37,977 nucleotides of DNA. It comes from Bifidobacteriaceae bacterium (GTDB taxonomy: Bacteria > Actinomycetota > Actinomycetes > Actinomycetales > Bifidobacteriaceae). Shown here in pieces: positions 1-37,977 of the stretch. The notes below the pieces were generated by a model. The model had not been told where the DNA came from. It saw only the letters and a list, made by a program, of their open reading frames with translations, and did no database searches. How positions within the stretch are numbered: position 1 is the first letter of the stretch; each line of letters begins with the position of its first letter. The translations under genes were made by a program, and so were the position numbers. Location of the stretch: positions 1 to 37,977 of the forward strand of contig JAQXZM010000006.1 in assembly GCA_029227215.1 (NCBI GenBank), written 5' to 3'.

Positions 1-1038
1 GCCCTCGCACACCACGGTCACGCCGTTGGCGACGAGCGTCTTGGCGGATTCCTCGTCGATCTCGTTCTGCGTGGCGCACGGCAGGGCGATGTCGCCCTTG
101 ACGGTCCACACGCCCTTGCAGCCCTCGTGGTACTCGGAGCCGGGCACGCGCTCGGCGTATTCCTTGATGCGGCCGCGGTGGCCGAGCTTGATGTCCTTGA
201 CGACATCGAGGTTGATGCCGTTGGGGTCATACACGTAACCGTTGGAATCGGAGGCGGTGACGACCTTGGCGCCCAGCTGCTGCGCCTTCTCGGTGGCGAA
301 GATGGCCACGTTGCCGGAGCCGGAGATGATGACGGTCTTGCCGGCGAAGCTATCGTTGCGCAGGGTCTTCAGAGCTTCCTGCGTGTAGTAGCACAGGCCG
401 TAGCCGGTGGCTTCGGTGCGGGCGAGCGAGCCGCCGAACTCCAGGCCCTTGCCGGTGAGCACGCCGGAGTACTCGTCGCGGATGCGCTTGTACTGGCCGA
501 ACAGGTAGCCCACCTCGCGGCCGCCCACGCCGATGTCGCCCGCGGGCACGTCGGTGTCAGGGCCGATGTGACGGCACAGCTCCGTCATGAAGGCCTGGCA
601 GAAGCGCATGACCTCGGCGTCGGACTTGCCCTTGGGGTCGAAGTCGGAGCCGCCCTTGCCGCCGCCGATCGGCAGCGTGGTCAGGGAGTTCTTGAGGATC
701 TGCTCGAAGCCGAGGAACTTGATGACGGACTCGGTCACGGACGGATGGAAGCGCAGGCCGCCCTTGTACGGGCCGATGGCGCTGTTGAACTGGATGCGGT
801 AGCCGCGGTTGACCTGCGGCTTGCCCTGGTCGTCCACCCAGGCGACGCGGAACTTGATGACGCGCTCGGGCTCGATGAAGCGCTCGAGCACGGCGTTCTT
901 CTCGTACTCAGGGTGGGCTTCCACAACCGGCTGGAGGGTTTCGAAGACCTCGCGCACGGCCTCGAGGAACTCAGGCTGATCGCCATCGCGGCGCTCGGCC
1001 TGCTCGTAGACGCGCTTCACATACTCGTTCGTGAACAA
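1..1038 (-). CDS. gdhA: NADP-type glutamate dehydrogenase, 5' part (346 codons in window)
   Basis: Glutamate dehydrogenase catalyses reductive amination of 2-oxoglutarate with ammonia to give glutamate. The visible part runs from the N-terminus (FTNEYVKRVYEQAE) through the substrate-binding glycine/lysine segment (GPYKGGLRFHPSV, then LPIGGGKGGSDFDP) into the Rossmann domain (ISGSGNVA). The family is about 450 residues, so roughly 100 C-terminal residues lie beyond base 1. The start chosen is a TTG at 1038-1036, six bases after GGAG; no ATG fits the N-terminus of the family better. It is transcribed alone, away from the DUF4125 gene's 3' end. A series of GlnR-like half-sites lies about 180-215 bases upstream. 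Identification is firm; the start codon is inferred. Confidence 0.95.
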   Translation of the reverse strand, partial: MFTNEYVKRVYEQAERRDGDQPEFLEAVREVFETLQPVVEAHPEYEKNAVLERFIEPERVIKFRVAWVDDQGKPQVNRGYRIQFNSAIGPYKGGLRFHPSVTESVIKFLGFEQILKNSLTTLPIGGGKGGSDFDPKGKSDAEVMRFCQAFMTELCRHIGPDTDVPAGDIGVGGREVGYLFGQYKRIRDEYSGVLTGKGLEFGGSLARTEATGYGLCYYTQEALKTLRNDSFAGKTVIISGSGNVAIFATEKAQQLGAKVVTASDSNGYVYDPNGINLDVVKDIKLGHRGRIKEYAERVPGSEYHEGCKGVWTVKGDIALPCATQNEIDEESAKTLVANGVTVVCEG

Positions 1039-1446
1039 TGCGTTCTCCTTTGTTTCTTGCTGTTTCTTTCGTTTCCTGTTTTCAGTTTCCTGTTTTCAGT
1101 TGTGGCGCTTCAGTCGTGGCAGCGGTTGTGCCGCTTGCGACTGCTGCTGCGGTTGTGCCGCGCGGCGTGGGCGCAATTCCATGCCGTTGTGACGGGCGAT
1201 GAGTCATCCTTGACGGTTTGCCAATCGTTTCCGCCGTGTAAACACATCGTAATTCCGCGTTCTTCGATTGGATAGGCGTGTTGGTGAATTTCTCGGTGAT
1301 TTTTTACCAAAAGGCAGGGGGACGCTAGCAATCATGCGGATTCGGGCGGTCGAGCGCCGCGCGATGCGCAGGAGGCGCGGATTCCGCATTGCGGACACGG
1401 AGGTGGGCGGAGCGTGAGATGACGCGGAGGGGGTGCGACGCAGGCA
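1039..1446. other. intergenic region upstream of gdhA
   Basis: Holds the gdhA leader and presumably its promoter. It contains a perfect 14-bp tandem duplication (TTTCCTGTTTTCAG, 1072-1085 and 1086-1099), the GlnR-like half-site series at 1216-1253, and a short palindrome GCAGGCAT/ATGCCTGC around 1440-1456 that overlaps the stop of the DUF4125 gene. No gene is supported here. Confidence 0.6.
1216..1253 (-). promoter_or_regulatory. candidate GlnR-type operator upstream of gdhA
   Basis: On the gdhA strand four pentamers ending in AC follow each other with exactly six bases between them: ATTAC (1253-1249), TTTAC (1242-1238), GAAAC (1231-1227) and CAAAC (1220-1216). The actinobacterial GlnR box is known as alternating GTnAC and GAAAC-like half-sites with 6-bp spacers (11-bp period). 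The spacing matches exactly, while individual pentamers deviate by one to three bases. A GlnR-like regulator is encoded in this window at 21495-22268. Binding is inferred. Confidence 0.4.
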
Positions 1447-2322
1447 TTATGCCTGCTCCGCTTCCGCCTCCTCCAGTGACGCATAGCCGCCGAGCAGCAC
1501 GGTGTTGCGCAGCGTGAGGGTCGTGAGGTTCTCGCCCTGAGCCTGGTAATCGCGCACCATGCTTTCGTACAGGTCCAGCGTGCGCTGGGAGTAGGTGCTC
1601 AGCTCGCCGCGGAGGTAGGTTTCGAAACTCGTGGCGTCGCGCGTATCGTCGCTGGTGCGCAGACGGCGCATGCCGGCGCCCAGCTTGGGGTAACGGGTCA
1701 TGAACGCCTGCGCCCACGCGACCTGGATGGCGATGATGCGCTCCTGCTGCGCGATGCGCTCGGCGGAGAGCGGCGGCAGGAAGGGCTCGAGCTTCATGCG
1801 GTAATACTGCGGGTCGGTGGATTGCATCATGCGCGCGTACTTCTCGGTGAGCAGGTTGCGCCCCTGCGCGTCGGCGCGTTGCAAATCCTCCAGATAGCTG
1901 ATTTTCGCGTCGTGCGGCCACGTGAGGAACTGCGCGAGGCGCATCTGGTGGAACGTGAGCCAGTTGCCCTGGCATGCGGCGCGCCCGCCCTCGTTGTTGA
2001 CCCCTTGGAATTGCTGCCATTCCCGGCGCACGATCGCCTCCTCGGCGGGTGTGCCGCCGGGCATGCCGATGCGTTTGTCCGGGTCGAGGGGAGTGGCGGG
2101 CACCGGCGTGCCATCGATGTCGATGATGGGCTCCGGGGCGGTGGCGGTGTTGGCGGCGGGCTTGGCGGGACCTGCGGGGTTGACGGAATCCGTTGGCTTC
2201 AACGGTTGTGCGGATTCTGCTGGTGCCGTTGGGCTTGTGACCGGCTTGAATTCCGGCAGATCGCCGATTCCACCGAAATCCGAGACGAAACCCTTGTCTG
2301 CTTCATGATGGAGATGGGACAT
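1447..2322 (-). CDS. DUF4125 family protein
   Basis: A 291-residue protein. Residues about 1-80 are Pro/Ala/Thr-rich and probably disordered. From about residue 95 it matches my memory of DUF4125, with the segment REWQQFQGVNNEGGRAACQ followed by NWLTFHQMRLAQFL, and a helical C-terminal part. The biochemical role of DUF4125 is not known to me. It starts with ATG at 2322 behind GGAGGAAGG and lies 33 bases after the DUF4037 gene, so the two are almost certainly cotranscribed. That pairing is also how I remember these families occurring elsewhere. No signal peptide or membrane segment is visible, so it should be cytoplasmic. Confidence 0.8.
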   Translation of the reverse strand: MSHLHHEADKGFVSDFGGIGDLPEFKPVTSPTAPAESAQPLKPTDSVNPAGPAKPAANTATAPEPIIDIDGTPVPATPLDPDKRIGMPGGTPAEEAIVRREWQQFQGVNNEGGRAACQGNWLTFHQMRLAQFLTWPHDAKISYLEDLQRADAQGRNLLTEKYARMMQSTDPQYYRMKLEPFLPPLSAERIAQQERIIAIQVAWAQAFMTRYPKLGAGMRRLRTSDDTRDATSFETYLRGELSTYSQRTLDLYESMVRDYQAQGENLTTLTLRNTVLLGGYASLEEAEAEQA

Positions 2323-2355
2323 CAGGCACCTTCCTCCGTTATCGTCATCCTCTTC

Positions 2356-4482
2356 CTACATTCTCGTGCGCATCCGTGCGTATTCGCGCATCTTCTCGTC
2401 CACATACGGCCTGTGCCAGTCCAGGAACGTCTCGTTGCTGCGCGTGAGCCCGAGCTCCTGCAATGCCGCGACGATCTGCCGGCAGATGGAGTCCACGAGC
2501 TGGTCGGCGCGCGGATTGAGCGCATCCGCAACTGCTGGGGAATTCGTACTCGTACCGCCATCGATTACCAGCAGGTCATCCATCTCGCACAGCGCTTCGA
2601 GCGGCGCACATACGCCGCGCAGCCGCATGCCGGGGCGGTGGCTCAGTTGGCGCAGCGCGGCGAACTGCCATTTGTAGTACGGCATATATCCCACGGTGAG
2701 AGGGTTGTTGAGCAGGAATGCGAGCGACGTGACCGCCGTGCTCAATTCGCTCACGCACAGGCGCATTGCCGGCAGGTCGCCGCGCCGCGCCATGCGGGGC
2801 AGGTTGTATTGCCCGGCTTGCGCCGCCATGCCCAGGCGCTGGGAGACGCGACGTAGGATCTCTTCGTCGGGCATCGTGCGGAATCCCTGGCGCGTGTGGC
2901 TGAAGGCACCGAGCGGGTCGGCGAACACGCGGCCGTTCGTGGCGGCGGCGAGTGTGGGCTCGTCGAGCGTCACCCACAGGCGCGGATCGCTGGGAGCCTG
3001 CGGCATGCCGGTGATCGATTCGAAGAACTCGCCGATGCGAAACACGCCCACGCGCTTGCCTGCATGGTCGGACGCCACGCGCGGGCCAAAACCGCGGAAC
3101 TCTTGGGGCAAGGCATCGTAGTCCGCTTGCAATTGCTCGCCGAACTGTGCGTAATCCTCGTCGGTGAGCCACAGGCACACGCCGGGTCCGAAGTCATGGT
3201 CGCGGCTCAGCTCGTCGTCGAACCCGTAGCATTCCGAGCCGTGGCCCACGAGCCCTGCTGCGATGCGTCCCCGCACCCGCTCGTACTTAGCGGCGATCAT
3301 GGGCTTGCAGCATTCCTCCCAATACGCGCGGGAAAGACCGAGCCCGGTCACATCGTCCACGACGTGCGCAGTGACAACAGGAGTTTGCGAAGCGGGCGCG
3401 TGTTCGGTTTGCGAAGCGGGTGCGGATTGCGCGGGTGCGGTTGGCTGGGATGCGGCAGATTGAGAGGCGGCAGACTGAGGGGAGGCAGACTGTGCAGATG
3501 AATCGGGCTGGGGCTGCATGGGTTGTGGAGCGTCCATGCACGAGGAATCAGACGCATCGGTTGTCGAAGATTGGCTGGGCGGATTCTCTGCCATCGTGTG
3601 CCTGCCACCCGCGGCTTCGAGCGCCTGCTGCGCCACGGCTCGGTTCTCGCGCGTCACGCGGAAGTAATCGCTGTCCTCGCCATAGCGCTCGCGGATGATG
3701 CGCAGCGCCTTGTCATACTCCGCAACGGATTCCGCTGCATCGCCGCGCAACAGAAGGATCTGCGCCAGCGCGGCATGCGCCGCCGCTTCATGGGCGGAAT
3801 CCAGTCCATTCTCGAACATCGCCACCGCCGTGCGCGCGTGGTCCAGTGCTTCATCGAGCTTGCCCAGCGCGGCAAGGCTCAGTGCCAGGTTCGCATGCGT
3901 GGACGCGATGTCGATGGCATTGGTGGTGTTGATGGTGGCATTGGCGGCGGGATGGGAGGCGCTCGCGGAACGTGCGCTTGCGGCATTGCATGAATCATCC
4001 CCCAGGATTTCCAACGCCTCGCCAAATTCTTCCGCTGCCTTGTCGTTGCGATTCGTTTCTTGATACAGCAATGCGAGATTGTTGTGCAATGCAGCGAGCT
4101 CAGGACTGTCGGCGGCAAGCGTGGCCGTGGCGGATTCCATCGCCTGGTGGTACAGGTCCTCCGCTTGCTCGTATTGATGGGCGGCGCGCAGCTCGGTGGC
4201 GGCGTTGATAAGCGTGGTGGTGAATTCCGCTGTGCCCTCGAGCCCCAGCTGCAACGCCAATTCCAACGATTGCTGCACCAGCGGCAGATTCTCCGTGTGC
4301 CGCCCGCGCGACCGGTAGAAGCCGATGAGTTCGGCAAGCACGGCGAGTCGCGCCTGCGCGTCGCCCGCATCATCGGTCTGCGCCAGCGATTCCAGCAGGA
4401 ACTGTTCCACGTCGCCGGTGCGGTGCTGCGCAAACAGCGCGTCGAGCTGCTGGTGGAATCGGCCGATGTCGAATGTCTCCAT
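2356..4482 (-). CDS. TPR repeat protein fused to DUF4037 nucleotidyltransferase-like domain
   Basis: 708 residues in three parts. Residues about 1-290 are alpha-helical tetratricopeptide-like repeats (for example AALHNNLALLYQETNRNDKA and ASTHANLALSLAALGKLDEA). Residues about 300-375 are a low-complexity Ser/Ala/Gln/Pro linker. Residues about 380-708 are a DUF4037 domain. The DUF4037 part holds GHGSECYGFDDELSRDHDFG at about 410-430. This is a G-S-x-x-x-x-G-x-D plus D-x-D arrangement typical of the nucleotidyltransferase-fold superfamily (known), suggesting nucleotidyl transfer to an unknown substrate (inferred). The ATG at 4482 follows only a weak GGGGG. It is first in the operon with the DUF4125 gene. 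Tandem-like codon repeats in the linker are the only irregularity. Confidence 0.8.
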   Translation of the reverse strand: METFDIGRFHQQLDALFAQHRTGDVEQFLLESLAQTDDAGDAQARLAVLAELIGFYRSRGRHTENLPLVQQSLELALQLGLEGTAEFTTTLINAATELRAAHQYEQAEDLYHQAMESATATLAADSPELAALHNNLALLYQETNRNDKAAEEFGEALEILGDDSCNAASARSASASHPAANATINTTNAIDIASTHANLALSLAALGKLDEALDHARTAVAMFENGLDSAHEAAAHAALAQILLLRGDAAESVAEYDKALRIIRERYGEDSDYFRVTRENRAVAQQALEAAGGRHTMAENPPSQSSTTDASDSSCMDAPQPMQPQPDSSAQSASPQSAASQSAASQPTAPAQSAPASQTEHAPASQTPVVTAHVVDDVTGLGLSRAYWEECCKPMIAAKYERVRGRIAAGLVGHGSECYGFDDELSRDHDFGPGVCLWLTDEDYAQFGEQLQADYDALPQEFRGFGPRVASDHAGKRVGVFRIGEFFESITGMPQAPSDPRLWVTLDEPTLAAATNGRVFADPLGAFSHTRQGFRTMPDEEILRRVSQRLGMAAQAGQYNLPRMARRGDLPAMRLCVSELSTAVTSLAFLLNNPLTVGYMPYYKWQFAALRQLSHRPGMRLRGVCAPLEALCEMDDLLVIDGGTSTNSPAVADALNPRADQLVDSICRQIVAALQELGLTRSNETFLDWHRPYVDEKMREYARMRTRM

Positions 4483-4624
4483 GCCCCCAGTCTACGAGCC
4501 GCGCCCCGCCACCGCGCCGGTGGGGAAAGATGTCGATAGGGAAGAGGATGGGTGAAGGAATGAGGAAGGGGAGAGGCAGCGTGAAAATACGGAAAATCGG
4601 CGCGGCACGCCGATGTGGTGCCGA

Positions 4625-4653
4625 TTGGACAATTGTGGAAAATACGTTATTAT
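4625..4653 (+). promoter_or_regulatory. promoter of tRNA-Thr
   Basis: A -35 like TTGGAC (4625-4630) and a -10 like TATTAT (4648-4653) are separated by 17 bases, in an AT-rich patch 38 bases before the tRNA. This is one of the best sigma-70-type promoters in the window. Confidence 0.6.
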
Positions 4654-4691
4654 TCTTTAACTGTGCATGACGCTCACAAGGCGTTGAGCAT

Positions 4692-4764
4692 GCCACTTTA
4701 GCTCAGTAGGTAGAGCGGCTCACTCGTAATGAGCAGGTCGGCAGTTCGATTCTGCCAAGTGGCT
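4692..4764 (+). tRNA. tRNA-Thr (anticodon CGU)
   Basis: A full cloverleaf can be drawn. The acceptor stem GCCACTT pairs with AAGTGGC, the D arm is AGCTC...GAGC, the anticodon stem CTCAC/... carries loop bases with CGT as anticodon, and the T arm reads GGCAG-TTCGATT-CTGCC. It is 73 bases long and CCA is not encoded. CGU reads ACG threonine codons. Confidence 0.93.
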
Positions 4765-4769
4765 CCCCG

Positions 4770-4800
4770 AAATCCCGGCCGCAAGACCGGGATTTTTCTT
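4770..4800 (+). terminator. rho-independent terminator after tRNA-Thr
   Basis: Nine-base arms AAATCCCGG (4770-4778) and CCGGGATTT (4787-4795) close an 8-base loop and run straight into TTTTTCTTTC. It lies six bases after the tRNA. Confidence 0.85.
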
Positions 4801-4861
4801 TCGGTGCGGCGATGGAATCCGCTGGTGGAACCCACCGGCATTCCTCCGCCGTGTCGGAATC

Positions 4862-4942
4862 GCGCGAGTGGCGGAATTGGTAGACGCGCAGGATTTAGGT
4901 TCCTGTGTCTTTGACGTGAGGGTTCACGTCCCTTCTCGCGCA
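4862..4942 (+). tRNA. tRNA-Leu (anticodon UAG)
   Basis: The acceptor stem GCGCGAG pairs with CTCGCGC and the discriminator base is A. The anticodon stem CAGGA/TCCTG encloses loop TTTAGGT, giving anticodon TAG (reads CUN, mainly CUA). A long variable arm and the T arm GGG-TTCACGT-CCC follow, as expected for a class II leucine tRNA. It is 81 bases long, without encoded CCA. Confidence 0.92.
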
Positions 4943-4966
4943 CAATCATGATTTTTCCCATCCTTC

Positions 4967-4999
4967 CATCCTCCCCATCCTCCCCATCCTCCCCATCCT
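4967..4999 (+). repeat. 9-bp tandem repeat CCATCCTCC
   Basis: Three perfect copies of CCATCCTCC plus degenerate flanking copies, starting about 25 bases after tRNA-Leu. It is a simple-sequence tract in non-coding DNA. Confidence 0.7.
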
Positions 5000-5012
5000 T
5001 CCTATCTTCTCG

Positions 5013-5280
5013 GTCTCCGACCTCCCTTTTCGGCGCCCGATTCATGCGGCGCCGAAGACGGAGGCTAGAGTGCCGAAAAATGGGCTTCAAACGTCCGTCT
5101 TCGGCGCCGGATTGCTGGGGCGCCGATGGCGGCAGTCTGGGCCTCGAAAAAAGGTGTTGTAACGTCCGTAATCGGCGCCCAACTGGGGAGGCGCCGATGG
5201 CGGAGGTTAGACCACCTCCCAATGGGTCTGTAACGTCCGTCTTCGGCGCCGGAATAGGGAGGCGCCGATTGTGGAGGGTT
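5013..5280. repeat. 71-bp tandem palindromic repeat array, four units
   Basis: TCGGCGCC recurs at 5030, 5101, 5172 and 5243, exactly 71 bases apart each time. In every unit it is followed ten bases later by its inverse GGCGCCGA. In three units a second inverted pair, CCG...CGG, flanks the core across 3-base gaps, so each unit can fold as a hairpin with a small internal loop. The phrase AACGTCCGT precedes the core in units 2-4. It lies between tRNA-Leu and manC and fills the 384-base gap. No coding potential is supported, because 71 is not a multiple of three and all frames contain stops. Confidence 0.85.
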
Positions 5281-5326
5281 GGTGGGATGTATCCGTGGGC
5301 GAACCATTGTGTGAGAAGATAGCGGT

Positions 5327-6454
5327 ATGAGTGGCGAAAGCATTGACAATTTCTACGCGATCATTCCCGCGGGCGGCGTCGGGTCCCGCCTGTGGCCCAT
5401 CAGCCGCAAGGACCGGCCGAAGTTCCTCTACGACTTCCTCGGCACCGGCAGCACGCTCATCCAATCGACCTACCTGCGCCTGGTGGCGCTCACGGGCGAG
5501 GGGCATGTGGTGGTGAGCACCGGCGAACACCATGTGGACGCCGTGCGCGAGCAAATCCCGGCGCTCAAGGAGTCCGACATCTTCGCCGAGCCGGTGGGCC
5601 GTGATTCCACTGCGGCGATTGCGCTCGCCACCGCCATCCTCGCGCGCCGCCACGGCGACGACATCGTGGTCGGCTCGTTCGCCGCGGACCATGTGATCCG
5701 CGACCAGCGCGCCTTCGCCGAATCCGTGCGCCAGGCGGTCGCCGCCGCGCGCGCCGGCTATGTGTGCACGATCGGCATCGCGGCATCCCGGCCGTCCACC
5801 GCGTTCGGCTACATCCAGCAGGGCGAGCCGCTCGGCGCCAAGGTGCCGGACGCCCCCGACGCCTACACGGTGCGCAAATTCGTGGAGAAGCCGGATGCCG
5901 CCACCGCCCAGGCCTACCTGCTCACCGGCGAATACCGGTGGAACGCTGGCATGTTCGTGATGCGCGCCAGCACGCTGCTCGAACGCCTCAAGGCCTACAA
6001 ACCCGTGATGGCAGGCCAGATCGCACGCATCGCGGATGCGTGGGACACCCCGCGCCGCGCCGAGGTGATGGCGAGCGAATGGGCGGGCATCGAGAAGATC
6101 GCCTTTGATTATTCCATCGCGGAACCATTGGCTGCCGAAGGCGGCGTGGCGATGGTGCCCGGCGGATTCGGCTGGGACGACATCGGCGATTTCAACTCCC
6201 TCGCTGCGCTGCTGCCCAGCCGCAACGCGCAGAACATCAAGCTTCTGGGCGATGATGACAGCCTCGTGCAGCTCGACAGCGCCGGCGACGTGGTGGTGGC
6301 GGACGGCGGCCGCACGATCGCGTTGCTCGGCGTGAGCGACATGGTGGTCGTCGACACCCCGGACGCCCTGCTCGTCGCGCCACGCGCCCGCAGCCAGGAG
6401 GTCAAGGACATGGTCAAGAAGCTCGGCCAGATCGGCCGCGACGACATCCTGTGA
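5327..6454 (+). CDS. manC: mannose-1-phosphate guanylyltransferase
   Basis: 375 residues. The enzyme makes GDP-mannose from mannose-1-phosphate and GTP in the cytoplasm, for glycan synthesis. The N-terminal nucleotide-binding loop reads PAGGVGSRLWPISRKDRPK at residues about 14-32. FVEKPD near 185, WNAGMFV near 206 and GFGWDDIGDFNSL near 280 are typical of the family. The length fits the short, single-domain form without the phosphomannose isomerase half. It starts with ATG at 5327; the ribosome-binding site is weak (GAGAAG). It stands between the 71-bp repeat array and pgi and shows no obvious operon partner. A related hexose-1-phosphate nucleotidyltransferase specificity cannot be excluded. 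Confidence 0.9.
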   Translation: MSGESIDNFYAIIPAGGVGSRLWPISRKDRPKFLYDFLGTGSTLIQSTYLRLVALTGEGHVVVSTGEHHVDAVREQIPALKESDIFAEPVGRDSTAAIALATAILARRHGDDIVVGSFAADHVIRDQRAFAESVRQAVAAARAGYVCTIGIAASRPSTAFGYIQQGEPLGAKVPDAPDAYTVRKFVEKPDAATAQAYLLTGEYRWNAGMFVMRASTLLERLKAYKPVMAGQIARIADAWDTPRRAEVMASEWAGIEKIAFDYSIAEPLAAEGGVAMVPGGFGWDDIGDFNSLAALLPSRNAQNIKLLGDDDSLVQLDSAGDVVVADGGRTIALLGVSDMVVVDTPDALLVAPRARSQEVKDMVKKLGQIGRDDIL

Positions 6455-6591
6455 CGCGAGCGCTGTTTCCCGCCGTCTGTCGCCTCTCTCTGTCGCCCTT
6501 CCTCTGTCCTTTGCTTGAGTAAATTATGAAGAGGAACTTCGCGGGGTGCAAAACCCGGAAGAACAGCCAAAATCCATAGGAAAGGACCAGC

Positions 6592-8289
6592 ATGGCCATC
6601 AATCCTCCTGTTGACGCAACGCAGACCCCGGCTTGGGCCGCTCTGCAGAAGCACTACGACGAGCTGCAGGCTGAGGGCATCAACCTGCGCAAGTGGTTCG
6701 CCGAGGACCCGAAGCGCACCGAGAAGCTGAGCTTCCAGGCCGGCGACCTCTACTTCGACCTGTCGAAGAACCTCATCAAGCCCGAGACCCTCCAGCTCTT
6801 CGCCGACCTCGCGAAGGACGTCAAGCTCGACGAGCGCATCAAGCAGCAGTACACCGGCGTGCACATCAACAACACCGAGGATCGCGCCGTGCTCCACACC
6901 GCGCTGCGCCGCCCGGTGGAGGACGAAGGCAAGTACATCGTCGACGGCCAGGATGTCGTCAAGGACGTGCACGAGACCCTCGACCGCATCTATGCTTTTG
7001 CCAACAAGGTTCGCTCCGGCGAATGGAAGGGCGTCACCGGCAAGACCATCAAGACCGTCGTCAACATCGGCATCGGTGGCTCCGACCTGGGTCCCAACAT
7101 GGCATACGAAGCCCTCAAGGCTTACGCTGACGCCGGCATCTCCGCCCGCTACGTCTCCAACATCGACCCGACGGACCTCGCCGAGAAGACCAAGGACCTC
7201 GACCCGGAGACCACGCTGTTCATCATCGTCTCCAAGACCTTCACCACGCTCGAGACCCTCACGAACGCCCGCTGCGCCCGCACCTGGCTGCTGAACAAGC
7301 TCGAGTCCCAGGGCGCCATCGACGGCTCCGACGAGTCCAAGAAGGACGCTGTGAAGAAGCACTTCGTGGCTGTCTCCACCGCACTCGACAAGGTCGAGGC
7401 TTTCGGCATCGACCCGACCAACGCGTTCGGCTTCTGGAACTGGGTTGGCGGCCGTTACTCCGTTGACTCCGCCGTGGGCACCTCCCTTGCCGTCGTGCTC
7501 GGCCCGGAGCGCTTCGAGGACTTCCTGCGCGGCTTCCACACCATCGACGAGTACTTCGCCACCACCCCGTTCGAGAAGAACGTCGTGGCTCTCATGGGCC
7601 TGCTCAACGTGTGGTACGTGAACTTCTTCAAGGCCCACTCCCACGCCGTGCTGCCCTACAACCAGTACCTGCACCGCTTCCCGGCATACCTGCAGCAGCT
7701 GACGATGGAATCCAACGGCAAGTCCGTGCGCTGGGACGGCACCCCCGTCACCACCGAGACCGGTGAGATCTTCTGGGGCGAGCCCGGCACCAACGGCCAG
7801 CACGCCTTCTACCAGCTCATCCACCAGGGCACCCGCCTCATCCCTGCCGACTTCATCGCGTTCGTCAACACGAAGAACCCGACGCAGGACGGCGACCAGG
7901 ACGTGCACGAGCTGTTCCTCGGCAACTTCCTCGCCCAGACCAAGGCCCTCGCGTTCGGCAAGACCGCTGACGAGGTGCGCGCTGACGGTGAGACCCGCGA
8001 AGACGTGATCCCGGCCCGCGTGTTCACCGGCAACCGCCCGACCACGTCCATCCTCGGCGACGACCTGACGCCGTACGCACTCGGCGAGCTCATCGCCCTG
8101 TACGAGCACATCACGCTCGTCGAAGGCACCGTGTGGGGCCTGGACTCCTACGATCAGTGGGGCGTCGAGCTGGGCAAGGTGCTTGCCAAGCAGATCACGC
8201 CTGCCATCTCCCAGGACGACAACGCCCTCGCTGCGCAGGATCAGTCCACGCAGGGCCTCATCAAGTTCTACCGCGCACATCGCCGCTAG
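6592..8289 (+). CDS. pgi: glucose-6-phosphate isomerase
   Basis: 565 residues, interconverting glucose-6-phosphate and fructose-6-phosphate in the cytoplasm. In bifidobacteria this feeds fructose-6-phosphate to the phosphoketolase shunt. Visible signatures are the phosphate-binding [18 protein letters not shown], the family pattern [14 protein letters not shown], the catalytic-region TMESNGKSV and the C-terminal [15 protein letters not shown]. The length is normal. ATG 6592 follows AGGAAAGGACCAGC. The gene has a strong codon bias of highly expressed type and ends in TAG. It is 137 bases after manC and has its own terminator, so it is probably monocistronic. Confidence 0.97.
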
Positions 8290-8385
8290 AACGCGCCGCA
8301 TGACGCGGGCTCGCTGGCACAAGCTGAATTGTCGAAATCTTCAGCGGTGATGCGCAGCTGAGCCACGCGGAATGCGTGAGGCTTC

Positions 8386-8421
8386 GGAGCTCGGAACCAT
8401 TGGTTCCGGGCTCCTTTTGTT
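8386..8421 (+). terminator. rho-independent terminator after pgi
   Basis: Thirteen-base arms GGAGCTCGGAACC (8386-8398) and GGTTCCGGGCTCC (8402-8414), with one mismatch and a 3-base loop, are followed by TTTTGTTTT. Confidence 0.85.
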
Positions 8422-8789
8422 TTCTGCGCGCGCGGTGATACGTGCGTGATGATGATTCCCTCATTGCCGTGCCTGATTGTTATGTCCCGCAACCTTTGCG
8501 CCACGCCGACCGTTGGTGAAATTTGGCGTTGGTCGGCGGGAGCGATTATCCTTATGCGCAGTTCCGCAGTTCGCACAGCGATTCCGCAAGAGTCAATGCA
8601 TTCTCTTCATCAGGTTTTCCGCATGATTGGGTTTTGGCATGGCTGCTTGCTGCGTCGCGTTTAATCGCATCGAGCTTCGGCTGAGGACGAAGATGATTTC
8701 GGCCTCGTATCTTATGGAAATTCCGGTAGCGCATTGAAGGCACTTGCATGAGGCACTTGCATGACCGGGAGCAGCGAAAGGTACGCACA
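8422..8789. promoter_or_regulatory. rho leader and promoter region
   Basis: The gap between the pgi terminator and rho holds a possible promoter (TTGGCG at 8523-8528, 18 bases, TATCCT at 8547-8552). An inverted repeat CGCCGACC (8504-8511)/GGTCGGCG (8531-8538) overlaps its -35. A perfect 13-bp tandem duplication AGGCACTTGCATG (8738-8750, 8751-8763) follows. A leader of about 230 bases would fit autoregulation of rho known in other bacteria, but no leader ORF or attenuator hairpin is convincing here. Confidence 0.4.
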
Positions 8790-10721
8790 GTGGCAGATAG
8801 CCAGAATCTTTCAGCAATGACAGTCGCGGAGCTCCGTGAAAAGGCCAAGGACATGGGTCTGAAGGGCTTCACCGGGCTGCGCAAGAACGACCTCGTGAAC
8901 AGGATCGCTCAGTCTTTGCCGCAGTCTTCGGCGGCGGCGCAGTCGCCTGCCGCTGAATCCACCCCTCTCGTGAGGGTTCCCGAGGCAGGCGCAGGCCGTC
9001 GCGTGACGCGCGGCACCGGCCAGCCGCTTCGTTTTAATTTTGAGGATCTTCCCGGCGCTTCGGCAAGCCGCGGTTCCGCCGCTCGCGATGATTACAACGC
9101 GCGGGATGCTCGCGATGCGTATGGCGCACGCAACGATCGTGATGACCGCGGCGATCGCGGCGGCCACGACACCGGTGCGCACGCCGGCCAGCTCGACCTG
9201 AACCTCGACCTGCCGCGCCGCCGTCACCGCACGATGGAATCGCATGATACCGGCCGTCGCGCGGATGTGGCGAGCGAGCTCGACAACATTCTGGCGAATT
9301 TGCCCAACCGTGCGCACGATGCGGACAACACGCCGTTGCCGCCGAACCCGCAGCGCGCCCGCATGAACCGCGCCGACCGCGCGGATCGCACCAATGATCG
9401 CAACGACCGCAATGACCGCCGCAACCAGCGTGACATGCGTGCACAGCGCAACGATCGCAATGACCGCGCCGACCGCCGCAACCAGCGCAACGACCGTAAC
9501 GATCGCAACGACCGTTACGAGCAGCGCAACGAGCGCCGCGTGCGCGAGGAGCGCGTCGAGAACTACACGCCGGTCGCCGGCATCGTGGATGTGCTCGACT
9601 CCTATGCGTTCATCCGCACCTCCGGCTACCTGCCCGGCCCCAACGACGTGTATGTGTCGATGAGCCAGGTGCGCAAGTACGGCCTGCGCAAGGGCGATGC
9701 CGTGCGCGGCTACACGAAGGCAAACGGCGCCGACAACGGCCGCGGCGGCAATAACAACAACCGCAACGCGCACCAGAAGTTCGTGCCGCTCCAGGGCCTC
9801 GAGACGATCAACGGCATGAGCGTGGAAGAGGCGGCGCAGCGCCCGCAGTTCGGCAAGCTCACGCCGCTCTACCCGCAGGAGCGCCTCAAGATGGAGACCA
9901 CGCCGAACCGCCTGGTCGGCCGTCTCATCGACCTGTGCGCGCCGATCGGCAAGGGCCAGCGCGGGCTCATCGTCTCCCCGCCGAAGGCCGGCAAGACGAT
10001 CACGCTGCAGCAGATCGCCAACGCGATCACCACCAACAACCCCGAGGTGCACCTCATGGTCGTGCTCGTGGACGAACGCCCTGAGGAAGTCACCGACATG
10101 CAGCGCACCGTGCAGGGCGAGATCATCTCCTCGACGTTCGACCGCCCTGCCAGCGACCACACGATCGTTGCCGAGCTCGCCATCGAACGCGCCAAGCGCC
10201 TCGTGGAGCTGGGCCAGGACGTGGTGGTGCTGCTGGACTCCATGACCCGCCTCGCCCGCGCCTACAACATCGCCGCTCCGGCATCCGGCCGCATCCTCTC
10301 CGGTGGTGTGGACGCGCAGGCGCTGTACCCGCCGAAGAAGTTCTTCGGTGCCGCCCGCAACATCGAGAACGGCGGCTCGCTCACCATCATTGCGTCCGCG
10401 CTCGTGGAGACCGGTTCCAAGATGGACGAGGTGATCTTCGAGGAGTTCAAGGGCACCGGCAACATGGAGCTGCGCCTGTCCCGCGACCTTGCGGAGAAGC
10501 GCATGTTCCCGGCCATCGACATCAATGCCTCCGGTACGCGCCGCGAAGAGCTCATCACGGACCCCAAGGAGCTCATGGTCATCTACCGCCTGCGCCGTGC
10601 GCTGGGCGGCATGGAGCCCGAGCAGGCCTACAACGCCATTGTGCCGCGCATGAAGAAGACCGCTACGAACCGCGACTTCCTTGCCGCACTCGCCACTGGC
10701 ACCAACCCCAGCGCCGCGTAA
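8790..10721 (+). CDS. rho: transcription termination factor Rho with actinobacterial insertion
   Basis: 643 residues, a hexameric RNA-dependent ATPase that ends transcription. Domains in order: Rho N-terminal helix bundle (about 7-40, LSAMTVAELREKAKDMG); a long insertion (about 45-265) whose second half is almost pure Arg/Asn/Asp (RNDRND-type repeats); a cold-shock RNA-binding domain (about 265-315, VLDSYAFIRTSGYLPG); and a RecA-like ATPase with Walker A PPKAGKT near 396, Walker B VVVLLDS near 478 and a Q-loop/R-loop C-terminal part. The GTG at 8790 after AAAGG was chosen over an in-frame ATG 14 codons upstream, because homology begins here. The insertion is known from high-GC Gram-positive Rho proteins. 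Confidence 0.96.
   Translation: MADSQNLSAMTVAELREKAKDMGLKGFTGLRKNDLVNRIAQSLPQSSAAAQSPAAESTPLVRVPEAGAGRRVTRGTGQPLRFNFEDLPGASASRGSAARDDYNARDARDAYGARNDRDDRGDRGGHDTGAHAGQLDLNLDLPRRRHRTMESHDTGRRADVASELDNILANLPNRAHDADNTPLPPNPQRARMNRADRADRTNDRNDRNDRRNQRDMRAQRNDRNDRADRRNQRNDRNDRNDRYEQRNERRVREERVENYTPVAGIVDVLDSYAFIRTSGYLPGPNDVYVSMSQVRKYGLRKGDAVRGYTKANGADNGRGGNNNNRNAHQKFVPLQGLETINGMSVEEAAQRPQFGKLTPLYPQERLKMETTPNRLVGRLIDLCAPIGKGQRGLIVSPPKAGKTITLQQIANAITTNNPEVHLMVVLVDERPEEVTDMQRTVQGEIISSTFDRPASDHTIVAELAIERAKRLVELGQDVVVLLDSMTRLARAYNIAAPASGRILSGGVDAQALYPPKKFFGAARNIENGGSLTIIASALVETGSKMDEVIFEEFKGTGNMELRLSRDLAEKRMFPAIDINASGTRREELITDPKELMVIYRLRRALGGMEPEQAYNAIVPRMKKTATNRDFLAALATGTNPSAA
9370..9545 (+). repeat. 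degenerate codon repeats encoding the Arg/Asn/Asp tract of Rho
   Basis: Inside rho the phrases CGCAACGACCGC and CGCAATGACCGC recur many times with 9- and 12-bp periods. They encode RND/RNDRND/RNQRND peptides. Such a tract is prone to length change, and this part of Rho is expected to be disordered and RNA-binding. Confidence 0.7.
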
Positions 10722-10749
10722 GCGCAAGGCATTGGTGCTCGCATCCGAC

Positions 10750-10786
10750 GGGGTTGAGAATCCTAGGATTCCCAACCCCTTTTGTT
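10750..10786 (+). terminator. rho-independent terminator after rho
   Basis: GGGGTTG (10750-10756) pairs with CAACCCC (10773-10779). An inner GAATCC/GGATTC extends the stem, followed by TTTTGTT. It lies 28 bases after the rho stop codon. Confidence 0.85.
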
Positions 10787-11089
10787 ATGCCCGTTCTTCT
10801 CATTCCGCGAACTTGGCATTCTGTACGGCATTCAGGGCTTGAACAGGCAGGAATGCTGGCCATAATGCCCAGTTTGGCGCGTGCTCTTGCGCTCAGCTGG
10901 GGGTTCTGTACAGCATGTCGTGTTCGATTGTCCGAAATGCTGGGCATGATGCCCAGTTCGGCGATGATGCATGTTTTGGATTATTGTGCAATGGGATATT
11001 TGCAATGGAATGCGTACGGGGCGTTCGCTACCAGTCCGGCAGCCGTCAGCCCGCCAGTCCGGCAGTCGCCAGTCCACTAATAAAGTGAT
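10787..11089. other. gap between convergent rho and thiC, with repeated palindromes
   Basis: No gene is supported. A palindromic phrase occurs twice, 84 bases apart: CTGGCCATAATGCCCAG (10856-10872, imperfect) and CTGGGCATGATGCCCAG (10940-10956, perfect). Each is followed by TT(T/C)GGCG or TTCGGCG and preceded by a TTCTGTAC(G/A)GCAT phrase, so this is a degenerate two-unit repeat. CCAGTCCGGCAG also occurs twice near 11031-11064. Confidence 0.55.
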
Positions 11090-11119
11090 GGCCGGTTTGC
11101 TGGGCAGAGCAAACCGGCC
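11090..11119 (-). terminator. terminator hairpin after thiC
   Basis: Perfect 12-base arms GGCCGGTTTGCT (11090-11101) and AGCAAACCGGCC (11108-11119) lie 57 bases beyond the thiC stop. On the thiC strand they are followed by ATCACTTTATTA, only a weak T tract. Termination is likely but not textbook. Confidence 0.6.
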
Positions 11120-11175
11120 AAGTCTGGAATTCGCCTGTGCGAGTGCTGCCCGCACGGGCAGCGCGGTAATTCGCG

Positions 11176-13340
<2,165 letters not shown>

Positions 13341-13496
13341 GAGTATGTCACCTCGCCCCGACAGCCCTAGCGAGTGCGCGATTCTGGTGGTACGGCGCTC
13401 AGTGCCGGGAGACCAATATGCCATTGACGCTTGGCGTAATGATTCATTGCCGATTAATGAACGCCATTCGGACCCCGAGGCGGGTAAGCTGGAGGC

Positions 13497-13952
13497 ATGA
13501 GCGATACGAGCAACGGCACAGGTGAGTGGCCCCAGGGCCAGGTCAATACTTCTTCCCAAGACGATACTTCCCCTACGAGCACTGGCACCGACCAGCAGGC
13601 GACCACCATCGAGGCGGCGGACACTCCGCAGACGCACGAAGCCGTGCGCAAGATCGAGGCGCTGCGCGCCACCATCGACAACATCGATGCGGCCGTCGTG
13701 CATTTGCTTGCCGAGCGTTTCAAGGCCACGTCGCAGGTCGGCGTGCTCAAGGCGCAGGCTGGTTTCGCCCCAGCCGATCTGGAGCGTGAGGAACAGCAGT
13801 TGGAGCGGCTTCGTCGCATCGCCCAGGATGCCGGGCTCGACACCCAGATCGCCGAGATGTACAAGCAGTTCGTGGTCGAAGAGGCCAAGAAGCGCCATCG
13901 CCGCATCGCCGAAGCCGGTGGCGATCCCGGCGTCCTCGATGTCTACGCATGA
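13497..13952 (+). CDS. chorismate mutase, AroQ type
   Basis: 151 residues, converting chorismate to prephenate for phenylalanine and tyrosine synthesis. The AroQ-like helical domain spans about residues 48-140, beginning HEAVRKIEALRATIDNIDAAVVHLLAERFKATSQVG and continuing with VLKAQAGFAPADLEREEQQLERL. The Arg and Lys residues in the first long helix and the R-x-x-x-x-x-V/G-x-x-K pattern are those of the family. The first 45 residues are Ser/Thr/Gln-rich and probably disordered. The start is ATG 13497 behind GGAGGC. It stands alone between divergent thiC and convergent valS, with a terminator of its own. No signal peptide is present, so it is not a secreted form. Confidence 0.9.
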   Translation: MSDTSNGTGEWPQGQVNTSSQDDTSPTSTGTDQQATTIEAADTPQTHEAVRKIEALRATIDNIDAAVVHLLAERFKATSQVGVLKAQAGFAPADLEREEQQLERLRRIAQDAGLDTQIAEMYKQFVVEEAKKRHRRIAEAGGDPGVLDVYA

Positions 13953-13987
13953 GGCGCGTGTCCGCAGCTTTGACAACATATGCACAA

Positions 13988-14027
13988 GCAAGGGGTGGGT
14001 GCCAAATTGATCGGTACCCACCCCTTG
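13988..14027 (+). terminator. terminator hairpin after chorismate mutase
   Basis: Perfect 13-base arms GCAAGGGGTGGGT and ACCCACCCCTTGC enclose a 14-base loop containing a further GCC/GGT pair. The T tract is poor (GTCTTGCG) on this strand. It lies between convergent genes and probably serves both. Confidence 0.65.
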
Positions 14028-14050
14028 CGTCTTGCGCGGTCGTGCGCGTG

Positions 14051-14082
14051 GGCAATCAGCCCATGCACACGGGCTGATTGCC
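14051..14082 (-). terminator. hairpin directly after the valS stop
   Basis: Perfect 12-base arms GGCAATCAGCCC (14051-14062) and GGGCTGATTGCC (14071-14082) abut the valS stop codon. No T run follows on the valS strand, so this may be an mRNA 3'-end stabiliser or may act together with the hairpin at 13988-14027. Confidence 0.6.
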
Positions 14083-16821
14083 TTACTCGGCCTTGGGGGC
14101 CTTGGGCTTCTTGGCGGGCGGCTCACCCAGCTCGCTGGAGACCACCTTGATGCCGGTGTCCTGGTCATCATCGGCATCGTTGGCGTGCACCACAGGGGTG
14201 ACGGAAATCGGGCCGGTCACGTGGCCTGCCTCGGCGATGTCGATGAGCGCGGACTTGACGAATCCGGCGCCTTCGCGGTTCACATTGATCTCAGCGCGCA
14301 GGATCGGCGTCTTCATCGAGACCTTCGCCTCGGACTTGATCTTGCGCAGCGCAGCGAGCGTACGACCCGCCCAGTCAAGCTGCGCGGAATCCGCCTTGCC
14401 GGCGATGGCAGCGTAGTAGTCCGCATCCGGCCACGCGGCGCGGTGCACGGAACCGCCCTCGGCGTGCATCCAGCTCCACACCTCTTCTGCTGCGTAGGGC
14501 AGGTAGGGGGCGAAGAGGCGCGCGAAGGCATCGAGGCCCAGGCCCAGCGTGGTGCGTGCGGAAAGCACGTCCTCCGGGCTGGGCACCTGGTGCGTGGCAT
14601 CCGCCGTGCCGTAGGCGCGGTTCTTGACGAGCTCGATGTAGTCGTCGCAGAACTGCCAGAAGAACGTCTCGATTGCATCGAGCGCCTTGGCATGGTCGTA
14701 GTTCTCGAGTGCGTCGGTCGCTTCGCGGATCACGCGGGCGAGGGCACCCATCGTGGCGCGGTCAAGAGCGACCGTCACGTTCGCTGGGTCCCACACGGCC
14801 TGCGCGGGCTCGGTCACATGGTGGTTCTCGTCCTCGCGGCCGATGGCAAGCGCGAACTTCGTGGCGTTGAGCAGCTTGATGGCAAGGCGGCGGCCGATCT
14901 TCATCTGGCCCTCGTCATACGTCGCGTCCACGCCGAGGCGGGCGGATGCGGCCCAGTAACGCACTGCGTCGGCGCCGTACTTCTCGATCGGCTCGTTGGG
15001 CACCACGACGTTGCCCTTGGACTTGCTCATCTTCTTGTGGTCCGGATCGAGGATCCAGCCGGAGAGCGTCGCATGCTTCCACGGCAGCACGCCGTTCTCC
15101 AGATGCGCGCGGTCGATGGTGCTGAACAGCCAGGTGCGGATGATGTCCTGGCCCTGCGGGCGCAGGTCCATCGGGAACGAGGCGTTGAAGAAGCCATCCT
15201 CGCCTGGCTCGCCCCAGTGCGTCACGATCTGCGGCGTGAGGGACGACGTGGCCCACGTGTCCATGATGTCCTTCTCGGCGGTGAAGCCGCCGGGCTGGTC
15301 ACGCTGCTCCTCGGTGAAGCCCGCGGGCACGTCCTGGGTCGGGTCGATCGGCAGGTCGGCTTCCTTCGGGGTGATCGGATGCTCGAAGTCGGTGGTGCCG
15401 TCGTCCTTCACTGGGTACCACAGCGGGAACGGGATGCCGAAGTAGCGCTGGCGGGAGATGAGCCAGTCGCCGTTCAGGCCCTGCACCCAGTTGTTGTAGC
15501 GCACGCGCATGAAGTCGGGGTGGAAGTCCAGTTCCTTGCCGCGCTCGATGAGCTCGGCGTTGAGCTGGGGGTCGGTGCCGCCGTTCTTCAGGTACCACTG
15601 GCGGGAGGTGACGATCTCGAGCGGCTTGTCGCCCTTCTCGTAGAAATTCGTCATGCGCTTGGTGGGGCGAGGCTCGCCGTCCAGGTCGCCGGACTGGCGC
15701 AGCGCGTCCACGATGATCTGGCGCGCCGTGTAGGTGGTCTTGCCTTCGAGCTGCTGGAACAGGCCGATGCCCTCCGGATTCTCGAGCCAATCGGGCACGC
15801 TCATGATGATGCGGCCGTTGCGCTGGATGATCGAACGGGTGGGCAGGTGCAGGTCGCGCCACCACTCCACATCGGTCACATCACCGAACGTGCAGCACAT
15901 GGCGATGCCGGCGCCCTTGTCCATCTCCGCGGCCTTGTGCGCCAGGATCGGCACCTTGACCTTGAACAGCGGGGAGTAGACGTAGGTGCCGAAGTACTTC
16001 TGGTAGCGCTCGTCGTCCGGATGTGCGATCAGCGCGCAGCAGGCGGGCAGCAGCTCGGGGCGCGTCGTCTCGATGTAGATGGGCGTGCCGTCTTCGAAGT
16101 GGAAGGCGACGCGGTGGTAGAAGCCGTCGTACTCGCGGCTCTCCAGCTCGGCCTGGGCGACCGCGGTCTGGAACGTGACGTCCCACAGGCCGGGGGCTTC
16201 CTTCTGGTAGGCCTCGCCGCGGGCGAGGTTGCGCAGGAACGCCTTCTGCGCCACGCGACGGGCATGGGTGCCGATCGTGTTGTAGGTCTGGGTCCAGTCG
16301 ACCGACAGGCCCAGGGCGCGCCACAGCTTTTCGAACTGGGCTTCGTCCTGCGGGGTGAGCTTCTCGCACAGCTCGATGAAGTTCTGGCGGGAGCAGGGCA
16401 CCTGGTCCTTCGCCGAGATCTTCTTGCCCTCGGTTCCCTCGAACGGAGGCTTGAAGTTCGGATCGTACTTGAGCGACGTATCCACGCGCACGCCGTAGTA
16501 GTTCTGCACGCGGCGCTCGGTGGGCAGGCCGTTGTCGTCCCAGCCCATCGGGTAGAGCACGTCGAACCCGCGCATGCGCTTGTAGCGGGCGATCACATCG
16601 GTGTGAGTGTAGGAGAACACATGGCCCACATGCAGATGGCCGGACGCCGTGGGCGGCGGGGTGTCGATGGAGTAAACGGCCTTGCGGTCACGGGTGTTGC
16701 GGAAACGGTAGACCTGGGACTCTTCCCACTTTGCGCCCCACTTGGCTTCGAGGCCTTCGACCCCTGCGCGGTCGGGCAGCGGAGTGAGGTTCGCTGTGAT
16801 GGATTCTTTTTTATCAGCCAT
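14083..16821 (-). CDS. valS: valyl-tRNA synthetase
   Basis: 912 residues, charging tRNA-Val. It is a class I synthetase with the HIGH-type motif PPPTASGHLHVGHV near 50-63, a CP1 editing insertion (ETTRPELLPACCALIAHPDD), the KMSKSKGN motif near 598-605 and the anticodon-binding/C-terminal domain. It lacks a long C-terminal coiled-coil arm: the end (GEPPAKKPKAPKAE) is a short Lys/Pro/Ala tail. The start is ATG 16821; the upstream region has no clear Shine-Dalgarno beyond a short purine stretch. No T-box leader is visible. The 74-bp palindromic array begins about 120 bases upstream. Confidence 0.97.
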   Translation of the reverse strand: MADKKESITANLTPLPDRAGVEGLEAKWGAKWEESQVYRFRNTRDRKAVYSIDTPPPTASGHLHVGHVFSYTHTDVIARYKRMRGFDVLYPMGWDDNGLPTERRVQNYYGVRVDTSLKYDPNFKPPFEGTEGKKISAKDQVPCSRQNFIELCEKLTPQDEAQFEKLWRALGLSVDWTQTYNTIGTHARRVAQKAFLRNLARGEAYQKEAPGLWDVTFQTAVAQAELESREYDGFYHRVAFHFEDGTPIYIETTRPELLPACCALIAHPDDERYQKYFGTYVYSPLFKVKVPILAHKAAEMDKGAGIAMCCTFGDVTDVEWWRDLHLPTRSIIQRNGRIIMSVPDWLENPEGIGLFQQLEGKTTYTARQIIVDALRQSGDLDGEPRPTKRMTNFYEKGDKPLEIVTSRQWYLKNGGTDPQLNAELIERGKELDFHPDFMRVRYNNWVQGLNGDWLISRQRYFGIPFPLWYPVKDDGTTDFEHPITPKEADLPIDPTQDVPAGFTEEQRDQPGGFTAEKDIMDTWATSSLTPQIVTHWGEPGEDGFFNASFPMDLRPQGQDIIRTWLFSTIDRAHLENGVLPWKHATLSGWILDPDHKKMSKSKGNVVVPNEPIEKYGADAVRYWAASARLGVDATYDEGQMKIGRRLAIKLLNATKFALAIGREDENHHVTEPAQAVWDPANVTVALDRATMGALARVIREATDALENYDHAKALDAIETFFWQFCDDYIELVKNRAYGTADATHQVPSPEDVLSARTTLGLGLDAFARLFAPYLPYAAEEVWSWMHAEGGSVHRAAWPDADYYAAIAGKADSAQLDWAGRTLAALRKIKSEAKVSMKTPILRAEINVNREGAGFVKSALIDIAEAGHVTGPISVTPVVHANDADDDQDTGIKVVSSELGEPPAKKPKAPKAE

Positions 16822-16942
16822 AGCCGATAGTTTAAGGTTTCAGCGTGACATGTGGGGGTGCCATGCGGCGGAATTTCAACGGTTCTCGAGGGTGCGGAGG
16901 GGTGGCGGGGTAGGGTGAGGGAGTGAGGCTGGTGATGGTTCA

Positions 16943-17400
16943 GGCCTTGGGTGTGAGTGGCGGCTCACACTGAAGGTGGCGGCTGGCTTTGCTGGCGAAT
17001 GTGTGAGCAGCGGCGCGCACTGAAGGTGGTTTCCTGTGCCCGGGTAGGCCGTGGTGGGTTGGTCCGTGCCTTCGGTGCGAGTGGTGGCTCACACCGAAGG
17101 TGGCGCGGCATGGCGGATGCGGCTGTGTCGGGCTGGTTCTTGGCTTGGGTGTGAGCGAAGACTCGCATCCAAGGTGATTTCCATGGACTAGGTGGCGGCA
17201 TCAGGCGGATTCTGGGCTTGGGTGTGAGCAGCGGCTCGCACCCAAGCCGGTTTGTCGGGCCCGGGGAGGCTGTATTGGGTTGGATTTACTGCTTGGTGTG
17301 AGTGACGGTTCGCACTGAGGGTGGCCCTGCAGCGCTTGGGTAGGTCGTGACGGGTTGATTCTGGCTTCGGTGCGAGCAGCGTCTCACATTCAAGCACCTG
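16943..17400. repeat. 74-bp tandem palindromic repeat array, seven units
   Basis: GTGTGAG or GTGCGAG occurs at 16951, 17001, 17075, 17149, 17222, 17296 and 17370. The steps are 50, 74, 74, 73, 74 and 74. Each is followed after six or so bases by an inverse CTCRCAC-like arm. The best unit (17217-17246) reads CTTGGGTGTGAG, six bases, CTCGCACCCAAG. In the unit at 17071 the outer arm is CTTCGGTG with CACCGAAG instead of CTTGGGTG with CACCCAAG, a compensated base-pair change. The inter-palindrome stretches are also alike (for example GGGTAGGYCGTG and GGGTTGGT), so the whole 74 bp is the unit. It fills the gap between valS and the solute-binding protein gene. It is not coding. Confidence 0.88.
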
Positions 17401-17436
17401 CCAAACCATCAAACCGCCCCGCCCCACGCCCGCCAC

Positions 17437-19041
17437 CTACTCCACGTGCAGCGCGGTCAGGTCGAGGCGGTCGGGGGAGTAGAGCGTGGGCATGCCGGTG
17501 AGGCTCGTACGCGCCGCCGCCGAGGGCGTGGCCACATAGAGCCAGTCGTAGGCGCAGTCGTTGTTGATCTGCCGGGCGAGCGCCGCCGCTGCGTTGCTGT
17601 AGTCCGTGTCGGTGGTCGCTGCCTGCACCTGGCTCCACAGGGAGTCGGTGGTGGCGTTCGTGTAGCCCACGAAACTCGACGGGTCCTCGATGGAACCCAG
17701 GTCGCGGCTGCCGTCGAAATGCACGATCGTCATGTCGTAATCCTGCTGGTTGATCACGCGGTCCTCGTAGGAGGCGTCGTCGAGCTCGACCCCGGTGACG
17801 TACCAGCTGGCGGCAGTGAAGGCATTGATGATGGCGTTGGCAAGCGCCTCGTCGGACTGCCGGTACACGAAGTACAGTCGGTACCTTCCCGTGAAGCGGT
17901 AGTTTGCCATCGCGGCCTGCGGGTCGTAGCCCCAGGTGTCCTCAAGGTCCTCGTAACCAGGGTCGAGCGGGGCGATCGGCCCGTTCAGGCGTGTGCCGTC
18001 CACGCCGGCGGCGTTGATGATGGCGTTTTCGTCGAGCGCCGTGCGTGCGGAGGCCCTCACGTCAGGGTCCGCGAAGAACGTGGTGCCGCCCGAATGGAAG
18101 GCGATCGCCGTCTTTTGCGTCGATTGCATGGTGATGGCACGGATTCCGTCCATGCCATCCACGGCGGACGTGTGGAATCCATTCAGCGGTAGCACCGCAT
18201 CGATAGCTCCCTTCTGCAGATCGGTGGTCGCCTGGGCGGCATCGGAGTACGCGGTGAGCTTCACGCTCGCCGGCACCTCGGCGTGGCTGGCCTTCCAGTA
18301 GTCATCGTTGCGGTTGAGCGTGAGGCTCGTGCCAGCGTCGAGTGCACCCAGCGCATACGGTCCGGAACCCGCACCAGGGGTCGTGTCGTCGCCGGGATCC
18401 TGCTCGTCCCACACGATGCCGGCGACGCCGGAAAGCTTCCATGGCAGCGTCTGGTCAGGGGCGGAAAGCGTCATGACCACGGTCGTGTCGTCGGTGTTCG
18501 AGACGGATGCCAGTTTGCTCAGTTCGCTGGCGCCTGCGTAGTTGTTCGACACCGTTTGCTGCAGAGACCACACCACATCGGAGGCATCAAGCGCGTCACC
18601 GTTCGCGAAATGCATGCCGGTGTTGAGATGGAACGTGAAGGTGAGCCCATCGTCGGATTCATCCCAGGATTTGGCGAGGCCCGCAGTGGCGTTGTTGGAT
18701 TCATTGCGCCCCGTGATGGTCTCGTACACGTTGCCCACGAGGTATTGCGCCGCCGTGGTATTGGCCGCGTCATGCACGTTGAGCGAATCCGGCACCGTGC
18801 CCACGGCGATGGTGACGCTCGCGCTCGTCTTGCCGGTGGCGTGGCGGATCAAAGGATTGTCATGCGAGACCAGCGCCCCCCACGCGAGCCATGCCGCGAA
18901 GCTGAAGACGATGAGGCATGCGGCGAACACGACCCATCCACGTGCCGCGCTCGCCTTCTGCCTCGTGGTGGCGGGCAGCTGCTCCGTGGGCTGCTCGCTC
19001 TCCGGATTCTCGTCATGCGCTGCGTTCGGGGGAAAGGTCAT
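17437..19041 (-). CDS. family 5 ABC transporter solute-binding protein, membrane-anchored
   Basis: 534 residues from ATG 19041 (MTFPPNAAHDENPE). Residues about 1-33 are cytoplasmic and acidic/Thr-rich. Residues about 34-56 (GWVVFAACLIVFSFAAWLAWGAL) form one membrane segment. The rest is an SBP_bac_5-like domain: VTIAVGTVPDSLNVHD, YLVGNVYETITGRN and FTFHLNTGMHFANGDALDASDVVWSLQ are typical of oligopeptide/nickel-type binding proteins. Unusually it has no lipobox cysteine and appears tethered by an uncleaved N-terminal helix. No permease or ATPase gene lies nearby, so it is an orphan and the substrate is unknown. A start 19 codons upstream is possible but lacks support. The gene ends in TAG. Confidence 0.85.
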   Translation of the reverse strand: MTFPPNAAHDENPESEQPTEQLPATTRQKASAARGWVVFAACLIVFSFAAWLAWGALVSHDNPLIRHATGKTSASVTIAVGTVPDSLNVHDAANTTAAQYLVGNVYETITGRNESNNATAGLAKSWDESDDGLTFTFHLNTGMHFANGDALDASDVVWSLQQTVSNNYAGASELSKLASVSNTDDTTVVMTLSAPDQTLPWKLSGVAGIVWDEQDPGDDTTPGAGSGPYALGALDAGTSLTLNRNDDYWKASHAEVPASVKLTAYSDAAQATTDLQKGAIDAVLPLNGFHTSAVDGMDGIRAITMQSTQKTAIAFHSGGTTFFADPDVRASARTALDENAIINAAGVDGTRLNGPIAPLDPGYEDLEDTWGYDPQAAMANYRFTGRYRLYFVYRQSDEALANAIINAFTAASWYVTGVELDDASYEDRVINQQDYDMTIVHFDGSRDLGSIEDPSSFVGYTNATTDSLWSQVQAATTDTDYSNAAAALARQINNDCAYDWLYVATPSAAARTSLTGMPTLYSPDRLDLTALHVE

Positions 19042-19146
19042 GCCTCTACTGTACGAGCACTGCGGGAGCGGGCAGGATAGCGACTGGCGCGCGGCCACGG
19101 CGACGTGGGAAACCAGCGAATCGACGCGTGTGAACTGCCTGCGCGG

Positions 19147-19695
19147 CTATTTGACGCTGCGGTGCGTCTTGATGGCGAGGTCGGAGAGCAGCGTTACGTC
19201 GTATTGTGCTTTGCACGTTTCGATTGCGCTCTGGATGTCCCGGTTCTCCTCCGTGTCGGGCAGTTCGGACTGGGACGAGTGATAGTTTTCGTCCGCGCTC
19301 ACAAGGGTGCCTGGAAGCACATCGAGTCCACCGCTGGATTCGCTGAATCCGACAGGAGTCAAGGCTTGATACTTGGATCCGTACTTCGGTTCAAGAACAT
19401 CACCAACGCAGACAACAATCGGCCCCTCCAGGGATGTGATGTCGTTGAGATCACCGTCCCTCAGGATGTTTTTCGCGCGCTCACTTGTTGCCGAGTCATA
19501 GGCCTGTTGGTAATCCTGCGCATATGTGCCGTTGAAAACCGTGCCATCCGAAGCGGTGGCTTGCGTTACCGGCGCGGACGATGACGCGGCGTCGGTGCTC
19601 TGCCCCGAGCATCCGGCAAGCAGCAGAATCCCGGCAATCATTCCCGCGGCAACGTTTTTCGGCAACCTGTGAGCCGCTCTCAATCCCCATCCCAT
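19147..19695 (-). CDS. putative lipoprotein, paralogue of upstream neighbour
   Basis: 182 residues. A lipoprotein signal peptide is clear: basic start (MGWGLRAAHRLPKN), hydrophobic core AAGMIAGILLLAGCS with the lipobox LLAGC near residue 26. It should be anchored to the outer face of the membrane. The mature part is Ser/Thr-rich at first, then has FNGTYAQDYQQAYDSA and AKNILRDGDLNDI, and two further cysteines (VVCVGD, ETCKAQ). It resembles the 19761-20504 product (IL-x-DGD, a C-x-x-D/E element), so the two are likely duplicated copies. ATG 19695 sits behind AAGGAGATTGAG and was preferred over an in-frame start 23 codons upstream. I recognise no family; function unknown. Confidence 0.75.
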   Translation of the reverse strand: MGWGLRAAHRLPKNVAAGMIAGILLLAGCSGQSTDAASSSAPVTQATASDGTVFNGTYAQDYQQAYDSATSERAKNILRDGDLNDITSLEGPIVVCVGDVLEPKYGSKYQALTPVGFSESSGGLDVLPGTLVSADENYHSSQSELPDTEENRDIQSAIETCKAQYDVTLLSDLAIKTHRSVK

Positions 19696-19760
19696 CTCAA
19701 TCTCCTTTGATTGTGCTGATGCTTGATTGCATCCAGATGATTGTGCCGTACCTGCCACGA

Positions 19761-20504
19761 TCACTTGGAAGGATCGGCATTGCAGGCTTGGTATTCTGCG
19801 GCTTTTGCACTGTCGTAGTCGCTGCGGGTGTTGTCGAGGTATTTGCCGAAGGCGGCATCGCGTTTATCACTGTCGGTGAGCGTCTGTTTGAATTCATCGA
19901 CCGACATGGATTGATCGGCAAGTCCGTGGCGCTTCAAACAGGAAAGCAGAATCTTCGCCGGATCCTCTCGATTGGGATTGCCATGGTAGTTGGCATAGAG
20001 AGAGACGATGACGCTTTCGTCGGATTCGGCATCGCAGGAGGCTGCAGTGCTCTCATATGCTGCCTGATCGAGTGTGCCGTCCGCCCTACTGACATCCGCG
20101 CCTTCGGAAGTGCGTTTGACGATATATCCTTGGTCTTCGATGCAGGAATAATATTTCGTCTCGACTTCCTCCATTTCCTGGGCTGAGATGTCGCCGTCGG
20201 CGAGGATGCTGCGGCCGAAGTCGGTCTGGGCCTTGCCATAGGCGTTGGTGAATTCGGATGCCCAGGGGCCGGTGAAACTGGGGCTTGCCGCCGCCGTGGC
20301 GGCTTGTGTGCTGCTTTGCGTGGTGTCTTGCGCTGCCCCGCCGCAACCGGCGAGCAGGAGGGCGAGCGCGGCTGCGGCTGCCGCAGCGCGCATGGTCGGG
20401 GCGCGCATGTGTCGGGCCGTGCCTTGCGGGCAGGCGTCCTGTGCCTCGGTCCGTCGGTCTTGCGACCGTGGCCCTGTATCGTATGGTCGTGGGTGCTCCC
20501 TCAT
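19761..20504 (-). CDS. putative lipoprotein
   Basis: 247 residues if the ATG at 20504 (behind AGAGAAGGG) is used. An alternative ATG at 20408 would give a conventional signal peptide, MRAPTMRAAAAAAALALL followed by the lipobox LLAGCGG. The mature part is Thr/Gln/Ala-rich, then FTGPWASEFTNAYGKAQTDFGRSILADGDISAQEMEEVETKYYSCIEDQGY, with four spaced cysteines that could form disulfides outside the cell. It is the larger relative of the next gene, 65 bases downstream, and both are probably cotranscribed. No known family is recognised. Position between nth and a solute-binding protein gives no functional hint. Confidence 0.75.
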   Translation of the reverse strand: MREHPRPYDTGPRSQDRRTEAQDACPQGTARHMRAPTMRAAAAAAALALLLAGCGGAAQDTTQSSTQAATAAASPSFTGPWASEFTNAYGKAQTDFGRSILADGDISAQEMEEVETKYYSCIEDQGYIVKRTSEGADVSRADGTLDQAAYESTAASCDAESDESVIVSLYANYHGNPNREDPAKILLSCLKRHGLADQSMSVDEFKQTLTDSDKRDAAFGKYLDNTRSDYDSAKAAEYQACNADPSK

Positions 20505-20814
20505 GTTTTCCCTTCTCTCTTATGCTGGTGGGTTCCCTGCGGTGGGTTCCTGTGCTGATTCCCTGTTTTGTTATGCAGTGCGCTGTCCGCCTCCATGCTG
20601 CTGTGCAGGGACGTGCGGTGCGCTTTCGGCTGGTAATGTGTACGGATTCCTCTATCACCTACATTTTCCCACGATGGAAGCGGCATCGTCAACGCGACAC
20701 GGCGATGTGCCGCGTTTGATGTGATTGCCGGGTCTGTTGGCATTGCAGCTCCGCCAGGCCCGTTGGGTGTGCTGAGAAGCGCCGGACTCTCCAGGCGCCT
20801 CCGCGCACCGATTG
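20505..20814. other. gap between nth and the lipoprotein pair
   Basis: 310 bases without a supported gene. It should contain the promoter for the lipoprotein genes. I see no strong promoter, terminator hairpin with T run, or repeat. Confidence 0.4.
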
Positions 20815-21480
20815 TCAGAACATGCCGGCGCTGGGGCAGGTGGCGGCCAGCGGGCATCGCCCGCATTCGGGGCCGCGGGCATGGCAGGTGTCCCTGCCAT
20901 GGAAGATGAGCCGGTGCGACAGGTCGGTCCAGTCACCGGGGTCGAACACCGCGCAGATCTCGGACTCGATATGCACGGGGCCGGGGTGGGGGCTGCGCCA
21001 ATCGGTGCGCCAGTGAAGCCGCCCCGTCACGCGGATCACATGCGTGTCCACGGGGAATCCCGGCACGCCGAACGCGTTGCCGAGCACGACGTTCGCGGTC
21101 TTGCGCCCTACGCCGGGCAGCATGGTGAGCTCGTCCATCGTGCGCGGCACCACGCCGTCGTAGCGTTCGAGCAGCGCACGCGACAGGTCGATGGCGCGCC
21201 GCGCCTTGGTGTGGAAGAACCCCAGGGAATGAATGATGCGCTCCACGTCCTCCACGTTCGCTCCGGCAAGGGCCTGGGCGTCGGGGTAGCGGCGGAACAA
21301 TTCGGGCGTGACCTTGTTGACCTGCTTGTCGGTGGTCTGCGCCGACAGCATCGTTGCCACGAGCAGTTCGAAAGGATTGCTGAAGTCCAACGCGCACACC
21401 GGGTGCGGGTAGACCTCGCACAGGATCGCGTATTCGTCATGCATGCGCGCATGGCGCGCCTTCGCGCTTTCACGGGGCAT
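20815..21480 (-). CDS. nth: endonuclease III (base-excision DNA glycosylase/AP lyase)
   Basis: 221 residues. It removes oxidised pyrimidines and cleaves at abasic sites. The helix-hairpin-helix reads LPGVGRKTANVVLG (121-134) with the catalytic Lys127, and the second catalytic residue is Asp145 in FPVDTHV. The [4Fe-4S] ligands are Cys199, Cys206, Cys209 and Cys215 in the exact C-x6-C-x2-C-x5-C spacing. Length is normal. ATG 21480 follows GAGG. It lies 14 bases after the glnR stop, so it is cotranscribed with that regulator, an association that need not be functional. Confidence 0.96.
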   Translation of the reverse strand: MPRESAKARHARMHDEYAILCEVYPHPVCALDFSNPFELLVATMLSAQTTDKQVNKVTPELFRRYPDAQALAGANVEDVERIIHSLGFFHTKARRAIDLSRALLERYDGVVPRTMDELTMLPGVGRKTANVVLGNAFGVPGFPVDTHVIRVTGRLHWRTDWRSPHPGPVHIESEICAVFDPGDWTDLSHRLIFHGRDTCHARGPECGRCPLAATCPSAGMF

Positions 21481-21494
21481 CGACAGACCTCGCC

Positions 21495-22268
21495 TCAGTT
21501 CTCGGCGTCGTCGAGGTCGGAATCGAGATCGGAGTCCAGGCCGTCGCCATCCGAGCTCTCGGACTCCTGCGGCGGGTCGAAGCGGTAGCCCACGTTGCGC
21601 ACGGTGCCGATGAGATGCTCGTATTCGCCGCCCAGCTTGGCGCGCAGACGCCGGATGTGCACGTCCACCGTGCGCGTGCCGCCGTAATAGTCATAGCCCC
21701 ACACCTCTTGGAGCAGCTGCGCGCGGGTGAACACGCGCCCCGGGTGCATGACGAGGTATTTGAGCAGCTCGAACTCCTTGTATGCCAGGTCGATGGGCTT
21801 GCCGCGCAGGCTCGCGGTGTAGCCGTTCGTGTCGACCACGAGGTCGCCGCAGTGGATCACGCCCTCCTGGGTGTCGAACGAGGCGTTCGAAGCGCCCGGT
21901 GCGGCGGGCATGGAGGGCGTCCTGCCGCGCTCGGCGATGAGGCGCAGGCGTGCTTCGAGCTCGGCGGGGCTGGCGGATGCGATCACCACGTCGGCGACGC
22001 CCCACTGGGCGTTGACGACGGTGAAACCGCCCTCGGTGAGTACCAGCATGATGGGGGTCGACAGCCCGGATGCGTGGATGAGCCGGCACAGCGTGCGCGC
22101 GCTCGCCAGGTCGTCGCGGGCGTCGATGAACAGGATCGTCGATTCGGGCATGCGCACGAGCGAGGCTGCATCGAGGGGCAGCACGCGCACACGGTGCGAC
22201 AGCAGCGCAAGGGAGGGCAGGACGGTCGCGGGGTCCTGCGTGTTGGTCATCAAGGTTAAGTCTGTCAT
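21495..22268 (-). CDS. glnR: GlnR-like OmpR-family nitrogen response regulator
   Basis: 257 residues. The N-terminal receiver-like domain (1-115) resembles GlnR of actinobacteria: LTLMTNTQDPATVLPSLALL, ILFIDARDDLASARTLCRLI, LVLTEGGFTVV. Asp49 sits at the usual phosphoacceptor place, but the acidic pocket is incomplete, as known for GlnR, which works without a partner kinase. The winged-helix domain (about 135-235) has LAYKEFELLKYLVMHPGRVFTR and TRTVDVHIRRLRAKLG. The last 22 residues are Ser/Asp-rich, an extra acidic tail. ATG 22268 follows AAGGAGGTAGAG. It presumably controls nitrogen genes such as gdhA; a candidate site lies upstream of gdhA. A related phosphate or MtrA-type regulator is a weaker alternative. 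Confidence 0.85.
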   Translation of the reverse strand: MTDLTLMTNTQDPATVLPSLALLSHRVRVLPLDAASLVRMPESTILFIDARDDLASARTLCRLIHASGLSTPIMLVLTEGGFTVVNAQWGVADVVIASASPAELEARLRLIAERGRTPSMPAAPGASNASFDTQEGVIHCGDLVVDTNGYTASLRGKPIDLAYKEFELLKYLVMHPGRVFTRAQLLQEVWGYDYYGGTRTVDVHIRRLRAKLGGEYEHLIGTVRNVGYRFDPPQESESSDGDGLDSDLDSDLDDAEN

Positions 22269-22601
22269 AGCTCTACCTCCTTGCGGGCCGATCGGAGTGT
22301 TAGCAGATGCGTTTTCCGTACATATTGCGAAATATTGCGGACGTGAACCAGTTTAATCACGCCGAGGTTTCGTAGACCTGCATTGTTCGTTAACGTGGAA
22401 TTTACGATGCACGCCACGAGGGGTGCGAGCAGGCATCGGATGGATGTGTGTGGATGGACGGCGCGGGGTGGCGAGGATCGGGTTGCGCGGCCAGCGCCGG
22501 TCGTCGGCGATTGGTTGGTGCCGCCATGCATTGTGGCGCCCGTGGTATGTCTCGCTCGGTATGCTGGGGTCATATGCGTGCATCGATCGAGGAGGAACGA
22601 T
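22269..22601. other. divergent promoter region between glnR and a membrane protein gene
   Basis: An AT-richer stretch at 22290-22400 contains a direct repeat of AATATTGCG-type words (22327-22340) and should carry the glnR promoter. No operator can be defined with confidence. The open frame that continues upstream of 22602 has no ribosome-binding site or family support, so I leave it out. Confidence 0.4.
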
Positions 22602-23411
22602 ATGGCCGACCATGATGCGGATTCCCGCCGAGCGGATTCTCTCCAGGCGGATTCCCCCAAGCCGAAGGAATCGCCCACAGCCCTCGGCGTGGCGCCGCTC
22701 GTGCAGAACGGCACCGGCATGGTGATGCGCACGCTCCTCGTGGAACTCGTGGGCTACCTGTGCATGGCGGCGCTGTGGTTCGCGCCCGCCACGTCCACCG
22801 TGCCTTATGCCGCGTCGCCGTGGGCGGCGTGCGAGGCGTTCGTGTTCGTGGTGATCGTGGCGTTGCTCTACCCGTTCCGGTTGCGTACGCCGTCCCAGAT
22901 GGCGGCGCGCGTCGCCGCCATCGCAATGGGTCTGGGTGGCCTGGTCGCCAGTTTTCGCGAGCCGATGGGCGGGCGCTGGATGGTGTGGATGGTGGCGCTC
23001 GCGTCGCTGCTCGTCATCGGCTCGTTCCTCTACGAACTGCTGCGCGCCACGCGCACGCGCATGATCTTCTCGCTGTCCACCACGATGGCGGCGGGCATCG
23101 TCTCCCTGTGCGGCATGGGCTGGTGCATGCTGCCGCAGCTGCACCTGTGGGGCGAGGCCCGGCAGCGCAATCCCGTGGCGGCATGGTTCGTGTTCGCCGG
23201 CATGGTGCTGGCGTTCCTGCTGCTGGGATTGGCGAGTTACCTGTGGTCGCGCGGCTCGGCGTCCGTGGCGGACTTCGTGCGCGTGGACGTGGATCCCACG
23301 ATCGTGGCGCCGTCGGTGCGCAACCTGTGGCTGTGCTGGGGCCTCATCCCCGTGCTGCTCTATGGCGCCGTGGTGGCGGTGGCGGCATGGCTCGTGATTA
23401 TGCTGCTGTAG
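22602..23411 (+). CDS. polytopic membrane protein of unknown function
   Basis: 269 residues from ATG 22602, which has an excellent GAGGAGGAACGAT in front. The first 45 residues are charged and polar (MADHDADSRRADSLQADS). About seven hydrophobic segments follow, for example LLVELVGYLCMAALWFA, AFVFVVIVALLYPF, WMVWMVALASLLVIGSFLY, MAAGIVSLCGMGWCML, WFVFAGMVLAFLLLGLASYLW and LIPVLLYGAVVAVAAWLVIMLL. It is therefore an integral cytoplasmic-membrane protein. I do not recognise a family or a catalytic motif. It converges on ppa and shares a terminator with it. It ends in TAG. Confidence 0.8.
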   Translation: MADHDADSRRADSLQADSPKPKESPTALGVAPLVQNGTGMVMRTLLVELVGYLCMAALWFAPATSTVPYAASPWAACEAFVFVVIVALLYPFRLRTPSQMAARVAAIAMGLGGLVASFREPMGGRWMVWMVALASLLVIGSFLYELLRATRTRMIFSLSTTMAAGIVSLCGMGWCMLPQLHLWGEARQRNPVAAWFVFAGMVLAFLLLGLASYLWSRGSASVADFVRVDVDPTIVAPSVRNLWLCWGLIPVLLYGAVVAVAAWLVIMLL

Positions 23412-23534
23412 GTGCGGCGACGCATTCTGGCGCTGGAACTACCGCGCTTGATTTTCAGCGTTGGATTGCATTGCCAGAGTCTCATCGTCAAGATTTCATT
23501 ATGTTGTGCAATGGGATTGATTGAAATCCTGTGA

Positions 23535-23602
23535 CGCGCTATGCGCATATGCAAATCGGGCGGAACCACCATGTGATGGTTCCGCCCGATTTGCATAGCG
23601 CG
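23535..23602. terminator. bidirectional terminator between the membrane protein gene and ppa
   Basis: Twenty-base perfect arms (23549-23568 and 23577-23596, both centred on CGGGCGGAACC/GGTTCCGCCCG) close an 8-base loop. Outer CGCGCT/AGCGCG adds a further pairing after an 8-base bulge. The arms end in ATTTGCAT, giving T-rich 3' ends on both strands. It lies 31 bases from the ppa stop. Confidence 0.8.
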
Positions 23603-23627
23603 TTAGCGAGATAATGAAGCGGTCAGC

Positions 23628-24122
23628 TTACTTCTCGGAATCGGCGAGGCGCTTGCGAGCGGCAACGATCTCGGCCTCTGCCTTCTCGGCGTTCGTCCAA
23701 TAGGAGCCAGGCTTGACTTCCTTGCCAGGTTCCAGAGCCTTGTACTGCGAGAAGAAGTGATCGATTTCCTTCTTGTGGAACTCGGAGACGTCGTCGATGT
23801 CCTTGATGTCGTCATAGCGCACGTCGGCAGGTACGCACAGCACCTTGTCGTCGCCGCCGGCCTCGTCGACCATGTGGTACAGGCCCACGGCGCGGCACTC
23901 GACCACGCAGCCGGGGAACACGGAGATGGGGAGCATGACCAGCGCGTCGAGCGGGTCGCCGTCCTCGCCGAGCGTGCCGTCGATGTAGCCATAGTCATCG
24001 GGGTACTGCATGGAGGTGAAGAGGGTGCGGTCCAGGCGCACGCGGCCGGTCTCGTGGTCGACTTCGTACTTGTTGCGCGAGCCGCGGGGGATTTCCACAA
24101 CGACGTCGAAGGTTTCAGCCAT
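23628..24122 (-). CDS. ppa: inorganic pyrophosphatase, class A
   Basis: 164 residues, soluble, hydrolysing pyrophosphate to drive biosynthesis. Family hallmarks: [16 protein letters not shown] near the N-terminus, [23 protein letters not shown] with the metal-binding D-x-D-P-x-D (DGDPLD), and [16 protein letters not shown]. The length fits the short bacterial hexameric type. ATG 24122 lies behind AAGGAGAAACC. It is monocistronic and convergent with the upstream membrane protein gene. Confidence 0.97.
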
Positions 24123-24482
24123 TGGTTTCTCCTTATATATCTATGTGCGTTCCCTGTGGCGTCCTTGCCATGTCTGGTCGCAATTGGCGTGGGCACAGCG
24201 CATGACGGGGAAACCTGAGGGGGAACTATGCAATTTTTCGCCCGGTGAATTGGACGCTGGTACTAGGATACGTCGCGGTCGGGATACGTCGCGGCGTGGT
24301 GCAATCCGCGAGCATTGCGTTCAGTCTGTTGATTGATTGGCTGAGGCTGATGGGACGGATGACGGCGGGCTAGGCGGATTGATATGATAGCCGCGCTTGA
24401 TGCGGGATGCCGGAATTGCGGGTGGCCACATGTGGTGCCATGATCCGGATGCCGAACCGCGGAGAACGGTGCAGGAGGATCG
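24123..24482. promoter_or_regulatory. divergent promoter region of ppa and the L,D-transpeptidase gene
   Basis: It holds a 15-bp tandem duplication GGATACGTCGCGG (24267-24279 and 24282-24294) and a plausible promoter for the transpeptidase (TGACGG at 24360-24365, 17 bases, TATGAT at 24383-24388). A TATATAAGG stretch immediately upstream of ppa may carry its -10. No other gene is seen. Confidence 0.4.
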
Positions 24483-25313
24483 ATGACTGGCGCAAACAAT
24501 GCTCGGCGCGATGACAATCGACGCAATGACAATCGACGCGATGATCAGCGTAATCGCGGTGTGCGGAGCTCGGTGAACCAGAGCCCGAATGCTACGAATG
24601 CTGCGGGTGCGGTGAATCGGCAACCGATCGCGTTCATCGTCGCATTGGTCGTGATCGCTGTCATCATCACGCTGCTCGCCATCGCCCAGTCGCATGCCGC
24701 CGTAAGCCGCCACGAAGGGTATCGCACGGCGCAAGCGCAAACGGCTCAGGCCTCTGAGCCAGAGCCATCCAACGGGTCGGCATCCGCGCAGTCTTCTGGT
24801 GCCGCTTCCGATGCCGCTTCCGGCACTGCCTCCAACGCCGCGGCAGGCGCATCCGCCTCTGCCGATGGCTCTGCGAGCGCATCCGCCCAGAGCGTCGACT
24901 GGCAGGATGCGACGGGCGGCGCCTACCCGGACGTGAGCCAGGTACAGGACCTCAACGTGCAGGTCTCGCTCGCCGGCCAGCGCGTGTACATCAAGGACGG
25001 CGACACCACGCTCTACACGATGATCTGCTCGTCCGGCATGGATGACACGACGCCGCATGGCACGTTCACCGTGCAGTCGCGCGGCGAGAACTTCTTCAAC
25101 CCCACCGAGCAGATGGGCGCGAACTGGTGGGTGAGCTTCCAAGGCGACTACCTGTTCCACACGGTGCCCACCGACGCGAATGGCGACTACATCGTCTCCG
25201 AGTGCGAGAAGCTTGGACGCCCCGCGTCGCACGGCTGCGTGAGGCTCAGCGTCTCGGACGCCAAGTGGATCTACGACAACGTGCCCGACGGCACCACCGT
25301 CGTCATCGCCTGA
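24483..25313 (+). CDS. membrane-anchored L,D-transpeptidase (YkuD domain)
   Basis: 276 residues. A basic, Asn/Arg/Asp-rich cytoplasmic head (1-45) is followed by one membrane helix (about 48-68, PIAFIVALVVIAVIITLLAIA) and a Ser/Ala-rich spacer (about 80-138). The YkuD catalytic domain follows (about 150-276) with FHTVP, then SHGCVRLSVSDAKWIYDNV, where Cys252 is the nucleophile. Such enzymes form 3-3 cross-links in peptidoglycan or attach proteins to it, outside the membrane. Start ATG 24483 follows GCAGGAGGATCG. No neighbour in a cell-wall pathway is seen. The N-terminal head includes four near-identical CGACGCAATGACAAT codon repeats. Confidence 0.93.
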   Translation: MTGANNARRDDNRRNDNRRDDQRNRGVRSSVNQSPNATNAAGAVNRQPIAFIVALVVIAVIITLLAIAQSHAAVSRHEGYRTAQAQTAQASEPEPSNGSASAQSSGAASDAASGTASNAAAGASASADGSASASAQSVDWQDATGGAYPDVSQVQDLNVQVSLAGQRVYIKDGDTTLYTMICSSGMDDTTPHGTFTVQSRGENFFNPTEQMGANWWVSFQGDYLFHTVPTDANGDYIVSECEKLGRPASHGCVRLSVSDAKWIYDNVPDGTTVVIA

Positions 25314-25335
25314 GCGGCGCCGTCCTTCTCTTTGT

Positions 25336-25359
25336 GCCCGGCCTCGTGCCGGGCTTTTT
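25336..25359 (+). terminator. rho-independent terminator after the L,D-transpeptidase gene
   Basis: Perfect arms GCCCGGC (25336-25342) and GCCGGGC (25348-25354), a 5-base loop, then TTTTT. Confidence 0.9.
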
Positions 25360-25402
25360 CATGCGTGGAGCCCCATTGCGTGATGACACCTTTGCGTGGT
25401 GC

Positions 25403-26365
25403 TTACTGTTCGTTGTCGCTGGCATTGCCGCCGCGCGGTCCGTTCCACAGGATCTGGTCGTTGCGGGAGGCGGTGGACAGCAGTCGTTCGATGGCGATGC
25501 GCGCCAGCTGCTGGGTGATGGGCGACATATCCCAGCCCTGGCGCGTCACGAGCGCAAAGGTGTCGAACAGCGGGTGGTCGAAGGGCGTCGTATGGATGTC
25601 GGTGGGGAAGCGCGGCGAGTTCACCACCGCGCTGGGCAGCAGCGTGTCTCCTAGGCCGGCGGCGACAAGCTGCACCGCGGATTCCACCGATTCCACCTCG
25701 ATCTGCGGTTCCATCGTGACGCCCCGCAATTGCGCGCGCTGCGCCAGCTGGCGGCGCGAGGGGTCGTTCCAGCCGTGGTGCGCGTCATAAAGGATGAGCG
25801 GTGCCTTGGGGATGTCTTCCACGCGCATCGGGGTGGCGCAACGCTCGGCGGAGGCGCTCGCCCACACGATCTCCTGCTGCATGATGAGCGTCGTCTCGAG
25901 GTCATGCACCGGCACCGGCAGGCATAGCAGACCCGCTTCCAGTTCGCCGGCACGCACCGCGTCGGCGACTTCGAAGGAATTCTGCCCCACGAGACGCAAT
26001 TTCACATGCGGGTGCGCCCGGCTGAAATCCGTCGCCAGGTCGGACAGCCCGTAATAGCCGGCATTGCGCAAGATGCCGAACGACACCGTGCCGCGCTCGC
26101 CGGTGGTGAGCGCTCGCAACGCCGCGTCGCCGCCGATCTCGCCATCGAGCATGCGCTTCGCCCACGGCAGCAGCGTGCGGCCGGCGGCGGTGAGCACAAG
26201 CTTGCGTCCCGAACGCACGAACAGCGCGATGCCGTATTCGTCCTCGATGCGCCTCACCAGTTCCGAGACCGTGGGCTGCGTCATCGCCAGCTGCTTGGCG
26301 GCGGCGGTGAACGATCCTTCGGTGGCGGCGAAGTAGAAGGCCTGAATCTGGGTGAGCGTCATCAT
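25403..26365 (-). CDS. LysR-family transcriptional regulator
   Basis: 320 residues. The N-terminal helix-turn-helix (residues about 3-62) reads LTQIQAFYFAATEGSFTAAAKQLAMTQPTVSELVRRIEDEYGIALF, classic LysR. The rest is a two-lobed effector-binding domain (about 90-300). It is transcribed divergently from aspA across 272 bases, the usual LysR arrangement, so it probably controls aspA and perhaps the other aspartate/asparagine genes (inference). No ribosome-binding site is visible before the paired ATGs at 26365 and 26362. It ends in TAA, 44 bases from the transpeptidase terminator. Confidence 0.92.
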   Translation of the reverse strand: MMTLTQIQAFYFAATEGSFTAAAKQLAMTQPTVSELVRRIEDEYGIALFVRSGRKLVLTAAGRTLLPWAKRMLDGEIGGDAALRALTTGERGTVSFGILRNAGYYGLSDLATDFSRAHPHVKLRLVGQNSFEVADAVRAGELEAGLLCLPVPVHDLETTLIMQQEIVWASASAERCATPMRVEDIPKAPLILYDAHHGWNDPSRRQLAQRAQLRGVTMEPQIEVESVESAVQLVAAGLGDTLLPSAVVNSPRFPTDIHTTPFDHPLFDTFALVTRQGWDMSPITQQLARIAIERLLSTASRNDQILWNGPRGGNASDNEQ

Positions 26366-26637
26366 GAAGGCGATTGTGGGGCGACGGGGTTACGCGAAAG
26401 TAAAACGCCGATCGCATCCGTCACACAGATGAAATCAAAGGTAAAACCTATGGAAAGCCAAGGAACTAGGGGTCTTGTGCCGCGTGTCGCAGCTTCGTAC
26501 TCTCAGGGTTTGTGATCGCACGGAACACACGGGGCCGCAGCGAACGGAATGCGAATTCCGTGTCTGTGACTCGGTGGGACCGCATAAGTAGACCAGCCAC
26601 CGGGCCATCTCGGTCCGCCACAAGCAAAGGACACACC
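26366..26637. promoter_or_regulatory. lysR-aspA intergenic control region
   Basis: It contains an inverted repeat ACGGAAT (26544-26550), GCGA, ATTCCGT (26555-26561) upstream of aspA. Two similar words, GAAAGTAAAAC and AAAGGTAAAAC, lie at about 26395-26405 and 26436-26446. These are candidates for regulator binding, but the sequence alone does not say which protein binds. Confidence 0.35.
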
Positions 26638-28227
<1,590 letters not shown>

Positions 28228-28281
28228 GGATTCGGAGTAGGGGCTCGCGGAGAGTTCGGCTGAAAGGCCGAGCGGAATAAG

Positions 28282-28329
28282 ACAAGGCGGCTGCCGTCCC
28301 ACTGCATTGCAGCATGGCAGCCGCCTTGT
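28282..28329. terminator. bidirectional terminator between aspA and ansA
   Basis: Perfect 14-base arms ACAAGGCGGCTGCC (28282-28295) and GGCAGCCGCCTTGT (28316-28329) lie in the convergent gap. The loop itself holds a small TGCATTGCA palindrome. There is no long T run on either side. Confidence 0.7.
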
Positions 28330-28403
28330 GCATGCGTTGGATTGCGCTGTGGAAGGTGTGGAAGGTGTGGAAGGGATCGGGCCCATCCGCTGCGTGATGT
28401 GCT

Positions 28404-29423
28404 CTACGCTTGCGGCACGGTGATCTCGCCGGCGATCGAGCGCCCCATCCAGTCAGTGAAATCAGCGCCCTTCACGCCTTGGGAGAGCAGGAACACGATC
28501 TTCGCATACGCCGCCTCGAGCGTCATGTCGCCGGTGCCGATGGCGCCCGCGCGGGCGAGTGCATCGCCGGTCTCGTAGCGGCCGAGCATCACGTTCGCCT
28601 GCTGGCATTGCGACGCCACCACCACCGGCACGCCCTGCTCGGCGGTGCAGGCGATCACGTCGGCGAAGCCGGGCTCGTCGCTGGGGATGTTGCCCACGCC
28701 ATAGGCGCGCAGCAGCACTGCTTCGGGCAGCGGGTCGAGCATAGCGGCGAGACGGGCGGCGCTCATGCCGGGCGCCACGTCGATCACCGCCACGTCATGC
28801 CGCGTGTACGGGGCGGGGTGGTGCCAGCCTTCGCAAGGATTGTTGAACGGCTCCCACTCCCACGGCGTGCCCGTACAGGCGAGCGTGCCGGTGGAGGGCG
28901 CGCGGAAACCTTCGAACGCCCAGCTCGAGGCCTTCGTCACGCGGTTGCCGGCGAAGAGGTGGTGGCCGAAGAACAGACTCACGCGTTCGTGGGCGCTGCC
29001 AGCCCTGCCGCTGAGCGCGGCGTTGAGGGCGCCTGTCATGTTCGCCGCCGCGTCGGATTCGATGCGGCCGAGCGGATGCTGGGAGCCGGTGAAGATGACG
29101 GGTTTGCCGAAGTCGGTGAGCGCATAGGAGAGCGCTGCCGACGAGTAGCTCATCGTGTCGGTGCCATGAAGCACCACGAACGCATCGGCGTCGTCGTGGT
29201 GGGCGAGCAGGTCGTCGATCATCGTCTGCCAGTTGTCGGGCGTGGCGTTCGACGAATCGATGAGCGGATCGAGCTGGGTGAGGCTTACCTGGTCCGCGGT
29301 GAGCTCGTCGCTGCCGGAGAGCAGCTGGCGCAGCCAGCCGGCCATGTCCGCGCCCGGCACGAGGCCGTGCTCGGACTCGATCATGCCGATGGTGCCACCG
29401 GTGTAGGTGATGTGAATGCGCAT
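28404..29423 (-). CDS. ansA: L-asparaginase
   Basis: 339 residues, hydrolysing asparagine to aspartate and ammonia. The first catalytic threonine is Thr11 in TYTGGTIGM. The second site is Thr88-Asp89 in VVLHGTDTMSYSSAALSYAL. No signal peptide is present, so it is the cytoplasmic (type I) form. ATG 29423 follows AAAAGGAGATT. It lies 134 bases downstream of ansP on the same strand and is likely cotranscribed with it. Together with aspA it makes a complete asparagine-to-fumarate route. It ends in TAG. Confidence 0.95.
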   Translation of the reverse strand: MRIHITYTGGTIGMIESEHGLVPGADMAGWLRQLLSGSDELTADQVSLTQLDPLIDSSNATPDNWQTMIDDLLAHHDDADAFVVLHGTDTMSYSSAALSYALTDFGKPVIFTGSQHPLGRIESDAAANMTGALNAALSGRAGSAHERVSLFFGHHLFAGNRVTKASSWAFEGFRAPSTGTLACTGTPWEWEPFNNPCEGWHHPAPYTRHDVAVIDVAPGMSAARLAAMLDPLPEAVLLRAYGVGNIPSDEPGFADVIACTAEQGVPVVVASQCQQANVMLGRYETGDALARAGAIGTGDMTLEAAYAKIVFLLSQGVKGADFTDWMGRSIAGEITVPQA

Positions 29424-29557
29424 GGAATCTCCTTTTTAGGTGTCTCCTTTATTGATTTATTGACGGGCTTATTGACGGAACTGGCCGAGGGCGTGCACCA
29501 AGTCGGCTGTGTTTTCAAGCCCGCCGGCTCTCACGCCTGCCGTCGCCGTCAAGTAGG

Positions 29558-31138
29558 TCAGGCGGCGGCGAAATCGTCCGAGAGCTCCTCGATCGAGTCT
29601 TCGTCCGCGTCGTTGTCGAGGATCTCGTCCATGAGGCTGCCGTTGATGCGGCCGCGCACGGCGAACCACCCGGCGATCATCGCGATGACGACGACGCCGA
29701 ACAGCGCGAGCGTCCACCTGCCGGACGTGCTCGTGAGATTTGAGACGACCACGAGCGTGAAGAATGCGAGCGCCAGGTAGTCGGTGAATGGGGCGCCGGG
29801 CATGTGGTACTCCGGGCGGGTCTCGGTGCCGGCCTTCACGCGGCGCAGGAATGCCAGGTGCGTGATGAGGATGGACGACCAGGTGCCGGCGATGCCGATG
29901 CCGGCGAGGTTCATGATGATGTCGAAGGCATCGGAGGGCAGCACGGCGTTGAGCACCACGCCCAGCAGGCCGAGCACGGATGTGATGATGATGCCGCCAT
30001 AGGGGATGTGGTTGCGGTTCATGCGCGCCGCGAAACGCGGGCCGGAGCCCGCCACCGCCATCGAACGCAGCGTGCGGCCGGTGGCATACAGGCCGGCGTT
30101 GAGCGAGGAGAGCGCGGCGGTGAGCACCACCACCTGGATCACATCGCCGGCGTGGGGGATGCCCAGCCCGGCGAAGAACGTGACGAACGGCGACTGGCTG
30201 GAGGAGTACGCGGTGTAGGGCAGCACGAGGGCCATGAGGATCACCGAGCCCACATAGAAGCCGAAGATGCGCACAATCATCGAATTGATGGCTTTGGGCA
30301 GCACTTTCTTCGCTTCCTTCGCCTCGCCGGCGGCTACGCCCACCATCTCGGTGCCGCCGAACGCGAACACGACGCCGAGCGTCAGGGCGAACACGGGCGC
30401 GATGCCCTTGGGGAAGAACCCGCCGTAATCGGTGATGTTGTGCAGACCGGCGTGGTAGTCGCCCACCGGCGCACCGGTCACGATGGCCCAGATGGCGATC
30501 GCCATGAACGCAAGGATCGTGGCGACCTTGATGGCGGCGAACCAGAACTCCGCTTCGCCGAACGCCTTGACGCTCAGCATGTTGAGCGCGAACACCGCCG
30601 CCAGGGCACACAGCGCGAGCACCCACTGCGGCACCGGCTGGAACGCCTTCCAGTAATGGAAGTACAGCGCCACGGCGGTGATGTCGGCCATCACGGTGGT
30701 GGACCAGTCGAGGAAGAACAGCCAGCCGGTGATGTATGCGCCTTTTTCGCCGAGGAATTCGCGTGCGTAGGACACGAACGCACCGGAGGACGGGCGGCGG
30801 ATTGCCAGTTCGCCGAGCGCACGGACCATGAGGAACGCGAAGATGCCGCACACCGCATATGCGATGGTCAGGCCGGCGCCGCCTTGAGCGAGACGTCCGC
30901 CCGCGCCGAGGAACAGGCCGGTGCCAATCGAGCCGCCGATGGCGATCATCTGGATGTGGCGCGGTTTGAGGTCTTTCGCGTAACCGGCGTCGCTTTTGTC
31001 GACCGCTTGGGTGACCGGAGCTGCTGATGCGGATTGGGCTGCCGGTGCCGATTGGTTCGCGGAGGATGCGGATTCGGTCGCGGATGCAGGCGGCCTGCTG
31101 CCGGACGCGCTCTGCTCTTGGTGTTGTTGTGATGCCAT
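29558..31138 (-). CDS. ansP: L-asparagine permease, APC superfamily
   Basis: 526 residues with about twelve membrane helices after a 55-residue Ser/Ala/Gln-rich cytoplasmic extension. The core begins LKPRHIQMIAIGGSIGTGLFLGAG. It continues with RPSSGAFVSYAREFLGEKGAY, DITAVALYFHYW, NITDYGGFFPKG, VVFAFGGTEMVGVAAGE, SQSPFVTFFAGLG and LTAALSSLNAGLYATGRTLRS, which I recall as closely matching E. coli AnsP along its length. It imports asparagine by proton symport (family knowledge). The C-terminus is acidic. ATG 31138 follows AGGA eleven bases upstream. It is followed by ansA. A perfect 18-bp palindrome about 180 bases upstream is a likely operator. Confidence 0.9.
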   Translation of the reverse strand: MASQQHQEQSASGSRPPASATESASSANQSAPAAQSASAAPVTQAVDKSDAGYAKDLKPRHIQMIAIGGSIGTGLFLGAGGRLAQGGAGLTIAYAVCGIFAFLMVRALGELAIRRPSSGAFVSYAREFLGEKGAYITGWLFFLDWSTTVMADITAVALYFHYWKAFQPVPQWVLALCALAAVFALNMLSVKAFGEAEFWFAAIKVATILAFMAIAIWAIVTGAPVGDYHAGLHNITDYGGFFPKGIAPVFALTLGVVFAFGGTEMVGVAAGEAKEAKKVLPKAINSMIVRIFGFYVGSVILMALVLPYTAYSSSQSPFVTFFAGLGIPHAGDVIQVVVLTAALSSLNAGLYATGRTLRSMAVAGSGPRFAARMNRNHIPYGGIIITSVLGLLGVVLNAVLPSDAFDIIMNLAGIGIAGTWSSILITHLAFLRRVKAGTETRPEYHMPGAPFTDYLALAFFTLVVVSNLTSTSGRWTLALFGVVVIAMIAGWFAVRGRINGSLMDEILDNDADEDSIEELSDDFAAA

Positions 31139-31314
31139 CTGGGTCGGATTCCTGGTTTCTGGTGTGATTGCTGGTTTGCCGCAGGCTTGGGCGTTTGCGG
31201 TTTTCGCGCCGGTATGGGCGGAAAGTGTGTGAAGGGATGCCTCAGGGCCGATGCCGCGGTACTCCTTCGCGCATGGCGTGAACGGGTGCCTTGAAATGTG
31301 CCCGACCCCCGATT

Positions 31315-31332
31315 ACGTCAAACGTTTGACGT
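31315..31332. promoter_or_regulatory. perfect 18-bp palindrome, LacI-type operator candidate upstream of ansP
   Basis: ACGTCAAACGTTTGACGT is its own reverse complement, with the AAACGTTT centre typical of LacI-family operators. It lies 177 bases upstream of the ansP start and contains TTGACG on both strands, so it overlaps a possible -35. No LacI-family gene lies in the window. Confidence 0.55.
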
Positions 31333-31440
31333 CAATGATAACGCAGGCTGTGACGCTGGCGTCGCGGCGTCTTGAATCGGCCAGTTCAATCGTCGGCGCT
31401 CGCGCAGCGGGTTGGCACCGCCGCATCGGCAGCCCTATGG

Positions 31441-31743
31441 GCGGGCGCGTCGGGTCGTCGGTAGGTCCAAGTCCAGTGCCCCCGACTCGTTTACGGATAC
31501 GACCGTCACCCGCGCAGTCCGCTCGTCCAGAACAGAACCCCCCGGCACACCTACGGGTGCAGCCATCATCTGCGCAGTCCACTTCGGCTTGAGCGGAACG
31601 CCCGGACACGCCTGTGGGCGCAATCGGCAATCCGACTGGCGTGGCGATTTCGCAATGGACGCCCCGTCGCGTTGACGGATGCAATCGGCAATCCGACTGG
31701 CGTGGCGATTTCGCCATGAACGCCCCGTCACGCCTGCTGGTGC
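31441..31743. repeat. 60-61-bp degenerate tandem repeat array, about five units
   Basis: Units begin near 31441, 31501, 31561, 31622 and 31683. The last two are nearly identical (both start AATCGGCAATCCGACTGGCG and share CGATTTCGC and GCCCCGTC). Units 2 and 3 share GCGCAGTCC. Each ends in a GGRTGC/GGGTGC/GGGCGC phrase. The last units contain an inverted pair GGCGA/TCGCC and GGCGT/ACGCC. The array lies upstream of ansP and downstream of the small membrane protein gene. It is not coding. Confidence 0.75.
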
Positions 31744-31850
31744 AACGTCTGCCGGGATTGGCGGCGATGTCTTCGGCTTAATCCGCTTTCGATGCAGTGG
31801 CAATGCCCTTGGATTTGAAAAGCCTTTGAAGTAATCGATAGTCGCGATGA

Positions 31851-32153
31851 TTATTCGACGACTCGTGAATCGGCACCGCTGCTCTGAAGGTTTCTGCCGT
31901 TGATCTCCTCGGATTCGTCGTCCTTATCATCCTCGTCGTCTTCTTCGTCTTGAGCACGCGTCGCCCGCATCGCGGCGATGATCCACACGCTCAGCGCGAT
32001 GCCGATCAGACCGGCGATGACTTCCGTGATGCTTGGGATGTTCGCGCCTGAAGTCAAGGAAACGATGCCTTGCGCGAGCGATACGATCGACAGCGACCCG
32101 AGTGCGAGCACAATCAGCGGTGCCATGGGCTGCAACGGTTGCGAGATGCGCAT
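31851..32153 (-). CDS. small membrane protein with acidic C-terminus
   Basis: 100 residues from ATG 32153, with GAGGGG at good distance. Two hydrophobic segments (about 11-31, LIVLALGSLSIVSLAQGIVSL, and about 41-61, ITEVIAGLIGIALSVWIIAAM) are followed by a strongly acidic tail (DEEDDEDDKDDESEE). It is probably a two-helix hairpin protein of the cytoplasmic membrane. No family is recognised. It stands alone between a repeat array and the initiator tRNA terminator. The in-frame region upstream of the chosen start overlaps the terminator and is not considered coding. Confidence 0.7.
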   Translation of the reverse strand: MRISQPLQPMAPLIVLALGSLSIVSLAQGIVSLTSGANIPSITEVIAGLIGIALSVWIIAAMRATRAQDEEDDEDDKDDESEEINGRNLQSSGADSRVVE

Positions 32154-32345
32154 TGATATCCCCTCTTCGTATTGCTTCTCTTTGCTGTGTTGTCTCTTTG
32201 TCTGTTTGTCGGTTTGTCTGAGGTGTCTTCCCATGACGAGCCGGTAACATCCGTACTCGGCGGTTCGCGTTGCCGGTGTGTCGGTCTGGCGTCGCGGATG
32301 AGCGCTGACTGAATGCCTCGGACGGTGAGAATGGCCGGGTACACA

Positions 32346-32380
32346 AAAACCGTGACCGACGAATGTCAAATCACGGTTTT
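32346..32380 (-). terminator. terminator of the initiator tRNA gene
   Basis: AAAACCGTGA (from 32346) pairs with TCACGGTTTT (32371-32380). On the tRNA strand the stem ends in TTTTTGTG. It lies nine bases after the encoded CCA. Confidence 0.8.
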
Positions 32381-32388
32381 CATTGATG

Positions 32389-32465
32389 TGGTAGCGGGGC
32401 ATGGATTTGAACCATGGACCTCTGGGTTATGAGCCCAGCGAGCTACCGAGCTGCTCCACCCCGCG
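32389..32465 (-). tRNA. initiator tRNA-fMet (anticodon CAU)
   Basis: A 77-base cloverleaf with encoded CCA. The first acceptor position is unpaired (C1 opposite T72), and the anticodon stem ends in three consecutive G-C pairs (GGG/CCC around CTCATAA). Both are marks of the initiator rather than the elongator tRNA. The D arm AGCAGCTCGGTAGCTC is typical. Confidence 0.95.
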
Positions 32466-32491
32466 TCGGCTGCTTCAAGCAGCAGTCATCT

Positions 32492-32519
32492 ACTTTATAG
32501 GACGACAGGGAATTGTCAA
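32492..32519 (-). promoter_or_regulatory. promoter of the initiator tRNA gene
   Basis: On the minus strand a consensus TTGACA (32519-32514) is followed after 16 bases by TAAAGT (32497-32492), within CCTATAAAGT. A small palindrome GCTGCTTGAAGCAGC (32483-32469) lies between the promoter and the tRNA 5' end. Confidence 0.65.
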
Positions 32520-32639
32520 ATCGGCGTGCCGTTCAGCCCACAGCGGATTGCGGGGGAGCTGCTTGGCGGCGACGGTCGGGTATTTGCATGGTTGCGCGCT
32601 GGGTGGTTACTGGTTGCATGGTCGTGTGTTCTCGCGTTG

Positions 32640-33185
32640 GCGGCGTTGGTTGGCGTATGTTGCGGCATGCTTGCTCAGCCGTACGCGTGTGGAAGCATCG
32701 TTTTATCAAGGGTATTGCGCAAGAATCGTATGTCGCGGTATGCGTGGCCGGTTGGATGTTGGTGGTCTTGCGTTACTGCCGGTTGTATCTGGCGGGTTGT
32801 GTATGTCGTGACATACGCAGGTGGCTGTATCCGGAGAGTTCCGGATGGTGACCGTGGGTCTGCCGCACGTTGCGTATGTATCGGTATACGTGAGTCGCCG
32901 CTTGTCGGATGGTTGGGGTTGTGCCCGATGGTGTTCCGCCAGTTGTGTATGTACCGGCATGCGTATCGCAGCAGATGCTGGTGGATTTGGGAGAGGACGT
33001 GGGGGATTTGCAGGTTGGGTATGCGCGGGCATGCGTGTTCGGCTGGATGTCGGTGGTCTTGCGTTACTGCCGGTTTGTATCTGGCGAGTTGCGTATGTCG
33101 TGGCGTACACAACTCGCCAGATGCCGGCGGGCTTGGGCTTTTTGCGGTGATGTTCCGCAGGTTGTGTGTGTCGTAGGATACGTGC
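32640..33185. repeat. 73-bp tandem palindromic repeat array, eight units
   Basis: A YGTATGT-like word recurs at 32654, 32727, 32800, 32873, 32946, 33018, 33092 and 33165, in steps of 73, 73, 73, 73, 72, 74 and 73. Each is followed by an inverse arm such as CATACG, giving cores like GTATGTC-GT-GACATAC (unit 3). In unit 7 the palindrome extends to 42 bases (33080-33121), with outer arms TCTGGCGAGTTG and CAACTCGCCAGA. The spacers of units 3 and 7 are almost identical over about 40 bases (GGTGGTCTTGCGTTACTGCC), indicating recent duplication within the array. It occupies most of the gap between tRNA-fMet and metA, and no reading frame is credible. Confidence 0.88.
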
Positions 33186-33261
33186 CACGCGACTCATATG
33201 ACTTGACGTGGACGGGTCGGCCGTCCGCCACCGTGCAATGGTGCCAGTGTGAGGAGTGGCG

Positions 33262-33512
33262 CCGGCGTTGTGTGAGGATTTGCTCGCACGGTGGCGGGTT
33301 GGGTGGTTGGATTTTGGTTGGTGTGCTTGCGTTGGGGCCCGTTGTGTGAGGATTCGCTCGCACAATGACCGATGCGGTGGTCAGGGCCGGTTATCTGGGT
33401 GGCCCTAGGGGTCGTTGTGTGAGGATGGGCTCGCACGGTGGGCCTGCGATGGTGGGAATCGGTGCGTGGGGAGGGTGCGGGGTGCGTTGTGTGAGGATCG
33501 GCTCGCACTCTG
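33262..33512. repeat. 73-bp tandem palindromic repeat array, four units, GTGTGAG type
   Basis: GTGTGAGGAT starts at 33270, 33344, 33417 and 33489 (steps 74, 73, 72). Each time, after a six-base loop beginning GAT, comes CTCGCAC. The second unit has nine-base arms TTGTGTGAG/CTCGCACAA. The core GTGTGAG-N6-CTCGCAC is the same as in the array at 16943-17400. It directly follows the array at 32640-33185 and precedes metA. Confidence 0.88.
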
Positions 33513-33610
33513 ACTGGGTACATGATCTGCCGCTTGCAGTCAGCGGTCGTGCCGCCTGCCCCGTCCGCCGACAATCGCGTGCCTTGCCAGTCTCGTCCGC
33601 CAGTAACCCC

Positions 33611-33700
33611 ACCCCGCTCTGCCGCACCCCGCCCTGCCGCACTCCGCCCTACCGCACACCGCCCTACCGCGCCTCGCTCTACCAAACCCCGCCATCCGGT
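33611..33700 (+). repeat. 15-bp minisatellite upstream of metA, six copies
   Basis: Six 15-base units of the type ACCCCGCYCTRCCGC follow one another without gaps, each differing by one to four bases. The tract ends 52 bases before the metA start. Being a multiple of three it keeps a frame open into metA (SAAPRPAALRPTAHRP-type peptide), but no ribosome-binding site or homology supports translation. Confidence 0.8.
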
Positions 33701-33752
33701 CACATTTCAGCCGACGTCAAACACATATCAGCCCAGCGGCGATAATGGAATC

Positions 33753-34865
33753 ATGCCTATCAAGATTCCAAGCGGCCTGCCCGCACGTGCCATCCTCGAC
33801 TCCGAGCGCATTTTCGCGCTGGAGAAACCTGAAGCTGAGCGCCAGCGTGTGCGCCCGCTGCGCCTGGTGATCTTGAATCTCATGCCGAAGAAAATCGAGA
33901 CCGAAACCCAGTTGCTACGGCTGATTTCGAAGTCCCCGCTGCAGGTCGAGGTCGATTTCATGAAGACCTCGACCCACGAGTCCAAGCACGTCAGCGCCGA
34001 CCATCTGGTCAAGTTCTACGAGAACCTTGATGCGTTCCGCGACAACTATTACGACGGCTTCGTCGTCACGGGCGCGCCGGTGGAGCACCTGGAATTCGAC
34101 CAGGTCGATTACTGGGACGAGTTCAAGGAGATTCTTGACTGGGCAGGTTCGCACGTGTTCTCGACGATGTATCTGTGCTGGGGTGCGATGGGCGCCCTGC
34201 ACTACCGGTACGGTGTACGCAAGCATCTGTTGCCGCAGAAGCTGTTCGGCGTCTATCCGCAGTATTTGCAGGACGAGTATTGCTTCTTGACCAACGGTTT
34301 CGATGAAATCGCGCTGCAACCGCATTCCCGGCTCGCCGGTGTGGACGAGGACGATATCGCGGCGAATCCCGACCTCCAGGTGCTCACGTGGGGTCCGGAG
34401 TCCGGCCCCGGACTGATTGCGACGCGTGACTTCTCCGAGGTGTTCGCGCTCGGCCACTGGGAGTACGGCAAGATGACGCTCGCCGAGGAATACGAGCGTG
34501 ATATGGCCAAGGGGCTGACCAACGTGCCGTTCCCGGAGAACTATTTCCCGCACGACGACCCCAAGCTTGAGCCCTTGTTCAGCTGGCGTGCCCACGCGAA
34601 CTTGTTGTGGCGCAACTGGCTGAACTGGGTCTACCAGACCACGCCGTACGACCTGCGTGAAGTCCCGCGGTTGCGTGCGGAGAAGCGTTTGGGTACGGAC
34701 CGTTCGATCCGTCATGCGCCGGGTGCGCCGCGAGGTGACGGGTACGCCCCGCTGATCAAGGACGGTTATGGCCTGATTAAGGACGATTATGCTCAGGACG
34801 AACGCGTGCGTTCTGCGACATCGCCCGCTCCCGCCGGCCCGGTGGCCGACGGCGCCGATGCCTGA
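33753..34865 (+). CDS. metA: homoserine O-acyltransferase (MetA), predicted O-acetyltransferase
   Basis: 370 residues, acylating homoserine in methionine synthesis. Catalytic residues are Cys142 (STMYLCWGAMGAL), His235 and Glu237 (FALGHWEYGKM). Lys46/Lys47 lie in the conserved NLMPKKIETETQ. Position 111 is Glu (TGAPVE). In this family Glu111 is known to favour acetyl-CoA and Gly111 succinyl-CoA, so acetyl transfer is predicted. The family ends near residue 305; here about 60 Arg/Ala/Gly-rich residues follow (GDGYAPLIKDGYGLIKDDYAQ), a non-conserved tail with an internal repeat. ATG 33753 has only a weak TGGA. No SAM riboswitch is visible upstream; the gap holds repeats instead. Confidence 0.93.
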   Translation: MPIKIPSGLPARAILDSERIFALEKPEAERQRVRPLRLVILNLMPKKIETETQLLRLISKSPLQVEVDFMKTSTHESKHVSADHLVKFYENLDAFRDNYYDGFVVTGAPVEHLEFDQVDYWDEFKEILDWAGSHVFSTMYLCWGAMGALHYRYGVRKHLLPQKLFGVYPQYLQDEYCFLTNGFDEIALQPHSRLAGVDEDDIAANPDLQVLTWGPESGPGLIATRDFSEVFALGHWEYGKMTLAEEYERDMAKGLTNVPFPENYFPHDDPKLEPLFSWRAHANLLWRNWLNWVYQTTPYDLREVPRLRAEKRLGTDRSIRHAPGAPRGDGYAPLIKDGYGLIKDDYAQDERVRSATSPAPAGPVADGADA

Positions 34866-34881
34866 CTGCTGACCTGTGCGC

Positions 34882-34902
34882 GCTGTCCGGATATCGGACA
34901 GC
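34882..34902 (+). terminator. hairpin after metA
   Basis: Perfect 8-base arms GCTGTCCG and CGGACAGC with a 5-base loop, 17 bases after the metA stop. There is no T run, so termination strength is uncertain. Confidence 0.5.
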
Positions 34903-35158
34903 AACGTCCTGCGTAGCGTTCGGCAATTCGGGTCGTTTTATCTAAAAACGGTTCGAGATTGTGAAAGAATTGTTACCAAGCCGCAGGAAAACGTCGTACA
35001 ATCTCCACGTAGCCGTTCGGAGTTGAAGGCAGGTGCCGGCCCCCGTCGGCGCCCGACCTACTCGCCACGCCATGTGAGTTTGCGCCGAAATCTTCCGGTC
35101 ACATTCGCTCAGGGCGTTGGGCTAAACTGACAGCTGTTACGAGAAGTAGGAGGCGTAG
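34903..35158 (+). promoter_or_regulatory. promoter and leader region of the ATP synthase operon
   Basis: 256 bases with an AT-rich patch at 34930-35000. TACAAT at 34997-35002 is a plausible -10, but no good -35 stands 16-18 bases before it (TTGTTA is 21 bases away). No uncI-type gene is seen before atpB. Confidence 0.35.
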
Positions 35159-35971
35159 ATGGTGTCACAAGTCAGCGCGCAGCTCGTGCTCGCGGCCAAG
35201 ACGGGTCCTGAACTGCCCTCGATCGACGATTTTCTTCCCGATCCGATTCTGTTCCAGGGCACGCCGTTCGCCATTAATCGCATCATTCTTATTCGAATCG
35301 TTGCCACTATCGTGCTGCTGCTGGTGATGTGCATCACGGCGAAACGTGCCAAGCTCGTTCCGGGTCGTTGGCAGGGACTGATCGAGACGCTGCTCGAATT
35401 CGTCCGCGACAATATCGTCTATCAGGTGATGGGCGAGGAACGTGGACGCCGATATGTGCCGATGATTACCACACTGTTCTTCACGATTTTCGCGTTCAAC
35501 CTGTGCGGCGTCATCCCTGGCATGAATATGGCGGCCACCGCAACGGTGACGATGCCACTCGTGTTCGCACTGTGGACTTTCGTGCAGTATTGGATTGCCG
35601 CTTGCAGGGAGAAGGGATTCTTCAAGTACCTGCGCGGCGAGCTTATGCCTCCCGGGGTTCCGCTGCCGATTGATATCATCCTCGGCCCGATCAACCTGCT
35701 CGAGGTGCTGATCAGTCGCCCGTTCTCGCTGACCGTCCGACTCTTCGCCAACATGATCGCAGGCCACCTTCTGGTCGCAACCTGCTTGGCGTTCACCCAG
35801 TTCTATCTCATCGAGTCGCCGAATTGGGGCATCAAGCCCGTCGGCGCACTGTGGCTGCTGGGCGGTTTCGCGTTCGTATGCTTCGAGATGTTCGTCGCGG
35901 CGCTTCAGGCGTACGTGTTCGCGATCCTCTCGACGGTGTACATCAACCAGAGCTATCCGGAGGTCGAGTAA
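35159..35971 (+). CDS. atpB: ATP synthase Fo subunit a
   Basis: 270 residues, membrane-embedded proton channel of the F1Fo ATPase. It has five to six hydrophobic helices. The essential arginine lies in LTVRLFANMIAGHLL (about residues 195-210), and the last helix region ends AYVFAILSTVYINQSY, as in the family. ATG 35159 follows GTAGGAGGCGTAG. It is first in an atpB-E-F-H-A order running out of the window. In bifidobacteria this enzyme mainly exports protons at the expense of ATP, which supports acid tolerance (established for the genus). Confidence 0.97.
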   Translation: MVSQVSAQLVLAAKTGPELPSIDDFLPDPILFQGTPFAINRIILIRIVATIVLLLVMCITAKRAKLVPGRWQGLIETLLEFVRDNIVYQVMGEERGRRYVPMITTLFFTIFAFNLCGVIPGMNMAATATVTMPLVFALWTFVQYWIAACREKGFFKYLRGELMPPGVPLPIDIILGPINLLEVLISRPFSLTVRLFANMIAGHLLVATCLAFTQFYLIESPNWGIKPVGALWLLGGFAFVCFEMFVAALQAYVFAILSTVYINQSYPEVE

Positions 35972-36084
35972 TTCGACCGTGCCTGGCGCGCCATACGCGC
36001 TGTGCAAAGGATCGCAACGGTGCTAGGCGCGGTCGCCCATAGCGGCCGTGTCCTGCCCGGCATCGTGACAACGATGCGCAATAA

Positions 36085-36423
<339 letters not shown>

Positions 36424-36487
36424 GCATCTGCGAACGCAAGCTTCACCAATAGTCAAGTAGAAACCCGAGCAAGAAAGGAGAACACCC

Positions 36488-37015
36488 ATGCCACTGGCAG
36501 AGAAAAGCGGTATTTCGCTGTTTTTGCCTGAAACGTATGACATCGTGTGGTCATTGGTCATTCTCGTTGTCATCGCGGTCTGCTTCTACAAGTACGTCAT
36601 GCCGAAGTTCCAGGCTGTCTTCGACGCCCGTGCGGCCAAGATCGAAGGCCGTATGGCTCAGGCCGAGAAAGCACAGAAAGACGCTGACGAGGCCAAGAAG
36701 AAGTATGAGGACCAGCTCAGCCAGGCTCGTGTCGAGGCATCGAAGATCCGCGACGACGCCCGTGCTGAAGCGTCCCATATCATCGCCGATGCACGTTCGC
36801 GCGCTGAATCCGATGCGGCCCAGATCACTGAGAACGCCCAGCGTTCGATTGAATCCCAGCAGAAGCAGGCTCTGGTGAGCTTGAAGGGTGAGGTCGGCAC
36901 GTTGGCCACGGCTCTGGCAGGCAAGATTCTCGGATCCGAGTTGAGCTCGAGCGCCACCCAGACGCAGATGCTCGACAAGATGATCGACGAGATGGATGCA
37001 GACAGCAACAAGTAA
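36488..37015 (+). CDS. atpF: ATP synthase Fo subunit b
   Basis: 175 residues, part of the peripheral stalk. One N-terminal membrane helix (about 19-38, YDIVWSLVILVVIAVCFYKYV) is followed by a long charged helix (about 45-165) rich in Ala/Lys/Glu/Arg with heptad character (AEKAQKDADEAKKKYEDQLSQA). ATG 36488 has AGAAAGGAGAACACCC in front and lies 64 bases after the atpE reading frame. Length and layout fit the family. Confidence 0.95.
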   Translation: MPLAEKSGISLFLPETYDIVWSLVILVVIAVCFYKYVMPKFQAVFDARAAKIEGRMAQAEKAQKDADEAKKKYEDQLSQARVEASKIRDDARAEASHIIADARSRAESDAAQITENAQRSIESQQKQALVSLKGEVGTLATALAGKILGSELSSSATQTQMLDKMIDEMDADSNK

Positions 37016-37034
37016 GCGAAGGAAGTGAGATTAC

Positions 37035-37862
37035 ATGCGAGGAGAGGCATCACGCATCGCAGACCGCGTCTCGCGTGACTCGCTGGCGCCGAAACTGAAG
37101 GCGACCGGTGAGGATGCCTGGCGCGTAGGCAACGAGCTGTTCGCCGTCACCGATCTGCTCGACCACAATGTCCAGGTCGAACGGGCGCTGACCGACCCCG
37201 CACGTCCCGCTGCCGACAAGACCACCATGGTGCACACGCTGCTTGAAGGCAAAGCGCATCCGATGACCGTTGAGATCCTTGACGATCTGGTGCAGCGCCG
37301 CTGGAGCAAGCCGCATGATATCGCGAACGCGGTCGAGGATTTCGGCGTGGACGCGATGATGTACTACGCGGATGCGACCGGAACCACCATGAAGGTGTCC
37401 GTAGAGCTGGCCGAGCTCCATTCGGCCCTGCTCAACATGCCGGTGGTCCGCACCCGCCTGTACGACGAGCATTCCTCGGCTGAGGCGCGCGTCACATTGC
37501 TGCACAACGTGTTGTCCGGCAATGAGATCAGCAAAGTTACCATGCGCCTTGCCGAGCACGCCACGGCTAATCCGCGCCACCGTCGTTACCTTGCCACCAT
37601 CCAGTGGCTGATCAACAAGCTGTCACGGCATATGGGCGAATCGATGGTCACCGTGACCACCGCGGCTCCGCTGTCTGACGAGCAGATTGACCGGCTGACC
37701 AAGATTTACACCAAGCGCACCGGCCATGCCGTGCACATCAACTCGGTTGTAGATCCGACGGTGTTGGGCGGCATGCGTGTGCAGATCGGCCACGAGGTCA
37801 ACGACAATACGGTGATCGCCCAGCTGAACAAGCTCAAGCGCAGCGTGCAGGTCACCGCCTGA
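37035..37862 (+). CDS. atpH: ATP synthase F1 subunit delta
   Basis: 275 residues, linking the peripheral stalk to F1. It is longer than the roughly 180-residue delta of proteobacteria because of an N-terminal half typical of actinobacteria. The conserved C-terminal delta signature reads VDPTVLGGMRVQIGHEVNDNTV (about 238-259). ATG 37035 lies 19 bases after atpF, behind GGAAGTGAG, so the genes are translationally close. It ends at 37862, 74 bases before atpA. Confidence 0.93.
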   Translation: MRGEASRIADRVSRDSLAPKLKATGEDAWRVGNELFAVTDLLDHNVQVERALTDPARPAADKTTMVHTLLEGKAHPMTVEILDDLVQRRWSKPHDIANAVEDFGVDAMMYYADATGTTMKVSVELAELHSALLNMPVVRTRLYDEHSSAEARVTLLHNVLSGNEISKVTMRLAEHATANPRHRRYLATIQWLINKLSRHMGESMVTVTTAAPLSDEQIDRLTKIYTKRTGHAVHINSVVDPTVLGGMRVQIGHEVNDNTVIAQLNKLKRSVQVTA

Positions 37863-37936
37863 ACGGGTAGTGGCACGAGTCGTTTCCGTGTGAAAGCGCG
37901 AAAGACTTACATGAACAAGAACAATAAGGAGTGATC

Positions 37937-37977
37937 ATGGCAGAACTTACCATTGATCCCGCCGCGGTACGCAAGGC
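37937..37977 (+). CDS. atpA: ATP synthase F1 subunit alpha, first 13 codons
   Basis: ATG 37937 follows AATAAGGAGTGATC and opens the frame MAELTIDPAAVRK, the typical N-terminus of actinobacterial AtpA, at the place expected after atpH. The rest lies beyond the window. Confidence 0.85.
   Translation, partial: MAELTIDPAAVRK

Follow-up and report, generated by a model that had tools for sequence, protein, structure and literature searches.

A Pseudoscardovia array upstream of manC as one copy of a dispersed, near-palindromic 71-bp repeat family

The array between tRNA-Leu and manC

The window analysed here—the whole stretch of 37,977 nucleotides at positions 1 to 37,977 of contig JAQXZM010000006.1, assembly GCA_029227215.1—comes from a Bifidobacteriaceae bacterium whose genome (G000; 2.0 Mb in 144 contigs, 83% complete) we compared with those of its congeners Pseudoscardovia suis (G001), G002 and G003. 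Between two tRNA genes and a manC-like gene, it carries a short intergenic array with the following features.

4692-4766, + strand: tRNA-Thr (CGT), upstream neighbour
4862-4943, + strand: tRNA-Leu (TAG), upstream neighbour
5017-5280, + strand: whole array including outer half-sites, limits approximate; 24 bits with the P. suis polarity profile
5030-5055, no strand: core palindrome 1, TCGGCGCC-N10-GGCGCCGA
5056-5100, no strand: 45-nt inter-core stretch, a second, alternating imperfect palindrome (CGGAnGnTA ... TAACGTCCG)
5101-5126, no strand: core palindrome 2, with an exact outer CCG/CGG pair (5095-5132)
5127-5171, no strand: 45-nt inter-core stretch
5172-5197, no strand: core palindrome 3, with an exact outer CCG/CGG pair (5166-5203)
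5198-5242, no strand: 45-nt inter-core stretch
5243-5268, no strand: core palindrome 4
5310-5321, + strand: TGTGAGAAGATA, immediately 5' of the manC start, near-identical in three array-less congeners
5327-6454, + strand: manC-like mannose-1-phosphate guanylyltransferase gene, 375 aa

A preliminary description of this DNA had reported four cores with a 71-bp period, and this was borne out: they start at 5030, 5101, 5172 and 5243, exactly 71 bp apart, and the core pattern has 4 matches in the window versus 0 in 100 dinucleotide-preserving shuffles. The reported placement also holds, with tRNA-Leu ending at 4943 and the manC-like gene, whose product matches TIGR01479 (E=1.8e-74, under the curated cut-off of that model), starting at 5327; about 40 bp separate the array from TGTGAGAAGATA. 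An outer CCG/CGG pair had been claimed in three units, but it is exact in two of the four (5101 and 5172, no mismatch), the 5030 unit having CCC at its left and the 5243 unit TGG at its right, one mismatch each. Tandem Repeats Finder at default score did not report the four-unit array, presumably because of unit divergence outside the arms, and Rfam 15 at gathering score gave no match to it, the only matches in the window being three tRNAs and a TPP riboswitch (aptamer RF00059, 57.6 bits, 13228-13335 on the minus strand). Two other simple repeats are present: a CCCATCCTC microsatellite (9 bp x 4.9 copies, 4957-4999) between tRNA-Leu and the array, and a 61-bp tandem repeat (2.5 copies, 80% match) at 31596-31745 of the window.

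A dispersed family of palindromic arrays

The preliminary description had proposed looking for the core elsewhere in the genome, and blastn with the array gave 61 own-genome matches at E<=0.001, spread over many contigs. The array is one copy of a dispersed repeat family lying between Pseudoscardovia genes. With the manC-locus array included, there are 26 array places in G000, each with 1-6 units (78 units, chosen by eye from a mismatch scan). The family is described by the near-palindrome TAACSTCCG-NNN-TCGGCG-N14-CGCCGA-NNN-CGGASGTTA, which forms 71-bp arrays in about 25 intergenic places in G000 and 23 in P. suis, its conserved part being the imperfect palindrome TAACGTCCG-NNN-TCGGCGCC-N10-GGCGCCGA-NNN-CGGACGTTA. 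The spacing is highly regular, since 46 of the 51 inter-core stretches in G000 are exactly 45 nt long, counting neighbours 69-72 bp apart and excluding one 122-bp gap. Information content averages 1.57 bits in G000 and 1.91 in P. suis over the TCGGCG arms, 0.61 and 0.83 bits over the NNN (mostly TCT, CAA, CCA or TAA, on either side), and 0.40 and 0.43 bits over the loop. With arms far more conserved than the loop, something may recognise the arms. There are two subtypes: AACGTCC with GCC/GGC, found in most G000 units and on P. suis contig 5, and AACCTCC with GAC/GTC, found in most of P. suis, in Bifidobacterium boum, in G003 and in one G000 array (C108:41487).

The arrays are intergenic in both species. 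Using a codon-based gene call, we placed 20 of 23 arrays in G000 between called genes (one was at a contig edge and two overlapped a called ORF), and 22 of 23 in P. suis (the other being at a stretch edge), the orientations of neighbouring genes being much like those around intergenic gaps of 150 bp or more in general. Several arrays adjoin the 3' ends of DUF5648 genes (L021, L022 and L069), two of these genes being confirmed and the others assigned by similar sequence, which suggests that a DUF5648 gene and its array are sometimes copied together. Three G000 contigs (C115, C31 and C81; L015, L027 and L030 are involved) end in or beside arrays, so assemblies may be affected by the repeats; judging from the gene order in P. 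suis, the ends of C115 and C31 are probably one dnaB intergenic region.

The family has a narrow distribution. Among 59 genomes, G000 included, blastn matches were found in G000, in P. suis and weakly in G003, the remaining 56 giving none. A scan with CCGN3TCGGCGN14CGCCGAN3CGG, allowing up to two mismatches, gave 68 matches in G000, 84 in P. suis, five in G003 and two in G002, of which two in G003 and perhaps one in G002 are convincing, a reversed control pattern giving 0-1 matches. When 84,980 species were scanned, 17 stretches were retrieved: 13 from P. suis DSM 24744, two from B. boum LMG 10736, and two lone matches in an Actinomadura and an actinomycete MAG, which have no surrounding array and look like chance. 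Across 189 Bifidobacteriaceae genomes only the Pseudoscardovia genomes and B. boum stand out. The matches listed for G118 (16 matches), G175 and G189-G191 have two mismatches and are out of register, and were taken as chance or other repeats. Phages and plasmids gave no match for the repeat family, and viral contigs gave six isolated hits to the pattern. In B. boum, the arrays form clusters over 14 kb around sortase and pilin genes. The sortase there shares 94% identity with a sortase on G000 contig 75, within a sortase/pilin island (L053/L054, L131) whose sequence matches at 93% identity over 2.4 kb between the two, a likeness for which assembly contamination is a possible source. This homology stops at L054:5492 and the B. 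boum array starts at 5494, there being no array at that place on contig 75. The repeats of B. boum thus adjoin horizontally shared DNA.

Turnover, possible mobility and replication polarity

None of the three congeners (P. suis, G002 and G003) carries the array at the manC site, even though their manC genes share 82-85% identity with that of G000. In P. suis an unrelated insert, bounded by inverted copies of ~20 bp, precedes manC, and compared with G000 and P. suis, G002 and G003 have the tRNA-Thr/tRNA-Leu pair in inverted orientation. The preliminary description had regarded absence from close relatives, with no effect on flanking genes, as the mark of a neutral duplication. The first part stands, with manC and the upstream TGTGAGAAGAT intact in the three array-less congeners, but the repeats form a genome-wide family and are no one-off duplication. 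The array at the manC locus is probably neutral for tRNA-Leu and manC.

Positions also turn over at other loci. In the M20-peptidase intergenic region, G000 and P. suis have arrays of different subtype that flank a conserved non-coding segment on opposite sides, and the site of each array is empty in the other species. The L018 array was not found in P. suis or G002 (in G003 only ~300 bp of this region precede a contig end), and neither G002 nor G003 gave a counterpart of the recG array of P. suis. Some places are shared, since G000 and P. suis have units in common in the dnaB intergenic region, as do G000 and G003 downstream of nth; these could also mean function. Local multiplication is seen in P. 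suis L049, where blocks of several units recur 354-565 bp apart, at identities as high as 1.00, the units at 5182 and 5536 being identical, and unit pairs reaching 83% identity are more numerous within loci (14) than between loci (3).

For the copying of units to new loci, a RAYT transposase was considered, but our search for its domain (Y1_Tnp, PF01797) found none in G000, an assembly 83% complete, and among G000-G003 and B. boum a match in one of the five, P. suis. That gene, paired with a TnpB-type gene, is the tnpA of an IS605 element. Mobilisation by a RAYT was therefore rejected, as none accompanies the repeats and the sole PF01797 match is this tnpA. The IS605-type element (tnpA and tnpB; L040 2500-7300) has an array on either side, and the downstream flanks of these two P. 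suis arrays are duplicated. Since neither a mobilising enzyme nor a clean target duplication was found, the mobility of the repeats can only be inferred.

The arrays of P. suis have an unusual polarity. They are strongly G/T-skewed, with an absolute GT-AC of 0.21-0.46 in 23 arrays and 0.064 in other intergenic DNA on the same strand, and the sign of the skew is constant along contig domains. Of 17 stretches, 16 show a polarity that matches the fourfold-site T-A skew, taken to mark the leading strand (p=2.7e-4), L102 being the exception, and the match extends to L092 and L095 even though most genes there run the opposite way. Stem substitutions on the G/T strand are likewise asymmetric (C>T 42 versus G>A 13). 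Because the left and right halves of the unit have different consensus bases, polarity is partly built into the unit, and what is seen in P. suis is compatible alike with mutation bias, oriented insertion or selection. In G000, array strand composition corresponds to flank GC skew in 18 of 26 cases and agreement with replication polarity is found in 16 of 23 arrays, which is not significant (p=0.09; 11 of 17 when arrays of stronger polarity are taken), which leaves P. suis as the one species in which the effect is shown. A tentative proposal, with the odds clearly against it, is that the palindromic repeat is polar and that its arrays are inserted, or retained, in a single orientation with respect to the replication fork, the G/T-rich strand always leading. 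It would be either a RAYT-less, non-autonomous class copied via a single-stranded lagging-strand template, or a set of fork-orienting chromosomal sites. IS608-like elements, which use the lagging-strand template according to the sections of PMC6006769 drawn on here, are a precedent for replication-linked insertion. If the polarity in P. suis holds, it offers a test of how small repeats that have no transposase spread.

Alternative explanations and known repeat systems

The explanation that we favour, with a probability of about 0.66, is that the array upstream of manC is a lineage-specific insertion of a dispersed, non-autonomous, near-palindromic Pseudoscardovia repeat that spreads and turns over in the manner of a small selfish element and does not serve its neighbours. 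Its building block is a half-site of ~20 bp, TAACSTCCG-YNW-TCGGCG. Two half-sites, placed head-to-head around N14 (two species-specific bases, N10 and two bases), give an imperfect palindrome of ~56 bp, and palindromes set every 71 bp create the second palindrome between cores. Arrays may gain multiples of 71 bp through slippage or unequal recombination, and enzyme-mediated copying or recombination, possibly on a lagging-strand template, may seed new loci. Block duplication would thereby be combined with dispersal by a perhaps replication-linked route.

It is unlikely that the arrays are binding platforms on which a DNA-binding protein acting as a dimer, with a role in the nucleoid, segregation or replication, reads inverted pairs of half-sites, the 71-bp period and orientation being functional. 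Such a role would fit the fixed spacing, the conservation of half-site bases but not of loop and spacer, the independent variation of the two halves, as expected for double-stranded recognition, and the agreement of P. suis polarity with the leading strand. However, neither copy number—84 and 68 matches in two species and one or two convincing ones in each of the other two congeners—nor places are conserved, as the manC site illustrates, and 71 bp would not be a whole number of helical turns.

We consider it very unlikely that the arrays are transcribed hairpins that terminate, stabilise or process tRNA-Leu or other transcripts. The preliminary description had predicted that a transcript would fold into a string of hairpins, and folding is indeed possible, the array region folding far better than shuffles (z -7.4); moreover, no terminator-like site was found at 4600-5450, although in P. 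suis a hairpin followed by TTTTG, identified by eye, stands directly after tRNA-Leu. However, base-pairing carries no sign of selection. The 76 G000 units and 62 distinct P. suis units show no compensatory change at variable stem pairs, which means that individual pairs of the hairpin are not maintained, and selection on an RNA hairpin was rejected; the few nearly invariant stem pairs that exceed shuffles do so via single diverged units. An apparent G-U excess in P. suis is in line with sides that vary independently at this base composition, as at pair -8/33 (CG 18, TA 5, TG 25, CA 7), for which the expectation was computed by hand from the margins. The symmetry of the units would be better explained by half-site copies read as double-stranded DNA, or by shuffled halves. 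Shuffles reproduce the fold advantage of the G/T strand, no T-run follows the stems of the four-unit array, and neighbouring genes show no preference for convergence (1 of 23 arrays in G000, 5 of 23 in P. suis).

A strictly local tandem duplication, neutral and not part of any family, would account for the empty manC site in the congeners, but is hardly credible, since the unit and its 71-bp period recur at about 25 further loci and in other species. There is next to no chance that the arrays are restriction-modification targets or protected sites at GGCGCC, as had been suggested: this word, which occurs 43 times in the window, is on both arms in 4 of 4 units at the manC locus, but in 20 of 76 units in G000, 3 of 66 in P. 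suis and 0 of 7 in B. boum, the other subtype having GGCGAC/GTCGCC.

The favoured reading, a dispersed repeat with its own turnover, defines an apparently undescribed repeat family within a family of gut bacteria. We found no description of Pseudoscardovia 71-bp repeats in the literature searched (open-licence papers only), and we count this REP-like dispersed family as new. Dispersed palindromic repeats are an ordinary kind of thing; what sets this family apart is its regular arrays and, in one species, its unusual replication polarity. Array length may differ among strains, which would make it a typing marker. The mycobacterial interspersed repetitive units (MIRU) are also actinobacterial intergenic tandem arrays, with a roughly similar unit length and tens of loci; by description only, the Pseudoscardovia arrays resemble them in these respects, and differ in having alternating palindromes and a subtype structure.

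The likeness to REP sequences and REPINs is closer. As set out in the sections of Bertels and Rainey 2011 (PMC3116915) used here, those are short, extragenic, dispersed inverted doublets that can form hairpins, occur in tandem clusters and have a variable spacer between conserved ends, and Pseudoscardovia units are likewise inverted, hairpin-forming doublets. However, no RAYT was found with them, the GTAG foot is absent (the consensus here being TAACSTCCG...CGGASGTTA), and the compensatory changes that those sections give as common in REPINs were not seen in our units. The 71 bp that in the same source separate the two inverted 16-mers of one REPIN in P. fluorescens GI doublets are a numeric coincidence, since 71 bp is here the spacing of successive palindromes. 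The CGTC repeats, on the portions of PMC3733652 (2013) consulted, are similarly palindromic, mostly intergenic and without a dedicated transposase, with CGTC or CCTC outside the stem, comparable to AACGTCC/AACCTCC in Pseudoscardovia units; the terms Bifidobacter and Actinobacteria occur 0 times in that paper. The CGTC repeats have stems of 8-9 bp with A-T at the first and second positions, loops of 4-5 nt and rare clustering, whereas Pseudoscardovia units have TCGGCG arms, a 10-nt loop and a G+C-rich stem, and regular arrays are the rule.

Follow-up and report, generated by a model that had tools for sequence, protein, structure and literature searches.

Intergenic gaps of several bifidobacterial lineages carry arrays of short dyad-symmetric sites that are real, dispersed, species-restricted, phased along the DNA helix and subject to turnover of whole units. 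In each unit a dyad of about 16–26 bp is followed by a linker whose sequence is poorly conserved. In the 37,977-nt stretch of DNA that was analysed (the window), one such array lies in the gap between tRNA-Met and metA. The eight GTATGTC-type (A) cores with steps of 72–74 that had been claimed in a sequence-only reading of this DNA are borne out by the core coordinates, which run from 32655 to 33166; the steps between the 16-mers are 73, 73, 73, 73, 72, 74 and 73. A search allowing at most one mismatch to GTATGTNNNGGCATRC recovered seven of the eight cores and no other site in the 38-kb window. Tandem Repeats Finder did not report the A array, because its units are too diverged and conservation is limited to the cores.

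The finer features of the array were recovered with some corrections to that reading. The palindrome around unit 7 is present, its size being 44 nt and not 42. The near-identity claimed for the spacers of units 3 and 7 holds for those in front, since the stretch running from core 2 into unit 3 matches that from core 6 into unit 7 at 84–86%; the spacers following units 3 and 7 are unrelated to each other. This level of similarity fits the proposed duplication or conversion at a distance of four units, from units 2–3 to units 6–7, and in another orthologous array two species (G161 and G162) differ by the gain or loss of about one period. The adjoining GTGTGAG (B) array with the same period was also found as described, with four cores downstream of the A array at steps of 74, 73 and 72. 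The only genes identified around the A array are tRNA-Met, a permease gene, metA and the atp genes. Two ordinary tandem repeats lie nearby: a 61-bp repeat (31596–31745; 2.5 copies) in the stretch from the permease gene to tRNA-Met, and a 15-bp repeat, ACCGCACCCCGCCCT, of about 6 copies immediately upstream of metA (33606–33693).

Table 1. Coordinates of the arrays and their neighbours (positions in the window unless a locus is named)
Feature	Position	Strand	Sequence or remark
tRNA-Met (CAT)	32389..32465	-	left edge of the intergenic gap with the A and B arrays
A core 1	32655..32670	+	GTATGTTGCGGCATGC
A core 2	32728..32743	+	GTATGTCGCGGTATGC
A core 3	32801..32816	+	GTATGTCGTGACATAC; 16-bp dyad, near-perfect
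A core 4	32874..32889	+	GTATGTATCGGTATAC
A core 5	32947..32962	+	GTATGTACCGGCATGC
A core 6	33019..33034	+	GTATGCGCGGGCATGC
A core 7	33093..33108	+	GTATGTCGTGGCGTAC
A core 8	33166..33181	+	GTGTGTCGTAGGATAC; degenerate, 3 mismatches
Palindrome around A core 7	33079..33122	.	44 nt; 17-nt arms 94% complementary, one arm mismatch, 10-nt centre
Duplicated or converted stretch, copy 1	32728..32819	+	core 2 to core 3
Duplicated or converted stretch, copy 2	33019..33111	+	core 6 to core 7, four units off
B half-core GTGTGAG	33247..33253	+	right arm missing
B core 1	33270..33289	+	GTGTGAGGATTTGCTCGCAC
B core 2	33344..33363	+	GTGTGAGGATTCGCTCGCAC
B core 3	33417..33436	+	GTGTGAGGATGGGCTCGCAC
B core 4	33489..33508	+	GTGTGAGGATCGGCTCGCAC
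metA	33753..34865	+	right edge of the gap; followed by the atp operon
Second phased array, 7 B-type cores	16951..17389	+	steps 50, 74, 74, 73, 74, 74; in the gap from valS to its neighbour gene (g1 part of the window)
84-bp palindrome arrays of G002	L074 5008-5428; L075 763-1256; L176 7751-8488

The sequence-only reading had allowed for an assembly artefact and for a period not kept in sister strains, and had suggested comparing unit numbers. The separately assembled genome G161 carries the A and B units in identical order, at 99.1% identity across 1207 nt, where the only gap is 1 bp long and falls in a linker. Since this independent genome matches unit for unit, the A array is no assembly error, an artefact is ruled out, and the period is conserved together with units and order. 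The orthologous tRNA-Met/metA gaps vary in content: eight A and four B sites in this strain and in G161, two A and eleven B sites in G070, and one B-like site each in G162 and G076.

The window itself is probably a chimeric contig of two organisms within a metagenome-assembled genome. Left of about 30.7 kb its nearest relative is G001 of genus g1 (valS 91% identical in DNA), and right of this point it is nearest to G161, G070, G076 and G162 of genus g13, a genus represented here by more than 100 species and most likely Bifidobacterium. The part that holds the A array is 97–98% identical to G161. The switch falls inside an amino-acid permease gene at about 30650–30750, and a second metA-atp region, which clusters with g1, is found on contig C37 of that draft genome. 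A chimera is the simplest reading; the switch may also be a real recombination. On contig C37 (L051 2311–4340), a partial tRNA-Met copy, an integrase-like remnant and an acyltransferase-like gene stand before the intact tRNA-Met, and this segment looks like an element inserted at a tRNA gene. Elsewhere in the window, a TPP riboswitch (13228–13335, minus strand) lies ahead of the gene at 11176–13230.

Beyond what had been read from the window, the arrays turned out to be genome-wide families. Of the 189 genomes searched, only those of four sister species of g13 are rich in GTATGTC- and GTGTGAG-type cores. The A-type matches number 49 in G070, 41 in G161, 22 in G076 and 11 in G162, with two at most in nearly all other family members searched; the g13 B-type matches number 115, 90, 49 and 45 in G070, G161, G076 and G162, and 6 and 12 in G110 and G177. 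Genus g1 has families of its own. The window's own genome, G000, has the core GTGTGAG-YGGYGG-CTCGCAC (80 matches with the shared pattern), G001 has 135 matches to a B′ variant with the right arm CTGGCAC, and G002 has both a family D (GCGGGTG-TGGYGG-CACCCGC, period 73 bp) and a family E with a longer palindrome of about 40 nt and a period of 84 bp. The earlier suggestion of two core types with one architecture thus extends to six core families across seven lineages. A scan of genome contigs with the g1 core gave two single matches only, both unrelated, and a profile built from 98 G000 spacers alone found no matches in other species, so that we claim no homology of linkers across species. No arrays were seen in G003 or in roughly 350 kb of sequence drawn from further relatives, a provisional absence at 20–60 kb per genome; because these sampled relatives are without the families, any function is not essential to the Bifidobacteriaceae-like group.

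The array loci number in the dozens and their neighbours are varied (valS, atp, metA, an ammonium transporter gene and others). The gap next to valS holds arrays with different cores in G000 (the second array of the window) and G002 (L074 10324–10761) and is short in G001 and G003, and the gap from atpD/C to the next gene holds arrays in G000, G001 and G002, each with a different core; both gaps were chosen because of the window and are not a random sample of loci. An endonuclease-like gene (DUF559-type by eye) lies between two B arrays at L047 6203–7297, which could be chance. A 7.7-kb segment bounded on either side by B arrays (L203 6374–14079; L205 7415–15120) is 99.3% identical between G110 (g13) and G177 (g15), more likely a recent horizontal transfer that carried the arrays along. 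As a mobile element behind the arrays this segment was rejected: it holds a metabolic gene cluster surrounded by insertion-sequence-like genes, and the arrays are more likely hitchhikers. The A array matched no phage or plasmid, and such an origin was rejected on this result.

What the families have in common is their spacing. Steps in the A family are 72 (n = 8), 73 (n = 66) and 74 bp (n = 5), and those in the g13 B family are 73 (n = 55) and 74 bp (n = 19). The G000 B family has steps of 42, 52, 73–74, 105–106, 116–117 and 126 bp, and the G001 B′ family has steps of 42, 52, 105–107, 116 and 126 bp, with 73 absent; D steps in G002 are 73 bp and E steps are exactly 84 bp in 35 of 36 cases. Pooled, the ranges of 42, 52–53, 72–75, 84, 105–107, 115–117 and 126 bp correspond to 4, 5, 7, 8, 10, 11 and 12 turns. 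Depending on the family, 81–100% of the steps fall within 1 bp of a lattice of n × 10.5 bp (10.5 bp per turn), against about 19% by chance, although units are copied and steps therefore non-independent, so that a stricter count gives perhaps six or seven independent spacing modules and not hundreds. The few off-lattice steps are 59, 61, 79 and 82 bp. When the G000 spacers were collapsed by similarity, the spacings other than 73 were still phased (R = 0.77–0.83, p < 5e-5, with none of 20,000 draws as high). The distances across A-B junctions are scattered (38–179 bp), and the phase is therefore kept within one family. This retention of spacing where the letters of the palindrome differ suggests a protein aligned on one face of the DNA.

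Our preferred reading, which we hold tentatively and with less than even confidence, is that these are REP/BIME-like, RAYT-less arrays of putative sites for one or more dimeric DNA-binding proteins aligned along a single face of the helix, and that they grow by duplicating whole units. The dyads would be double-stranded sites, probably with one protein per core family, and the putative protein would occupy one helical face, touching its neighbours along the array to make an ordered nucleoprotein patch. Arrays would lengthen or shorten as whole units are duplicated in tandem or converted, and helical phase would be retained because units out of phase would bind or pack poorly. The protein's effect in the cell might concern chromosome organisation or supercoiling, or might amount to no more than letting the repeat persist. 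Symmetry in the A family is conserved and compensatory pairing was not found, as expected for a protein site. The B sites of G000 show an excess of arm pairing at the first three flanking positions, and with 73-bp units only the excess is at the first two flanking pairs (53 versus 42 ± 2.8 and 34 versus 26 ± 3.5 expected). Part of this covariation is subfamily structure; lying just outside the core, it is not needed by a simple operator and counts against the operator model. On these pairing results, a dimer-bound double-stranded site is favoured over a hairpin.

The arrays resemble BIMEs in their distribution and the F-plasmid centromere in their layout. Like REP, BIME and REPIN elements, they are short imperfect palindromes that occur in many intergenic copies, form species-specific families and lie in regularly spaced clusters, and BIMEs bind IHF, DNA gyrase and Pol I (PMC2817692). 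Strict membership of the REP/REPIN class fails because RAYT transposases are absent: the RAYT domain (Y1_Tnp, PF01797) was found in none of G161, G070, G076, G162 (99% complete) and G000, and once in G001 only. The arrays here also differ in being mostly head-to-tail and not alternating or inverted, in an A-family consensus (GTTGCGTATGTC..GGCATGCGCAA) without a GTAG or CGTC tag at either end, in their whole-helical-turn spacing and in A-family arms that do not covary. The F-plasmid centromere sopC/parS-F has a 43-bp unit repeated twelve times in tandem, with 16-bp inverted repeats to which SopB/ParB binds, and operates as an ordered protein array (PMC6238139). Like it, our arrays are tandem repeats with one short dyad each at near-integral turns (43 bp, about 4.1 turns, in sopC); unlike it, they stand at many chromosomal loci rather than one, are not beside parAB and are built of units that have diverged strongly beyond the dyad. 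CRISPR arrays likewise alternate a short palindromic repeat with a linker at regular intervals, but the repeats here are degenerate, their linkers are weakly related to one another and 43–57 bp long, the A array has no match to phages or plasmids, and the many small arrays are scattered among housekeeping genes.

The orientation of the arrays bears on a somewhat unlikely alternative, namely that they are selfish REP/BIME-like repeats, copied by a trans-acting single-strand nuclease or transposase acting on hairpins in the lagging-strand template, with a unit length inherited by copying and no role for the host. Of 79 arrays, 67 have all their scored cores facing the same way, near-perfect dyads being hard to orient. 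Against a replication proxy, the GC3 difference between plus- and minus-strand genes, array orientation agrees at 26 loci and disagrees at 6. Strongly polar arrays agree with the surrounding GC skew by 25 to 1, a tally that is partly circular for contig C32, where the array region was unmasked, and a looser tally against context skew gives 34:8 with the same partial circularity (C32). An intergenic skew proxy with looser family definitions, including the E family, gives an agreement of 32 to 17. Raw coding GC skew gave no signal and is a poor proxy, because genes carry a strand bias of their own; hence our use of the GC3 difference. Orientation thus likely, though not firmly, follows the replication strand and not transcription, and strand-biased C-to-T mutation could be the source of the link.

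This orientation speaks for selfish repeats, as do the arm mismatches, which are mostly G.T on one strand and far more often G.T than A.C. The tens to more than 100 intergenic, species-specific copies per genome, their quick gain and loss, and the regular spacings already known for REPs, which in Pseudomonas fluorescens SBW25 form 71 and 110 bp doublets and 72/112 bp tandem arrays (PMC3116915), also speak for such repeats. Against them stand the missing Y1 transposase in the five genomes named above and the predominance of head-to-tail units over inverted doublets. Copying alone, moreover, leaves the whole-turn lengths of unrelated families unexplained, and the arrays gained by G110 and G177 through horizontal transfer have not spread, though the transfer is recent.

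The linkers speak to the possibility, which we regard as quite improbable, that the arrays are neutral tandem repeats in which an old duplicated unit decays and the period is a relic. Aligned spacers average 45–49% identity, against 39–40% when shuffled, and keep their length constant within about 1 bp; length is therefore preserved far better than sequence. Because linkers within and between loci are weakly alike, part of the constant length reflects common descent, and whole-unit duplication is observed, both as neutral repeats would have it. Cores, however, are conserved while spacers have fallen to this identity with a length change of only 1 bp, the family lengths differ and yet all fit the helical lattice, and the same gaps in G000 and G002 hold arrays with different cores.

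It is very improbable that the units act as hairpins in transcripts, whether as terminators, mRNA stabilisers or non-coding RNA. The one-strand excess of G.T wobble would suit structured RNA, as would some single copies: isolated cores of the B type, near 5480 in L048 and near 13150 in L051, lie in perfect hairpins followed by T-rich sequence, resembling intrinsic terminators. Yet the strand of an array shows no tie to that of the flanking genes: arrays between co-directional genes run with and against them about equally often, and arrays also occur between divergent genes; the A family lacks compensatory pairing, and helical phasing of DNA would be meaningless in RNA. An Rfam search gave nothing beyond a chance-level match, and on this absence and the lack of a tie to transcription an RNA element was rejected. 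The least probable account is that a cruciform or slipped-strand structure is itself functional with no dedicated protein: long near-perfect palindromes such as that around A core 7 and the extra arm covariation beside the G000 core are in its favour, but most A sites have uncompensated wobble or mismatch positions, and helical phase between separate cruciforms has no evident role.

Intergenic palindromic repeats have long been known; the part that may be new is a whole-turn rule shared by families that differ in sequence. In the open-access literature searched we found no description of such a rule for repeats of this type and no paper on such arrays in bifidobacteria (subscription journals were outside the scope). 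A bolder form of the protein-site reading, which we consider rather unlikely, would be an undescribed chromosome-wide system in several bifidobacterial lineages, with species-specific proteins on phased dyads, protein and dyad changing together and the pitch conserved; fast-evolving centromere or recombination-site systems would then have an analogue in bacterial intergenic DNA. If the whole-turn rule is true, it points to protein arrays bound to double-stranded DNA and not to RNA or single-strand hairpins, and linker changes of 5 bp versus 10 bp would discriminate simply. The sister species, in which cores are swapped at shared loci, would then form a natural series in which the cognate protein could be sought by co-occurrence.
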